Source of the DNA: Aureimonas altamirensis
Lineage (GTDB): Bacteria; Pseudomonadota; Alphaproteobacteria; Rhizobiales; Rhizobiaceae
NCBI RefSeq assembly: GCF_001463885.1
Contig: NZ_BBWQ01000015.1
Span: 124,001-188,000 of the forward strand
DNA length: 64,000 nucleotides
Direction: 5' to 3'
Shown: positions 1-64,000 of the stretch, piece after piece
Numbering within the stretch: the first letter of the stretch is position 1
Layout: every line of letters starts with the position of its first letter
Made by a program: the position numbers and the translations under genes
Notes under the pieces: model-generated
What the model saw: the letters and a program-made list of their open reading frames with translations, nothing else
The model's database searches: none
Told to the model about the DNA's origin: nothing

Positions 1-1
1 C

Positions 2-1102
<1,101 letters not shown>

Positions 1103-1106
1103 CGGC

Positions 1107-1130
1107 AAAAGGGGTGGCCGTGGCCACCCC
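1107..1130 (-). terminator. Hairpin terminator between convergent genes
   Basis: An 8-bp perfect stem (GGGGTGGC/GCCACCCC, 1111-1118 with 1123-1130) with a four-base loop lies between gltD and the convergent OB-fold gene. On the minus strand it is followed by TTTT, so it looks like an intrinsic terminator for the minus-strand gene. On the plus strand the T-tract is missing, so termination of gltD there would be weaker. Confidence 0.6.
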
Positions 1131-1138
1131 GCTGCCCG

Positions 1139-1516
1139 TTACGGTAGGATCGTCATCCTGTCGACGTCGAAATCGACTTCCTTGTAGCGGTGGGTGTCGA
1201 CTTCGCCTTCCAGCCGGACGCGCGTCGTTTCCGACACGGGCTGGCGCGGGAAGTCGTCATCGTCGATCTCGACGCGGATTTCGTCGGTGTCGTCGCTGAA
1301 CAGATACTCCTCGTCCGCAACCTTGCGCAGGATACGCCCCTCCAGGGTTGCCTTCAAATCGTCCTTCGGGTCGGCTTTGATCTCTCGAACCGTGGTCGGG
1401 GGATATTCGCGGCTTTGTGCCTGTGCGACATCGGATGGGCCGGTAAACTGAGCCATTGCGCCCGTCGTCAGCATCAGTGCGATCGCGGCGGGCGTAAGAG
1501 TCTGTCGTAGCATCAT
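1139..1516 (-). CDS. YgiW/YdeI-type (BOF) periplasmic OB-fold protein
   Basis: A secreted protein of about 125 residues. It has a short hydrophobic signal peptide ending near Ala-Met-Ala-Gln, then a single small beta-rich domain (TVREIKADPKDD, ATLEGRIL, YLFSDDTDEIRVEID, TTRVRLEGEVD) typical of the BOF family (NirD/YgiW/YdeI). Members bind cations or help in peroxide, cadmium or other envelope stress, but no enzymatic role is established. I chose the ATG at 1516 (or the next one at 1513) over an upstream ATG at 1543 because an AAGGA ribosome site sits 4-7 bases before it and the signal peptide begins there. The gene appears monocistronic. The acidic run EIDDDD could bind a divalent cation; that is inference. 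Confidence 0.8.
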   Translation of the reverse strand: MMLRQTLTPAAIALMLTTGAMAQFTGPSDVAQAQSREYPPTTVREIKADPKDDLKATLEGRILRKVADEEYLFSDDTDEIRVEIDDDDFPRQPVSETTRVRLEGEVDTHRYKEVDFDVDRMTILP

Positions 1517-1616
1517 CGGTTCCTTGCGAATGGATCGTCTCAACCCGAATGCGCGGCAACAAAGCCCGGTTCCTCTGTGGGCCGGCTCGATATCCGCGCA
1601 TCGCGGCAGCCGCTAC

Positions 1617-2801
1617 CTAACCACCGTCGCGCGGCCAGGCAAAGCTGTCGGCGCGGCCGGCGCCAGGCTCGGACGCGACCCCGGAACGCACCAGCCTCTC
1701 ACGCGGGGAGGGCGTTTCGCTGGGGCCCGGCTGCTGGGCCGGTGCGGCCAGCAGGCCGTCGGCGCCGTCGAAGGCCGGGTCGCCGAAGGATACGGGCGCA
1801 ACGCGCGTGGCGTTGGCCGGGTCCACCTTCGGTGCTGCTTCGAGAAGGCCGGGCGTATCGCCGGCGGTGGGCGCCAATGCCGGGTCGGCCAGGCCGAGAA
1901 TGCGCTGAACCGGCTTTTCCACGAAGAAGGCCAGCTTTGCCGCGCCGGCCGGTGTCATGGTGATGCCGTCGGAATTGCGCAGCCGGCGTTGCTGCCCTTC
2001 CACGTCCGGCCCGGACGAGATATACGAGCCGCCGGCATCGGTGAACCCGCCCCAGACATCGACGAACTCGCCGCCGGCCGCGGTTGCGGCTTTCTGGTAG
2101 ATGCCGTTCAGGTAGACCATGTCCTCGGCCATCCTGTCGGACTGATACGAGGGTTGGCCGATCCAGATGAAGGGGATGTCTTCCCCGGCGACGAGCTCGG
2201 CCAGCGCTGCGGCGCGCTTTTCGTATTCGTCGGTCCACGCCTGCGTGCGGACGGGGATGGAGCCTTCCGGCCTTCTTATCGCCTGCCTGTCGTTGCCGCC
2301 CAGCATAAGGACGATAAGCTGGGGTTTCTCACCCTCGATCAGCTTGGGAAGCTGCTCGTTCCAGTCGTAGAAGTCGTCACGCACCAAGCCGGACGAGCCA
2401 TTGGCCTTGCCGATCACCAGGGCGTTCGGATCGTCGGCAAAGGTGTCGGCCAGACCGCGTGCCAGCGAGGCGGCCATGAAATCCCCGACCACGAGGATAC
2501 GGCGCGCATCCTCGGCCTTGGCCACCGCAACCGGCGCCGGCGCAACCGGGCGGCTGGCCTGGCTGCGCGAGGGCTGGGCCGGCCGCCGCTGGCGCGTCTG
2601 CTTTCGTGGGGCCTGCTGGCGCCGGATCGTCCGGGGAGGCTCTGCCTGCCGCGGCGTGCCGAACAGCATTTCCAGTATGTTGCGGGGGCGTTGCTCTTGC
2701 GCGGCGGCCGGCGCGGGCAACCCCACGCCGGTCACGAGAACGGCAGCGGCGAGCGCCATGGACAGCCCGGTCTTCAGCCCGGCCGGCTTGGCGCGCCGCA
2801 T
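1617..2801 (-). CDS. DUF459 family SGNH-fold periplasmic protein, catalytic residues not conserved
   Basis: A 394-residue exported protein. It has an N-terminal signal peptide (residues 1-35, ending APAAAAQ), a long Arg/Pro/Gln-rich low-complexity linker (about 36-95), an SGNH/GDSL-like alpha/beta domain (about 100-300) and an Ala/Pro-rich tail. Block I reads VVGDFMAAS, so the usual nucleophilic Ser of GDS is Phe. Block III is intact (LGGND). Block V reads SDGITMT instead of the usual DxxH. It is thus probably not a normal esterase. DUF459 proteins are common in rhizobia beside cell-wall genes. The gene starts 3 bases after the lytic transglycosylase stop, so the two are probably co-transcribed and may act together on peptidoglycan or its modification. 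The last role is inference. Confidence 0.8.
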   Translation of the reverse strand: MRRAKPAGLKTGLSMALAAAVLVTGVGLPAPAAAQEQRPRNILEMLFGTPRQAEPPRTIRRQQAPRKQTRQRRPAQPSRSQASRPVAPAPVAVAKAEDARRILVVGDFMAASLARGLADTFADDPNALVIGKANGSSGLVRDDFYDWNEQLPKLIEGEKPQLIVLMLGGNDRQAIRRPEGSIPVRTQAWTDEYEKRAAALAELVAGEDIPFIWIGQPSYQSDRMAEDMVYLNGIYQKAATAAGGEFVDVWGGFTDAGGSYISSGPDVEGQQRRLRNSDGITMTPAGAAKLAFFVEKPVQRILGLADPALAPTAGDTPGLLEAAPKVDPANATRVAPVSFGDPAFDGADGLLAAPAQQPGPSETPSPRERLVRSGVASEPGAGRADSFAWPRDGG

Positions 2802-2804
2802 GCC

Positions 2805-4037
2805 TCAGTGCCTCCGCAACAGGTCCAGCAGCGCGCGTGACGCGTTGCCGTCTTCCGCCACGCCGCGCTGGCGCTGATAGGCGCTGATGGCGCCGCGCGA
2901 TCCGGAGCCGATCTTGCCGTCGATCACGCCATCGTAGAAGCCGTGCTGCGACAGGCGCTGCTGCAACTCGTACCGCTCGGCGACGCTGAGCGGCGTATAG
3001 CCGCGCGGCCAGCTCTGGGCGAACTCGCCGCCGCCGGCGATGCGATCGGCCAGATGGCCCACCGCGAGGGCGTAGCGGTCGGCATTGTTGTAGCGCTTGA
3101 TGACGAAGAAATTGCGCGTCATCAGGAAGATCGGGCCATTGGGCCCGCCCGGCATGAGCAGGTTGGCGTTATCGGACGGTGCAGCAAAGGGCTGCCCGTT
3201 GACGCGGCGGAAGCCAAGCTGCTGCCATTGCGCCAGCGTCTTGTTGGCGCGCTCAAGCCCCGCAAGGTTCGTGCCGCGCGGGGCCGCCACCTCGTATCCC
3301 CAGGTGCGCCCGGTGCGCCAGCCGTTCTTCGACAGAAGGTTGGCTGCGGTGCCGAGCGCGTCGGGTACCGATGTCCAGATATTGGGGTGCCCGTCGCCAT
3401 CCATGTCGACGGCGTAGGCAAGGTAACTGGTGGGGATGAACTGGGTATGCCCCATCGCCCCGGCCCAAGAGCCCGTAAGCCCCTTCGGGGACACATGCCC
3501 CGCCTGCACGATCTTCAGCGCGCCGATCAATTGCTGGCGGGCAAAGCCGGCCCGCCGCTCGTCCAGATAGGCAAGAGTGGCCAGCGCCTGCGGCACGTGC
3601 TTCAGCGAGCCGGGCTTTTCCAGCGCCTTGCCGTAGCTGGATTCCATCGACCAGATGGCCAGGACGATGTAGCGGCTGACACCGAAGCGCTGCTCGATCA
3701 CGTCCAGAAGGCGCTTGTGCTGCTGCGCCAGGCGACGGCCGTCGGCGACCGTCTCCTCGTTGACGCGATTATCCATGTAGTCCCACGCATTGTCGCGGAA
3801 CTCGGGCTGGAAGCGCGCCGAGCGGATCACGTCATGGTCGGGTTCGGTCACGCCGGCGAACACGGCGCGATAGGTTTGCCGGCTGATGCCGTTGGAAGTG
3901 GCCGTCTTCTCGAAGTTGGCGATCCAGCGTTGAAACCCGGCGTCCGCAAGGGCTGGCACGCCGGTGCCGGCCAGCAGCGTCATGGACAAGAGCGCGGTCT
4001 TGATGAAGCCTCTTCTCGATGGTGCGATTCCCAGCAT
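2805..4037 (-). CDS. MltB-family lytic murein transglycosylase with Tat-like signal and peptidoglycan-binding domain
   Basis: A 410-residue enzyme that should cleave the MurNAc-GlcNAc bond of peptidoglycan non-hydrolytically. The N-terminus SRRGFIK followed by a hydrophobic stretch is a good twin-arginine export signal. An SLT_2/MltB domain follows (about residues 33-330), with the catalytic Glu in AIWSMESSYGK at residue 132. A PG_binding_1 domain occupies the C-terminus (about 350-408, YELQQRLSQHGFYDGVIDG). It is first in a two-gene unit with the DUF459 gene downstream. The ATG at 4037 is preceded by a GGAGG-type ribosome site. The Tat rather than Sec signal is a sequence inference. Confidence 0.92.
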   Translation of the reverse strand: MLGIAPSRRGFIKTALLSMTLLAGTGVPALADAGFQRWIANFEKTATSNGISRQTYRAVFAGVTEPDHDVIRSARFQPEFRDNAWDYMDNRVNEETVADGRRLAQQHKRLLDVIEQRFGVSRYIVLAIWSMESSYGKALEKPGSLKHVPQALATLAYLDERRAGFARQQLIGALKIVQAGHVSPKGLTGSWAGAMGHTQFIPTSYLAYAVDMDGDGHPNIWTSVPDALGTAANLLSKNGWRTGRTWGYEVAAPRGTNLAGLERANKTLAQWQQLGFRRVNGQPFAAPSDNANLLMPGGPNGPIFLMTRNFFVIKRYNNADRYALAVGHLADRIAGGGEFAQSWPRGYTPLSVAERYELQQRLSQHGFYDGVIDGKIGSGSRGAISAYQRQRGVAEDGNASRALLDLLRRH

Positions 4038-4093
4038 AGGTCTCCTCCGGTCGGGATCAGATCGTCAGCGAGGCTCCAGGGTAGGGCGAGGTC

Positions 4094-4110
4094 GTAAAGG
4101 TTTCCTTTAC
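4094..4110. promoter_or_regulatory. 17-bp perfect palindrome, candidate operator
   Basis: GTAAAGGTTTCCTTTAC is a perfect inverted repeat (7-bp arms, TTT centre). It lies in the 241-base divergent gap between the lytic transglycosylase and the acyl-CoA hydrolase genes, 57 bases from the former start and 169 from the latter. Its size and symmetry fit a dimeric repressor or activator site. I cannot name the regulator. The rest of the gap holds promoter-like AT-richer sequence around 4110-4170 and no gene. Confidence 0.5.
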
Positions 4111-4278
4111 CACAGATGAATTCAGTCGCACATTCTCTGACCACGGGTAACTTTTCTGTGGGGCTTATGCGGCAAAATCGCGACGCCCGGCCAGGGCGCT
4201 CCCTCCCCACTGTTGAAAAAGCGTAGTCATCCGGCTCTAATCCTGCCGTCCGGAGATCGAAACAGGGGAGGAGTGTCG

Positions 4279-5376
4279 ATGACCGGAAAAGACGACCAAG
4301 CGCCCGTTATCGCTTTTGTCGAGGGGCGGGCCGGCATTATCAGGCTCAATCGCCCGGCCGCGCTGAACGCGCTCAACATCGAGATGGTCGATGCGGCGCT
4401 GCGGGCGCTCGCCACCTTCGAAACCGACATCGAGGTGGAGCTGGTGCTGCTGGAGGGTGCCGGCGGGCGCGCGTTCTGCGCGGGCGGCGACATCCGTTTC
4501 GTCGCGGCCAGCGCGCGCTCCGGCGATGGGCAGGCGGAAGAATTCTGGCGGCGCGAATATGCGCTGGTGCTGGCCCTGGCGCGGTCGGCAAAGCCGGTCG
4601 TGGCGCTGATGGATGCCATTGTCATGGGCGGCGGCGCGGGGCTTGGCATCCATGTCCGGCACCGCATCGTCACCGATGCGACGCGCTTCGCCATGCCCGA
4701 AGTCGGCATCGGCTTCGTGCCGGATGTCGGCTCCACCTTTCTTCTGGCGCGCTCTTCCGGCGAAACGGGACGCTACCTGGCCCTGACGGGCGATACGTTC
4801 GGCGCGGCGGACGTGATCCATGCCGGGCTTGCCGATGTGCATGTGCCGGCCGAAAGCCTGCCCGCCCTGCGGCAGGCGCTCGTCCATGGCGAGGATGGCC
4901 TGCACGAAGCCATCGGGCGCTTCGCCACCCGGCCGGAGCCCGGCCTGTTCGCCGAGCATGAGGCCGCAATCTCGCGCGCGTTCCGGCACGATGCCGTTCC
5001 GGACATTATCGAGGCGCTCGGCAATCGCAGCACGAATTTCGCGTCGCGGACGCTGGACACACTACACAGGCGCTCGCCGCGCAGCCTGCTGGCGACGATG
5101 GAGCTGTTGCGCCGGGCCCGGCAGGCGGGCGACCTTGCGGAATGCCTGGTCAACGAATTCCATGCCGCGTGCCGCTGCCTGGCCAGCCCCGACTATCTCG
5201 AGGGCGTTCGCGCCGCGGTGATCGACAAGGACCGCAACCCGAAATGGGCCTCCAACGGGCTGGACAATGCGCTTGAAGCCGATGGCCTCGACCCCGTACC
5301 CGGCGTCGCGGACCCGGACTTTTTACCCGACCTCGGCCCGGCCCAGTTGCCCGCGGCCCTGCGCGGGGCCCACTGA
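4279..5376 (+). CDS. 3-hydroxyisobutyryl-CoA hydrolase (crotonase superfamily)
   Basis: A 365-residue crotonase-fold enzyme predicted to hydrolyse 3-hydroxyisobutyryl-CoA to 3-hydroxyisobutyrate in valine breakdown. The length exceeds that of enoyl-CoA hydratases (about 260) and matches HIBCH. Oxyanion-hole segments are FCAGGDIR (about 67-73) and MGGGAGLG (about 117-123). Glu141 (MPEVGIGFVPDVG) and Asp149 are the expected catalytic residues. I start at ATG 4279, 6 bases after GGGAGGAG. An in-frame TTG at 4213 would add residues unlike the family. The enoyl-CoA hydratase follows 21 bases downstream, consistent with a branched-chain amino acid operon. Confidence 0.88.
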   Translation: MTGKDDQAPVIAFVEGRAGIIRLNRPAALNALNIEMVDAALRALATFETDIEVELVLLEGAGGRAFCAGGDIRFVAASARSGDGQAEEFWRREYALVLALARSAKPVVALMDAIVMGGGAGLGIHVRHRIVTDATRFAMPEVGIGFVPDVGSTFLLARSSGETGRYLALTGDTFGAADVIHAGLADVHVPAESLPALRQALVHGEDGLHEAIGRFATRPEPGLFAEHEAAISRAFRHDAVPDIIEALGNRSTNFASRTLDTLHRRSPRSLLATMELLRRARQAGDLAECLVNEFHAACRCLASPDYLEGVRAAVIDKDRNPKWASNGLDNALEADGLDPVPGVADPDFLPDLGPAQLPAALRGAH

Positions 5377-5397
5377 CTGCAGACGGAAAGATTCAAG

Positions 5398-6165
5398 ATG
5401 GCCACCATCAGGACAGAGACACAGGGCCGCGTGGCCATCATCCGCCTCGACAGGCCGCAGGCGTTGAACGCGTTGAACCGCGCGGTCGCCGAAGAGATCG
5501 CCGAAGCCGCCGAAGGCTTCGACCGCGATCCGGATATCGGCTGCATCGTCGTCACCGGCTCGGACAAGGCCTTTGCCGCCGGCGCCGACATCAAGGAAAT
5601 GCAGCCGGCCGAGTTTCGCGACATGATCCGCGAAAACTGGTTTGCAACCTGGGACCGCTTCACCGCGATACGCATTCCCACCATAGCGGCGGTCAACGGC
5701 TATGCGCTGGGCGGTGGCTGCGAACTGGCGATGATGTGCGACATCATCCTTGCCGGCGACAAGGCCCGCTTCGGCCAGCCGGAAATCCGCTTGGGGGTCA
5801 TGCCCGGCATGGGCGGCACGCAGCGGCTGACGCGGCTTGTCGGCCGCAGCAAGGCGATGGAGCTGTGCCTTACCGGACGCATGATGGACGCTGCCGAGGC
5901 CGAACGCAGCGGCCTGGTGGCCCGCGTCTTTCCCGCTGCCGACCTCGAGGCGGAGGCCATCGCCATGGCTGCCGAAATCGCCGAGCGGTCGCGCTTGGTG
6001 ACCATGATGCTGAAGGAGACGGTGCACCGCGCCGACGAGGTATCGCTTTCGGAAGGGATGCGTTTCGAGCGCCGCCTTTTCCACGCGATGTTCGCGCTGG
6101 AGGACCAGAAAGAGGGAATGGCCGCCTATATCGAGAAGCGCGAACCCCGTTTCCGTCGCGATTGA
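5398..6165 (+). CDS. Enoyl-CoA hydratase
   Basis: A 255-residue crotonase-family hydratase adding water to 2-enoyl-CoA thioesters, probably methacrylyl-CoA or short straight-chain substrates. The hallmarks are [10 protein letters not shown] (oxyanion, about 59-68) and the two catalytic glutamates Glu109 ([13 protein letters not shown]) and Glu129 ([19 protein letters not shown]). Full length, and close behind the hydrolase gene. Together these would carry out consecutive steps (methacrylyl-CoA to 3-hydroxyisobutyryl-CoA to free acid) of valine catabolism, although broad fatty-acid beta-oxidation is an equal option for the hydratase. Confidence 0.9.
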
Positions 6166-6283
6166 TCAGCTCCGTTGAACAGTGTGTTGAAAAGGTGAAC
6201 AATGTGAAGGGCCCGCCGCCGGGGCCATATGCCATCCAACGAAGACAGCGCGGTATTGGCCGCCAGAATCGGAGGGCAGACTT

Positions 6284-7222
6284 ATGCAACTTACCGGAAT
6301 TCATCATCTGACCGCCGTTACGGCCGATGCCAGCGGCAACCACGATTTCTTCACGCGGGTTCTCGGTCTGCGGCTGGTGAAGAAGACGGTCAACCAGGAC
6401 GATGTCAGCGCCTATCATCTGTTTTATGCGGACGGCGAGGCAAACCCCGGAACCGACATCACTTTCTTCGACTGGCCGGTCGAGCGGGAGCGGCGCGGCA
6501 CCCACTCCATCAACCGCACCGGGCTGCGCGTCGCAGGGCAGAAGGCGCTCGAATACTGGGTCGCCCGTTTTGCCGAGGAGGGCGTCGCCAATGGCGGCAT
6601 CGTCCTGCGCGACGGCCGGTCGACGATCGACTTCGAAGACCCCGAGGGCCAGAGGCTGTCGCTTGTCGACGATGGCGGAGCAGGCTCGTCCACGCCGTGG
6701 GATGCGTCCACGGTGCCGGCCGAGTTCCAGATCCGCGGCCTTGGCCCCATCACCATGAGCGTTCCGGATGCAAGCCGGACGGAGCTGGTGGTCAAGGAGG
6801 TTCTCGGCATGCGCAAGGTGCGCGAATACGAGGGCATCGACGGCGCGCAGACGCTTGTGTTCGAGATGGGCGACGGCGGCCCGGCAGCGGAACTGCACGT
6901 CGCCGTGGAACCGAACCTCTCCGCGGCACGGCCGGGAGCCGGCAGCGTGCATCACGTTGCCTTCCGCATTCCGGACGGGGATTACGATGCATGGACGCAG
7001 CGTCTGGCGCATCTGCGCCTGCCGCAAAGCGGGCCGGTGGACAGGTTCTACTTCAAGAGCCTCTACTTCCGCGAGCCGAACGGCATCCTGTTCGAGATCG
7101 CGACGGACGGGCCAGGCTTTGCAACGGACGAGCCCATGGAAACGCTCGGCGAAAGCCTGTCGCTGCCGCCCTTCCTGGAAGGACGCCGGGCCGAGATCGA
7201 AGCCGGCCTGAAGCCGCTTTGA
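6284..7222 (+). CDS. VOC-superfamily ring-cleaving dioxygenase (MhqO/MhqA/LinE-like)
   Basis: A 312-residue protein of two tandem glyoxalase/bleomycin-type (VOC) halves, about residues 1-150 and 155-300. It begins [14 protein letters not shown], characteristic of hydroquinone-type extradiol dioxygenases such as MhqO and LinE. Metal ligands are probably the His of IHHLT, a His in SVHHVAFRI (second half) and a Glu in [10 protein letters not shown]. It would use Fe(II) and O2 to open hydroquinone or catechol rings, or serve in quinone detoxification. It sits 118 bases behind the enoyl-CoA hydratase, with its own GGAGG site. Operon membership is uncertain and the substrate unknown. Confidence 0.8.
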
Positions 7223-7244
7223 ACCGTTAAGGCGTTACAAGCGT

Positions 7245-7277
7245 ACGCCCGCCGCCGGAAACGGCGGCGGACGTTTT
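7245..7277. terminator. Strong GAAA-tetraloop terminator between convergent genes
   Basis: A 9-bp GC stem (CCGCCGCCG/CGGCGGCGG, 7249-7257 with 7262-7270) closed by a GAAA tetraloop is extended by ACG/CGT across a one-base internal mismatch and ends in TTTT. It separates the dioxygenase gene from convergent tonB and should terminate plus-strand transcription efficiently. Confidence 0.85.
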
Positions 7278-7281
7278 GCCG

Positions 7282-8214
7282 TCAGTCGAAGCGAATGGGC
7301 ACGGTCAGGGATACCGGATTGCCGCCCGGCGGCGCCGGGAAGGGGCTGGCGCGGCGCACCAGTTGCAATGCAGCCTGATCCAGCACCGGGTTGCCCGCCG
7401 AGCGGGACACCCGGGCACCCGTCAACCGGCCACCGCCATCCATGCTGAAGGCAATGGCAACCGTGCCACGGCCGCCGCCCGGCGGTGTCCGCTTGAAGCG
7501 GTTCAGACGTGCCTGGACCTGCGATTGCCACCGTGCCGGCGACACCGACGAGGCGCGTGAGCCCTGGCTGGCTTCGCGGTTCCGCTGCCCCTGCGAGGCG
7601 GCAGACGCCTCCGAGGCAGCCGGCCGCCGCTGCTGACGTTGCGGCTGCTCGCGCCGGGTCTCGCGGCGGGTTTCCTGGCGCGGACGCTCTCGCTGTGCCT
7701 GCCGCACCGGAGGTGGCGGCGTCGGGCGGGCCGTCGGCCGTGGCGCGTTCAGGATCGCGTCCGACTGGGTTTCCATTTCCGGCAATTCAGGCGGAACGAC
7801 TTCCGGCTCCGGTTCTGGCTCGGGTTCCGGTTCCGGCTCAGGCTCGGGTTCCGGCTCCGGCTCTGGTTCAGGCTCTGGTTCGGGAACCGGTTCCGGCTCG
7901 GGCTGCGGCTCTTCCACCGGCTCGGGGGGCGTCGGTTCCGGTGGCTCGGGCAGGGGTTCGGCTTCGTTCGGCTGTTCCTCGACATCGCCTTCGACGGCCG
8001 CCGATGCCTGCGAGGCCGCCGGCGGCGCAAGATCGATCAGCACCGCGGCTTCCGGGGCACCGGGCGGCGGCGCTGCCGCCGGCGTCCGGACAAGGCCGTA
8101 CCATGCAGCAGAGGAATGGAGCACAAGCACGACGGCGCCGGCGACGCCCCAGCGCAGCGCCGACAGGCGCCCATGGCTTTCGAGCGAACGTGCGTAAGGG
8201 CCTTTGCCGGTCAT
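7282..8214 (-). CDS. tonB: Energy transducer TonB
   Basis: A 310-residue inner-membrane-anchored protein. The transmembrane helix is at about residues 21-42. A Pro/Glu-rich periplasmic spacer follows with a long run of PE dipeptides (about 105-150), then an Arg/Gln/Pro-rich stretch, and a C-terminal TonB domain (about 225-310) with [22 protein letters not shown] and [14 protein letters not shown], ending in VPIRFD. It carries proton-motive energy from ExbBD to outer-membrane receptors for iron chelates or vitamins. Its start overlaps the exbD stop by 4 bases, so translation is coupled. No TonB-dependent receptor lies nearby, so this is likely the general system. Confidence 0.93.
7800..7900 (-). 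repeat. PE-dipeptide coding repeat inside tonB
   Basis: About 100 bases of near-perfect hexanucleotide repeat (variants of GGTTCC/GGCTCC on the plus strand) encode an alternating Pro-Glu run in the periplasmic spacer of TonB. The synonymous variation between units suggests it is kept as protein sequence rather than being a freshly expanded repeat. The length may vary between strains. Confidence 0.8.
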
Positions 8215-8666
8215 TGCGGGGCGGGCTCTCCAGCGCCGGCTGCAGCGTTTGTATCTTCCAGCCCCACAAGGGCGATTTTCAGATAGCCCGCGGCGCGCAG
8301 CGCGTTCATCACTTCCATGAGGTCGCCATAGGCCACGGCGCCGTCCGCGCGCAGGAAGATGCGCTGCTCGCGGTTGCCTTCCGTGCGTGCGTCCAGCCGG
8401 GCCTGCAGATCGGTCCGCTCCAGTTCCGCTTCGCCCAGAACGAGCCGAAGATCGTCCTGCACGGTCAGGTAGACCGGCTCATCCGGCCTGTCCGCCGGAC
8501 GGGCATTCGATACCGGCAGGTCGACGGGCACGTCGACCGTGGACAAGGGTGCGGCCACCATGAAGATGATCAGAAGCACCAGCATGACGTCGATGAAAGG
8601 CGTCACGTTGATCTCGGCCATCTCGCCGATGTCGTCGCCGCCCGATTCCTTCAGGTTCACGCCCAT
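8211..8666 (-). CDS. exbD: ExbD/TolR-type biopolymer transport protein
   Basis: A 151-residue protein with a short cytoplasmic N-terminus, one transmembrane helix (about residues 20-43, [19 protein letters not shown]) carrying the functionally essential Asp in FIDVMLVLL, and a periplasmic domain. It partners ExbB to form the proton-driven motor energising TonB. It begins 5 bases after exbB and overlaps tonB. TolR is the main alternative, but the neighbouring tonB decides for ExbD. Confidence 0.93.
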
Positions 8667-8671
8667 CCAGC

Positions 8672-9736
8672 TTACTCCGCCGCCGCGTGGAACCGGCTGG
8701 GCGTCACAGCGGCGTCGCGCCGGTCCAGCCCGCGCGACAGATGCTGCATGACCGCTGCCGACCCGTCGGCCAGAAGCGCGCGGTAGCCCGCGGTGGACCG
8801 CGCGAAGCTGTTATAGATGATGACGGCCGGGATGGCGGCCACAAGGCCGATGGCCGTTGCCAGAAGCGCCTCGGCGATACCCGGCGCGACGACCGCCAGG
8901 TTGGTGGTGTTGGCCTGGCTGATGCCGATGAACGAGTTCATGATACCCCAGACCGTGCCGAACAGGCCGACGAACGGGGCCGTCGCGCCGATCGTGGCGA
9001 GGACGCCCGTACCCTTGGTCATGGAGCGCCCGGCACGGGCCTCGATCCGCGAGACGGCGATGGCAACGCGCTCCTTGACGCCGTCGGCGGGCAGGCCGCC
9101 GGAGCGGGCAAGCTCGTCCTGCGCCGTCTGCAGGATGGCGGCAACCGGGCCGCGCCGCAGCGCGCCCGAGCGGCCGGCCTCCAGGCTGGCAAGTTCGGGT
9201 GCGGCCTCGATCTGGCGTACGCAGCGTCGGGCGCGGCGCGTGGCCAGACGCAGCTCCAGCGCCTTGGCCAGCCAGATGGTCCAGGTGACGAGAGAGGCGA
9301 AGGCCAGGCCGATCATCACGCCCTTCACCACCCAGTCGGCCGCCATGAACATGCCCCAGGGCGACAAATCGTGCGGCAGCGCGGGATTCTGCTCTGCCAC
9401 CGGCTCCAGCGGCGTCGCCGCAGCAGCGGGGGCTGGGGAAACCGTCGTTGCAGGGGTGGCGGCCGACGGCGTCTCGCCGGGGGTGGCGGGCTCGGCGGCC
9501 ACGGGTGCCTCGCCTGCCTGCGGCGCCGTGGCGGCTGGTGCCGGCGCCTGCTGTACGGGTTGTGCCTGCTGCACGGGCTGCACGGGCTGCGCCGGCTGGG
9601 CGGGTGCAGTCTCGACGGATGCCGGAGCCTGCGGCGCGGCGGGAGGCGTCGGAGTGCCGTCCTGCTGGGCGAATGCCGTGCCTGCGGCCAGGGTGAGGGA
9701 CAGGGCGAGAGCGCCTGCGCGGATTCGTTCGATCAT
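8672..9736 (-). CDS. exbB: ExbB/TolQ-type proton channel, tonB-system ExbB
   Basis: A 354-residue protein. It has a signal peptide (MIERIRAGALALSLTLAAGTAFAQ), a long Ala/Pro/Gln-rich periplasmic segment (about 25-130) typical of alphaproteobacterial ExbB, then a MotA/TolQ/ExbB domain with three membrane helices (around DWVVKGVMIGLAFAS, VGLFGTVWGIMNSF and EALLATAIGLVAAIPAVI). It forms the pentameric channel around ExbD. I use ATG 9736 because the signal peptide begins there, not the upstream ATG at 9778. First gene of exbB-exbD-tonB. The 5' region (9737-9989) is a divergent promoter gap with a CCGG-stem hairpin at 9784-9802. I could not identify a convincing Fur, Irr or RirA box. Confidence 0.9.
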   Translation of the reverse strand: MIERIRAGALALSLTLAAGTAFAQQDGTPTPPAAPQAPASVETAPAQPAQPVQPVQQAQPVQQAPAPAATAPQAGEAPVAAEPATPGETPSAATPATTVSPAPAAAATPLEPVAEQNPALPHDLSPWGMFMAADWVVKGVMIGLAFASLVTWTIWLAKALELRLATRRARRCVRQIEAAPELASLEAGRSGALRRGPVAAILQTAQDELARSGGLPADGVKERVAIAVSRIEARAGRSMTKGTGVLATIGATAPFVGLFGTVWGIMNSFIGISQANTTNLAVVAPGIAEALLATAIGLVAAIPAVIIYNSFARSTAGYRALLADGSAAVMQHLSRGLDRRDAAVTPSRFHAAAE

Positions 9737-9989
9737 GATCCCGCATCCTTCGATGGGTCTGGAGTGGTCGGGCCGCAAGAGCCCCGGTAACCTCGTTGCC
9801 GGTGTTATGAAATCATGAATGGAAAAGTCAACTAATCCTCACGTTCAAATAGCGCCTAAAAGCCATCTAACCGCTAGAACCCCACCGATTTTTTATCGAA
9901 TTGTTCCAGCCTTGCATGGCGACGGACGGTGCTGCCGCTCTAGTTGCCCCTGCGGGAGACGCAAAAGCAGCACCGAGGGACCCGCCCGT

Positions 9990-10742
9990 ATGGAGACGAC
10001 GATTTCGATACCGTTCTGCGGCACACCGCCCGTTCCGGCCGAGCTTATGACGCGTTGGGCGCTGGACCCGGCCCTGCTGGCAAGCCTGGCCGCGTTGCCG
10101 GTTCTGTTCCTGTGGCTGCGGCGGTACAGCGGCCATCCCGGCTCCGTGCCTTTGTTCGCTGCCGGCTGGGTGGTGCTGGTGGTGGCTTTCGTATCGCCGC
10201 TCTGTGCGCTCAGCGCCGCTCTTTTTTCGGCGCGGGTGGCCCATCACGTTCTGCTGGTGGCCGTTGCCGCGCCGCTGTTTGCGCTGGCCAATCCGCTGCG
10301 TGGCCGCATGCGCCTGTCGCATCCGGGCTTCTGGCTGCTGATGCATGCGCTGCTTCTGTGGTTCTGGCATGCGCCGATGCCCTATGCCGCGGCCCTGGCC
10401 GATGACGGCCTTTACTGGCTCATGCAACTCAGCCTGATCGCCAGCGCATTCCTGTTCTGGGCCGCCGTGCTGGAGCCGCGCAATGCCGGCATCGAGGCCG
10501 GCCTGATGATGCTGGCGGCGATGATGCAGATGGGGCTTCTCGGCGCTCTGATCACCTTTGCGCCGCGCCCCCTCTATGCCGCGCATTTTCTGCCGCCGGA
10601 GGCTTTCGGCATGACGGCCCTGGCCGATCAGCAACTGGCGGGGCTTATCATGTGGGCGCCGGGCGCCTTGCCCTACCTTTTGGCGGCGCTAATCATCGTT
10701 GCCCGCGTGCTTGGCCGCGACGAAGCGGATGCCCGCCCGTGA
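9990..10742 (+). CDS. Caa3-type CtaG cytochrome c oxidase assembly protein
   Basis: A 250-residue polytopic membrane protein of the CtaG_Caa3 family (PF09678), not the Cox11/CtaG copper chaperone. About six or seven helices are visible, with family features WALDPALLASLAALPVLFLWLRRY, HHVLLVAVAAPLFALANP, LLLWFWHAPMPYAAAL and ADQQLAGLIMWAPGALPYL. It is thought to help assemble haem-copper oxidases, perhaps in copper delivery to CuA or CuB. I start at ATG 9990 after GAGGGA. An upstream ATG at 9819 gives a Cys/Arg-rich extension that does not fit. The stop overlaps the next gene's GTG. Confidence 0.85.
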   Translation: METTISIPFCGTPPVPAELMTRWALDPALLASLAALPVLFLWLRRYSGHPGSVPLFAAGWVVLVVAFVSPLCALSAALFSARVAHHVLLVAVAAPLFALANPLRGRMRLSHPGFWLLMHALLLWFWHAPMPYAAALADDGLYWLMQLSLIASAFLFWAAVLEPRNAGIEAGLMMLAAMMQMGLLGALITFAPRPLYAAHFLPPEAFGMTALADQQLAGLIMWAPGALPYLLAALIIVARVLGRDEADARP

Positions 10743-11260
10743 CGGTGGTATGGCTTAAGGTCGCGCATATCATCGCTTTGTCGATCTGGTGTTCCGGGCT
10801 GATGGCGGCGCCCTTCATGCTGGCGCGGCGCGAAATCGGCGCAACGGGGGAGTCTCTGTTCCGCGTGCAGAAGGTGACCCGCTTCGTCTTCGTGTCCATC
10901 GTCTCGCCGGCCGCCTTCATCGCCATCGGCACCGGCACGGCACTCATCTTCGCCATGGAGACGTTCACCGCGTGGTTCGCCATCAAGCTGGTGCTGGTGG
11001 GCATGCTGGCCAAGCTGCACATCCGCGTCGGCACCGCGGTCATCGAAATCTTCAAGGAGGGCAACCACCTGCCGGCCTGGAAGATGATCGCCATCGTCGT
11101 CATCGGCGTGCTGATCGTGACGTGCATTCTAACGGTCGTGTTGTGGAAACCCTCGCTGGCCGCCCTGTCGCTGCCGGAATGGCTGATGCGGCCGGGCGGC
11201 CTCGCCGAGCTGCTGGGCCTCGATCAGTGGTCGTCGGATATGAGGATGCCGACGCCATGA
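10739..11260 (+). CDS. CopD/HemJ-like integral membrane protein
   Basis: A 173-residue protein with four or five helices: WLKVAHIIALSIWCSGLMAAPFML, FVSIVSPAAFIAIGTGTALIF, WFAIKLVLVGMLAKLHI and MIAIVVIGVLIVTCILTVVLW. The early His-containing KVAHIIALSIWCSG helix resembles the haem or copper-binding helix of the HemJ/UPF0093 and CopD families. The GTG at 10739 overlaps the CtaG-like stop (GTGA), implying translational coupling. Its location inside the oxidase cluster suggests copper or haem handling for oxidase maturation; that role is inferred. Its last 37 bases overlap, tail to tail, the DUF2231 gene on the other strand. Confidence 0.72.
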   Translation: MTVVWLKVAHIIALSIWCSGLMAAPFMLARREIGATGESLFRVQKVTRFVFVSIVSPAAFIAIGTGTALIFAMETFTAWFAIKLVLVGMLAKLHIRVGTAVIEIFKEGNHLPAWKMIAIVVIGVLIVTCILTVVLWKPSLAALSLPEWLMRPGGLAELLGLDQWSSDMRMPTP

Positions 11261-11724
11261 TCGAAGATCAGCTTGCCTCCGTACCATCCGGCAACGCCCG
11301 TGACCGCCGCGCCGACCACCGACAGGAAAAGGCCCAGCGGCAGGACCGCATCCGGGTTGACGAGGCGCAGGCCCCAATTGGTGCCGGCGATGGACAGCAG
11401 CGTCATGGCCGCCACGGCATGCGACCAGCTTGCCGCGCGGATGCGGATGCCCTTCACCAGGATCAGCTCCGCCGTTCCGACGATGCCCGCGCCGACGCCC
11501 GTCAGGAAGGCGGCTCCGGCCGCCCATGTGCCGGCCCGCAGAAAGAACGGGTCGGCGAAGAACCAGTAGAGAAGATCGAGGACCAGCGTGCCGATCACCA
11601 GGGCAATGGGGAAATGAACGCTCATCGCATGCAGAGGGTGGCCCGCCACCGCGATGGCCGATTGCAGATCGTACTTCTTGATATCCGCAATGACCGGGTT
11701 TTCGGCTTTGGTTTCGTCGGACAT
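11224..11724 (-). CDS. DUF2231 membrane protein
   Basis: A 166-residue membrane protein of the DUF2231 family. The family signature HPLHAMSVHFPIAL (about residues 29-42) opens the first of four helices, followed by FLTGVGAGIVGTAELI, SHAVAAMTLLSIAGTNWGL and GLFLSVVGAAVTGVAGWYGG. Several His residues on helix faces suggest haem binding, as proposed for relatives that resemble cytochrome b561-type proteins. It runs opposite to the flanking oxidase genes, convergent with the CopD-like gene and divergent from subunit II, yet such genes recur in alphaproteobacterial oxidase clusters. The biochemical function is unknown. Confidence 0.75.
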   Translation of the reverse strand: MSDETKAENPVIADIKKYDLQSAIAVAGHPLHAMSVHFPIALVIGTLVLDLLYWFFADPFFLRAGTWAAGAAFLTGVGAGIVGTAELILVKGIRIRAASWSHAVAAMTLLSIAGTNWGLRLVNPDAVLPLGLFLSVVGAAVTGVAGWYGGKLIFDHGVGILISDDH

Positions 11725-11766
11725 GCGCGGGCTCCTTCGTCTGATGGCCTGAACATAGGCCGCATC

Positions 11767-12438
11767 ATGCGCTTGGGGAGCCTTGGCGCGCTCATGGCGC
11801 TGGCCGGCTGCGCCGGACCGTTGTCGACGCTCGATCCCGCAGGGCCGGTGGCCGGTACCATCGCGACCATCTGGTGGGTCATGCTGGCCGGGGCGACGGT
11901 GCTGATGGCACTGGTGCTCGGTCTCTTCGCCTATGCGTTCCGGGGCAGCGACGCCGCCTGGGCGCAGGCCGGGCACACGCGTTTCATCCTGTGGGGCGGC
12001 CTGGTGATGCCGATGACGGTGCTGACGGCGCTGATGATCTACGCCCTGATCGCCGGCGAGCGCCTTTTGGCGCACCCCGCGCCGGACGTGTGGCGCGTCG
12101 AGGCGCGGGGCGAGCGCTGGCAATGGCGCTTCAGCTATCCCGACCGGCCGGAGCTTGCCGAGACGATCGACCTTGCAACCATTCCGGCCGGGCGGCCGGT
12201 GGATGTCGAGATCGTATCGCAGGACGTGATCCACAGCTTCTGGGTGCCGCGACTGGCAGGCAAGCTCGACGCGATCCCGGGCCACCGCAACACATTGCGT
12301 ATCGAAGCGGACAGGCCGGGCCGTTTCAGCGGCGTCTGCGCCGAATATTGCGGCATCGGACACGCCGGAATGACATTCACCATCGAGGCCCTGGCGCCAG
12401 ACGACTTCGCCGCCTTTGCCGGGGAGGCCGCCCGATGA
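11767..12438 (+). CDS. coxB: Cytochrome c oxidase subunit II, lipoprotein form
   Basis: A 223-residue subunit II. The N-terminal LMALAGC lipobox suggests a lipid-anchored mature protein. Two membrane helices follow (about 30-55 and 70-95), then the cupredoxin CuA domain: His156 in SQDVIHSFWVPRL, and Cys191, Cys195, His199 and Met202 in the CAEYCGIGHAGM ligand loop. It accepts electrons from cytochrome c. It carries no fused c-type cytochrome domain, so this is not a caa3 subunit. The start ATG 11767 lies only 42 bases from the divergent DUF2231 start. The stop overlaps the subunit I start (ATGA). Confidence 0.92.
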   Translation: MRLGSLGALMALAGCAGPLSTLDPAGPVAGTIATIWWVMLAGATVLMALVLGLFAYAFRGSDAAWAQAGHTRFILWGGLVMPMTVLTALMIYALIAGERLLAHPAPDVWRVEARGERWQWRFSYPDRPELAETIDLATIPAGRPVDVEIVSQDVIHSFWVPRLAGKLDAIPGHRNTLRIEADRPGRFSGVCAEYCGIGHAGMTFTIEALAPDDFAAFAGEAAR

Positions 12439-14987
12439 GCGCCGAACGGGAAGACATCGTGCGGGCCGCATCGCAGGCGCCGATTGCCGGCAGCCCCATC
12501 CAGCTTCACAAGGCGCTGCATGCCATCTGGCGGACGCAGCATGGCTGGGGCCGCCTGGCAGCCGTCAACCACACCATCATCGGCCGGCGCTTCATGGTGG
12601 CGGCGTTTATCTTCTTCGGGATCGGCGGCGTCCTGTCGATGATCATCCGCGCGCAGCTTGCAACGCCCGGAAGCGGCTTTGTCGGGCCGGAGATCTACGG
12701 GCAGATTTTCACCATGCACGGCACGGTGATGATGTTCCTGTTTGCCATACCGATGTTCGAGGGCTTCGCGATCTACATGCTGCCCAAGATCCTCGGTGCG
12801 CGGGACCTGGCCTTTCCGCGCCTCGGCGCCTATGGCTTCTGGTGCTACGTGTTCGGCGGCTCCATCCTTATCGTGGCGATGCTGGCCGGCGTTGCGCCCG
12901 ATACGGGCTGGTTCATGTATACGCCGCTGTCTTCCGGCGTCTACTCGCCCGGCATCAACGCCGATGTCTGGCTGCTCGGCATCACCTTCGTGGAGATTTC
13001 GGCCGTCGCAGCCGCAGTTGAGATCACCGTCAGCATCCTCACCATGCGCGCGCCGGGCATGTCGCTGGTGAAGATGCCGCTGCTCGGCTGGTATCTGCTC
13101 GTCACCGCCGGCATGATGCTGGTCGGCTTTCCGCCGCTGATCCTCGGCTCGATCATGCTGGAGGTGGAGCGCGCCTTCGATATCCCGTTCTTCGACCCGA
13201 CGCGCGGCGGCGACTCTCTCCTGTGGCAGCATCTGTTCTGGCTGTTCGGCCATCCGGAGGTCTACATAATCTTCCTGCCGGCGGCCGGTGCGATATCGAC
13301 CATGCTGCCGGCGCTCGCTCGCCGGCCGATGGTCGGCTATAGCTGGATCGTGGTTGCCGTGGTGGCGGTGGGCTTCCTGTCGTTCGGCCTGTGGGTCCAC
13401 CACATGTTCGCCGTGGGCATTCCGCATCTGGCGCTGGCCTTCTTTTCGGCGGCGAGCGCGCTGGTGGCGGTGCCGACGGCGGTGCAGATATTCGCCTGGC
13501 TTGCGACCCTGTTATCGGGCAGGCCGCAATTCTCGCTGCCCATGCTGTATCTGTTCGGCTTCTTCGTCGTGTTCGTCTGCGGCGGTCTCACCGGCGTCAT
13601 GGTGGCGGTGGTGCCCTTCGACTGGCAGGTCCATGACACCCATTTCGTGGTGGCGCATCTGCATTACGTGCTGGTGGGCGGGTTCGTGTTTCCCATGCTT
13701 GCGGCCGTTTATTACTGGCTGCCGCACGTGACGGGGCGCACCACATCCTTCGGGCTCGGCAAGGCGGCGTTCTGGCTGATCTTCACCGGTTTCAACCTGA
13801 CCTTCTTCCTGATGCACCTGACGGGCCTTCGGGGCATGCCGAGGCGCGTCGACACCTATCCGGATGTGGTTGGCTGGACGGCGTTGAACCTTTTGTCCTC
13901 CATCGGCGGCTTCATCATGACGATGGGCTTTGCGCTGTTTCTGGTGGATGTCGTCACGCAGGTCGGCTTCGGCCGGCGCACGCGGCGCAACCCCTGGCGC
14001 GCGACCACGCTGGAATGGGCAACGCCGGTGCCGCCGCCATCCTATGCCTTCGCATCGCTTCCGCATGTGGACAGCCGGGATCCGCTGACGCCGCAACTCG
14101 GGGCGGAGCTGGCGCGCGGCGAGGGATATCTGGGCTTTGCCCGCAATGGCTGGCAGGAAACGCTGGGCATCCACCCCGTGACCGGGGCGATCAAGAGCAT
14201 CATCATCCTGCCGCGGCCGACATTCCTGCCGCTGTGGAGCGCGCTCGTCACCTCCACCATCTTCCTGTCGCTGCTGTTCGGCTTCTACTGGCTTACGCCT
14301 CTGGCCTTCGTCGCAACGATTGCCGTCCTGATGCTATGGACGCGCGGGCAGGGTGCCCGCGTGGATTACGGCCGGCTGCCCATCGGACGGGGACAGACCG
14401 CGCTGACGGCCGGCGAAACCGCCGATCCGCCCAGCGTGTGGGCGATGGGCGCAACGCTGATCGCAAATCTTTCGCTGTTTTCCTCGCTGGCCTTCGGTGC
14501 GCTCTTCCTGTGGCTGGTCGCGCCCGGCTGGCCGCCACCGCAACTGATGAACAGCGGGTTCGGGCTCGTCGCCTTCGTCATCGTGTCGGCCGGCGTGTCC
14601 ATGGTGGCGGTGCGCATGGCGGCTGCGGCAAACCGGGACAAGCGCGACACGCGCCAGCTTTGGCTGGCGGTCGGCTTCGGAGGCAATCTGGCGATGATCG
14701 CCATCCTGGCGGCGCTGATCCGCTATCATCTGCCCGATCCGTTCGCCCATGCCTACGCGGCCGCCAACCTGGCGCTTGTCTGCTATGGGCTGATGCAGGC
14801 CTTCGTGGGCGGGTTGCTTTGCGCCGCCGCGTTTTTGCGGGGGCGCTCGGGCCTGGTATCGGCGTCCCGCGCCGCACCGATCACCATCGCGAGGCTGTGG
14901 CAGGATTTCACCCTGCTGATCGCCATCCTGTCGAGCATTCTGCTCGCCGTCATACCCATGCTGGTGGAAAAGGTGCCGCTGCCATGA
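12435..14987 (+). CDS. ctaD: Cytochrome c oxidase fused subunit I/III
   Basis: An 850-residue fusion. The N-terminal portion (about 1-560) is a haem-copper oxidase subunit I. His273 and the cross-linked Tyr are in FGHPEVYIIFLP, CuB His322-His323 are in LWVHHMFA, and the haem a and a3 ligands fall in HDTHFVVAHLHYV (His400-His410). After a linker and a short membrane pair (about 600-650), a C-terminal subunit III-like part (about 670-850) supplies about five helices (WAMGATLIANLSLFSSLAFGALFLWL to VEKVPLP). It reduces O2 to water and pumps protons. Coupled to coxB upstream and to the small membrane protein downstream by ATGA overlaps. Subunit I/III fusions are known in this oxidase type. Confidence 0.93.
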   Translation: MSAEREDIVRAASQAPIAGSPIQLHKALHAIWRTQHGWGRLAAVNHTIIGRRFMVAAFIFFGIGGVLSMIIRAQLATPGSGFVGPEIYGQIFTMHGTVMMFLFAIPMFEGFAIYMLPKILGARDLAFPRLGAYGFWCYVFGGSILIVAMLAGVAPDTGWFMYTPLSSGVYSPGINADVWLLGITFVEISAVAAAVEITVSILTMRAPGMSLVKMPLLGWYLLVTAGMMLVGFPPLILGSIMLEVERAFDIPFFDPTRGGDSLLWQHLFWLFGHPEVYIIFLPAAGAISTMLPALARRPMVGYSWIVVAVVAVGFLSFGLWVHHMFAVGIPHLALAFFSAASALVAVPTAVQIFAWLATLLSGRPQFSLPMLYLFGFFVVFVCGGLTGVMVAVVPFDWQVHDTHFVVAHLHYVLVGGFVFPMLAAVYYWLPHVTGRTTSFGLGKAAFWLIFTGFNLTFFLMHLTGLRGMPRRVDTYPDVVGWTALNLLSSIGGFIMTMGFALFLVDVVTQVGFGRRTRRNPWRATTLEWATPVPPPSYAFASLPHVDSRDPLTPQLGAELARGEGYLGFARNGWQETLGIHPVTGAIKSIIILPRPTFLPLWSALVTSTIFLSLLFGFYWLTPLAFVATIAVLMLWTRGQGARVDYGRLPIGRGQTALTAGETADPPSVWAMGATLIANLSLFSSLAFGALFLWLVAPGWPPPQLMNSGFGLVAFVIVSAGVSMVAVRMAAAANRDKRDTRQLWLAVGFGGNLAMIAILAALIRYHLPDPFAHAYAAANLALVCYGLMQAFVGGLLCAAAFLRGRSGLVSASRAAPITIARLWQDFTLLIAILSSILLAVIPMLVEKVPLP

Positions 14988-15331
14988 CCGGGCCCGAACG
15001 CAACGCGCGCGCTGTTTTCTGGATGCTGGCGGGCGGCTTCGCCTGGTGGGGGGCGGTCTTCCTGGCGCTCTACGCGCTGTTGTCGGTGGGCTGCGCCTAT
15101 GGGTGGGACGCGAGGCCCTTTGCGGGCACGTCGCTGCAGCGGGCCGTTCTGGTGGGAGCGTGGCTTGCATCCCTGGTGCCGCTGGCGGCGATGTTGCTTC
15201 TGCAATATCGCCTCTGGACGGCCCGGACCGCATCGACGCTCATGGCCGTCGGTGCGGTCCTGACGGCGCTGGCGCTTGCCGCCACCGTCTGGAATTTCGG
15301 CATGGTCACATTCCTGTCGACCTGCCGTTGA
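14984..15331 (+). CDS. Small three-helix membrane protein of the oxidase operon
   Basis: A 115-residue protein with three hydrophobic helices: VFWMLAGGFAWWGAVFLALYALLSVG, AVLVGAWLASLVPLAAMLLLQY and LMAVGAVLTALALAATVWNFGMV. Its ATG overlaps the subunit I/III stop, so it is translated with the oxidase. I do not recognise a named family. Its position and topology suggest an accessory subunit (a subunit IV-like or structural subunit) or an assembly factor; this is inference. It ends exactly one base before the stop of convergent choX, leaving no room for a terminator between the two. Confidence 0.7.
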   Translation: MTGPERNARAVFWMLAGGFAWWGAVFLALYALLSVGCAYGWDARPFAGTSLQRAVLVGAWLASLVPLAAMLLLQYRLWTARTASTLMAVGAVLTALALAATVWNFGMVTFLSTCR

Positions 15332-16288
15332 TTACGAGCCGAGCTTGGCCTTGACCGCTTCCAGTGCCGGCTCGCCGGAGAAGGTGGTTACGCCCTCAAG
15401 CCATGGGCCAAGCGTGTCCGGATGGGCGGCCAGCCACTCGCGCGCCGCCTGCTCGGGCTCCTTGCTGTCGTCCAGGATGGCGCCCATGATCTCGTTTTCG
15501 AGCGGCAACGTGAACTCCAGGTTCTTCAGGAACTGGCCGAGGTTCGGGCAGGCTTCCACAAGGCCCTTTCGCGTGTTGGTATCCACCGTCGCGCCGCCGA
15601 AATTGGGGCCGAAGACGTCGTCGCCGCCCTCCAGATAGGCGAGCTCGAAATTCGAGTTCATCGGGTGCGGCTCCCAGCCGAGGAAGACGATCGGCTGCTC
15701 GCCCCGCGTCTGGCGCGATACCTGAGACAGCATGCCCTGCTCGGACGATTCCACAAGCTCGAAGCCCGAAAGCCCGAACGTATCCTTCTGGATCATGTCG
15801 AGGATCAGCCGGTTGCCGTCGTTTCCGGGCTCGATGCCGTAGATGCGATTGTTCAACTGCTCGCGGAACTTGGCGATATCGGCAAAGTTTTTCAGGCCGG
15901 CGTCGTACAGATAGCGGGGCACTGCCAGCGTATATTTTGCGCCTTCGAGGTTGGTGCGGATCACCTCGATCTCGCCCTTGTCGCGATAGGGCCCGATATC
16001 GGCTTCCATGGTGGGCATCCAGTTGCCCAGGAAGACATCAATATTGCCGTTGGCAAGCGAGGTGAAGGTGACGGGCAGGGCCAGGATGCTGGTCTGCGGC
16101 TCGTAGCCGAGCCCGTCCAGAACGACCGAGGCGGTGGCCGTCGTGGCGGTGATATCCGTCCAGCCGACATCGGCCAGGCGCACCGTGCGGCAGGAGTCCG
16201 GCTCGGCGGCCAGCGCCGCTGCCGGAATGGCTGCAAGGGCCAGGGCCGCCAGAAGGGCAGGGGTGCGACGACGCGTTCGGAAATCCAT
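15332..16288 (-). CDS. choX: Choline ABC transporter periplasmic binding protein
   Basis: A 318-residue OpuAC-type binding protein with a Sec signal peptide (about residues 1-28, PAAALAAEPDSC). The features DVGWTDITATTATASVVLDGLGY, NIDVFLGNWMPTM and PIVFLGWEPHPMN match ChoX/ProX-type proteins; the Trp residues in GWTD, GNWMP and GWEPH would form the aromatic box for the quaternary amine. It delivers choline to a ChoWV membrane complex, but no choW or choV lies here, so the gene is solitary or uses a distant permease. It is divergent from betI-betB, sharing a 252-base control region with two BetI-like palindromes. Glycine betaine rather than choline as ligand cannot be excluded. Confidence 0.88.
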   Translation of the reverse strand: MDFRTRRRTPALLAALALAAIPAAALAAEPDSCRTVRLADVGWTDITATTATASVVLDGLGYEPQTSILALPVTFTSLANGNIDVFLGNWMPTMEADIGPYRDKGEIEVIRTNLEGAKYTLAVPRYLYDAGLKNFADIAKFREQLNNRIYGIEPGNDGNRLILDMIQKDTFGLSGFELVESSEQGMLSQVSRQTRGEQPIVFLGWEPHPMNSNFELAYLEGGDDVFGPNFGGATVDTNTRKGLVEACPNLGQFLKNLEFTLPLENEIMGAILDDSKEPEQAAREWLAAHPDTLGPWLEGVTTFSGEPALEAVKAKLGS

Positions 16289-16378
16289 TGTCTCTCCTTC
16301 GGATCACTTGGTATGACGACGTGTCGACCCTTATGTCCGATCCGTCGGCAGAGTGCATGCCTGTCTGCGCCAACTCTG

Positions 16379-16400
16379 TCACGATCCTGCTATCTGTCAA
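16379..16400 (-). promoter_or_regulatory. Candidate choX promoter
   Basis: On the minus strand a perfect TTGACA -35 element (16395-16400) is followed after 16 bases by CAGAGT (16374-16379 region), a moderate -10. The BetI-like palindrome at 16405-16420 abuts the -35 element on its upstream side. Assigned by consensus only. Confidence 0.4.
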
Positions 16401-16404
16401 CTGC

Positions 16405-16420
16405 CTGAACAACCATTCAG
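16405..16420. promoter_or_regulatory. BetI-like operator 1 (choX side)
   Basis: CTGAACAACCATTCAG is an inverted repeat with CTGAA/TTCAG arms. It matches the arm sequence and spacing of the better palindrome at 16490-16507 and resembles known BetI targets built on a TTGAAnnnnnnTTCAA theme. It lies directly upstream of the putative choX -35 element. Confidence 0.55.
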
Positions 16421-16430
16421 CAGTCCTAGC

Positions 16431-16448
16431 TGCCCAAAGTTAGGCAAA
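16431..16448. promoter_or_regulatory. Motif shared with gbcA promoter (copy 1)
   Basis: TGCCCAAAGTTAGGCAAA lies between the two BetI-like palindromes. Almost the same sequence, with one extra base in the spacer, occurs at 41831-41849 upstream of gbcA. It may be the site of the GlxA/AraC-type regulator encoded in the gbc operon. The binding partner is inferred. Confidence 0.5.
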
Positions 16449-16489
16449 CAGCGGACATAACCCGCCTCCGGCGGTGGTGGGTTAGTTTT

Positions 16490-16519
16490 GTTGAATGATC
16501 GTTCAACGCCTGCTATTCT
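16490..16519 (+). promoter_or_regulatory. betI-betB promoter with overlapping BetI-like operator 2
   Basis: GTTGAATGATCGTTCAAC (16490-16507) is a near-perfect palindrome of BetI type. It covers a -35-like TTGAAT (16491-16496), followed after 17 bases by TATTCT (16514-16519), a good -10. A repressor on this site would block RNA polymerase directly. The ribosome site AAGGAG (16530-16535) and ATG 16541 follow. The centre is 86 bp from operator 1. Confidence 0.7.
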
Positions 16520-16540
16520 GGCTCCCAGCAAGGAGTTGTC

Positions 16541-18649
16541 ATGAGCAGAGCATTGAACGCAGCGCGCTCCGGCGTCGAGGAAGAGCGCCGTCGCCAACTG
16601 ATAGAGGCCACGGTGGACGCGCTGGCGGCCGTCGGGTTTGCTGCCGCGAGCCTGTCGGAGATTGCAGGGCGCGCAGGCTTTGCCCCCAGCCTCGTCTCGC
16701 ATTATTTCGGCGACAAGGACGGCCTGCTCGAGGCGACGTTGCGCCATCTGGCCAACCGCGTGTCCGATGCCGTTTTGATCCGCCTGCGCGATGCCGGCTC
16801 CCCGCGGGAGCGTATCCAGGCCGTCATCGATGCCAATCTTGCGCCGGAAGAGTTCGACCAGCGTACCGGCAGCGTCTGGCTTGCCTTCTGGGGCCAGGTC
16901 CTGCATTCGGCCAAGCTGCGCCGGGTGCAGCGCATCTATCAGCAGCGCATGCTGTCCAATCTGCGTCACGATCTGCGCAAGCTCGTATCCGGCGAGGATG
17001 CCGAGCGTGTGGCGCTGTCCATCGCGGCGGTCATCGACGGCCTGTGGCTCCGCTCCACCCTGTCGCAGACGATGGAAACCGATAGCGAGGCCGCGCGCCG
17101 CATGGCCAGCGACTTCGTCGACCGCGAGATCGCGGCGGCGCGCCCGGCGGCTCCGCAGGCGGAGCTGTCACGGCCGCATATCGGCGAAAGCCTGCCGCTC
17201 GTATCCAGCCATATCGGCGGGCGCTCGGTGCGCTCCGGACGCGGGCGCAGCTTCGCCAACATCAATCCGGCCACCGGCGAGGCCATTGCCGAGGTGGCCA
17301 TTGCCGGCGCGGACGAGGTGGACGCCGCCGTATCCGCTGCCCGCAAGGGCCAGGCCGTATGGGGCGCCATGACGGGGGCCGAGCGCGGCCGCGTGCTGAA
17401 CCGCGCGGTCGCCCTGCTGCGCGAGCGCAATGACGAACTGGCCGAACTGGAGACACTGGATACCGGCAAGCCCGTACAGGAAACGCGCGCCGTCGACATT
17501 GCCTCCGGCGCCGACTGCCTGGAGTATTTTGCCGGGCTGGCCGCCGGCCTCGCCGGCGAGCATGTCGATCTCGGCCCCACGGCCTTCGGTTACACGCGGC
17601 GCGAGCCGCTGGGCATCGTCGCCGGTATCGGCGCGTGGAACTATCCCATGCAGATCGCCTGCTGGAAGGCGGCGCCCGCGCTGGCGGCCGGCAATGCGAT
17701 GATCTTCAAGCCGGCAGAGCTGACGCCCACGACAGCGGTGCGGCTTGCCGAGATCCTCACCGAGGCCGGCTTGCCGGACGGCGTCTTCAACGTGCTGCAG
17801 GGAGACGGGTCGACGGGGCGCCTTCTGACGCGTCATCCGGAGATCGCCAAGATTTCGCTGACGGGCGAGGTCGGCACCGGCAAGAAGGTCATGGCCGATG
17901 CGGCCGCCACGCTGAAGCAGGTCACGCTGGAACTCGGCGGCAAGTCGCCGCTTGTCATCTTCGACGATGCCAGCCTGGACGATGCGGTTTCGGCGGCGAT
18001 GCTGGCCAATTTCTATTCGGCCGGGGAGGTCTGCTCCAACGGAACGCGCGTCTTCGTGCAGGAGGGCGTGCACGCCGAATTCCTGAAGCGCTTGAAAGAG
18101 CGGACGGAGCGGCTGGTGGTCGGCGATCCGCTGGACCCCGCCACGCAGATCGGCGCGCTGATCTCGCACCAGCACATGCAGAAGGTTCTGTCCTACATCG
18201 ATATCGGCCGGCGCGAGGGTGCCCGCGCGGTTGCCGGCGGCAGCCGGGTAACGGAAGGTGCGCTGGCGGCCGGGGCCTTCGTGGCGCCCACGGTTTTCGA
18301 TGCCTGCCGCGACAACATGCGCATCGTGCGGGACGAAATCTTCGGTCCGGTCATGTCGGTGCTTCCGTTCCGCGAAGAGGACGAGGTGGTCGCACGGGCC
18401 AACGACACCGATTTCGGGCTGGCGGCGGGTGTGTTCTCGCGCGATATTGCCCGCGCGCACCGCGTTATCGCGCGGCTCGACGCCGGCACGACGTGGATCA
18501 ACCACTACAATATCACGCCCATCGAACTGCCCTTCGGCGGCGTCAAGCGCTCGGGCCTCGGCCGGGAAAACGGCCGCGCCGCGCTGGATGCGCATACCCG
18601 CGTGAAGAGCGTCTACGTCAATCTCGGTTCGGTCGAGTCGCCCTATTGA
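16541..18649 (+). CDS. betI-betB: BetI-BetB fusion: TetR-type choline repressor joined to betaine aldehyde dehydrogenase
   Basis: One uninterrupted 702-codon frame. Residues 1 to about 195 are BetI: a TetR helix-turn-helix at about 38-66 ([20 protein letters not shown]) and a BetI-type ligand domain ([23 protein letters not shown]). Residues about 216-702 are a complete BetB, which oxidises betaine aldehyde to glycine betaine with NAD(P)+. The catalytic Glu464 (TLELGGKSP) and nucleophile Cys498 ([12 protein letters not shown]) are present, and the length (about 487) equals free BetB. A linker of about 20 residues rich in Ala, Pro and Ser joins them. Between the last BetI helix and BetB there is no stop and no well-placed ATG; the nearest, codon 188, is inside BetI. 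betA follows 10 bases later. The fusion would be a DNA-binding enzyme, reminiscent of PutA. A sequencing error removing a stop is the alternative. Confidence 0.88.
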
Positions 18650-18659
18650 GGACTGCGCC

Positions 18660-20321
18660 ATGGCTGTTGAACATTTCGATTACGTCATCATCGGCGCGGG
18701 CTCTGCGGGCTCGGTGCTGGCGGCGCGGCTGAGCGAAGATCCATCCACGCGCGTTCTGGTGCTGGAGTTCGGCGGTTCGGACCGCTCGGTGCTGATTCAG
18801 ATGCCGAGCGCGCTGTCCATTCCGATGAACATGGACAAGTACAATTGGGGCTACGAGAGCGAGCCCGAGCCCGGCCTGGGCGGGCGCCGGATGAACCTGC
18901 CGCGCGGCAAGGTGCTGGGTGGCTCTTCCTCCATCAACGGCATGGTCTATGTGCGCGGCGCCCCGCAGGATTTCGACCGCTGGCAGGCCGAGGGCGCCGA
19001 TGGCTGGTCCTATGCCGATGTCCTTCCCTATTTCCGCCGGGCGGAAGCGCGGGAAGACGGCGGCGACACCTATCGCGGCGGCGAGGGCGCGTTGCATACC
19101 AGCTACGGCCGCATGGCCAATCCGCTTTACACGTCCTTCGTGGAGGCAGGGCGGCAGGCCGGCTATCCGGTGACGGACGATTACAATGGCGCGCGCTTCG
19201 AGGGGTTCGGGCGCATGGACATGACGGTCCATAATGGCCGCCGCTGGTCCACCGCCAACGCCTATCTGAAGCCGGCGATGTCACGCCCCAACCTGAAGGT
19301 CGAAACCCACGCCTTCGTCGAGCGCATCCTCTTCGAAGGGCGGCGCGCCGTCGGCGTCTCATGGCGGCGCGACGGCACCAGCCACGTGGCGAGGGCCGAC
19401 CGGGAGGTGATCCTGTCGGCCGGGTCGATCAATTCGCCGAAGCTGTTGAAACTGTCGGGCGTCGGCCCGGCGGCCGAGCTTGCCGGCCACGGCATCGAGG
19501 TTGTGGCCGACCGGCCCGGCGTCGGCGAGAACCTGCAGGACCATCTGGAATTCTACTTCCAGATCGCCTCAAGGGAGCCGATCACGCTCTATTCGGCGCA
19601 GGGGCTGGTTGCCAAGGGGCGTATCGGCGCGCAGTGGCTCCTGATGAAGAACGGTCTCGGCGCGACCAACCATTTCGAAAGCTGCGGTTTCATCCGCTCG
19701 CGGCCGGGCGTCGCCTATCCCGATATCCAGTTTCACTTCCTGCCGCTGGCCGTCACCTATGACGGCAAGGGCCTGGCGTCCGAGCACGGGTTCCAGGCGC
19801 ATGTCGGGCCGATGCGGTCCAAATCGCGCGGGGCCGTGCGGCTGGCCTCGGCCGACCCTGCCGCCAAGCCATCGGTCCTGTTCAATTACATGAGCCATCC
19901 GGACGACTGGGTGGAGATGCGAGCCTGTGTGCGGCTGACGCGCGAAATCTTCGCGCAGGCGGCATTCGACCCCTATCGCGGCCGCGAGATTTCGCCCGGC
20001 GCGGATGTCGAGAGCGACGCCGAGATCGATGCTTTCGTGCGGGAGCATGTCGAAAGCGCCTATCATCCATCCTGCAGCAACCGCATGGGCCGCGTGGACG
20101 ACCCGATGGCGGTGGTGGACGAGACGACACGGGTCATCGGCCTGGATGGGCTGCGCATCGTGGATTCGTCCATCATGCCGTCGATCACCACCGGCAATCT
20201 GAACGCGCCGACCATCATGCTGGCCGAAAAGGCTGCCGACCATATACGCGGCGTCCCCATGCTGCCCCGCATGGACGTGGAATACGAGCGCGCGGAAAAC
20301 TGGCAGACGGCGCAGAGGTAG
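18660..20321 (+). CDS. betA: Choline dehydrogenase
   Basis: A 553-residue GMC-family flavoenzyme that oxidises choline to betaine aldehyde and can go on to glycine betaine, passing electrons to the respiratory chain. The N-terminal FAD fold is [20 protein letters not shown] (about residues 9-28). The GMC signature is [21 protein letters not shown] (split over about 80-100). The C-terminal active-site region is [13 protein letters not shown], with the catalytic His near residue 470. Length matches BetA. It starts 10 bases after the betI-betB stop, with a weak GAGGA site, and is certainly in the same operon. Confidence 0.95.
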
Positions 20322-20383
20322 TCGCTGAAAAAGTTGCGTCCGCAACGAAAAGCCGATGACGATCTGCACTTGCGCATGATAAT

Positions 20384-20405
20384 CCACATCCAAAAGATGT
20401 GGGGG
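20384..20405 (+). promoter_or_regulatory. Hairpin overlapping the ribosome site of the next gene
   Basis: CCACATC (20384-20390) pairs with GATGTGG (20396-20402) around a CAAAA loop. The 3' arm runs into the GGGGG Shine-Dalgarno stretch (20401-20405) that serves the ATG at 20410. It could reduce translation or respond to a factor, but it is short and may be incidental. The rest of the gap after betA (20322-20383) includes a small GTTGC/GCAAC hairpin without a T-tract. Confidence 0.4.
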
Positions 20406-20409
20406 TCAT

Positions 20410-21258
20410 ATGATATATTATATTCTGATCGCGCCGAACTGGCTTCTCGGTATGGTATTCGGCGCGATGGTTGCGGGCTTGGCCAGCGTCATCGTTGCGG
20501 CAATGGCCCGTTTTGGCTTCAAGACGGTACGCCACGCTGCGATCATGCCGATTATCATGGCCGCAACGGTCGTCGGCAGCGGCCACATCGGCGGACTTCT
20601 GCAAAGGCAGCTGCTGACGCCTGAAATTGCCGGCCGGTTGCTGAAGGATCAGAGCCCGGAGTTCATCGATCTCCTGGAGACGGAGTTTCCTCAGGATTAC
20701 GCATCGATGATGCAGCAGATGACCGAGCTGATGGCATCCGGCGTGACCATCGACGACCTTGTGCAGCAGTCTGCATCCGTAACGCAAGCGCTGCGGCACA
20801 AATATGCTCCGATGGTCAGGCTGGCCAGCGATGCGGACCAGGCCGCCCTTCTCGATACGCAAATCCGCACATACCAGGCTGTGTTGGGCGCCGACCCGGA
20901 AAAATGCCCGGCCTTCGCAACCGCGGGGCCATCGGCGCTTGCCGCTCGGGTGCAGAAGGGGCCGATCATGGATAGTTTCAACGATCAGGCGCTGTCGCTC
21001 TTCCGTGCCATCGCAGGTGCGAAGCGCATGCCGACCTATCGTCGCGATTCGACCGACGAGGATTTCAGGCAGATCATCGCCCTGATGCTTGCGCACGGCG
21101 CGACCACGGCCCAGCTCGGCGCCCTGACAAGTCCGCAACCGGATTCACCGGATTTGTGTCCGGCGATGATCATGATGATGAAGACGATGAATGAGGACGA
21201 CAGCGAAGGCGTCAAGGCGGTACGCGCGCAATTTCTGGCGGATATGGCAGCCGGCTGA
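20410..21258 (+). CDS. Hypothetical membrane-anchored protein
   Basis: A 282-residue protein I do not recognise. The N-terminus has two hydrophobic helices (about residues 3-32, NWLLGMVFGAMVAGLASVIVAAM, and 42-60, AAIMPIIMAATVVGSGHIGG). A largely helical soluble domain of about 215 residues follows, with the Met-rich elements DYASMMQQMTELMASGVT and CPAMIMMMKTMNEDD and two Cys residues (PEKCPAF and DLCPAM). The start ATG 20410 follows GGGGG. Codon use is somewhat less GC-extreme at the 5' end than in neighbours. It has no clear operon partner: betA ends 88 bases upstream and the DUF3072 gene begins 83 bases downstream. No function should be assigned. Confidence 0.7.
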   Translation: MIYYILIAPNWLLGMVFGAMVAGLASVIVAAMARFGFKTVRHAAIMPIIMAATVVGSGHIGGLLQRQLLTPEIAGRLLKDQSPEFIDLLETEFPQDYASMMQQMTELMASGVTIDDLVQQSASVTQALRHKYAPMVRLASDADQAALLDTQIRTYQAVLGADPEKCPAFATAGPSALAARVQKGPIMDSFNDQALSLFRAIAGAKRMPTYRRDSTDEDFRQIIALMLAHGATTAQLGALTSPQPDSPDLCPAMIMMMKTMNEDDSEGVKAVRAQFLADMAAG

Positions 21259-21341
21259 AAGTCGCGAGTGCTTGTCTACCGTCAGCATGGGGAACGGAAT
21301 TGGCCAGGTGAACATTAGGGGAACAACAAAGGAGTTTCCCA

Positions 21342-21572
21342 ATGTCTGCCAACGACAATCCCAAGGTCGAGCCCGGCCCCAATTCCAACCTTGAAAAAGA
21401 CCCGTCCGACTGGACGACCGGCGACGATCCGATGACGGACGCCCAGGCGTCCTATCTCAAGACGCTGTCCGAGCAGGCGCATGCGCCGGACCAATTCGAT
21501 ACCGACATCAACAAGGCCGAGGCGTCCAAGCGCATCGACGCGCTGCGCCAGCAGCTCAAACTGGACTCCTAG
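21342..21572 (+). CDS. DUF3072 small acidic protein
   Basis: A 76-residue hydrophilic protein carrying the DUF3072 signature LEKDPSDWTTGDDPMTDAQASYLKTLSEQA (shown as LEKDPSDWTTGD, then PMTDAQASYLKTLSE) with a C-terminal helix KRIDALRQQLKL. It has no signal peptide or membrane segment. The function of the family is unknown; members are small soluble proteins common in proteobacteria. The AAAGGAG ribosome site is well placed before ATG 21342. Confidence 0.85.
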   Translation: MSANDNPKVEPGPNSNLEKDPSDWTTGDDPMTDAQASYLKTLSEQAHAPDQFDTDINKAEASKRIDALRQQLKLDS

Positions 21573-21657
21573 ACGCCAGCGGCAAACGCCTGCCCGATTT
21601 GGCGACGGAACGTCATCTTCCATCGACAGTTGATGTGTCTCAACAGGGAGTTCATAC

Positions 21658-22476
21658 ATGGCATTCATAGAGGCAAAAGACGGCACGAACCTGCATGTGA
21701 AGGACATGGGGCAGGGGCGGCCGGTGGTTCTGATCCACGGCTGGCCGCTGACCGGCGACATGTTCGAATACCAGGTGCTTGCCTTGCTGGAATCGGGGTT
21801 CCGCGTGATCACCTATGATCGCCGCGGCTTCGGCCAGTCCGGCCACCCGTCCGCCGGCTACGATTACGATACCTTCGCCGACGATCTGGCGGCCGTGCTG
21901 GAAGGGCTGGACCTCAACGACGTGTCGCTGGTCGGCTTCTCGATGGGCGGCGGCGAAATCGCCCGCTATCTCAGCCGCCATGGCGCATCGCGTGTCGGCA
22001 AGGCGGTGCTGGTCGCCTCGGTGGCCGGTTATCTCCTGAAGGACGACACCAATCCCGATGGCGTCGATGCCAGCGTCTTCGAGGACATGAAGAGCCAGAT
22101 CCGCGCCGACCGCTTCGCCTTCCTGCAGAGCTTCGCCAAGCAGTTCTACGGTGTCGGGCTGGTCAGCCGGCCGGTGAGCCAGGGCGTCCTGGACTGGTCC
22201 TTCGTGCTGGGCGTCATGGCCAGCCCGAAAGCGACCATCGACTGCGTCGATGCATTCAGCCGGACCGATTTCCGCCCCGACTTCGCCTCCTTCACCGTGC
22301 CGACGCTGGTGATCCATGGGACGAGCGACGATACGGTGCCGATCGAGCTGACGGGCCGGGCAGCGGCGGGCGCGATTTCCGGCGCACGGCTGATCGAGTA
22401 TGACGGCGAGCCGCATGGCCTGTTCGCTACGGTTCCGGACCGCCTGAACGCCGATCTGATCGAGTTCCTTCGATAG
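21658..22476 (+). CDS. Alpha/beta hydrolase, non-haem chloroperoxidase/esterase type
   Basis: A 272-residue alpha/beta-hydrolase of the bromoperoxidase/aryl esterase group. The oxyanion HGWP motif is at residues 27-30. Nucleophile Ser95 lies in VGFSMGGGE, and the acid Asp224 (IHGTSDD) and His253 (GEPHGL) complete the triad. There is no signal peptide, so it should be cytoplasmic. Family members hydrolyse esters or lactones and perhalogenate only in the presence of peroxide; the true substrate is unknown. It follows the DUF3072 gene by 85 bases, with its own GGGAG site, so co-transcription is possible but not shown. Confidence 0.85.
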   Translation: MAFIEAKDGTNLHVKDMGQGRPVVLIHGWPLTGDMFEYQVLALLESGFRVITYDRRGFGQSGHPSAGYDYDTFADDLAAVLEGLDLNDVSLVGFSMGGGEIARYLSRHGASRVGKAVLVASVAGYLLKDDTNPDGVDASVFEDMKSQIRADRFAFLQSFAKQFYGVGLVSRPVSQGVLDWSFVLGVMASPKATIDCVDAFSRTDFRPDFASFTVPTLVIHGTSDDTVPIELTGRAAAGAISGARLIEYDGEPHGLFATVPDRLNADLIEFLR

Positions 22477-22536
22477 GTTTCGGCGGCAACGGACGTTTAC
22501 ATGCCGTGTCCGTTCGGTTAGTGCCTGCGGCCTTCA

Positions 22537-22568
22537 ACCGGTCGCAGCCTACCCGGACAAAACAAGGA
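22537..22568 (+). promoter_or_regulatory. preQ1 class I riboswitch
   Basis: The leader carries the core of a preQ1-I aptamer. Stem CCGG (22538-22541) pairs with CCGG (22553-22556), the loop begins TCGCAG, and the downstream tail ACAAAACAAGGA (22557-22568) would form the pseudoknot. The GGTCGCAG and ACAAAACAAGG segments match the well-studied thermophile preQ1-I riboswitch almost base for base. The tail contains the AAGGA Shine-Dalgarno sequence 7 bases before the queC ATG, so preQ1 binding should block translation of queC-queD-queE. Confidence 0.92.
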
Positions 22569-22575
22569 CACCGAC

Positions 22576-23274
22576 ATGAACACGCTCGTCGTCTGCTCTG
22601 GCGGACTCGATTCTGTTTCGCTGGCTTATGTCCTGGCGGAACAGGGTAACCTCGGCGCTATCGTCACCTTCGACTACAACCAGCGGCACCGGCGCGAAAT
22701 CGATTTTGCGCGCCGGGCTGCGGAGCGGCTCGGGAAGCCCTTCCACCTCATCGATATCCAGCCCATCGGCGCCGTGTTGAGCGGTTCCGCCCTGACCGAC
22801 GCCGTGGATGTGCCGGACGGCCATTACGCGGAGGATACGATGAAGGCCACCATCGTACCCAACCGCAATGCCATCATGCTGACCATCGCCTTCGGGCTGG
22901 CCGCCGCCCAGAAAATGGATGCCGTCGCCATCGCCGTTCATGGCGGCGACCATTTCATCTACCCCGATTGCCGGCCCGGTTTCATCGACAACTTTGCCGC
23001 CATGCAGGCCCGGGCGCTTGACGGTTTCGCACAGGTGCGCCTGCTGGCGCCGTTTGTGGAACGGTCGAAGGCGGATATCGTACGCGCCGGTGCAGAGGCC
23101 GGCACGCCCTTCGCGCAGACCTGGTCCTGTTACAAGGGCGGCGACGTTCATTGCGGCCGCTGCGGAACGTGTGTGGAGCGGCGCGAGGCTTTCGACATCG
23201 CGGGGGTGAGCGATCCGACCGTCTACGCCGATGCGGATTTCTGGCGCGACGCCGTCTCCAGGCGGTGCGCCTGA
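22576..23274 (+). CDS. queC: 7-cyano-7-deazaguanine (preQ0) synthase
   Basis: A 232-residue ATP-dependent enzyme converting 7-carboxy-7-deazaguanine to preQ0 in queuosine synthesis. The PP-loop SGGLDS is at residues 8-13. The Zn-binding Cys cluster is near the C-terminus (CYKGGDVHCGRCGTCVER). The start ATG 22576 directly follows the preQ1 riboswitch tail. It overlaps queD by one base (TGATG). Typical length. Confidence 0.96.
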   Translation: MNTLVVCSGGLDSVSLAYVLAEQGNLGAIVTFDYNQRHRREIDFARRAAERLGKPFHLIDIQPIGAVLSGSALTDAVDVPDGHYAEDTMKATIVPNRNAIMLTIAFGLAAAQKMDAVAIAVHGGDHFIYPDCRPGFIDNFAAMQARALDGFAQVRLLAPFVERSKADIVRAGAEAGTPFAQTWSCYKGGDVHCGRCGTCVERREAFDIAGVSDPTVYADADFWRDAVSRRCA

Positions 23275-23642
23275 TGTTCAAAATCACCAAGCGGTTCGAA
23301 TTCTCGGCGTCGCATCGGCTGGCCGGCCTGCCCGAGGACCACCCCTGCACACGGCTGCATGGCCATAATTACATCGTCGAGATCGAGCTTCAGGCGTCGG
23401 AATTGAACGCCTTCGGCTTCGTGCGCGACTATCGCGACCTGTCCGCCTTCAAGCGTTACGTCGACGAAACCTTCGACCATCGGCACATCAACGATGTCCT
23501 GGGGCACGACAGCCCGACCGCCGAAGCGCTGGCCCTGCATTTCTACAATTGGTGCAGCGAGCGCTTTCCCGAGACAAGCGCGGTCCGCGTCAGCGAAACA
23601 CCGAAGACATGGGCCGAATACCGCCCGCTGGCGCGCGCATGA
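23274..23642 (+). CDS. queD: 6-carboxy-5,6,7,8-tetrahydropterin synthase
   Basis: A 122-residue PTPS-family enzyme making 6-carboxytetrahydropterin from dihydroneopterin triphosphate, the first committed queuosine step. Zn ligands His14 (ASHRL), His29 and His31 (LHGHNY), catalytic Cys25 (HPCTRLHG) and the FDHRHIND segment are all present. It overlaps queC and queE by 1 and 4 bases, giving a tight three-gene unit. Alternative PTPS functions are excluded by context. Confidence 0.95.
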
Positions 23643-24358
23643 GTGCCGAGCGCATGATCCGCGTCAGCGAGATTTTCGGGCCGACCATACAGGGCGAAGG
23701 CGCGCTGATCGGCCAGCCGACGGTGTTCGTGCGCAGCGGCGGTTGCGATTATCGCTGCGCTTGGTGCGACACGTTGCACGCGGTGGACAGCGAATACCGG
23801 CATGAGTGGCTGCCGATGACGGCAGAGACCATCTTTGCGCGGATCGTCCAGCTTTCCGGCGGTCGCCCGTTGACCGTCTCCTTGTCCGGGGGCAACCCGG
23901 CGATCCAGCCTTTCGGGCCGCTGATCGCCCTTGGCCGCGCGGCGGGGTACGGCTTCGCACTGGAAACGCAGGGCTCTGTTGCCAAGGACTGGTTCCGGCA
24001 ACTGGATACGCTGGTTCTCAGCCCCAAGCCGCCGTCGAGCGGCATGGCCACCGACTGGTCGGCGTTCGATGCCTGCCTTCATGCGGCGGGCGACGGGCCC
24101 CGCGTGGTCCTGAAGATGGTGGTGTTCGACGATGCCGACTATGCCTATGCGCGCGCCGCGTCCGCGCGCTATCCCCATCTGCCGGTCTTTCTGCAGCCCG
24201 GTAACCCCATAGGCAATGAAGCCGCGGCGGCGGACATCGATGGCCTGATGGCCGCGATGCGTAACCTTGTCGCACGCGTTGTGGAAGATGGCTGGTTTTC
24301 GGCCTGCGTACTGCCGCAACTCCACGTGTTGATGTGGGGAAACCGCAAGGGCGTTTGA
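23639..24358 (+). CDS. queE: 7-carboxy-7-deazaguanine synthase (radical SAM)
   Basis: A 239-residue radical SAM enzyme that rearranges carboxytetrahydropterin to 7-carboxy-7-deazaguanine. The 4Fe-4S motif is Cys36-x3-Cys40-x2-Cys43 in [12 protein letters not shown], followed by the SAM-binding LSGGNPAIQ. The start ATG 23639 overlaps the queD stop. GTP cyclohydrolase (FolE) and QueF are not in the window. Last gene of the riboswitch-controlled unit. Confidence 0.95.
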
Positions 24359-24398
24359 CGCCCTATGCAAACAAATTGAGCCTGCCCAAAATTCCATC

Positions 24399-24427
24399 TT
24401 GACGCGTGGTTGTGCCCGGAGCAGGAT
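24399..24427 (+). promoter_or_regulatory. Candidate promoter of the amide operon
   Basis: TTGACG (24399-24404) is followed after 17 bases by CAGGAT (24422-24427), a good -35 with a weak -10. Transcription from about 24434 would give a leader of about 90 bases ending in the terminator at 24506-24524. Confidence 0.4.
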
Positions 24428-24438
24428 CGCCCCGGATA

Positions 24439-24524
24439 CCAGCCTCGTACCGCTGGATGGCAAGCAAGCCCTGACTGGTCCCGCACGGATTTTCGTTCCG
24501 CGCTGGCCCTGCAGGGCTTTTTTT
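24439..24524 (+). promoter_or_regulatory. Structured leader with terminator, likely ANTAR-antitermination target
   Basis: The leader folds into several competing hairpins. One is CCAGC/GCTGG (24439-24443 with 24452-24456). A second is GCACGGA/TCCGCGC around 24483-24503 with one mismatch. The last is a terminator, GCCCTGCAGGGC (24506-24517), followed directly by seven T residues. AAGCCCTG (24466-24473) can also pair perfectly with CAGGGCTT (24512-24519), an alternative to the local hairpin. The downstream amiR encodes an ANTAR protein, the class that melts such terminators when its amide-sensing partner releases it. I could not confidently find the canonical paired hexaloops. Confidence 0.65.
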
Positions 24525-25637
24525 ATGGGCGGATCGCAACCGTTGAAGACACGCATCAAACTTGGCGTTCTGTTTTCCAGTTCCGGTGCCTACGAACTCC
24601 TCGGGCAGGCCTGCCGCGACGGTGCGCTGGGCGCCATCGCGGCGGTCAATGCCGATCCGTCCCGCCGCATCGCCTTCGACGCCGTCGAGGCCGACCCCGA
24701 AGGGCGCATCGATGCCTATGCCCCGCTTTGCGTGGACATGTTGAACCGGTCCGGCGTGCGACACCTCGTCGGTTGCATCACCTCCTGGAGCCGCAAGGAA
24801 GTCATCCCCATGCTGGAGAAGCATGATGGCCTTCTCTGGTATCCGGCGCCCTACGAGGGCTACGAGGCCAACGACCACGTCGTGTACATGAACGCCGCGC
24901 CGAACCAGCATCTGGTGCCGCTGTTCCGGCATGTCGCCGCGCGTTACGGCCGGGACGGGTTTCTCGTCGGCTCCAATTACATCTGGGGATGGGAGATGAA
25001 CCGCATCGCGCGCGACCTCGTCGCCGATGCGGGCGGCCATCCGAAGGGAGAGCGCTATCTGCCGCTCGGCGATACGGATGTGGCGCGGCTGATCGCCGAA
25101 ATCCGCGCCTGCGAGCCGGATTTCATCCTCAACAACCTCATCGGCGCCTCTTCCTATGCCTTCTATGCCGCCTACGCGGCTTTGGGGCGGGAGGATGCGC
25201 GCTTTTCACCCGAGTTGCGGCCGATCCTGTCCTGCAACATGACGGAGCAGGAACTGCCCTCCATAGCGCCGCATGGCGACGGCCATCTGTCCTGTCTGCC
25301 CTTCATGTATCGCGGTGGGGCCGGCCCGCGCTCTTCCTTCGAGGCGGCTGCCCATGCGGCCGTAACGGTGCTGGCCGACGCCATCGAGGCCGCCGGAACG
25401 GACGATCCGCCGGCAGTGCGCCTGGCGCTGGCAAAGGGCACGCACCAGACCGCGCTTGGCCCCATCCGCATCGACATGCCGACGCAGCATTGCGCCTTGC
25501 CGGCCAGGATCGGGCGGATCGCCGGCACCCGTTTCGAGATGCTGGAAACCAGTTCGGGCGCGGTCGAGCCCGACCCCTATCTGTCGCGATACGACCCCGC
25601 CACGCTGTATCAACCTGCATTGAGGCTGGTGCGATGA
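24525..25637 (+). CDS. amiC: AmiC-like amide sensor / substrate-binding protein
   Basis: About 370 residues, of the type I periplasmic-binding fold (Peripla_BP_5) seen in AmiC and the urea binding protein UrtA. It begins KTRIKLGVLFSSSGAYELLGQACRDGALGAI and keeps GSNYIWGWEMNRIA and NNLIGASSYAFYAAY. There is no signal peptide, so it should be a cytoplasmic sensor like Pseudomonas AmiC, which holds AmiR inactive until an amide binds. I give ATG 24525, which touches the T-tract of the leader terminator; a TTG at 24543, preceded by GGGCGG, is a realistic alternative start. The stop overlaps the amiR start. Confidence 0.85.
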   Translation: MGGSQPLKTRIKLGVLFSSSGAYELLGQACRDGALGAIAAVNADPSRRIAFDAVEADPEGRIDAYAPLCVDMLNRSGVRHLVGCITSWSRKEVIPMLEKHDGLLWYPAPYEGYEANDHVVYMNAAPNQHLVPLFRHVAARYGRDGFLVGSNYIWGWEMNRIARDLVADAGGHPKGERYLPLGDTDVARLIAEIRACEPDFILNNLIGASSYAFYAAYAALGREDARFSPELRPILSCNMTEQELPSIAPHGDGHLSCLPFMYRGGAGPRSSFEAAAHAAVTVLADAIEAAGTDDPPAVRLALAKGTHQTALGPIRIDMPTQHCALPARIGRIAGTRFEMLETSSGAVEPDPYLSRYDPATLYQPALRLVR

Positions 25638-26245
25638 CCCGGCGCCCGCGCATCAACCTCGGTGGCGCCTGTGCCGTCGTCCTGCACCGGCCGCATGCGG
25701 CGGTGGAGGGCCTGACCCGCCAGCTTGCCGCCATCGGCCTGAATGTCGAGCATGCCTGGCCCGACCTGCCGCCATCGGCGACCGGCGCGGACTTCCTGTT
25801 TTTCGACGTGGACCACGGCTTCGACGAGCAGTTTCCCTGGAAGCCCGGCGAAGCGCCAATGCCGCTGGTTGCGCTGATCGGCTCGGAAGCACCGGGCCGC
25901 ATCGAATGGGGTTTGTCGCAGCGCGCCGACGCGCAGCTTGTGAAGCCGGTCGGCAATGCCGGTGTCTATGCCGCGCTGCTGATCGCCCGGCGCGCCTTCG
26001 ACGAGCGCCGGCGGCTGGAGCGGGAAATAGACTGCCTGCGCGAGCGCGTATCCGAACGACAGGTCATCGTGCGCGCCGTCGTTGCGCTTGCGGCGGCGGG
26101 CATCGGCGAAGAGCAGGCCTATGCGCAATTGCGGGCGCTGGCGATGAGCTGGCAGGTGACGATGGAACTTGCCGCCCACCGCGTGATCGAGCTGAAGGAT
26201 CGCACCATCAAGGAGGCCTCTGATGAGCGTCCTTATCGGGCCTGA
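25634..26245 (+). CDS. amiR: AmiR-like ANTAR-domain antiterminator
   Basis: A 203-residue protein with a degenerate receiver-like N-terminal domain (about 10-125) lacking a proper phosphorylation site. A coiled-coil helix follows (RRAFDERRRLEREIDCLRERVSERQVI, in pieces), then a C-terminal ANTAR RNA-binding domain (about 140-195, ALAAAGIGEEQAYAQLRALAMSW). This is the architecture of AmiR, which binds leader RNA to prevent termination. It overlaps amiC by 4 bases and the permease gene by 23. It should control the terminator at 24506-24524, forming an amide-inducible feedback loop. Confidence 0.88.
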   Translation: MTRRPRINLGGACAVVLHRPHAAVEGLTRQLAAIGLNVEHAWPDLPPSATGADFLFFDVDHGFDEQFPWKPGEAPMPLVALIGSEAPGRIEWGLSQRADAQLVKPVGNAGVYAALLIARRAFDERRRLEREIDCLRERVSERQVIVRAVVALAAAGIGEEQAYAQLRALAMSWQVTMELAAHRVIELKDRTIKEASDERPYRA

Positions 26246-27128
26246 GGCGACCATACCGCCCTCGGCGCCGGTGGGCGGCGAGGGGGTCCTGCGCCGTCTG
26301 TTCCGCCGCAAGCTGGCGGTGCTGGGGCTACTGGTGATCCTTCTGGTGGTGGGCGCCGCTTTGCTTGCCCCGTATATCGCCCCCTTCGACCCCAACGAGC
26401 AGTTCTTCGATGGCCTCACCATCGAGGGCGCGCCGCTGCCGCCGTCGCAAACCTATTGGCTGGGCACGGACCTGCTCGGCCGCGATCTGTTGTCGCGTCT
26501 GCTCTACGGCGCGCGCACGTCGCTGTTGATCGGCATCGTCGCCAATGGCGCCGCGCTGACGATCGGCACGCTGGTCGGCGTCGTCGCGGGGTATTATCGC
26601 GGCATCGTCGGCACGCTTCTGATGCGCTTCACCGATTTGATGATGGCGTTTCCGGCGCTGCTGCTGGCCATCTGCCTTGCCGCCGTATTGCGGCCCAGCC
26701 TGTGGATCGTGGCGCTGGTGATCGCATTGGTGAACTGGGTGCAGGTTGCGCGCGTCGTCTATTCGGAGACGCGCTCGCTGGCCGAGCGCGAGTTTATCCA
26801 GGCCGAAAAGACGCTGGGGGCCGGGTCGGCGCGCATCCTGTTCCGCCATATCCTGCCGCATCTGACCTCGACGGTCATCGTCTACGGCACGCTCGGCATC
26901 TCCACCACGGTGCTGCTGGAGGCGACATTGTCGTTCCTCGGCGTCGGGGTACAGCCGCCGGACGCCTCCTGGGGCAACATCATCTTCGAGAACCAGACCT
27001 ATTTCCAGGCGGCTCCCTGGCTGGTGTTCTTCCCCGGCGGAGCGATCCTTCTGGTTGCGCTGGCCTTCAACCTTGTCGGAGACGCGCTGCGCGACGCTCT
27101 CGACCCAACCGAACAGGGGCGCGACTGA
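26223..27128 (+). CDS. ABC transporter permease, DppC/OppC type
   Basis: A 301-residue inner-membrane permease of the peptide/nickel (BPD_transp_1 with OppC_N) family. It has an N-terminal helix (LAVLGLLVILLVVGAALLAPYIAPFDP), the YWLGTDLLGRDLLSRLLYGARTSL segment and five further helices. The coupling EAA-type loop reads EFIQAEKTLGAGSARILFRHILPH. It overlaps amiR by 23 bases and the next permease by one base. With its partners it probably imports a small amide or amide-containing solute, judging from the adjacent sensor and amidase; the transported compound is inferred. Confidence 0.92.
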   Translation: MSVLIGPEATIPPSAPVGGEGVLRRLFRRKLAVLGLLVILLVVGAALLAPYIAPFDPNEQFFDGLTIEGAPLPPSQTYWLGTDLLGRDLLSRLLYGARTSLLIGIVANGAALTIGTLVGVVAGYYRGIVGTLLMRFTDLMMAFPALLLAICLAAVLRPSLWIVALVIALVNWVQVARVVYSETRSLAEREFIQAEKTLGAGSARILFRHILPHLTSTVIVYGTLGISTTVLLEATLSFLGVGVQPPDASWGNIIFENQTYFQAAPWLVFFPGGAILLVALAFNLVGDALRDALDPTEQGRD

Positions 27129-28048
27129 TGGCACCCTATCTTGCCCGCAGGCTGGGCCAATCGGTTCTTATCCTGCTCGGCGTCAGCCTGATCACCTTCG
27201 CGCTTCTGTACCTGTTGCCGGCCGACCCGGCACGGCAGATCGCCGGGCGGACCGCCTCTGCCCAGCAGGTTGCCAACATCCGTGCCCAGCTCGGCCTCGA
27301 TCAGCCCTTTCCGGTGCAGTATCTGCGCTATCTCGGCAATCTGGTGCAGGGCGATCTCGGCCGCTCGTATCTGCAACGCTCGCAGGTGTCCGACCTTATC
27401 CTGGCGCGCCTGCCGGCCAGCCTTTTGCTGATGGTGGCGGCCATCGCATGCGAAATCGCGCTCGGCGTGACGATGGGCATCCTGGCCGCCGTGCGGCGCG
27501 GCAAGGCCAGCGACCATGCGTTGATGGTCACGTCCTTCGTCACCGTGTCGGCGCCGCAATTCGTGGTCGGTCTTCTGCTGCTTTATGTCTTTGCGGTGCG
27601 GCTGGGCTGGTTCCCCATCGGAGGCTACGGCACCTTTTCGCATCTCGTGCTGCCGGCCGTCACGCTGGGCATTCTCGGCGCGGGCTGGTATGCGCGCATG
27701 ATGCGCTCTTCCATGGTGGACGTGCTGCGGCAGGACTACATCCGCACCGCGCGCGCCAAGGGGCTGCGCCGCTTCACCATCCTTGCCCGGCACGCCATGC
27801 CGAACGCCATCCTGCCGGTGATCGCGATGATCGGCATCGATATCGGCCTGTTCATGAGCGGCATCGTCGTGGTGGAAAGCGTCTTCGGCTGGCCGGGTAT
27901 CGGCCAACTGGCCTGGCAGGCCATCCAGCGCGTCGACCTGCCCATCATCATGGGCGTGACGCTGGTTTCGGCGCTCGCCATCGTGCTCGGCAATCTGTTG
28001 GCCGATCTTGTCTCACCCTTTGTCGACCCTCGCATCAAGCTCCAGTAA
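27128..28048 (+). CDS. ABC transporter permease, DppB/OppB type
   Basis: A 306-residue permease with six helices, starting MAPYLARRLGQSVLILLGVSLITFALLYLLP and containing DYIRTARAKGLRRFTILARHAMPNA, the EAA coupling loop. It pairs with the preceding DppC-type subunit. The order C before B is the reverse of most dpp operons. The ATG overlaps the preceding TGA by one base. Confidence 0.92.
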   Translation: MAPYLARRLGQSVLILLGVSLITFALLYLLPADPARQIAGRTASAQQVANIRAQLGLDQPFPVQYLRYLGNLVQGDLGRSYLQRSQVSDLILARLPASLLLMVAAIACEIALGVTMGILAAVRRGKASDHALMVTSFVTVSAPQFVVGLLLLYVFAVRLGWFPIGGYGTFSHLVLPAVTLGILGAGWYARMMRSSMVDVLRQDYIRTARAKGLRRFTILARHAMPNAILPVIAMIGIDIGLFMSGIVVVESVFGWPGIGQLAWQAIQRVDLPIIMGVTLVSALAIVLGNLLADLVSPFVDPRIKLQ

Positions 28049-28064
28049 CAAGGAAGATTCACCC

Positions 28065-29681
28065 ATGCTTTCTTTCCTCAAGGCCGGCGCCGCGGCGCTT
28101 GCAATCTCCGCCGCGCTGCTGACGGCCCCCTCTGCCGCGGTCGCACAGGATGGCGGCTCCATCACCGTCACCTACAAGGACGATATCGCCACGCTGGACC
28201 CTGCCATCGGCTACGACTGGCAGAACTTCTCGATGATCAAGGCGATCTTCGACGGGCTGATGGATTACGAGCCGGGCACCGCCACGCTGCGCCCCGGCCT
28301 TGCCGAGTCCTATGAAATCTCGCCCGATGGCAAGGTCTTCACCTTCAAGCTGCGGGATGGCGTCAAATTCCACAATGGCCGCGAAATGACGGCCGACGAT
28401 GTGAAGTACTCCTTCGAGCGTACGGTGAACCCGGCTACCCAGTCTCCCGGCGCCGGCTTCCTTGCCTCCATCGACGGTTTCGATGCCATGCAGGCCGGCG
28501 AGGCGACGTCGCTTTCGGGTGTCGAGATCCTCGATCCGAAGACCGTTCAGGTGACGTTGTCGCGCCCGGACGCGACGTTCCTGTCCGTCATGGCGCTGAA
28601 CTTCTCCTTTATCGTACCGAAGGAGGAAGTGGAAAAGTCCGGCGCCGATTTCGGCCGCAACCCGGTGGGCACCGGCGCCTTCAAGCTTGCCGAATGGACA
28701 CTCGGCCAGAAACTGGTTCTGCAGAAGAACACGGATTACTACCGCGAAGGCGCGCCGAAACTGGACGAGATCGCTTTTGAGATCGGGCAGGAGCCGGTCG
28801 TTTCCCTGCTGCGGGTCCAGAACGGCGAGGTGGACGTACCGGGCGACGGTATTCCGCCGGCCAAGTTCCGCGAGGTGATGGACAATCCCGAGCAGGCCGC
28901 CCAGGTGGTGGAGGGCGTGCAGCTACACACCGGCTACATCACGATGAACACCAAGGCTGCGCCTTTCGACGATCTCAAGGTGCGGCAGGCCGTCAACATG
29001 GCGATCAACAAGGATCGCATCGTGCAGATCATCAATGGCCGCGCCACGCCCGCCAACCAGCCGCTGCCGCCGACCATGCCCGGATATGTCGAGGGGTATG
29101 AAGGCTACAAATACGATGTCGAGGCGGCAAAGGCGCTGCTGGCAGAGGCCGGCCACCCGGATGGCTTCGAGACCGAGCTGTTCGTGGCCAATGTCGATCC
29201 GCAGCCGCGCATCGCGCAGGCCATCCAGCAGGATCTTGCCGCCATCGGCATCAAGGCTTCCATCCAGAGCCTTGCACAGGCCAACGTGATCGCGGCCGGC
29301 GGCTCTGCCGAAGGCGCGCCGATGATCTGGTCTGGCGGCATGGCCTGGATCGCCGATTTCCCCGATCCGTCCAATTTCTATGGTCCGATCCTCGGCTGTG
29401 CCGGGGCGCTCGAAGGCGGCTGGAACTGGGCCAAATACTGCAACGAGGCACTGGACGAAAAGGCCGCCGCCGCCGACGCCATGGTGGACCCCGCCAAGGC
29501 CGAGGAGCGCGCCAAGGCCTGGGGCGAGGTCTATGAGGGCGTCATGGCGGATGCGCCCTGGGTGCCTGTTTTCAACGAGAAGCGCTACACGATGCGCTCG
29601 GCCCGCATGGGCGGCGACGACGCGCTGTACATCGACCCGGTGAACACGCCGATGAACTACCGTTACGTCGAGACGAATTAG
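28065..29681 (+). CDS. ABC transporter extracellular solute-binding protein, family 5
   Basis: A 538-residue SBP_bac_5 protein with a Sec signal peptide (residues 1 to about 27, cleaved after AAVA). The family signatures LRPGLAESYEISPDGKVFTFKLRDGVKFHNG (in parts) and FDDLKVRQAVNMAINKDRI are present. It would capture the solute in the periplasm for the two permeases upstream. Start ATG 28065 follows AAGGAAGA. In this operon a short-chain amide, ureido compound or amidated peptide is likely, but relatives bind many ligands. Confidence 0.92.
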   Translation: MLSFLKAGAAALAISAALLTAPSAAVAQDGGSITVTYKDDIATLDPAIGYDWQNFSMIKAIFDGLMDYEPGTATLRPGLAESYEISPDGKVFTFKLRDGVKFHNGREMTADDVKYSFERTVNPATQSPGAGFLASIDGFDAMQAGEATSLSGVEILDPKTVQVTLSRPDATFLSVMALNFSFIVPKEEVEKSGADFGRNPVGTGAFKLAEWTLGQKLVLQKNTDYYREGAPKLDEIAFEIGQEPVVSLLRVQNGEVDVPGDGIPPAKFREVMDNPEQAAQVVEGVQLHTGYITMNTKAAPFDDLKVRQAVNMAINKDRIVQIINGRATPANQPLPPTMPGYVEGYEGYKYDVEAAKALLAEAGHPDGFETELFVANVDPQPRIAQAIQQDLAAIGIKASIQSLAQANVIAAGGSAEGAPMIWSGGMAWIADFPDPSNFYGPILGCAGALEGGWNWAKYCNEALDEKAAAADAMVDPAKAEERAKAWGEVYEGVMADAPWVPVFNEKRYTMRSARMGGDDALYIDPVNTPMNYRYVETN

Positions 29682-29682
29682 C

Positions 29683-30627
29683 ATGTGCAAGGCCTGCGAC
29701 TATACGATCCACGGTCGCCAGCATCATTTCGGCTGGGACAACACAATCGAACCGGCGCTCCGCGTGGCGCCGGGGGCGACCATCGAGTTCGAGTGCCGGG
29801 ACAGTTCGGCCGGGCAGTTGACGCCCGACTCCACCGTCGAAGACGTGACGACGCTCGATTTCGGCAAGATCAACCCCGTATCCGGCCCCATCTACATCGA
29901 TGGGGCCGAGCCGGGCGATGCGGTGAAGGTGACGATCGAGGGGTTCAAGCCATCCGGTTTCGGCTGGACGGCGAATATTCCGGGCTTCGGCCTTCTGGCC
30001 GACCAGTTCACCGAGCCGGCGCTGACGATCTGGCGCTACGACGCCCAGTCCATGGAGCCCGCGGCGTTCGGCGCGCATGGGCGCGTGCCGCTGAAGCCCT
30101 TTGCCGGCACGATCGGCAATGCGCTTGCGGAACCGGGGCACCACTCCGTGGTGCCGCCGCGCCGCGTTGGCGGCAATCTGGACATCCGCGACCTGTCCGC
30201 CGGCACGGTGTTGTATCTGCCGGTCGAGGTTGCAGGCGCGCTGTTTTCCGTCGGCGATACCCATGCCGCCCAGGGCGACGGCGAGGTTTGCGGAACGGCC
30301 ATCGAAAGCCCGATGAATGCGGTGCTGACGCTGGATCTCGTCAAGGGCGCCAACCTTGCAATGCCGCGCTTCACCACCTCCGGCCCGGTGACGCGGCATC
30401 TGGACGCCAAGGGCTACGAGGTGACGACAGGCGTCGGCCCCGACCTGATGACGGGAGCGCGTCAGGCCGTTGCCGACATGGTCGAGCTTCTGGCTGCGCG
30501 CTACGGCATGAACCCGGTGGATGCCTATATGCTGGTGTCCACCTGCGGCGATCTGCGCATCTCCGAGATCGTGGACATGCCCAACTGGGTGGTCTCGTTC
30601 TACTTTCCGCGTGTCGTGTTCGAGTGA
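29683..30627 (+). CDS. Acetamidase/formamidase family amidohydrolase
   Basis: A 314-residue FmdA_AmdA-family enzyme that should hydrolyse formamide, acetamide or a related short amide to acid plus ammonia. Family landmarks are NPVSGPIYIDGAEPGDAVKV, a metal-site region SVGDTHAAQGDGEVCGTAIE, and MLVSTCGDLRISEIVD near the end. The ATG at 29683 is one base after the binding-protein stop. It is cytoplasmic. Its presence with AmiC and AmiR gives the operon its logic: sense an amide, import it, hydrolyse it. It differs from Pseudomonas AmiE (nitrilase superfamily), so the sensor-regulator pair drives an unrelated amidase. Confidence 0.9.
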   Translation: MCKACDYTIHGRQHHFGWDNTIEPALRVAPGATIEFECRDSSAGQLTPDSTVEDVTTLDFGKINPVSGPIYIDGAEPGDAVKVTIEGFKPSGFGWTANIPGFGLLADQFTEPALTIWRYDAQSMEPAAFGAHGRVPLKPFAGTIGNALAEPGHHSVVPPRRVGGNLDIRDLSAGTVLYLPVEVAGALFSVGDTHAAQGDGEVCGTAIESPMNAVLTLDLVKGANLAMPRFTTSGPVTRHLDAKGYEVTTGVGPDLMTGARQAVADMVELLAARYGMNPVDAYMLVSTCGDLRISEIVDMPNWVVSFYFPRVVFE

Positions 30628-32384
30628 CGGGAGACCCCATCCTCTCCGTCGACGGCCTCGGCATCAGGGTCGGATCGCGCATGCTGGTCGAAGGGCTGAG
30701 CTTCGACCTGCACCGCGGCGAGACGCTGTGCATCGCCGGCGAGTCCGGCTCCGGTAAATCGCTGACGTCGCTGGCCATCATGGGGCTTTTGCCGCAACCC
30801 GGCCCCGTCGTGGCGAGCGGCCATATCCGCCTTGGCGGAGAGGACATCACGCGGCTGCCCGACAGGGCCATGCGGCGCATCCGGGGCGATCGCATCGCCA
30901 TGATCTTCCAGGAGCCGATGACCTCGCTGAACCCGGTGCTGTCGATCGGCCGCCAGCTATCGGAGGCGATCGAGGCGCATCGCGACGTCGGCGCTGGAGA
31001 TGCGCGAAAGCTGGCACTGGAAGCGCTCGAGGCCGTGCGCATGCCGGAAGCCGCACGGCGGCTGAACCAGTATCCACATGAATTGTCCGGTGGCATGCGC
31101 CAGCGCGTGATGATCGCGATGGCCCTGGCGCTGGAGCCGGACGTCCTGATCGCCGACGAGCCGACGACGGCGCTGGATGTCACCATACAGGCGCAGGTGC
31201 TGGGCCTTTTGAAGGAGATCCAGGAGGCGCGGGGCACCTCCGTCATCCTGATCACGCACGATATGGGCGTGGTTGCGGAAATGGCCGACAGGGTGGTTGT
31301 GATGCGGCAAGGCAGGGCCGTGGAAAGCGGCAATGTCGGCCCGCTCTTCGCAAGCCCTTCGACGCCCTATACGCGGGAGCTTCTGGCGGCCGTCCCGCGC
31401 ATGGGCGATGGCAGCGCCCGCCTGGCCGTGCAGGGCGGCCAGCCCGTTGCGCAAATCCGCGACCTTACGGTGCGTTTTCCCATAAAAGGCGGCATGCTGG
31501 GCCGCACCGTGGCGGAGGTGCATGCCGTCGCCGGCGTTTCCTTCGACATTCCGGAACGCTCGACGCTGAGCCTCGTCGGGGAAAGCGGTTGCGGAAAGTC
31601 GACGACCGCGAAGGCGATTGCCGGGCTGGTTCCTTATTGCGGCCGGATATCCGTTGACGGTCGGCCGGCGGAAGGCCTGTCGGTCGCAGAGCGCAAGGCG
31701 CTGCGGCGCGATGTCCAGATGGTGTTCCAGGACCCGTTCGCTTCACTCGATCCCCGCATGACGGTGGGCGATCTGGTGGCCGAGCCCCTGGCCATCCACG
31801 GTATCGGCAAGCCGCAAGAGCGCCGTGACCGTGTCGCCACCCTCTTCGAACGCGTCGGGCTTTCCACCGATGGAATGCGCCGCTATCCGCACCAGTTCTC
31901 GGGCGGGCAGCGCCAACGCATCTGCATCGCACGGGCGCTGGCGCTGAGGCCGAAGCTCATCATCGCGGATGAAAGCGTCTCGGCGCTGGATGTCTCCGTC
32001 CAGAAGCGGGTGCTGGAGCTGTTGCGGGAGCTGCAAGGCGAATTCGGCATCGCCTATCTGTTCATCAGCCACGACATGGCCGTGGTGGAGAATATGTCCG
32101 ACCGCGTGGCCGTCATGTATCTCGGCCAGATCGTGGAGATGGGCACCGCCGCGCAGGTGTTCGGCAATCCGCGCCATGCCTATACGCGCCGGCTGATGGA
32201 GGCCGTGCCCGTGCCGGACCCGGCCCGCCGTCGCAGCGCCTTTCCACGTCAGTCCGGAGACATCCCGAGTGCGGTGCGCAAGCCGGGCGATGCGCCACAG
32301 CGCCTTGTCCTCCACGATGTCGGGGGCGGGCATCTGGTTGCCGGCGAGGCATCCGCCTACGCGGAGGCCCCCTCTGCCGCATAG
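30624..32384 (+). CDS. Double ABC ATPase (DppD-DppF type fusion)
   Basis: A 586-residue cytoplasmic ATPase with two complete nucleotide-binding domains, so one polypeptide energises the transporter. Domain 1 (about 5-250): Walker A GESGSGKS, signature LSGGMRQRV, Walker B VLIADEPTTALD. Domain 2 (about 275-540): Walker A GESGCGKS, signature FSGGQRQRI, Walker B LIIADESVSALD, where the usual Glu-Pro of Walker B is Glu-Ser. The GTG start at 30624 overlaps the amidase stop (GTGA). The gene ends 7 bases from convergent etfB, with no hairpin between. Confidence 0.93.
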   Translation: MTGDPILSVDGLGIRVGSRMLVEGLSFDLHRGETLCIAGESGSGKSLTSLAIMGLLPQPGPVVASGHIRLGGEDITRLPDRAMRRIRGDRIAMIFQEPMTSLNPVLSIGRQLSEAIEAHRDVGAGDARKLALEALEAVRMPEAARRLNQYPHELSGGMRQRVMIAMALALEPDVLIADEPTTALDVTIQAQVLGLLKEIQEARGTSVILITHDMGVVAEMADRVVVMRQGRAVESGNVGPLFASPSTPYTRELLAAVPRMGDGSARLAVQGGQPVAQIRDLTVRFPIKGGMLGRTVAEVHAVAGVSFDIPERSTLSLVGESGCGKSTTAKAIAGLVPYCGRISVDGRPAEGLSVAERKALRRDVQMVFQDPFASLDPRMTVGDLVAEPLAIHGIGKPQERRDRVATLFERVGLSTDGMRRYPHQFSGGQRQRICIARALALRPKLIIADESVSALDVSVQKRVLELLRELQGEFGIAYLFISHDMAVVENMSDRVAVMYLGQIVEMGTAAQVFGNPRHAYTRRLMEAVPVPDPARRRSAFPRQSGDIPSAVRKPGDAPQRLVLHDVGGGHLVAGEASAYAEAPSAA

Positions 32385-32391
32385 AATTCAT

Positions 32392-33153
32392 CTAGTCCGG
32401 CAACACGCCGATCTTGCGAAGATGGACCAGTATGGCGCGTGCGGCGGTTTCCGGATCGGGTTCCACCATCAAGTCTCCGCCGCCGGCGGCGGACGCCGTC
32501 GCGGCCTTGAGGCGGTCGGCTGCGCTGCCGCCGCTGACCGCGCCGCGCATGATGCGGGCTCTGGGCCGGTGCGGCCGCATCTCCCCGTCGACATCCGTTT
32601 CGGTGAAACCAGGCGTGGCAACCACCGTGTCGATGTGTCCGCGCCGTGCCGGACCGAACGCGTAGGGCAAGGCGGCGGGCGCCGTCGGGTGTACGGTCAC
32701 CAACAGCGGAAACCGCTGGTGCAGCCTGCGCCGCAGTCCCTTGGGCAGCGCCTGCTCGACGACCAGTTCCCCGTCGCCTGCCGGGGACAGGCGCACCGCA
32801 TCGGACAGGATCGGCCAGTCCAGCGCCCTGGCCAGAAGATAGGGCAGTAGACCCGTGTCGCCGCCGCCCGTGGCGCGGTTGCCCGCCAGCACGAGATCGG
32901 GGCCGATGCGCGAAATCTCGTCTGCAAGAACGGGCAGGACATCCGCCTGCGCCGGCACCATCAGATGCCGGATTGTACTCAAGCCATGGCCGAGAGCCGG
33001 TCGCACGGCATCGGCGTGCGGGCCGGCATGAAGCCCGGTGGTTTCCGCACCCAGATCGGACGCAAGTCGTATGGCGCAGAGCTCTGCCGTTGGGGGAGCG
33101 GGGTTGCCGGTTGTTGGGCTGTGCCCGGCAGATAGCAGTACCAGCGCCTTCAT
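32392..33153 (-). CDS. etfB: Electron transfer flavoprotein beta subunit (dimethylglycine pathway)
   Basis: A 253-residue ETF beta-type protein: HSPTTGNPAPPTAELCAIRLASDLGAE near the N-terminus, and GPDLVLAGNRATGGGDTGLLPYLLARALDWP, the adenine-nucleotide region. It is more divergent than housekeeping EtfB, as expected for pathway-specific copies that accept electrons from DgcA/DgcB during dimethylglycine demethylation. Start ATG 33153 overlaps the etfA stop by 4 bases. Last gene of the gbc-dgc operon. Confidence 0.85.
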   Translation of the reverse strand: MKALVLLSAGHSPTTGNPAPPTAELCAIRLASDLGAETTGLHAGPHADAVRPALGHGLSTIRHLMVPAQADVLPVLADEISRIGPDLVLAGNRATGGGDTGLLPYLLARALDWPILSDAVRLSPAGDGELVVEQALPKGLRRRLHQRFPLLVTVHPTAPAALPYAFGPARRGHIDTVVATPGFTETDVDGEMRPHRPRARIMRGAVSGGSAADRLKAATASAAGGGDLMVEPDPETAARAILVHLRKIGVLPD

Positions 33154-34322
33154 GGCTGCCGCTCCGCTTCCAGCAGGCGCTTCAGCGCCTCCATCACGGG
33201 CTGCGCATCGGCCACGATGGCAAGGCCGGCCCGCTCTATCATGGCCGCGTGCAGATCGGTGTTCACCGCCACGACATGCTCGCAACCGGCGATGCCTTGA
33301 AGATGCTGGGGCGCGCCTGCGATACCGAGCGCAAGATAGCAGTCTGCCGCAAGGACGGTTCCGGATGCGCCCACCTGTGCCGTGCGTGGCATGAGGCCGG
33401 CATCGCAGACGACGCGGCTTGCGCCCGGCGTTCCGCCCAGCAAGGAAGCGACCTGCCGGAACAGGTCGAAATCATGAACTCCGTTGCCGGCCGAAACCAC
33501 GAAGCCGGCCTCGCCCAGCGGCAGCGAGCCTGCCTGCGGACGGATCACCTCTGCCATCTGCCGGCCATCAGGAAGATCGCTGATCGCCATCGGACGCGCC
33601 TCGCGGCGGTCGGCGCCGTGCGGCAGGATCATCTCGGGCGCGATCGTCATGATCGGCGCAGCTTCGGCCACTTGATCGAGCCCGCGCCCGGGCAGAGCGC
33701 GGACAACACCGCGCGCCGATATCTGCTCGACGCCGGCAAACAAGGCCTGCTGCCGTTCGGCGGCGATGCGGCGGGCAAGGTCACCGCCATCGCCGGTCTC
33801 GGCCGCCAGCACATGACGGGGCCGGACGGCGTCGATGAGGGCAAGCGCCAGCCGCGCCCTGTCTTCCGGGTGGGCGGTCCGTGCGAGCGTGATCACCCTG
33901 TCCGCGCCCGCAACGCCGGCGTCGGTGGGCGACCCCTCGACCGCCAGAGCGACGCCGCCGCCTGCGCCGGCCAGTTGCCGCGCCGCACCCAGCACCTGGC
34001 GGTCGACAGGCGACAGCCGTCCATCGCCGGGGTCGGCGAAAACGAGCACCCAGAAATCGGGATTTTCGATCGTCACGATACGCTCAGCGCCCGGGTCCAC
34101 TGCGCCGGCTTGCGGCATAACCGATACAAGGCCGGCGTGCTGGCCGCGATCCAGCCGCAGCCGCGGCGCGGCGGCCACCATCTGGGCGATCTTCTCGGCC
34201 CTCGGATCTACCCGTCGTCGCGCGGTCGCCTCGCCGCCGCGCCTGTCGTAGCGCGGCCGCGTTGTGCCGGGCACCAGTTGCCGTGCAAGCTCCAGTCTCG
34301 GGTCTTTCCGCTCCCGCTTCAT
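33150..34322 (-). CDS. etfA: Electron transfer flavoprotein alpha subunit (dimethylglycine pathway)
   Basis: A 390-residue ETF alpha. The N-terminal domain (about 80-250) contains ADRVITLARTAHPEDRARLALALID. The C-terminal FAD domain (about 270-390) has GFVVSAGNGVHDFDLFRQVASLLGGTPGASR (in pieces), AQVGASGTVLAADCYLALGIAGAPQHLQGI and IAVNTD-like VVAVNTDLHAAM. It has an extra basic N-terminal extension of about 75 residues that EtfA housekeeping forms lack. With EtfB it shuttles electrons to the quinone pool. The start overlaps the dgcB stop by 4 bases. Confidence 0.88.
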   Translation of the reverse strand: MKRERKDPRLELARQLVPGTTRPRYDRRGGEATARRRVDPRAEKIAQMVAAAPRLRLDRGQHAGLVSVMPQAGAVDPGAERIVTIENPDFWVLVFADPGDGRLSPVDRQVLGAARQLAGAGGGVALAVEGSPTDAGVAGADRVITLARTAHPEDRARLALALIDAVRPRHVLAAETGDGGDLARRIAAERQQALFAGVEQISARGVVRALPGRGLDQVAEAAPIMTIAPEMILPHGADRREARPMAISDLPDGRQMAEVIRPQAGSLPLGEAGFVVSAGNGVHDFDLFRQVASLLGGTPGASRVVCDAGLMPRTAQVGASGTVLAADCYLALGIAGAPQHLQGIAGCEHVVAVNTDLHAAMIERAGLAIVADAQPVMEALKRLLEAERQP

Positions 34323-36211
34323 GCAAGCACCGGAATGCGGTTTTCGGCGCGCTCCGCCGCGCGCAACACCAGTTCCGCGATGTCCAGAACGTCGGGCCGG
34401 TCGCCGACGACGCCTTCCAGCATGGCCGTGCATTGCGGGCAGGCCACGGCCACCACCGCCGCGCCCGTATCGCGGGCCTGCTCCATGCGGATATCGGGTA
34501 TGCGGCGGTCTCCTTCCACATCCGCCAGCGGCGCGCCGCCGCCGCCGCCGCAGCACATGGAGCGGCGTCCGTGCCGGGTCATTTCCTTCACTTCGATGCC
34601 GATCCGCGAAAGAAGCCGGCGCGGTGCCTCCACCTCGCCGTTGTAACGGCCGAGATAGCAGGGGTCGTGGTAGGTAACGGCCTGCCCGGACAGGTCGGAC
34701 AGGGACAAGGCGCCGCCTTCCGCCAACTCGTCCAGGAAGGCGGTGTGATGGACGACGTCGTAATGCCCGCCGAAGGCGGGGTACTCGTTGCGCAGGACAT
34801 GCAGCGCATGGGGGTCTGCCGTCAGGATACGGCCGAACCGATAGCGCGACAGGGTCGCGATGTTCAGGAGCGCCAGCCGCTGAAAGGTGGCCTCGTCGCC
34901 CAGCCGGCGCGCCGTGTCGCCGCAGTCGCGCTCTTCCGCGCCGAGCACGGCGAAATCCACGCCCGCACGATGCATCAGACGCACGAGCGCACGCAGAGTG
35001 CGCTGATAGCGCAGGTCGTAGGCGCCTTCGCCGAGCCACAGCAGGATGTGCGCCTGTTTCCTTTCGGCCATGAGGGGCAGGGCGAGCCCGCCGGCAAAAT
35101 CGCCCCGCGCCGCCAGCGGCCTTCCGCCGATTTCGTCGTCGGTGCGCAGGCGGGCCAGGCTTTCCTCTGCCTTGGGGGGCACGGTGCCCAGTTCCAGCGT
35201 CTGGAAACGCCGCAGGCCGACGATGGCGTCGACATGCTCGATCATCATCGGGCATTCTTCCACGCAGGCGCGGCATGTCGTGCAGGACCACAGCGTATCC
35301 GGGTGGACCAGACCCTCCGCGCCGATGATGGGCGCGTGCATGCCGCTGATACCGGCAACGGGGCGGGCATTGGGGTAGGGGCTGCCGGCGTAGGACGGGT
35401 CGCCGCCCGGCGTCGACGCCGCGGCCAGATCCTGGATAAAGCGCTTCGGGTTCAACGGCTGGCCCGCCGCAAAGGCCGGGCAGGCCGTTTCGCACCGGCC
35501 GCACTGGATGCAGGCATCGAAGGACAAGAGCCGGTTCCACGGCAGATCGGCCGGCGTTTCGATGCCGAGCTTGGCATCGGCAAGATCCACTGCCTGGAGA
35601 GCGGTGGACAGCCCGCCGTCGAAACGCCCCGGCCTTGGATGGGCGGCCAGGTGCAGCGCACCGGCAACGGCATGCCGCATCGGGCCCGCGCCTGTCTGGT
35701 AGGCAAGGCCGAGCCCGCCGGCCAGCGCCAGCGCAAAACCGAACAGGTTGACTGCCGGGGACAGCGGCAGTGCGGCCATGGCGCCACCTGCCGCATAGGC
35801 CAGCAGCAGAACAGGCAATAGCTGGAACGCCCCCCTGGACAGGCGCTTCGGCGTGGGCGGACGGCGGCGCAGGCCCACCATGACCGCACCTGCCAGCATC
35901 GCCGCGAAGACGAGGGCGGTCAGCCAGCCGAACGCCGGCAGTGTCCCCAGCGGCGTCGCCAGGCCGATGAGACCGAGGGCGGAACCGGCAAGCAACCCGC
36001 CCGCCACCAGCGCGTGCATCCGCGCGGTGAAGGGGTCGCGTGCGACCACGGCATGAACATCGTGCAGATAGCGGCGCGGCATCGCCGCAAGGCCGGAAGC
36101 CCACGCCACCGCTGCCGGTGCCCCCCGGCGCCATATGGCGATGCGCGGGGCAAGGCGCAGCGCGGCGACGACCAGCATGGCGATGACGGCGATGCCCAGG
36201 GCGGAGGTCAT
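34319..36211 (-). CDS. dgcB: DgcB-like membrane Fe-S oxidoreductase (dimethylglycine demethylation)
   Basis: A 630-residue protein. The N-terminal half has about five membrane helices (MTSALGIAVIAMLVVAALRL; ALVAGGLLAGSALGLIGLA; GWLTALVFAAMLAGAVMVGL; LLPVLLLAYAAGGAMAALPL; FGFALALAGGLGLAY). Two 4Fe-4S motifs follow (CIQCGRCETACP and CTTCRACVEECP), then CCG domains (YHDPCYLGRYNG; MCCGGGGG) as in heterodisulfide reductase-type subunits. It probably passes electrons from DgcA, via ETF, to quinone. I start at ATG 36211, 22 bases after dgcA, rather than further upstream inside dgcA. GlpC/HdrD-type enzymes are relatives; the neighbourhood indicates DgcB. Confidence 0.9.
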   Translation of the reverse strand: MTSALGIAVIAMLVVAALRLAPRIAIWRRGAPAAVAWASGLAAMPRRYLHDVHAVVARDPFTARMHALVAGGLLAGSALGLIGLATPLGTLPAFGWLTALVFAAMLAGAVMVGLRRRPPTPKRLSRGAFQLLPVLLLAYAAGGAMAALPLSPAVNLFGFALALAGGLGLAYQTGAGPMRHAVAGALHLAAHPRPGRFDGGLSTALQAVDLADAKLGIETPADLPWNRLLSFDACIQCGRCETACPAFAAGQPLNPKRFIQDLAAASTPGGDPSYAGSPYPNARPVAGISGMHAPIIGAEGLVHPDTLWSCTTCRACVEECPMMIEHVDAIVGLRRFQTLELGTVPPKAEESLARLRTDDEIGGRPLAARGDFAGGLALPLMAERKQAHILLWLGEGAYDLRYQRTLRALVRLMHRAGVDFAVLGAEERDCGDTARRLGDEATFQRLALLNIATLSRYRFGRILTADPHALHVLRNEYPAFGGHYDVVHHTAFLDELAEGGALSLSDLSGQAVTYHDPCYLGRYNGEVEAPRRLLSRIGIEVKEMTRHGRRSMCCGGGGGAPLADVEGDRRIPDIRMEQARDTGAAVVAVACPQCTAMLEGVVGDRPDVLDIAELVLRAAERAENRIPVLA

Positions 36212-36233
36212 TCTGCGTACCCCCGGCCCATGG

Positions 36234-38273
36234 TCAGATATCCTTGCAGAGGCGCAGCGCGTCGTAGATGGCCGCGTGGATGTTGCGGCCCGCCACGGCA
36301 TCGCCGATGCGATAGAGCGCGAACCCTTCGCCGTCGCCCGGCTGCGGCCGCCCGGCCACAAGCGCCTCCTGGTCGGTCTGGCCGTGGTTGCGGGATTTTT
36401 CCTTCAGGCCGAAATAGAGCTGGTCCATCGGCAGGCTGCCATAGTCGACCACGACCCGGTCCACGACGCGCTCTTCCTCGGTGTCGGTATAGGTGTTGCG
36501 CAAGGCCGCAACCAGGCGGTTGCCCTCTGGATAGATTTCGATCAGCTCCATGTTGGGCGACATCACCACGCCGAGCTTGTACAGCTCGCGAAGATGGATC
36601 GGCTGGTTGGTCGTGCCGATTTCCTCGCCCACCATCCGGTCATGCGTGGCGATTTCCACCAGGCAGCCGCGCTTGGCCAGATGCTCGGCGGTCGAGGACG
36701 CATTGTGCTGGCCCTGCTCGTCATAGACGAGGACCGAGCCGGTCGGCTCCACCGCTCCGGTCAGGACATCCCAGGTGGACACGGCGAAGCTGTCGGCGCC
36801 CTTGGCATGGCCATGGTTGGGCCTGCCGCCGGTGGCCACGATGACGATGTCGGGTTTTTCCGCCAGCACCGCCTCTTCCGTTGCTTCCTGTCCCAGCCGC
36901 ATATCGACGCCCAGCTTCACCACCTGGGCATTCAGCCAGCGCGAAATGCCGGACAGGGCCTCCCGCCACGTGGCCTTGGCGGCAATGGAGATCTGCCCGC
37001 CGGTGGAAGCCTGCTTCTCGAACAGGACGACGGAGTGGCCGCGCAGCGCCAGCACACGGGCAGCCTCCAGCCCGGCCGGGCCGCCGCCGATCACCACGGC
37101 CTTCTTGCGCGTCGTGCCGGGTGCCACGTCGTGCGGCATGGTTGCCTCGCGCCCGGTGGCGGCGTTCTGGATGCAGAGGGCGTCGCCGCCGACATAGATG
37201 CGGTCTATGCAGTAGCCGGCCCCGACGCATTGGCGGATATCGTCGGCACGGCCCTCCTGCAGCTTCCGGACCAAATGGGGGTCGGCAATATGGGCGCGCG
37301 TCATGGCCACCATGTCGACATGGCCCTCGGCGACGGCGCGGGCCGCGCTGGCAAGATCGGTGACGCGCTGGGCGTGGAAGACCGGTATGTCCACCTCGCG
37401 CTTGATGGCGCTCGGCAGGTACAGGAAGGGCGCAACGGGAAAGCTCATGTTCGGCAGGGATACGGCATGGGCGATATGGTCGCGTGCCTGCCCGCCGATG
37501 ATGTTCAGGAAGTCCACCAGCCCGCGCCGCGCGTACTCCGCCGCAATCGCCGTCAGGTCGTCCTGCGACAGGCCGTCGCCGACCATCTCGTCGCCGGACA
37601 TGCGGATGCCGATGACGAAATCGTCGCCCGCCGCCATGCGCATCGCTTCCAGAACCTCGATGCCGAAGCGCATCCGGTTTTCCAGGCTGCCGCCATAGGC
37701 GTCGGTGCGCTGGTTGGAGGAGGGGCTCCAGAACTGGTCCACCAGATGCCCATGCGCCGCCGAAATCTCGCAGCCGTCCAGCCCGCCCTCGCGGCAGCGG
37801 CGCGCCGCCTGGGCAAAGGCATGCACCACGCGGTCGATATCCTCCTGCTCCATTTCCTTCGGCACGGAGCGCGACGCCGGTTCGCGGCGGATGGACGGCG
37901 CGATGGTGGGCATCCAGTTGTCGGTATCGGATTTGGTCCGCCGTCCCATATGGGTAAGCTGGATCATCAGCTTGGCGCCGTGCCGGTGGATGCGGTCGGA
38001 AAACTCCTGGAAAAACGGGATGACGCTGTCATCCGCCACGGACACCTGCGCCCAGGGCGTTGCCGGGCTGTCGATGGCAACCGAGGAAGAGCCGCCGAAC
38101 ATCGTCAGGCCGATGCCGCCCTTGGCCTTTTCCTCGTGGTAGAGCTGGTACCGCTCCTGCGGCTTGCCGTCCTTGCCGTAACCGGGCGCATGGCTGGTCG
38201 ACATGACCCGGTTGCGGATGGTGAGGCCCTTGATCGTCAGCGGCTTCAGGAGCGCGTCGGCATTGGCGATCAT
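36234..38273 (-). CDS. dgcA: Dimethylglycine demethylase DgcA (trimethylamine dehydrogenase-like flavoprotein)
   Basis: A 679-residue enzyme. It has an Old Yellow Enzyme-type FMN barrel (about 5-345: RNRVMSTSHAPGYGKDG, SAAHGHLVDQFWSP), a linker and a dinucleotide-binding domain (about 390-679: KAVVIGGGPAGLEAARVLALRG). It should oxidatively demethylate dimethylglycine to sarcosine. The linker has Cys349, Cys355 and Cys367 (CVGAGYC then CIQN), one Cys fewer than the usual four-Cys cluster of the superfamily. The ATG at 38273 overlaps the regulator stop by 4 bases. Stachydrine or proline-betaine demethylases are close relatives, so the substrate rests on operon context. Confidence 0.88.
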   Translation of the reverse strand: MIANADALLKPLTIKGLTIRNRVMSTSHAPGYGKDGKPQERYQLYHEEKAKGGIGLTMFGGSSSVAIDSPATPWAQVSVADDSVIPFFQEFSDRIHRHGAKLMIQLTHMGRRTKSDTDNWMPTIAPSIRREPASRSVPKEMEQEDIDRVVHAFAQAARRCREGGLDGCEISAAHGHLVDQFWSPSSNQRTDAYGGSLENRMRFGIEVLEAMRMAAGDDFVIGIRMSGDEMVGDGLSQDDLTAIAAEYARRGLVDFLNIIGGQARDHIAHAVSLPNMSFPVAPFLYLPSAIKREVDIPVFHAQRVTDLASAARAVAEGHVDMVAMTRAHIADPHLVRKLQEGRADDIRQCVGAGYCIDRIYVGGDALCIQNAATGREATMPHDVAPGTTRKKAVVIGGGPAGLEAARVLALRGHSVVLFEKQASTGGQISIAAKATWREALSGISRWLNAQVVKLGVDMRLGQEATEEAVLAEKPDIVIVATGGRPNHGHAKGADSFAVSTWDVLTGAVEPTGSVLVYDEQGQHNASSTAEHLAKRGCLVEIATHDRMVGEEIGTTNQPIHLRELYKLGVVMSPNMELIEIYPEGNRLVAALRNTYTDTEEERVVDRVVVDYGSLPMDQLYFGLKEKSRNHGQTDQEALVAGRPQPGDGEGFALYRIGDAVAGRNIHAAIYDALRLCKDI

Positions 38274-39298
38274 GACAGGATATCCTCGGTTGGGCGCGCC
38301 GCCCCCGGGGCAGGTCGCGCCCGCTTGTCGGGCTGCGGGGGCAGGGCCCTTTCGCTGCGCGGCGCATGGCCGAAGCGCCGCCGGTAGGCCGCCGAAAAAT
38401 GGGCCGGCGAAACGAAGCCGCAGGCGATGCCGACCGCCGTGACGCTCATGTCGGACTGACGCAGCAGATCGCGTGCATGGGACAGGCGGAGCGACAGATA
38501 GTATTCCGCCGGGCCGACGCCGGTATGCTGGCGGAACAGCCGCTCCAACTGACGCGACGACAGGTTGACGCGCGCCGCGATGGCGGTGACGGCAAGCGGC
38601 GCATCCATCGTGCGCCGCATCAGCATGGCGGCGTAATCGAGCGCGGGATGGGCCGGGCCGTGGCGCGCCACCGGGGGCTGCTGGCTTTCGCCTTCGCCGC
38701 GCAACCTTTCCAGGATGAACTGTTCCGCCAGCCGCTGCTTGACGCCGCGCCCCAGCCGCGCTTCCACCAGCGCCGCCATCATGTCCATCGGGGCGGTGCC
38801 GCCGGTGCAGGTGAAGCGGTCACCGTCTATGACGAAGATATCTTCCACGAATTCGACCTCGGCGAATTCCTCGCGGATGGCCGACAGGTTTTCCCAATGG
38901 ATGGCGCAGCGATAACCGTCCATCACGCCGGCTTCCGCCAAAGCGAAGCTGCCGGTGCACAAGGCCCCCAGCGGCTGGCCGCGCCGCGCCATGCGGCGCA
39001 GCTCCTCCAGCGTCCGGCGGTCGACCGCCGAGCGGATATCGACGCCCCCGCAAACGAAGAGGATGTCCGGGCGGAATGGCCCCGAAAGCGCACCGGTGCG
39101 CGCCAGCGACAGGCCGTTGGACGCTTCCACCGGCTCGCCCGACAGGCTCAGGACCTGCCAGCGATAGATTTCGCCGCCCGCCACGTAATTGGCGATACGG
39201 CAGGCCTCGATGGCCGAGCTGGCGGCGATCATCGAATAGTTCGGCAACGTCAAAAAGCCGAAGCTGGTGAGTGACGCGATATCGGGCGGGGCTCCCAT
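38270..39298 (-). CDS. GlxA/GbdR-type AraC family transcriptional regulator
   Basis: A 342-residue regulator. The N-terminal DJ-1/PfpI-like amidotransferase-fold sensor (about 8-190) has FGFLTLPNYSMIAASSAIEACRIAN and ALCTGSFALAEAG, with a Cys in the nucleophile-elbow position. The C-terminal AraC DNA-binding domain (about 225-320) contains two helix-turn-helices (LAVTAIAARVNLSSRQLERLFRQ and VTAVGIACGFVSPAHFSAAYRRRFG). This is the architecture of GbdR, the glycine betaine/dimethylglycine-responsive activator of gbc and dgc genes. It lies inside the operon, between gbcB and dgcA, so activation would be autocatalytic. The shared motif at 16431 and 41831 may be its site. Confidence 0.88.
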   Translation of the reverse strand: MGAPPDIASLTSFGFLTLPNYSMIAASSAIEACRIANYVAGGEIYRWQVLSLSGEPVEASNGLSLARTGALSGPFRPDILFVCGGVDIRSAVDRRTLEELRRMARRGQPLGALCTGSFALAEAGVMDGYRCAIHWENLSAIREEFAEVEFVEDIFVIDGDRFTCTGGTAPMDMMAALVEARLGRGVKQRLAEQFILERLRGEGESQQPPVARHGPAHPALDYAAMLMRRTMDAPLAVTAIAARVNLSSRQLERLFRQHTGVGPAEYYLSLRLSHARDLLRQSDMSVTAVGIACGFVSPAHFSAAYRRRFGHAPRSERALPPQPDKRARPAPGAARPTEDILS

Positions 39299-39308
39299 GC
39301 GATATCCC

Positions 39309-40418
39309 CTACCGGTCTATGACGACGTCGGAGCGCGGCCTGGAGCAGCAGATCAGGACCATGCCCTGGTCGATCTCGCGCTGGCGGATGCCGCCCTGAT
39401 GCGTCATCTCGACTTCGCCGGACAGCTTCTTCGACTTGCAGGTTCCGCACAGGCCCTTGGCGCAGCTCGATGGCAGGCGCATGCCGGCGCGGCGCGCCGC
39501 ATCCAGGATCGTCAGGTTTTCCGGGCATTCGACGACACGGCGCGTCTTGGCAAATTCCACCCGGTAGGTGGCCACCTGGCTCGACAGCTCCTCGGCGGCT
39601 TCCTCCACCGCCTCCCTGTCCTGCGTCGGCAACTCCTCGAAGTTGAAGCTCTCTTCGAAGTGGCGGGTCATGTCGAAGCCCACCGTCTTCAGCATCTCCC
39701 GGACGGCGGTCATGAAGGGTGCGGGGCCGCAGACGAAGACGATGCGCTCCATGAAGTCGGGCGCGACCGCCTCCAGCATCGGGCGCGTCAGGCGGCCACG
39801 CAGGCCGCTCCACGCTTCGTGGGGGCTGTCCTCTTCACAGATATGGGCGACGCGGATGGAGCGGTTGCGCCGCGACATGAAATCCAGCTCGTCGCGGTAG
39901 ATGATGTCGGCCGGCGAGCGGGCGGCATGGACGAAAAGCGTATCGCGGATTTCGGCAAGGTCGTAGGCGCTGCGCGCCATCGACATCATCGGCGTGACGC
40001 CGCTGCCGCCGGACAGGAGAAGATATTTCGGCTGGGAGGGCGCCTCGGCCCAGGAGAATTCGCCCATCGGGCCGGTTGCCCGCACCATCATGCCGGGCCG
40101 GAAATGGTCGTGCAGCCAGTTGGAGACGGGGCCGCCGGATACGCGCTTGACGGTGATGGATACCGTATCCGGCCGGGTCGGCGACGACGAGATCGTGTAG
40201 CAGCGATAGATCGTCTCGCCATCGATCTCGAACTCGAACGTCAGGAACTGGCCCGGCCTGTAGGTGAAATGCCGGCCCTTGCGCGGCGCGAAGACGAAGG
40301 TCTTCACATCGTGCGTCTCGGCCCGCACGGCGCGGCAGATGAGGACGTCGTCCTCGTTGGGGTCCCACTCGTAATAGCCGGTGGGGGCTGGCAGGGGGGC
40401 GGTATCCATGGCGCTCAA
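39309..40418 (-). CDS. gbcB: Glycine betaine monooxygenase reductase component
   Basis: A 369-residue ferredoxin reductase. It has an FAD-binding barrel (about 25-125, RCYTISSSP), an NAD domain (about 130-260, LLSGGSGVTPMMSMA; VFVCGPAPFM) and a C-terminal plant-type 2Fe-2S domain (about 285-369) with CAKGLCGTCKSKK and the distal Cys in ICCSRP. It supplies electrons from NADH to the Rieske oxygenase GbcA, encoded 18 bases upstream. Fits GbcB in size and domain order. Confidence 0.92.
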   Translation of the reverse strand: MSAMDTAPLPAPTGYYEWDPNEDDVLICRAVRAETHDVKTFVFAPRKGRHFTYRPGQFLTFEFEIDGETIYRCYTISSSPTRPDTVSITVKRVSGGPVSNWLHDHFRPGMMVRATGPMGEFSWAEAPSQPKYLLLSGGSGVTPMMSMARSAYDLAEIRDTLFVHAARSPADIIYRDELDFMSRRNRSIRVAHICEEDSPHEAWSGLRGRLTRPMLEAVAPDFMERIVFVCGPAPFMTAVREMLKTVGFDMTRHFEESFNFEELPTQDREAVEEAAEELSSQVATYRVEFAKTRRVVECPENLTILDAARRAGMRLPSSCAKGLCGTCKSKKLSGEVEMTHQGGIRQREIDQGMVLICCSRPRSDVVIDR

Positions 40419-40436
40419 CTCAAGGCCCTTCCCGTC

Positions 40437-41729
40437 TCAAGCCGCGCGGGGCGCATCGACGCCGGCGCGGCCCGGCGTGAAATGGGCCTTCATGCGCTGG
40501 ATGTACCAGTTGCAGAACTTCTCCACGAGCATCTCGGTATGCGGGGAGTAGGGGCCGGGCTGGTAGGCGGCCGACATCGCGCCCTGCTGGCAATAGCCGA
40601 CCAGGTCGGAATCCTGCTGGTTGGTCGCCATCCAGACCCCGATGAGGTTGTCCAGATCGTAGTCCACCCCCTCGACGGCATCCTTGTGCACCAGCCATTT
40701 GGTGCGCAGAAGCGAGCGATGGGCATCCAGCGGGATGACGGAAAAGACCACCGCGTGATCGCCCATGAAATGGTGCCAGCTATTGGGCTGCGTCCAGAAA
40801 TGCAGCGCGCCCATCTTGTCGCTCGGCATGGTGCCGAGGCGCTTGCGGCATGCCGCCTTGGTGTCCATCGTGTGGCTTTCGCCCGCGCCGTCCAGTGGCA
40901 GGCGCTCGGTGCGATAGCCCGTCACCATGTCGTCCAGATGCTCGACGCAGGCGGAGGGCACGCCCGCCGCTTCCCATTCGCCGTGGCTGTCATTGACCAT
41001 GCAGCCATAGCGTTCGGCCTGGGCGCGCTCCACCTCGTCGAGCTCTTCCGGCGCGAAACCGAAGCCGTAGGCGAAAAGCGGGACCGTCAGCTCCGGATGG
41101 TTCGCCCCGCAGTGATAGCACTCGCGGTTGTTCTCCATCGTCAACTTCCAGTTGCCCGGTTCGATCAAGTCGTGCTGGTAGGCGATCCGCGTATCGCGCA
41201 GATTGTGCGGGGCGAGATAGGGACCCATCACGTCGGCCATGGCGTCGAAGTCGGCCGGCGGCTCGTCGGCGAGGCAGATGAAGATCAGCCCCTCGAGCGA
41301 GCGGATATGAACCGGCTTCAGGCCATGGCAGGAGCGGTCGAAGCCCTCGCCCATATGCTCGGCATGGATAAGGTCGCCATCCAGATTGTACGTCCAGGAA
41401 TGGTAGCGGCAGACGAGGTTTCCGACCGTCGCCTTCTCTTCCAGCACGAGCCGGGCGCCGCGATGGCGGCAGACATTGTGGTAGGCGCGGACATTCATGT
41501 CGTCGTCGCGCACGATCAGTATGGAGTTGCGGCCGATATCGACCGTCATCACGTCGCCGGGCTCCGGCACGTCGGGCTCTACCCCGACGAAGAGCCATGT
41601 CGTTTCGAACACGGCCTCCATGTCCGCCGCGAACACCTCTTCACTGGTGTAGAAGGGCGCTTCCAGCGAGTAGCCCGGAACGCGTCGGGCGATAAGGGCG
41701 GCAAGGGATGTGTCGATGCGGTCTAGCAT
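40437..41729 (-). CDS. gbcA: Glycine betaine monooxygenase oxygenase component (Rieske)
   Basis: A 430-residue Rieske non-haem iron oxygenase that removes a methyl group from glycine betaine as formaldehyde, giving dimethylglycine. The Rieske 2Fe-2S ligands are Cys-x-His in CRHRGARL and Cys-x2-His in CRYHSW. The mononuclear iron site includes ECYHCGANHPEL (His-x4-His). I start at ATG 41729, just after GGAGGCGAAGCCC; a TTG/ATG further upstream is less likely. It heads the operon gbcA-gbcB-regulator-dgcA-dgcB-etfA-etfB, preceded by a 146-base control region. Stachydrine demethylases are close relatives. Confidence 0.92.
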   Translation of the reverse strand: MLDRIDTSLAALIARRVPGYSLEAPFYTSEEVFAADMEAVFETTWLFVGVEPDVPEPGDVMTVDIGRNSILIVRDDDMNVRAYHNVCRHRGARLVLEEKATVGNLVCRYHSWTYNLDGDLIHAEHMGEGFDRSCHGLKPVHIRSLEGLIFICLADEPPADFDAMADVMGPYLAPHNLRDTRIAYQHDLIEPGNWKLTMENNRECYHCGANHPELTVPLFAYGFGFAPEELDEVERAQAERYGCMVNDSHGEWEAAGVPSACVEHLDDMVTGYRTERLPLDGAGESHTMDTKAACRKRLGTMPSDKMGALHFWTQPNSWHHFMGDHAVVFSVIPLDAHRSLLRTKWLVHKDAVEGVDYDLDNLIGVWMATNQQDSDLVGYCQQGAMSAAYQPGPYSPHTEMLVEKFCNWYIQRMKAHFTPGRAGVDAPRAA

Positions 41730-41830
41730 GGGCTTCGCCTCCAGAAAGCGCCCGGCGGATCGGCTCAATCTGGAGCCATTCTTATCCGGTTACTTTACTG
41801 CAAGCGACGAATATTGGCGCTTTCGCGACA

Positions 41831-41849
41831 TGCCCTAAACTTAGGCAAA
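41831..41849. promoter_or_regulatory. Motif shared with choX/betIB promoter (copy 2)
   Basis: TGCCCTAAACTTAGGCAAA, containing the palindrome CCTAAACTTAGG (41834-41845), lies about 100 bases upstream of gbcA. It differs from the copy at 16431 by one substitution and one inserted base in the spacer. The TTAGGCAAA half is identical. Candidate activator site for the GbdR-like regulator. The remainder of the 41730-41875 gap shows no gene. Confidence 0.5.
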
Positions 41850-41875
41850 ATGGATGTGCCGGGATGGGGTGTCCG

Positions 41876-43246
<1,371 letters not shown>

Positions 43247-43292
43247 TGCGCACCGACCTCGAGCAATCCGGGAATTTGTCGGCGCGGAACGA

Positions 43293-43859
43293 TCAGACGA
43301 ACTCGCGCCGCGCTTCTTCCAGCCACGACCAGGCGTAGGGCGCAAAGGAGCGCCAGACATCCACCAGGAAGCGGTCTTCCGCGGTGCGTAGCAGAATTAT
43401 CTCGGTCTTCGCCAGCACCGTGCGCGTACACATGCCGACCGGAAACGCCTCCGATGACAGATCGAGCGGGCAGCCGGAATTGAGGATCGCCGCGGCCTGC
43501 GGTCCGGCCACCGTGAAGGCCAGCGAGCGATGGCTGACATCCACCAGCGAAGAGGGCGTGCCGGCAAGCGCCTTTTCCAGCACCTCCAGATGGCGCGTTC
43601 CGTCCGCCATCGGCATGACGAGCAGCCATTCGTCCGGCCCAAGCCACAGAGCGCGCTTGCCGTCCGCCTCCTCGAAGCGGCAGGCCTGGCGGGGCAGGGC
43701 AACGCCGAAGGCCGCGCCGGCGGCGTCCACGGCGGCGGCGTTGCGCGCCCGGAAGCTGAAACGCGCCCGCGCCTGGACGAGGTCCAGCGCCACGGCAGGA
43801 GAGCGGCGGCTGGTCGCGGCGAGCGCGTCGAGCGGGTTGTGCAAACGGGACTCAGACAT
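43293..43859 (-). CDS. soxG: Sarcosine oxidase gamma subunit
   Basis: A 188-residue SoxG, the small structural subunit of heterotetrameric sarcosine oxidase. It shows ALWLGPDEWLLVMP and VDVSHRSLAFTVAGPQAAAILNSGCPLDLS, both characteristic, and ends in a Trp-rich helix. It overlaps the soxA stop by 8 bases (43852-43859). Fold related to the T-protein domain of SoxA. Confidence 0.92.
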   Translation of the reverse strand: MSESRLHNPLDALAATSRRSPAVALDLVQARARFSFRARNAAAVDAAGAAFGVALPRQACRFEEADGKRALWLGPDEWLLVMPMADGTRHLEVLEKALAGTPSSLVDVSHRSLAFTVAGPQAAAILNSGCPLDLSSEAFPVGMCTRTVLAKTEIILLRTAEDRFLVDVWRSFAPYAWSWLEEARREFV

Positions 43860-46821
43860 TCAGTCGCTCATTGGCTGCGTCGTAGAAGACGGGGTCCACG
43901 ATGGTGACGCCGATGCGTCCGGAGGGCATCGGCACGTCCAGCCGCTGGCCCAGGCGGGCGCGCCCGCCCTTGACCAGAGCCAGCGCGATGGAACGGCCCA
44001 TGCTGGCCGACGGGTAGGACGAGGTGACATGGCCGAGGGCGGGTATGCGCGCCGGCGCGGCCGGATCGCCGGCATGCTCGACGAGTTGCGCGCCTTCCTC
44101 CAGCACCACCTTCGGATCGTCGGTCACAAGGCCGACAAGCTGCTTGCGGTCGGTGGCCTGGAGCGCCGGCCGCATCAGCGACCGCATGCCGACGAAGTCT
44201 TCCTTCTTCTTGGCGACGGCCCAGCCAAGGTTGACGTCGTCTGGAACGGCCGTGCCGTCCGTCTCCTGTCCGACGATGATGTAGCCCTTCTCGGCCCGCA
44301 GCACGTGCATCGTTTCGGTGCCGTAGGGCGTGATACCGAATGGCTCTCCCGCCGCATGGACCGCTTCCCAGACCACCCGGCCATAGCCGGCCGGCACGTT
44401 GATCTCGAAACCGAGCTCGCCGGTAAAGGAAACGCGCCACAGCCGCGCGGGGATACCCGCCACCTTGCCTTCGCGCCAGCTCATGTGCGGCATCGCAGCG
44501 AGCGATATGTCGATGCCTTCCACCAGCGGCTCCAGCACCTTGCGCGCATCCGGGCCCTGAACCGCGATGGTGGCCCATTGCTCGGTGATCGAGGTCAGCC
44601 AGACATCGAGATCGGGCCATTCGGTCTGCAGGTAATCTTCCATCACATGCAGCACGCGGGGGGCGCCCCCCGTCGTCGTGGTGACGTGGAACCTGTCTTC
44701 CGCCATGCGGGCGATAACGCCGTCATCCATGACGAAACCGTCTTCGCGCAGCATCACGCCATAGCGCAACTGCCCGGTGGCGAGCTTGGCGAAGGGGTTG
44801 GTGTACATGCGGTTGACGAATTCGGCGGCGTCCGGACCGACGACCTCGATCTTGCCGAGGGTGGACGCATCGAACAGGCCCACCTTGCTTCGGACGGCGC
44901 GGCATTCGCGCGCGACGGCCGCATGCATGTCCTCTCCGGCATGGGGAAAGTAATGCGCCCGCTTCCAGATGCCGACATCCTCGAAGACGGCGCCATGCTC
45001 TGCCGCCCAATCGTGGATCGGCGTGTGGCGGACGGGATCGAACAGCGATCCGCGCGACTGTCCTGCGAAGCTGCCGAATGTCGTGGGCGTATAGGGCGGA
45101 CGGAAGGTGGTGAGGCCGATGGCTGGTTCCGGCCGCTTCAGCTCGTCGGCCACGATGGCCAGCGCGTTGATGTTGGACAGGCGGCCCTGGTCGGTCGCCA
45201 TGCCCGTCGTGGTGTAGCGCTTCACATGCTCGATCGAGTGGAAGCCTTCCTGCGTGGCCAGCTTGATATCCTTGGACGTCACGTCGTTCTGGAAGTCCAC
45301 GAAGGCCTTGACGGAAGACGGCTTGCGCCGATGCGGCGTCGCGCCCCGGAAGCCGTCCTCGCCCACCGGGTCGGCCTCGACGGAAAACTCGCGCCCCGTG
45401 CCGCCACCAGCGGCCCAGCCTTCGGCAAGGGCGGCTGCAAGGCCGAAGGTGCCGCGGCACGCGCCGACGGAGCTTTCCCCCTCGACGGAATGGGCGGGCA
45501 GGTAGGCGCCCAGCGCCTCGCTCCATTTCAGCTTGCCGCGCGTCTGCGAGAACAGCGATACCGTGGGGGTGAAGCCGGCCGACATGATCAGCGTATCGCA
45601 GGGCACCGTCTCTCCGCTTCGCCAGCCGACGCGGCCAAGGATGGCGCTGCCGAGGCGCAGCCGGCCGCGCGTGCCGACGATGGCCGTTTCCGCATAGACC
45701 GGAATGCCGGCCGCGCGGATACGCTCCACCCACGGGCCGGTCGGATTGACGCGCAGATCGGCAACGGCCGCAATCTCCACGCCGGCCTGCTTCAGGTCCC
45801 ATGCCGCGCGGTAGGCGCTGTCATTGGCGGCGAAGACGGTGGCCGTCTCGCCGGGGATGGCTCCGTAGCGGTTGAGGTAAAGCCTTGCGGCCTCGGCCAT
45901 CATGATGCCGGGCCGGTCGTTTTCGGGGAAGGTCAGCGGACGCTCGATGCTGCCGGTGGCGAAGATCACCTGGCCGGCGCGCACTTGCCACAGGCGCTCG
46001 CGTGGCTGGTTGGGCGTGGGGTTTGCCAGATGGTCGCTCACCCGCTCGTTCAGGCCGACGAAATTGTGCGGGTAGAAGCCGAAGGCTGTCGTGCGCGGCA
46101 GAAGCGTGACGTTGCCGCGCCCCGACAGTTCGCGCAGCGATTCCGCCAGCCATTCATCGGCGGCCATGCCGTCGATGACGGCGGCGTTTTCATGCAGAAG
46201 GCTGCCGCCGAGTTCGGCCTGCTCGTCGCACAGGATCACGCGCTTGCCCTGTTCGGCGGCGGCCAGCGCCGCCGCCAGCCCGGCGGGGCCGGCACCCACC
46301 ACAAGCACGTCGCAATGGGCGTAGCGTTGCGCGTAGCGGTCCGCGTCGGGCGCCCGCGCCACGCGTCCAAGCCCCGCCGCCTTGCGGATGATGGGCTCGT
46401 ACAGCTTGTCCCAGGCGGCACGCGGCCACATGAATGTCTTGTAGTAGAAGCCCGCCGCGAAGAACCGCCCGAGCGCGTCGTTGACCTCTCCCACATCCCA
46501 TTCCAGGGATGGCCAGCGGTTCTGGCTTTCGGCCTTCAGGCCCTCGTACAGCTCGACCTGCGTTGCGCGCAGGTTGGGCGTGTAGCGGGTCTCGTCCCGG
46601 CCGACGCCGACAAGGGCGTTCGGCTCTTCGCTGCCGGCGGTCAGGATGCCGCGCGGGCGATGATACTTGAACGAGCGGCCCACGAGATGCGTGCCGGAGG
46701 CGATCAGCGCCGAGGCCAGCGTATCGCCCGCAAAGCCGGACAGGGGCTTGCCGTCGAACGAGAAGGAAACGGGCTTGTCCCGGTCGATGCGGCCGCCAAG
46801 CGGGGTGCGAAACGTGCTCAT
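43852..46821 (-). CDS. soxA: Sarcosine oxidase alpha subunit
   Basis: A 989-residue SoxA. It has an N-terminal 2Fe-2S-ferredoxin-like fold (about 1-110, FDGKPLSGFAGDTLASALI), an FAD/NAD-binding domain (about 165-580, VLVVGAGPAGLAAALAAAEQGK) and a C-terminal folate-binding GCV_T/aminomethyltransferase domain (about 600-989). It works with SoxB, SoxD and SoxG to oxidise sarcosine to glycine, transferring the methyl carbon to tetrahydrofolate and making hydrogen peroxide. The start overlaps soxD by 4 bases. Full length for the family. Confidence 0.95.
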   Translation of the reverse strand: MSTFRTPLGGRIDRDKPVSFSFDGKPLSGFAGDTLASALIASGTHLVGRSFKYHRPRGILTAGSEEPNALVGVGRDETRYTPNLRATQVELYEGLKAESQNRWPSLEWDVGEVNDALGRFFAAGFYYKTFMWPRAAWDKLYEPIIRKAAGLGRVARAPDADRYAQRYAHCDVLVVGAGPAGLAAALAAAEQGKRVILCDEQAELGGSLLHENAAVIDGMAADEWLAESLRELSGRGNVTLLPRTTAFGFYPHNFVGLNERVSDHLANPTPNQPRERLWQVRAGQVIFATGSIERPLTFPENDRPGIMMAEAARLYLNRYGAIPGETATVFAANDSAYRAAWDLKQAGVEIAAVADLRVNPTGPWVERIRAAGIPVYAETAIVGTRGRLRLGSAILGRVGWRSGETVPCDTLIMSAGFTPTVSLFSQTRGKLKWSEALGAYLPAHSVEGESSVGACRGTFGLAAALAEGWAAGGGTGREFSVEADPVGEDGFRGATPHRRKPSSVKAFVDFQNDVTSKDIKLATQEGFHSIEHVKRYTTTGMATDQGRLSNINALAIVADELKRPEPAIGLTTFRPPYTPTTFGSFAGQSRGSLFDPVRHTPIHDWAAEHGAVFEDVGIWKRAHYFPHAGEDMHAAVARECRAVRSKVGLFDASTLGKIEVVGPDAAEFVNRMYTNPFAKLATGQLRYGVMLREDGFVMDDGVIARMAEDRFHVTTTTGGAPRVLHVMEDYLQTEWPDLDVWLTSITEQWATIAVQGPDARKVLEPLVEGIDISLAAMPHMSWREGKVAGIPARLWRVSFTGELGFEINVPAGYGRVVWEAVHAAGEPFGITPYGTETMHVLRAEKGYIIVGQETDGTAVPDDVNLGWAVAKKKEDFVGMRSLMRPALQATDRKQLVGLVTDDPKVVLEEGAQLVEHAGDPAAPARIPALGHVTSSYPSASMGRSIALALVKGGRARLGQRLDVPMPSGRIGVTIVDPVFYDAANERLNV

Positions 46822-47120
46822 CGGCCATCGCCTCCGTCGCCCGAAGGCCGGTCGGGCCTGGGCTCGCCGGTCTTGTATGTAGCGGTGAAGAAGTCTGTCT
46901 GCGTGTCACGCAAGGCGTTGAAGAAGCGTCCGCAGCCGTGGATATGGCGCCAGCGCTCGGCGTGCAGCCCGCGCTCGTTGCTGCGCTGGTAGAGATAGTC
47001 TCCCCATTCGTCCGTGGACGTGGCGGAGGGCAGGGCCGGTCGGGCGATATGCGCTTCGCCGGCATGGCGGAATTCGAGTTCCGGGCGCGGGCCGCAATAG
47101 GGGCAGTTTATGAGAAGCAT
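46818..47120 (-). CDS. soxD: Sarcosine oxidase delta subunit
   Basis: A 100-residue SoxD. It begins MLLINCPYCGPRPELEF with the zinc-ligand CxxC, and a further Cys in HIHGCGRFFNALRDT completes the Zn site seen in the family, followed by a disordered tail. It lies 13 bases after soxB and overlaps soxA. Confidence 0.95.
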   Translation of the reverse strand: MLLINCPYCGPRPELEFRHAGEAHIARPALPSATSTDEWGDYLYQRSNERGLHAERWRHIHGCGRFFNALRDTQTDFFTATYKTGEPRPDRPSGDGGDGR

Positions 47121-47133
47121 GGGGCCCGTCCTG

Positions 47134-48390
47134 TCAGTGCGCCACGGCCGCCGCGGCGGCCTCGTCGATAAGGTGTCCGTCGCGGAAGCGCTCGATGGTG
47201 AAGGGCGCGTTGATCGGGTGCGGCTCGCCGCGCGCCATCGTATACGCCATCAGGTGCCCGGCGCCCGGCGTCGCCTTGAAGCCGCCCGTGCCCCAGCCGC
47301 AATTGACGGTCAGCCCGGGCACCGGTGTCTTCGCGATGATGGGGGAGCGGTCCGGCGTCACGTCGACGATGCCGCCCCAGTTGCGCAGCATCCGCAGCCG
47401 GCGATACTGCGGGAAGAGTTCGCAGATGGCGTCCAGCGTATGGTTGGCGATGTGCAGTCCGCCGCGCTGCGTATAGGAGGTATAGGCATCCGTGCCGGCG
47501 CCGATCACCATCTCGCCCTTGTCCGACTGGCTGATATAGGCATGGATGGTGTTGGACATGACGACACAGGGGAAGTCCGGCTTCACCGGCTCCGACACCA
47601 GCGCCTGCAGCGGGAAGCTTTCCAGCGGCATGCGCACGCCGGCCATGGCCATCAGCACCGACGAGTTGCCGGCGGTGGATACCCCGATGCGCCGCGTGCG
47701 GATTGCGCCGCGCGTGGTCTGAAGCCCCGTCACGCTGCCGTCCGGCCCACGCGTGATGCCGGTGACTTCACAATTCTGGATAATGTCGACGCCGCGTGCC
47801 GAAGCCGCGCGGGCATACCCCCAGGCGACGGCGTCGTGCCGCGCGGTACCGCCGCGTCGCTGCAGCGCGCCGCCCAGCACCGGATAACGCATGGTCGAGG
47901 CATCGATGTTGAGCGGCGGGCAATAATCCTTGCACTGCTGCGGATCGAGCCACTCATTGTCCACGCCGGCCAGCCTGTTGGCATGCACATGCCGCTTGAA
48001 GACCTGGATGTCGTGAATGTTATGGGCCAGCATCAGCACGCCGCGCGCCGAATACATCACATTGTAGTTCAGGTCCTGCGACAGGCCCTCCCACAGTTTC
48101 AATGCGTGGTCGTAGAGCGCTGCCGATTCCTCGAACAGGTAGTTGGAGCGGATGATGGTAGTGTTGCGGCCGGTGTTGCCGCCGCCGATCCAGCCCTTTT
48201 CCAGGACGGCGACATTGGTGATCCCATGCTCTTTCGCCAGGTAATAGGCGCAAGCCAGCCCGTGGCCGCCGCCGCCGACGACGACGGCATCGTATTCTGC
48301 CTTCGGCTGCGGGGAGCGCCATTGCTGCCCCCAGCCTTTGTTGCCCGACAGGCCCTTGGCGAAAATATTGAAGCCGGAAAATCTCTGCAT
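47134..48390 (-). CDS. soxB: Sarcosine oxidase beta subunit
   Basis: A 418-residue DAO-type flavoprotein containing the site of sarcosine oxidation: AVVVGGGGHGLACAYYLAKEHG (FAD fold, about 33-54), GWIGGGNTGRNTTIIRSNYL, and GWGTGGFKATPGAG near the C-terminus. It should carry covalent FMN between SoxA and SoxB. I start at ATG 48390 (MQRFSGFNIFAKGL), the family's usual N-terminus; an ATG at 48435 would add 15 unrelated residues. First gene of soxBDAG-sdaA. Upstream, 48391-48513 contains an ATTTGTATAAAT inverted repeat (48476-48487 region) that may be promoter or operator sequence. Confidence 0.95.
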   Translation of the reverse strand: MQRFSGFNIFAKGLSGNKGWGQQWRSPQPKAEYDAVVVGGGGHGLACAYYLAKEHGITNVAVLEKGWIGGGNTGRNTTIIRSNYLFEESAALYDHALKLWEGLSQDLNYNVMYSARGVLMLAHNIHDIQVFKRHVHANRLAGVDNEWLDPQQCKDYCPPLNIDASTMRYPVLGGALQRRGGTARHDAVAWGYARAASARGVDIIQNCEVTGITRGPDGSVTGLQTTRGAIRTRRIGVSTAGNSSVLMAMAGVRMPLESFPLQALVSEPVKPDFPCVVMSNTIHAYISQSDKGEMVIGAGTDAYTSYTQRGGLHIANHTLDAICELFPQYRRLRMLRNWGGIVDVTPDRSPIIAKTPVPGLTVNCGWGTGGFKATPGAGHLMAYTMARGEPHPINAPFTIERFRDGHLIDEAAAAAVAH

Positions 48391-48513
48391 GTCAGCCGTA
48401 CCCGTTCCTGTGTGCCGAGCATGGCATCGTTGCATCCCATGCGGCGATGATGAAAGCGGCTTGCCATTTGTATAAATGCGACATCGCCGCCTTTCGCCGC
48501 GCCCGGCGTCCGC

Positions 48514-50478
48514 TCAGCTTGCCAGTTCCGGTATGTCGCGGAACAGGTCCAGAGCCTCGGGGTTGGCCAGCGCCTCCTGATTGCGCACCGGCCGCCCATG
48601 CACGATGTCGCGCACCGCCAGTTCCACGATCTTGCCGCTCCTGGTTCGCGGGATATCCGCCACCGGCACGATGCGGGCCGGCACGTGCCGGGGAGAGGCG
48701 CCGCTGCGGACTTCCTGGCGAATGCGCTTTTCGATCTCGGGCGTGAAGGCGGCACCGTCGCGCATCCGGACAAAGAGGACCACGCGCACGTCGCCGTCGA
48801 AATCCTGGCCGATGGCGATGCACTCCATGATGTCGGGTATCTTCTCGACCTGCGCGTATATCTCGGCCGTGCCGATGCGGACGCCGCCCGGGTTCAGCGT
48901 GGCATCCGAGCGGCCATGGATGATGAAACCGCCACTCTCCGTCAGCTCCGCGAAATCTCCGTGGCACCAGACGCCCTCGAAGCGCTCGAAATAGGCGCCG
49001 CGATACTTGACGTCGCCGGGGTCGTTCCAGAACTGCAGCGGCATTGCGGTAAAGGGCTTCGTGCAGACGAGCTCGCCCTTCTCGCCGGTCGGCGCCCGCT
49101 TTCCGTCCTCGGTCCACACCTCGACCGACAGGCCAAGACCGGGCCCCTGTATCTCGCCGCGCCGGACGGGCTGCGTCGGATCCCCCAGCACGAAACAGGA
49201 GACGATATCGGTGCCCCCGGAGATGGAGGCCAGATGCAGGTCCGGGCCTATGGAGCGATAGACGAAGTCGAAGCTTTCGGCGACCAGCGGCGAGCCGGTG
49301 GACATCATGGCGCGCAGGCTGGTCAGGTCGTGCGTCTGGTGCGGGGTCAGGCCGGCCTTCTTGACGGCGTCGATATATTTTGCCGAGGTGCCGAAATGCG
49401 TCATGCGCTCCTTTTCGGCGTAGTCGAACAGCACCGCCGGGCCCGGGTGGAAGGGCGAGCCGTCGTAAAGCAGCAAAGTCGCGCCGGTGGCAAGGCCAGA
49501 GGCAAGCCAGTTCCACATCATCCAGCCAAGCGTGGTAAAATAGAACAGCCTGTCGCCGGCACGCACATCGGCATGCAGCGCATGCTCCTTCAGATGCTGC
49601 AGCAGCACGCCGCCGGCACGATGGACGATGCATTTGGGCACGCCGGTCGTGCCGGACGAAAAGAGGATATAGACGGGGTGGTCGAAGGGCAGCCGCTTAA
49701 ATGTCGGCTCACCCGCCTCGAACGGCGCGATATAGGCTTCCAGGGTGGTGCCGTTGGGCAGGTTTGCGGCCACGGTCGCGGCATCGCCGCACAGATCCGC
49801 CACGACAACCTTGCCGACGCTCGGCAGCGCGGCCACGATCTCAGCCAGGCGATCACCGAGCGGGTTCTTCTTGCCGGCATACCAGTAGGCATCGACCGTT
49901 ATGAGAAGTTTGGGCTCGATCTGTCCGAACCGGTCCAGAACGCCGCGCGGTCCGAAATCGGGCGAGGCGGAGCACCAGACCGCACCGAGGGATGTTGCGG
50001 CCAGCATCGCCGCGATGGCGATGGGCATGTTCGGCAGGTAGGCGGCAACCCTGTCGCCCGGCTCGACCCCGGATGCCGCAAAGGCCTGCTGGAGCCGCGA
50101 TACCTCGGACACGAGCCTGGACCAGCTCCAGCGGTCGGCGGCCTTGTCCTCGGCGATGAAGACGAGCGCATCCTCATCGCCCTGGCCGCGCCGCGCCAGA
50201 AGGTTTTCCGCAAAGTTCAGCCGCGCTTCCGGAAAGAAGCGCGCGCCGGGCATCTGCGTGCCATCGGCAAGGATGGTTTCGCCCTTGTGGCCGATCACGT
50301 CGAAATAGTCCCAGATCGCGTTCCAGAAGGCGTCCGGCTGGTCCACGGACCAGCGGTGCAGCGCGGCGGTATCGCCGAAGACCTGGTTTGTCCGTTCTGC
50401 GATGAAGCGCCTAAAATCCGCCATCGCGGTCCTGGCCGCGCGCTCGGGCGTGGGTTGCCAGAGTAGTTCGCCGTTCAT
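48514..50478 (-). CDS. aacS: Acetoacetate-CoA ligase
   Basis: A 654-residue acyl-CoA synthetase activating acetoacetate to acetoacetyl-CoA. The ANL-family motifs are LFSSGTTGVPKCIVH (P-loop), ASISGGTDIVSCFV, GVWCHGDFAELTESGGFIIHGRSDATLNPGGVRIGTAEIY (in pieces) and RTRSGKIVELAVRDIVHG with the C-terminal catalytic Lys. Length and the N-terminal WQPTPERAARTAMADFRRF match AacS rather than acetyl-CoA synthetase. In rhizobia it supports growth on acetoacetate and hydroxybutyrate, and polyhydroxybutyrate turnover. Monocistronic, divergent from the MFS gene across a 189-base gap (50479-50667) in which I see no other gene. Confidence 0.92.
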   Translation of the reverse strand: MNGELLWQPTPERAARTAMADFRRFIAERTNQVFGDTAALHRWSVDQPDAFWNAIWDYFDVIGHKGETILADGTQMPGARFFPEARLNFAENLLARRGQGDEDALVFIAEDKAADRWSWSRLVSEVSRLQQAFAASGVEPGDRVAAYLPNMPIAIAAMLAATSLGAVWCSASPDFGPRGVLDRFGQIEPKLLITVDAYWYAGKKNPLGDRLAEIVAALPSVGKVVVADLCGDAATVAANLPNGTTLEAYIAPFEAGEPTFKRLPFDHPVYILFSSGTTGVPKCIVHRAGGVLLQHLKEHALHADVRAGDRLFYFTTLGWMMWNWLASGLATGATLLLYDGSPFHPGPAVLFDYAEKERMTHFGTSAKYIDAVKKAGLTPHQTHDLTSLRAMMSTGSPLVAESFDFVYRSIGPDLHLASISGGTDIVSCFVLGDPTQPVRRGEIQGPGLGLSVEVWTEDGKRAPTGEKGELVCTKPFTAMPLQFWNDPGDVKYRGAYFERFEGVWCHGDFAELTESGGFIIHGRSDATLNPGGVRIGTAEIYAQVEKIPDIMECIAIGQDFDGDVRVVLFVRMRDGAAFTPEIEKRIRQEVRSGASPRHVPARIVPVADIPRTRSGKIVELAVRDIVHGRPVRNQEALANPEALDLFRDIPELAS

Positions 50479-50667
50479 CGATGCCCTCCCAGTCGATCGG
50501 TGGGCGCAAACTAGAACATCGCGCGGCAGGATGGAAACAGTTCCCGCTGCCCCTCAGGCGTTACCGCCCAGACATTTCAGGCTGAAACCATAAGTAATTG
50601 CGCGTCGGCTTGAATGGCGCCCCGCTTGCTGACACTGGAGCGACATCCACAAGCGGGAGGGCAGGGA

Positions 50668-51870
50668 ATGGATGGTCGCGAACAGGTGTCGGTAAAGGCG
50701 CCGGCCGTCGGCATGTTCATGCTGCTTCTTCTGTATCTCGGCTTCGTTTCCATCGGCCTTCCGGATGCAGCCTTCGGCGTGGCGTGGCCTTCCTTGCGCG
50801 ATGCTTTCGCGCTGCCGCAGTCGCAGTTCGGCGTGGCGCTCGCCTTCATCGGCGCTGGATTTCTGGTCGCCAGCAGCTTCGCGGGCCGGTTTCTGGCGGC
50901 AATGGGCGTCGGACGCCTGCTGGCGCTGGCCACCACCATCACCGGCATCGGCCTTGCCGGGTTTGCCCTGGCGCCCGGCTGGCCCGCCTTCCTGGCCTTC
51001 GGCCTGCTGGTCGGCTTCGGCGGCGGCGCCATCGATTCGGGCCTCAACGCCTATGCCGCCAGCCGCCTCTCGGCGCGGCACATGAACTGGCTTCATGCCG
51101 CCTTCGGCCTGGGGGCCGGGCTCGGCCCCTTTGCGATGACGGCAGCCGTGGGCCTTGCATCCTGGCGGTTCGGCTATGGTGCGCTGGCCCTGGTGATGCT
51201 GGCGCTCGCAACGCTTTTCGTGGTGACGCGCGGCGTCTGGGGCACGGCCGTCGGCCATGACGCCGCCGCTGACGAAGCCAGCATCTCGGCAGGGCAGGCG
51301 ATGCGGATCGGCCTTGTCTGGCTGCAGGTCTTCGCCTTCTTCACCTATGTGGGGGCAGAGATATCGCTTGGGCAATGGACCTACGCGATCCTGACGGAAT
51401 CGCGCGGCTACTCCATCGAGATGGCCGGGTTCTGGGCAGGCGCCTTCTGGCTGGCCCTGTTTGCGGGCCGCATCATACTGGGTGCGCTGGCCGAAAGGAT
51501 CGGCGCCGAAAGGCTGCTGCGGATGGCGGTCCTGGGCGCCTTCGTCGGCTACGTGCTTTTTGCCGTGGACCCCGCCGGTCTCGGGCCGGCCGGCCTGGTG
51601 ATCGCAGGGTTCATGCTGGCGCCGATCTTTCCGCTGCTGATGCACCGCACCCCCCGGATGCTGGGGCTGGCGGCGCCGCACGCAATCGGCTTCCAGGTGT
51701 CCGCCGCCATGCTGGGCGGTATCGTAACGCCGGCCGTGGCCGGCATCATCGCAGACAATATGGGGCTGGCGGCGATACCCTACTTCCTGCTGGGCGTGGT
51801 CGCTATCAACGGCATCCTGATCGTGATCTGCCTTGGCATGCCGCCATGGCGGGCAGGCCGGGAAGGCTGA
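50668..51870 (+). CDS. Major facilitator superfamily transporter
   Basis: A 400-residue MFS protein with twelve predicted helices, beginning VKAPAVGMFMLLLLYLGFVSIGLPDAAFGVAWP. The first-half motif GRFLAAMGVGRLLALATT and second-half AGRIILGALAERIGAERLL are the A-like loops. It resembles the fucose/sugar-permease-like or FHS-type branch (PDAAFGVAWP near helix 1), but the substrate cannot be told. I start at ATG 50668 after GGGAGGGCAGGGA; an ATG at 50614 is possible but lacks a site. The only other nearby landmark is the TPP riboswitch about 80 bases downstream, so a thiamine link is conceivable but unsupported. Confidence 0.85.
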   Translation: MDGREQVSVKAPAVGMFMLLLLYLGFVSIGLPDAAFGVAWPSLRDAFALPQSQFGVALAFIGAGFLVASSFAGRFLAAMGVGRLLALATTITGIGLAGFALAPGWPAFLAFGLLVGFGGGAIDSGLNAYAASRLSARHMNWLHAAFGLGAGLGPFAMTAAVGLASWRFGYGALALVMLALATLFVVTRGVWGTAVGHDAAADEASISAGQAMRIGLVWLQVFAFFTYVGAEISLGQWTYAILTESRGYSIEMAGFWAGAFWLALFAGRIILGALAERIGAERLLRMAVLGAFVGYVLFAVDPAGLGPAGLVIAGFMLAPIFPLLMHRTPRMLGLAAPHAIGFQVSAAMLGGIVTPAVAGIIADNMGLAAIPYFLLGVVAINGILIVICLGMPPWRAGREG

Positions 51871-51911
51871 CGCATCCGGCCCGCCGCCGCCTGGATCGGC
51901 GTGCAGGCGCC

Positions 51912-51939
51912 TTGACTTGACCGGCCCAATGGTTAGCCT
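51912..51939 (+). promoter_or_regulatory. Candidate thiC promoter
   Basis: TTGACT (51912-51917) and TAGCCT (51934-51939) are separated by 16 bases, placing the start of transcription at about 51946, immediately before the riboswitch. Assigned by consensus only. Confidence 0.45.
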
Positions 51940-51945
51940 GTGCGC

Positions 51946-52040
51946 GTCCAAGGGGAGTTCCGGCAAGGAACTGAGAGGCCGACGTCAGCGCGCGGCGACC
52001 CTACGAACCTGATCCAGTTGACACTGGCGTAGGGATGGAG
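51946..52040 (+). promoter_or_regulatory. TPP (THI element) riboswitch
   Basis: The conserved TPP aptamer parts are present in order: GGGGAGTTCCGG, the CTGAGAGG pyrimidine-sensor loop (51971-51978), a variable stem, then ACCCTACGAACCTGATC (51998-52014) and a closing GTAGGGA (52029-52035). It precedes thiC by about 127 bases. In this class of bacteria it usually acts on translation; the downstream 52041-52166 region has no clear T-tract terminator. Confidence 0.95.
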
Positions 52041-52043
52041 TGA

Positions 52044-54936
<2,893 letters not shown>

Positions 54937-54940
<4 letters not shown>

Positions 54941-55134
54941 GACTGATCGTCAACGGAGAAATGAAGGAAAGCACCGCGTCGGACATCGCCGGCCTGTTGC
55001 TGGAACTCGGGCATGACGAGGCCCTGGTGGCCACGGCCCTCAATCAGGATTTCGTACCGCGCGCGGCGCGCCGCCATACCCGGCTGAGCGAGAATGACGC
55101 GGTCGAGATCGTTTCTCCGATGCAGGGAGGCTGA
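54937..55134 (+). CDS. thiS: Thiamine sulfur-carrier protein
   Basis: A 65-residue ubiquitin-like carrier ending in the essential Gly-Gly (SPMQGG), whose C-terminus is thiocarboxylated to deliver sulfur to ThiG. It starts [14 protein letters not shown]. It overlaps thiO by 4 bases and precedes thiG by 5. Adenylation by ThiF must come from elsewhere, as no thiF is present. Confidence 0.95.
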
Positions 55135-55139
55135 AAACC

Positions 55140-55907
55140 ATGCGCATCTACGGAACCGACTTTCAATCCCGGATGATGTTGGGCACCGCCGCCTATCCTT
55201 CGCCTGCGGTCATGGTGGAGGCGCTCGACGCCGCACAACCGGCGATGGTAACGGTGAGCCTTCGGCGCGAGGCTGCCGGCGGCAAGGCGGGCGCGGCCTT
55301 CTGGGCCCTGGTGCGGGAGGCGGGGTTTCCCGTTTTGCCCAATACGGCAGGGTGCTTCGGTGTGCGCGAAGCCGTCACCACTGCGCAGATGGCGCGCGAG
55401 GTTTTTGCCACCGATCTCGTCAAGCTGGAGGTGATCGCCGATGCGCAGACATTGCAGCCCGACGTGTTCGGGCTGGTGGAGGCCGCGCGGATCCTGATTT
55501 CGGAGGGCTTCAAGGTGCTGCCCTATACAACCGAGGATTTGGGTGTCTGCGACAAGCTCGCCGCTGCCGGCTGCGAGGTGCTGATGCCGTGGGGCGCGCC
55601 GATCGGCTCCGGCCTCGGGCTGAACAATCTGCACGGCCTGCGCAGCCTGCGCGCACATTTTCCCGACCATTGCCTGATCGTGGATGCCGGGCTGGGCGTC
55701 CCTTCCCATGCGGCGCAGGCAATGGAGATCGGCTATGACGGCGTCCTCCTCAATTCTGCCGTTGCACGCGCACGGCAGCCGGCCGCGATGGCGCGGGCCT
55801 TTGCCATGGCTGTCGAGGCCGGGCGCCTGGCATTCGACGCCGGGGCAATGGAGCCGCAGGACATCGGGGTGCCGTCGACACCGGTTCTGGGAAGGGCTTT
55901 TTCATGA
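55140..55907 (+). CDS. thiG: Thiazole synthase
   Basis: A 255-residue TIM-barrel enzyme forming the thiazole phosphate from deoxyxylulose 5-phosphate, dehydroglycine and ThiS-thiocarboxylate. The Schiff-base Lys is in [18 protein letters not shown]. The phosphate and substrate-site loops are [31 protein letters not shown] (in pieces) and [29 protein letters not shown]. It overlaps thiE by 4 bases. Confidence 0.97.
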
Positions 55908-56512
55908 TCCGGTTGCCCCGTTTCTATCTGATCGTCGACAGCGCCGACTGGTGCGAGCGTCTGGCGCCGCACGGGCTCGAGCTCGTTCAGCTTCGCATCA
56001 AGGACATGGAAGAGCAGGCCTTGCGGGCCGAGGTGCGCCGCGCGCGGGATATCTGTGCCCGCTACGGGACAACACTCGTCATCAACGATTATTGGCGGAT
56101 CGCGATGGATGAAGGCTGCGACTTCGTCCACCTTGGCCAGGAGGATCTGGCCGAGGCAGACATACCGGCGATCCGGCGGGCCGGCATGCGACTCGGCCTT
56201 TCCACCCATGACCGGGCCGAACTCGATACGGCGCTGGCCGTGCGCCCGGATTACGTGGCGCTGGGCCCGATCTGGCCGACGATCCTGAAGGCCATGAAGT
56301 GGGACCCGCAGACGCCCCGGCGCCTGCGCGAATGGAAGGATGCCATCGGGGAACTACCACTGGTAGCCATCGGCGGCCTGACGGTAGAGCGCGCCGATGC
56401 GGTATTCGACAATGGCGCGGATTGCGCGGCGGTGGTGACGGACGTGCTGCGGGCGGCAAGCCCGGAGGCGCGCCTGGCGCAGTGGTTGCGGAAAACGCAT
56501 ACGCCACAATAG
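55904..56512 (+). CDS. thiE: Thiamine phosphate synthase
   Basis: A 202-residue TIM-barrel enzyme joining HMP-pyrophosphate and thiazole phosphate. It has [51 protein letters not shown] (phosphate and Mg site), ALGPIWPT and [23 protein letters not shown]. Last gene of the thi operon. A divergent ThiE-like branch is suggested by RIKDMEE where classical ThiE has RxK, but the core is intact. No ThiD is in the window. Downstream 56513-56707 is gene-free. Confidence 0.92.
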
Positions 56513-56607
56513 CAAGCAGGATAAAATTCAGGTTGGTTTTAGACTCTGCGTCGCCTTGACGCGGCCACGGCGGCACACGCGTGGGGCTACGCCGACGGCC
56601 AAAAACC

Positions 56608-56627
56608 CATAGCTATGACTATTGTCA
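56608..56627. promoter_or_regulatory. Two overlapping palindromes upstream of the GntR gene
   Basis: CATAGCTATG (56608-56617) and TGACTATTGTCA (56616-56627) are abutting inverted repeats in the AT-rich part of the 195-base gap before the GntR regulator. Both lie 80-100 bases upstream of its ATG. They are plausible autoregulatory operators, but no consensus for this regulator is known to me. The gap also holds CCACG/CGTGG hairpin sequence near 56566-56585 that may terminate the thi operon. Confidence 0.4.
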
Positions 56628-56707
56628 GCATACAATTAGACGTTGATTTTCTAACCTATATGTATATCCTTGGTCGAATTCACCACGTATTGGCAGGGAA
56701 ATGAGCG

Positions 56708-57427
56708 ATGCCCGCACTTAAGCAATTCAACGTCAAGCCGCTGTACCAGCAGGTGGCGGATGAGTTTATCTCGCGGATCGTGTCGCGCCAGTGGGTGCCG
56801 GGGCAGATTATCGAAAACGAGTCCGACATAGCGCGTTCTCTTGGTATCAGCATCGGCACCGTGCGCAAGGCATTCGATGTGCTGGCCGACTATGCCGTGC
56901 TGGAGCGCCAGCAGGGCCGCGGAACCATCGTCGCCGACCTCAGCTCGGAGAGCATGCAATCCAAGTTCTGCAATGTCGTGACGGCCGAGGGAGAACGCAT
57001 TCTCTTCGCCAGCGATGTTTCGGAGCCGGAGATCGTCAAGGTCGATGGCGAGGTGGCCAAGGCGCTCGAGGTTCCGGAACAAAGCAGCGTGCTGCGCTTC
57101 CGTCGCGTGCGCAGCTATGAGGGAAAGCCCGTTCTGGCCGAGATCGTGTACATGCGCTACGAGCAGGGCAAGAAGGCACTTTCGGAAGACAAGCTGCTAG
57201 CCCTCGCCGAAGTCGGATGGACGGCAACCGGCCTTGCCACCCGCAAGCGCGAGCGCGTGTCTTCGGGCAAGGCCAGCGCGGACGATGCCAAGCGGCTCAA
57301 GATTTCCGCCGGCACCCCCGTCCTGATGCTGGAGCGGGTCATCTACTCTTACGAGAACACGCCGCTGGAACTGCGTTACGCCGTATGCCATCTCGGCGAC
57401 GACCTGATCTACGCCGCCAGCGTGTGA
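56708..57427 (+). CDS. GntR family (HutC/UTRA) transcriptional regulator
   Basis: A 239-residue regulator. The N-terminal winged helix (about 8-75) reads PLYQQVADEFISRIVSRQWVPGQIIENESDIARSLGISIGTVRKAFDVLADYAVLERQQGRGTIV (in pieces). The C-terminal UTRA effector domain (about 95-235) has VLRFRRVRSYEGKPVLAEIVYM and MLERVIYSYENTPLELRYAVCHL. HutC-type members sense small metabolites such as sugars, histidine derivatives or fatty acids. Its neighbours are the thi operon upstream and a convergent lipase, neither an obvious target. The ligand is unknown. It ends 4 bases from the convergent hydrolase. Confidence 0.9.
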   Translation: MPALKQFNVKPLYQQVADEFISRIVSRQWVPGQIIENESDIARSLGISIGTVRKAFDVLADYAVLERQQGRGTIVADLSSESMQSKFCNVVTAEGERILFASDVSEPEIVKVDGEVAKALEVPEQSSVLRFRRVRSYEGKPVLAEIVYMRYEQGKKALSEDKLLALAEVGWTATGLATRKRERVSSGKASADDAKRLKISAGTPVLMLERVIYSYENTPLELRYAVCHLGDDLIYAASV

Positions 57428-57431
57428 CGGC

Positions 57432-58379
57432 TTATCGGCCTGGCTCGGCGTCGATGGTGGTGTCGAGCCAGGATAAGAAGCAAACCATGGCCGGGTCACG
57501 GTAGGGCCCGGTTTCGTTCAGCGTCTCGTGTCGTGCGCCCTCGATGATCGACAGGGTCGCATTGCAGCAGCCCGAACGCCTGATCCTGTCGGTGAAGGCG
57601 GCGAGCGCCTGGCCGCCCCTCGTTGCCGGGTCGGCCGAGCCACCCAAAAGATGAACCGGCATTTGTCTGGGCCAGGCGGATAGCGCAGATGGCGCACAGC
57701 CGTTGCGGATCAGGTCCAGAATATCGACGGCCATGGAGTTCGTCGGTGTCCAGCCGCAGAGCGGGTCGGCGCAATAGGCGTCCACGGCTGCCGGATCGTG
57801 CGTCAGCCAGTCGAAATCCGTCCGCCTGTTCGGAACCGATCGCCTCCAGACATCGAATGTCGCGCGACGGAAGGCCATGCTGGCCGTGTCGGAGCCCTTG
57901 AGGGCCCTTTCCACCTTCAACAGGAGGCGTCCGGCGGCAAGGCGCAGATCGTCGACAAGATCGCTGTTCCAGATCGCGACGCCTGCAAAGGCGGTGCCGT
58001 GGCGTGCCGCCAGATTGGCCGCGACCAGGCCACCCATAGAGTGGCCAAAGACGATTTGCGGCAACGGCCCGAAACGCGCGCGCGCCCATTGTCCGACAAA
58101 CGCGCTATCGGCGACGACGCAGGCCGCGCCATCCTGCGCGGCGAAGCGGCGCGGCGGCGCATCCGGCGCCCTGGTGGCGCCGTGGCCGCGGTGATCGTGC
58201 GCGACGACATGGAAGCCAAGCGCCGCCAGCTCTGCCGCAAACCGGCCATATCGACCGGAGTGCTCGGCAAGCCCGTGCTGTATCAGAAGGATGCCGCGCG
58301 GGTGGCCGGACGCTTCCTGGCTTCGGATTGCCAGATGCGCGCCGCCCGGGCTCGTCGTCGTTTCGATCCTGTCGAACAT
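57432..58379 (-). CDS. Alpha/beta hydrolase, monoacylglycerol lipase/lysophospholipase-like
   Basis: A 315-residue Hydrolase_4 (serine aminopeptidase S33) family enzyme. It has LLIQHGLAEHSGRYGRFAAELAALGFHVVAHDHRGHG (in pieces; the HGLAEHSGRY oxyanion motif is typical of monoacylglycerol lipases), nucleophile Ser in FGHSMGGLVAAN (about residue 124), the acid in LLGGSADPATRGG and a C-terminal His in GARHETLNE. No signal peptide is visible. I start at ATG 58379, directly after GGAGGGGC. It is divergent from the RNase T2 gene, 52 bases away. The substrate is probably a monoglyceride or lysophospholipid, inferred from motifs. Confidence 0.85.
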   Translation of the reverse strand: MFDRIETTTSPGGAHLAIRSQEASGHPRGILLIQHGLAEHSGRYGRFAAELAALGFHVVAHDHRGHGATRAPDAPPRRFAAQDGAACVVADSAFVGQWARARFGPLPQIVFGHSMGGLVAANLAARHGTAFAGVAIWNSDLVDDLRLAAGRLLLKVERALKGSDTASMAFRRATFDVWRRSVPNRRTDFDWLTHDPAAVDAYCADPLCGWTPTNSMAVDILDLIRNGCAPSALSAWPRQMPVHLLGGSADPATRGGQALAAFTDRIRRSGCCNATLSIIEGARHETLNETGPYRDPAMVCFLSWLDTTIDAEPGR

Positions 58380-58431
58380 CGCCCCTCCCTGGGTATGGCG
58401 GCGGCCGGCGCGCTCGCCTATGATCTGCGCC

Positions 58432-59379
58432 ATGCGTATCACAGGACTTGCCATCGCCATCTGGATAATCGCGCTTGCCGGCGCGTCGGCGCAGCAGCCG
58501 ATGACCGGCAGCTTTCGGGCGGAGGCCACGTGCTCCGCGCCCCCGTCCATTCGGACACCGGACGACAATCCGGGCAATGTCCGGGTGGTGTCCGGACAAA
58601 GCTACGAACTTCTCGGGCGCAACGCGACACCGGGCAGCCATTACCTGATCCGTATCCCGGGCGCCGAGCCGGAACGCCGTTGGGTTGCCTATGGCTGCGG
58701 ACGGGTCGGCGACACCGCCCAACAGGCGGCCGCGGTCGGCGGCTACGTGCTTGCGGCAAGCTGGCCATCCGCCTTCTGCGAAGAGCAGCCGAATGCGCGG
58801 GAGTGCCGCGCCGGCCGCTCGTTCAGCCGGTTTGCGCTGCATGGCCTGTGGCCGCAGACCGCCGATGGGCGGGCCTATTGCGACCTGTCGCACGAGGCGG
58901 CCGAAAGGATGGCGGAAACACGCTGGCGCGACCTGCCGGCGACGCCTGTCGCAAGCCGGACCGAAAGCGAGCTGGCGCGCGTCATGCCGGGGGTTCAGTC
59001 GGGCCTCGACCGGCACCAGTGGGCCAAGCACGGGACATGCTCGGGCATGGCCGCCGACGCCTATTTCATCGAGGCCGTCCGGCTGATCGACGCGCTCAAC
59101 GCGTCTGCGGTCAGACGCCTGTTTGCCGGTGCGATCGGCGACGAACTTTCATCCGCGCTGATCCGCGACACGTTCGACGAGGCGTTCGGGAAGGGGGCGG
59201 GGCAGCGTGTGCTGGTGGACTGCAACGAGGTGGGCGGCCGCAGGCTTATCAGCGAGTTGCGGATAGCGCTGGGGCCGTTGTCCGATGAACCGCTGGAGCG
59301 GTTGATCGCGCAGGGCGAGCGCCAGCCGCCCGGCTGCCGCGGCGGCGAAGTGGACGCGCCCGGCCCGCAACGCGACTGA
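58432..59379 (+). CDS. Ribonuclease T2 family protein, secreted
   Basis: A 315-residue exported RNase of the T2/RNase I family. The signal peptide is residues 1 to about 21 (ending GASAQ). An extra N-terminal stretch of about 60 residues precedes the catalytic core. CAS I is FALHGLWP with catalytic His137. CAS II reads HQWAKHGTC (His195-Cys203) with Lys199 and His200, but the usual catalytic Glu of HEWxKHGTC is Gln196. Paired Cys residues are consistent with periplasmic disulfides. It would degrade RNA in the periplasm for nutrient salvage. Neighbours are a lipase-like gene and a convergent Dabb gene. Confidence 0.88.
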   Translation: MRITGLAIAIWIIALAGASAQQPMTGSFRAEATCSAPPSIRTPDDNPGNVRVVSGQSYELLGRNATPGSHYLIRIPGAEPERRWVAYGCGRVGDTAQQAAAVGGYVLAASWPSAFCEEQPNARECRAGRSFSRFALHGLWPQTADGRAYCDLSHEAAERMAETRWRDLPATPVASRTESELARVMPGVQSGLDRHQWAKHGTCSGMAADAYFIEAVRLIDALNASAVRRLFAGAIGDELSSALIRDTFDEAFGKGAGQRVLVDCNEVGGRRLISELRIALGPLSDEPLERLIAQGERQPPGCRGGEVDAPGPQRD

Positions 59380-59384
59380 AGAGG

Positions 59385-59669
59385 TCAGACTTCGTAATCG
59401 GCCGAGTATCGAAGCTCGCGCATGGGGCGCACCGTCCGGGTTGATTCGGCGTAGATCGGGTCGGCCTTGTAGGCGGCGAGGGCCTCTGCATCGTCGAACT
59501 CGGCATAGACGATGACGTCCACATCATTGCCCATCGGATCGACCTTGCCGTTCAGGCGTACCTCGAAATGGCGGGAATGGGGGATGTCTCCAAGTTTGCT
59601 CAAGCCGGACACGATGGCCGGTATATCGGCCTTGTCCCGGGCACTGAAGAAGACGATGTGACGTATCAT
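59385..59669 (-). CDS. Dabb (stress-responsive A/B barrel) domain protein
   Basis: A 94-residue ferredoxin-like barrel protein. It begins IRHIVFFSARDKADIPAIVSGLSKLGDIPHSRHFEVRLNG (in pieces) with a VIVYAEFDDAEALAAYKADPIY segment, the Dabb signature. Such proteins form dimers. Some members are olivetolic acid cyclase- or dehydrochlorinase-like, but most are of unknown function. It is convergent with the RNase gene, 5 bases apart, and divergent from ettA. Confidence 0.85.
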   Translation of the reverse strand: MIRHIVFFSARDKADIPAIVSGLSKLGDIPHSRHFEVRLNGKVDPMGNDVDVIVYAEFDDAEALAAYKADPIYAESTRTVRPMRELRYSADYEV

Positions 59670-59805
59670 TCAACCATTCCGCTTCGATCTGTCGTGCATC
59701 ATGGGCCTCGTGTAGCGCCCGACACGCAGCTTTTGCAATCCGCCGCGGCCTCCTCCATATAGGGCGCAACCCAACGAACCGATTTTCAGGATTCCGGAAC
59801 GGCCC

Positions 59806-61455
<1,650 letters not shown>

Positions 61456-61460
61456 TGCAT

Positions 61461-61489
61461 CGGGGCCCGGCCGAGAGGACCGGGCCCCG
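61461..61489 (+). terminator. 10-bp GC hairpin after ettA
   Basis: CGGGGCCCGG (61461-61470) pairs perfectly with CCGGGCCCCG (61480-61489) around the loop CCGAGAGGA, 5 bases after the ettA stop. There is no T-tract, so it may act as a mRNA 3'-end stabiliser or a Rho-assisted or hairpin-only terminator. The following 61490-61591 is AT-richer and likely contains the promoter of the next gene. Confidence 0.55.
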
Positions 61490-61591
61490 CAACCTCTGCG
61501 CGCGGCGCTGAAGCAGCGTCTCGCACACCGGCTTGACGTCGCATGAAATATCGCATCCCTTCATATGAAATCATATTCATCATGAAGGACG

Positions 61592-63859
61592 ATGTCCCTG
61601 TCCAGCCAGTCCAACCTTAGCCCGGTCGCCGGTTTCGCCGACGACCCCGGACATCTTGCGGTCGCGGCGGATGCGGCGGCCCGGGCCGGCGACTGGCGCG
61701 CCGCGGCGCGCCTGTACGAACGATCCTTCCGAAGCAACCGACGCCTTGAGTCTGCGGCCATATCCGCGTGCCGCTGCTTCATGCGGGTCGGGGACGCGAC
61801 TTCGGCCATCGCCATCCTTTCGGAGCTTCTGGCCGACGCGCCCCGGCACTATACGGCGTTGATGGAGCGCGGCCGGGTGTATGCGGCCTGCGGCCGGCAG
61901 CAGGATGCGCTGACCGATTTCCGCAACGCCGGCGCTGCCGCGACCTACAAGTTCGAGCCGATGCTGGAACTGGGCCTGCTGCTCGAGGACATGCAGGACG
62001 GCGAGGGGCCCGCCGTGCTGCGCGGGGCCGTGGCCCAGGCCGGCCGCCAGGGCGCGGCGGCGCTGTCGGAGGTGCTTCGCCTCATCGCCATACGCCGCCT
62101 GGCGCGCCGCGACGGCACCGGGGCGCTCGAAGCATCGAACATGGGCCTTCACCATGCCACGACGATTCGGCAGGACGAAAACGAGATCTGCCGTTGGCTG
62201 ATCCGGCAGGCCGAAGCGCTGCTTATGCTGGGTCGTACCGAAGAGGCGTGGAGGGCGTTTTCGGCCTCTTCGGCCGCCACTGCCGAGGATGTCCTGGCCC
62301 GCCTTGGCGACGTGTCGTACCAGCATGGCATGATGGAAGAGGCGGAGGAGGTGTTCCGCCGTGCCTGGCTTCTGCACCCAGACAGCGCCAATGCGGCCTT
62401 CAACCTCGGCAAAATCCTGTCCACGCGGTGGAAGGTGGCGGAGGCCCAGGCGATCCTGGATCGCGCGGAGCACCTCTACCGGGTTGCCGGCAATCAGCCG
62501 ATGCTGGCCGAGATCGGCATCACCAAGGCGGCGATGCACTGGCGAAGCGGCAACGCCGATGCTGCGTTCAATGCCTATTCGGCCCTGAACACCGGCCTCG
62601 TCGGCCACGCGGAGGTGCCGGCAAGCATCGCGATGACGAGCCTTTACAGCGACCGCCTGTCGGCAGCCGAAATCCGCGACACCCACAGGATGCTGTTTGC
62701 CACGATGGGAAGCGGCGCGCGACAGGCCGGCTCGTTCGTCCGTCCGCCCCTGGAGGGCAGGCGGCTGAGGGTGGGCATGCTCGGCGCCGACATGAAGCGC
62801 TTTCACCCGGTCAACATGTTCATGCAACCGGTTCTACGGGAACTCGACCGAAGCCGGATCGAGGTCTTCTTCTACCATTGCAGTACGGGCTACGACGACC
62901 AGACCCATCTGGCGCGCCAGCGTGTGGAGCATTGGCACGAAGTGGCCGAATGGTCGGACGAACGGCTGGCCGTCCAGATGGACAGGGACGGCCTGGACCT
63001 TCTGATCGACCTTGTCGGCCACACGAGCACAAACCGCGCGCCGGTGCTGGCCAGGCGCGCCGCCCCGGTGCAGGCGATGTATCTCGGCTATCCCGGCACC
63101 ACAGGCCTGCCCAATGTCGACTGGATCCTCGGCGACAGCATCGTGACGCCCCCGGAGCTGGATCACCTTTATACCGAGCGGGTGTTCCGTCTGCCTGGCA
63201 CCGTCTTCTGCTTTGCGCCGGAGACCGATTTTCCGCCGCTTGCCGCAGGCGAGCGTGCGGGGCCGATCGTGTTCGGCTCGATCAACAACGCGCCGAAACT
63301 CAATGCGCGGACCCTTAGATGCTACGCGGGCGTGCTATCGGCGGTTCCGCAGTCGCGGCTTTCGCTCCGTGCACCAAGCTTCGTCGATGATGCGGCGATC
63401 GAGCATTTCCGGGCCGGCCTGCGGGCGGCCGGGGCCGATCTCGGCCGGGTCGATTTTCATCCGCCGCTGCCGCTGCCGGAGATGATGGCTGCCTTTGCCG
63501 ACATCGACATAGTGCTGGATTCGGTACCCTATTGCGGTGGCACGACGACGCATCAGGCGTTGTGGATGGGCGTGCCGGTGGTCACCATGATGGGGGAGGG
63601 CTTCGCCGCCCGAATGGGGGCAAGCTTTTTGTCGGCGGCCGGCCTCTCCGACCTCGTCGCAACTGACGACGCCGGATATCTGGCCGTGGCGGAGAGCCTG
63701 GCAAACGACCGCACCCGCCTTGCGGACCTGCGACGGAACCTGCGTTCCAGGCTGATCGGGCACGAGGCGTGGAACGTGGTTCGGCATACGCGCGCCGTCG
63801 AGGACGCCATGTTCGCAATGGCGCGGGCCGGAGCACGCCGCGAAGCCGACGTTCAATAG
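61592..63859 (+). CDS. TPR-containing O-GlcNAc transferase-like (SPINDLY family) glycosyltransferase
   Basis: A 755-residue protein. The N-terminal half (about 15-340) is a tetratricopeptide superhelix (ARAGDWRAAARLYERSFRSN, HYTALMERGRVYAACGRQQDALTDFRNAGA in pieces, YQHGMMEEAEEVFRRAWLLHPDSANAAFNLGKIL). The C-terminal half (about 385-745) is a GT41-type GT-B catalytic domain: RRLRVGMLGADMKRFHPV, LIDLVGHTSTNRAPVLARRAAPVQAMYLGYPGTTGLPNVDWILGD (in pieces), VFGSINNAPKLN and PYCGGTTTHQALWMGVPVVTM. It should transfer a sugar, possibly GlcNAc or fucose, from a nucleotide sugar to protein Ser/Thr. Bacterial targets are mostly unknown. Start ATG 61592 follows AAGGAC. Confidence 0.88.
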   Translation: MSLSSQSNLSPVAGFADDPGHLAVAADAAARAGDWRAAARLYERSFRSNRRLESAAISACRCFMRVGDATSAIAILSELLADAPRHYTALMERGRVYAACGRQQDALTDFRNAGAAATYKFEPMLELGLLLEDMQDGEGPAVLRGAVAQAGRQGAAALSEVLRLIAIRRLARRDGTGALEASNMGLHHATTIRQDENEICRWLIRQAEALLMLGRTEEAWRAFSASSAATAEDVLARLGDVSYQHGMMEEAEEVFRRAWLLHPDSANAAFNLGKILSTRWKVAEAQAILDRAEHLYRVAGNQPMLAEIGITKAAMHWRSGNADAAFNAYSALNTGLVGHAEVPASIAMTSLYSDRLSAAEIRDTHRMLFATMGSGARQAGSFVRPPLEGRRLRVGMLGADMKRFHPVNMFMQPVLRELDRSRIEVFFYHCSTGYDDQTHLARQRVEHWHEVAEWSDERLAVQMDRDGLDLLIDLVGHTSTNRAPVLARRAAPVQAMYLGYPGTTGLPNVDWILGDSIVTPPELDHLYTERVFRLPGTVFCFAPETDFPPLAAGERAGPIVFGSINNAPKLNARTLRCYAGVLSAVPQSRLSLRAPSFVDDAAIEHFRAGLRAAGADLGRVDFHPPLPLPEMMAAFADIDIVLDSVPYCGGTTTHQALWMGVPVVTMMGEGFAARMGASFLSAAGLSDLVATDDAGYLAVAESLANDRTRLADLRRNLRSRLIGHEAWNVVRHTRAVEDAMFAMARAGARREADVQ

Positions 63860-63967
63860 AAGCACGGTTTCGATATCGGACAGAATGCAACCGTAGGTAG
63901 CAGGACAGCGAAGTCATGAATAATGTAACCTGCATCGTATGTTTAATGTGACGGTACGATAATCATT

Positions 63968-64000
63968 ATGTCGCAGACTTCAGAAGCCGGACAGGAAATC
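63968..64000 (+). CDS. Possible start of a gene cut by the window edge
   Basis: An ATG at 63968 opens MSQTSEAGQEI and remains open to the last base. The 108 bases before it (63860-63967) are AT-rich and promoter-like, with TATGTTTAATGTGA and ATAATCATT sequence, in contrast to the GC-rich coding DNA. No clear ribosome site is visible, so this is only a candidate. Eleven residues do not allow any identification. Confidence 0.3.
   Translation, partial: MSQTSEAGQEI

Follow-up and report, generated by a model that had tools for sequence, protein, structure and literature searches.

The window that we analysed, a stretch of 64,000 nucleotides from Aureimonas altamirensis, contains a gene, here called betIB, in which the repressor BetI and the betaine aldehyde dehydrogenase (BADH) BetB are joined in one reading frame (Table 1). 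The frame runs from an ATG, which has a good ribosome site ahead of it, to a TGA, with no stop inside. A preliminary description of this DNA had read the 702 codons as a complete BetI, a linker and a complete BetB, and both Pfam and the two NCBIfam cut-offs bear this out. In addition to the two Pfam domains of the head, of which TetR_C_6 is BetI-type, the product matches Aldedh at residues 234-691, and all three domains were found in 52 of 52 aligned fused members. Scanned alone, the head gave a full-length match to TIGR03384 (residues 9-196) with a score of 215.2, above the curated cut-off of 201.3, while the whole protein gave a full-length match to TIGR01804, the BADH model, over residues 225-689 (678.7 against a cut-off of 668.6). 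The catalytic Cys, Glu and Asn are present; Glu464 (17930-17932) and Cys498 (18032-18034) lie where that description had put them and, together with N367 and E599, are invariant in all 84 distinct fused proteins. The promoter region also holds BetI-type boxes, two of them, in a spacing variant relative to loci with a separate betI.

Judged from these matches, each half of the product is an ordinary member of its family; what is new is that the two are covalently joined, in an old and conserved form, and that the boxes have changed. The head resembles separate BetI (the TetR-family choline-binding bet repressor of TIGR03384) in its HTH consensus, C-terminal residues and TTGA/TCAA half-sites, but it is tethered and mostly associated with single TTGAAY-N4-RTTCAA boxes, whereas separate BetI has its own gene and a 20-bp composite, TTGATTGAACGTTCAATCAA. 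The body is a full enzyme with its catalytic residues kept, as in other BADHs (TIGR01804; PDB 2WME, 6WSA and 3R31), from which it differs by the N-terminal BetI head. Elsewhere in the same genome, the best other BetI-like stretch matched at 31% across residues 9-195 or at 42% across residues 9-72. A literature search, with most subscription journals outside its reach, found no description of a BetI-BetB fusion in titles or abstract openings; the fused genes treated in the accessible part of PMC7824335 are methyltransferases.

Table 1. Features of the betIB locus, in window coordinates
Feature	Coordinates	Strand	Basis or remark
choX, choline ABC transporter substrate-binding protein, divergent	15332..16288	-	TIGR03414 above cut-off
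Distal operator-like box CTGAACAACCATTCAG	16405..16420	+	choX side; two outermost bases differ from TTGAAYNNNNRTTCAA
Proximal operator-like box TTGAATGATCGTTCAA	16491..16506	+	34 bp ahead of start codon; 0 expected in window shuffles
betIB (fused BetI-BetB gene)	16541..18649	+	Open frame, 702 codons + stop; domain matches
BetI head, residues 1-200	16541..17140	+	Pfam TetR_N 20-65, TetR_C_6 88-197; NCBIfam BetI equivalog
Possible internal start ATG, codon 188	17102..17104	+	GAGG at 17087-17090; duplex score
Linker region as scored, residues 198-233	17132..17239	+	pLDDT, pN/pS; end overlaps first residues of BetB match
BetB body, residues 224-702	17210..18646	+	NCBIfam BADH above cut-off; catalytic residues
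betA, choline dehydrogenase	18660..20321	+	10 bp downstream of betIB; TIGR01810 above cut-off

Both boxes sit between the divergent choX and betIB-betA. A choX-like divergent gene was present within 1 kb at 60 of the 80 fused loci with enough upstream DNA, a count that leaves out four of 84 loci with under 900 bases upstream. By eye, the translations of the divergent frames at two loci (L052 and L079; 656 and 600 aa) seem to be fusions of a ChoX-like substrate-binding protein with a ChoW-like permease. At two others (L043 and L046) the divergent gene resembles, again by eye, a flavoprotein of the sarcosine-oxidase type and not a transporter, in which case the box may act on betaine breakdown. 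Further along the window (22576-24358, + strand), three adjoining frames resemble queC, queD and queE of 7-deazaguanine synthesis by eye.

Distribution and history of the fusion

A species-level genome scan confirmed 365 stretches, and the best 80 were retained for counting. BetI and BetB lay in one stop-free frame at 71 of these 80 loci and were separated by a stop at the other nine (L055, L072, L073 and L083-L088). Aldehyde dehydrogenase paralogues (L002-L008, L148-L149) were left out, 14 loci with identical BetB were dropped, and the set of separate betI genes excludes L138, where BetI is on the other strand, and L143, which is fused. Within the genus, 20 of 21 genomes, our own included, carry the fusion, with frames of 701-742 codons; the locus of another A. 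altamirensis genome (L009) is 97% identical to that of the window. The exception (G901, locus L147) has an ordinary BetB, 59% identical, in place of the fusion, and no BetI was found within the stretch around it. In a family sample of 151 genomes at least two had a stop-free full-length match, both from this genus, and none of 13 further matches with long open frames had an in-frame BetI head. Matches spanning BetB alone can mask a divergent head, as in G801. The fusion was found in 3 of 385 genomes of the class, our own included, and in 4 of 398 of the phylum, our own and G801 included; both counts took matches at E up to 1e-200, a limit at which more distant fusions are invisible. Carriers include Aureimonas, Ancylobacter, Methylobrevis, Caulobacterales, Acidisoma, sphingomonads and bins labelled gammaproteobacteria. 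Because the same fusion is common to many related bacteria and recurs in many independent assemblies, including the complete plasmid record of Komagataeibacter saccharivorans, where it is a single 692-residue CDS, we dismiss as practically impossible the concern that a sequencing or assembly error hides a stop or frameshift at the junction.

We compared the fused and separate loci in trees of both halves. In a careful BetB tree of 88 rows, which omits 37 near-duplicates from a quick tree of 125 rows, the 52 fused rows and four BetB-only rows grouped in one clade (support 98/99), whose neighbour was the separate betI-betB of Aquibaculum. The BetI tree (82 rows) likewise placed the 52 fused heads in one clade apart from the 30 others (support 100/99). 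Changes of state numbered six in the quick BetB tree and five in the careful one; L143 was labelled separate in the quick tree, but its frame includes BetI and it was therefore treated as fused in later counts. The quick tree had also set Novosphingobium/Stakelama and Komagataeibacter apart, on long branches beside separate loci, as if the sphingomonads had acquired a fusion independently; we rejected this, since all 52 fused rows fall in one clade of the careful tree and the BetI tree agrees. A single origin of the fusion, with four probable losses of the head afterwards, is therefore the simplest history.

The four BetB-only rows nested in the fused clade are L124 (G102), L130, L141 and L142. 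No BetI-like match better than E 1e-10 was found in three of these four headless genomes, two of which are incomplete (74 and 83%), and a BetI-like protein (39%) lies elsewhere in the fourth. Because four lineages have apparently lost the head and a single Aureimonas genome carries an ordinary BetB instead, the fusion is dispensable. The clade holds alphaproteobacteria, bins labelled gammaproteobacteria and a plasmid, which makes transfer between lineages likely.

The junction and possible internal starts

Between fixed alignment columns, the linker measures 25-56 residues in the 84 distinct fused proteins. In nine groups of related genes, pN/pS was 0.09-0.25 in both domains and 0.40-0.89 in the linker (residues 198-233); the A. 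altamirensis/frigidaquae group, for example, had 0.40 in the linker, compared with 0.11 and 0.10 for the domains. These ratios indicate that both halves are under purifying selection and that the linker is coding but loose, with weak constraint in the group that reaches 0.89. An AlphaFold model built with 52 sequences (mean pLDDT 83, pTM 0.68) showed two folded parts, with pLDDT below 50 at residues 206-215 of the linker as well as at 1-9, 345-352, 656-666 and 673-686, so that the relative placement of the parts in the model is not interpretable. The top 14 matches of a fold search were all BADHs, and none of the PDB structures among the matches listed (best 60, 60 and 50) covered both head and body.

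The preliminary description had dismissed internal initiation at the junction for want of a plausible start with a ribosome site, and this was too strong. When duplexes with the 16S tail were scored, the ATG at codon 188 reached -6.4 kcal/mol, compared with -8.0 for the true start, and a GTG at codon 230 reached -5.5. In Ancylobacter and Acidisoma, an in-frame ATG is kept near the old start of BetB, with scores of about -3 and about -5.4 to -5.7, respectively. Retained ATGs were noted at junctions L022-L031 (all but L025 and L027 at the Ancylobacter-type position 25-32), L078, L080 and L127, and it is conceivable from their sequences that these junctions give two products. The position of these ATGs near the start of a free BetB fits an origin of betIB by loss of the BetI stop, in which case the old BetB start would have been lost later in other lineages.

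The ribosome-site complementarity at codons 188 and 230 and the retained ATGs suggest that a separate BetB could be made in some species. A gene of this kind would yield both full-length BetIB and free BetB, started from ATG 188 in betIB or, in Ancylobacter and Acidisoma, from the old BetB ATG that they keep, and would mix headed and headless subunits. The aligned codon 188 is an ATG in 16 of 84 genes (five Aureimonas, five Caulobacterales and six sphingomonads), but only four close relatives among these (L001, L009, L010 and L089) score -5 or better. Moreover, residues 185-246 contain no ATG in 47 of 84 fused genes and no ATG, GTG or TTG in 10, including Aureimonas L014, L017 and L099; any junction start scoring -5 or better was found in 21 of 84, and by eye the N-terminal stretch of BetB that held the old start is missing in many members labelled gammaproteobacteria. 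We therefore regard dual products as a doubtful explanation of the gene.

Operator-like boxes upstream of fused and separate genes

The proximal box is one of two exact TTGAAYNNNNRTTCAA sites in the 4.19-Mb genome, and the distal box is one of two exact CTGAAYNNNNRTTCAG sites. The exact patterns genome-wide thus comprise the two window sites and single sites on contigs 24 and 11. The contig 24 site was considered as a regulon member and set aside as a chance occurrence; it lies inside a frame that by eye resembles a peptide-transporter binding protein. Exact TTGAAY-N4-RTTCAA was found upstream of 46 of 83 fused genes (one of the 84 loci, L054, has too little upstream DNA) and upstream of none of the 30 separate betI genes. 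When one mismatch was allowed, it was found at 82 of 83 fused genes, where shuffles led us to expect 0.06, and at 20 of 30 separate genes, where most of the matches belonged to a longer palindrome; allowing two mismatches made the pattern unspecific. None of the four headless relatives had a box in the 610 bases ahead of BetB.

The longer palindrome TTGATTGAACGTTCAATCAA consists of two TTGA-N8-TCAA units offset by 4 bp. Scored at 17 of 20 positions or better, it was present at 25 of 30 separate loci and 13 of 83 fused loci. The change from composite to single box is not strict, because Acidisoma, Rhodomicrobium, Faunimonas, Komagataeibacter, one Caulobacterales bin and some Aureimonas keep the composite, and the sequences indicate that it probably came after the fusion. 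QacR binds its operator as a pair of dimers, and by analogy the composite box is perhaps made for a pair of BetI dimers. A box of separate type is also known from an alphaproteobacterium: in a study of two-BetI regulation in Ruegeria pomeroyi (PMC12442346), the published box is ATTGACG*CGTCAAT, which has the spacing of separate loci, and BetI1 and BetI2 are treated separately from betB, unlike in BetIB. None of the words fused, Aureimonas, Ancylobacter and Novosphingobium appears in the main text of that paper.

At least two separated boxes, each with no more than one mismatch, were present at 48 of the 83 fused loci and at none of the 30 separate ones, a comparison confounded by the divergent choX of most fused loci, as neighbours were scored at the fused loci only. 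The window counts here as a one-box locus, as its distal box has two mismatches. At 45 of 46 two-box loci the boxes were 87-189 bp apart; the window's own pair, at 86 bp, is not among the 46. We examined the helical phasing of these distances and obtained mean vector R values of 0.26, 0.10 and 0.48 at periods of 10.0, 10.5 and 11.0, the last with a nominal p of about 0, but the 46 loci are related sequences. When they were merged manually into 22 lineage values, R peaked at 0.41 within the period range 10-11.75, a level that 13% of 2000 random sets also reached. We therefore dropped phasing as evidence for looping. The preliminary description had placed a tetramer over two operators; two boxes are indeed present at the locus, but since their distances are not convincingly phased, the spacing does not support bridging by one tetramer. 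Each box may instead serve one of the two divergent promoters.

A probable repressor tethered to its own enzyme

We consider it likely that betIB encodes a single-chain, autogenous, choline-responsive repressor-enzyme; intact translation, DNA binding, choline as the inducer and the oligomeric state of BetIB are what we infer from the data above. The N-terminal head would dimerise and bind the boxes in the choX-betIB intergenic region, repressing both choline uptake (choX) and choline oxidation (betIB-betA). Choline binding to the head would release it and induce the operon, and every new repressor would bring with it one BetB catalytic unit to complete the conversion of choline to glycine betaine. 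The head would be tethered by a flexible linker to a body with the ordinary BADH fold. Since BADHs generally occur as dimers or tetramers, a BetIB particle would have two or more heads, which could raise the local concentration of heads and bring two boxes together, a last step that the box spacing does not support. Residues W113/F116/W117 and D166/G167/W169/R171 of the C-terminal domain are conserved in separate and fused BetI alike and would form the choline pocket, and sensing of choline by the head is therefore the simpler reading. The DNA-binding head very probably still acts, because boxes are conserved at fused genes and absent in the four headless relatives.

A further comparison is with PutA, whose head is a ribbon-helix-helix (RHH) domain that is not known to have a ligand pocket of its own. 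PutA serves the proline pathway and switches to a membrane-associated enzyme. BetIB, by contrast, bears a TetR head and lacks PRODH; in place of the RHH, PRODH and P5CDH of PutA, its product shows only TetR_N, TetR_C_6 and Aldedh. Trifunctional PutA is described in PMC5293562 as an enzyme of catabolism that carries a DNA-binding domain at its N terminus and acts as an autogenous repressor of its own regulon, a plan that BetIB would share. By analogy BetIB may work like PutA, but it is not one. This shared general plan (PMC5293562), the single origin of the fusion and its retention in many genera speak for a switch of the PutA kind, as the preliminary description had proposed, in which the aldehyde, NAD or the catalytic state of the BetB body would alter DNA binding by the head, beyond choline binding by the head itself. 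However, a poorly predicted linker of such variable length does not favour rigid allostery, and the C-terminal residues of the head show the conservation known from separate BetI. We judge such a switch unlikely.

More speculatively, the fusion may have changed the DNA contact itself, with separate BetI on the 20-bp composite and tethered heads on single units; a BADH tetramer with two head dimers would then bridge both promoters of the choline divergon, its catalytic state tuning the bridge. We regard this as possible but improbable. It would be still harder to accept that repression has been lost and that the protein is a BADH with a passive N-terminal extension. Four relatives do manage without the head, but pN/pS is similarly low in head and enzyme, with somewhat higher values for the head in some groups (Novosphingobium, 0.25 against 0.15), and the contrast in boxes between fused and headless genes also argues against this very improbable view.

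If betIB is a repressor-enzyme as we propose, repressor and enzyme would be made one to one, and induction would also yield more repressor. The K. saccharivorans record, which names its fusion only betB and so hides the regulator half in the name, hints at a gap in annotation. BetIB would represent a natural repressor-enzyme outside the PutA type, in which a ligand-sensing TetR protein sits on the enzyme of its own pathway and has been kept in many genera since one origin. The set of loci contains natural experiments, namely fused, headless and separate forms, with or without an internal ATG and with composite or simple boxes, and these make the value of repressor-enzyme fusions testable.
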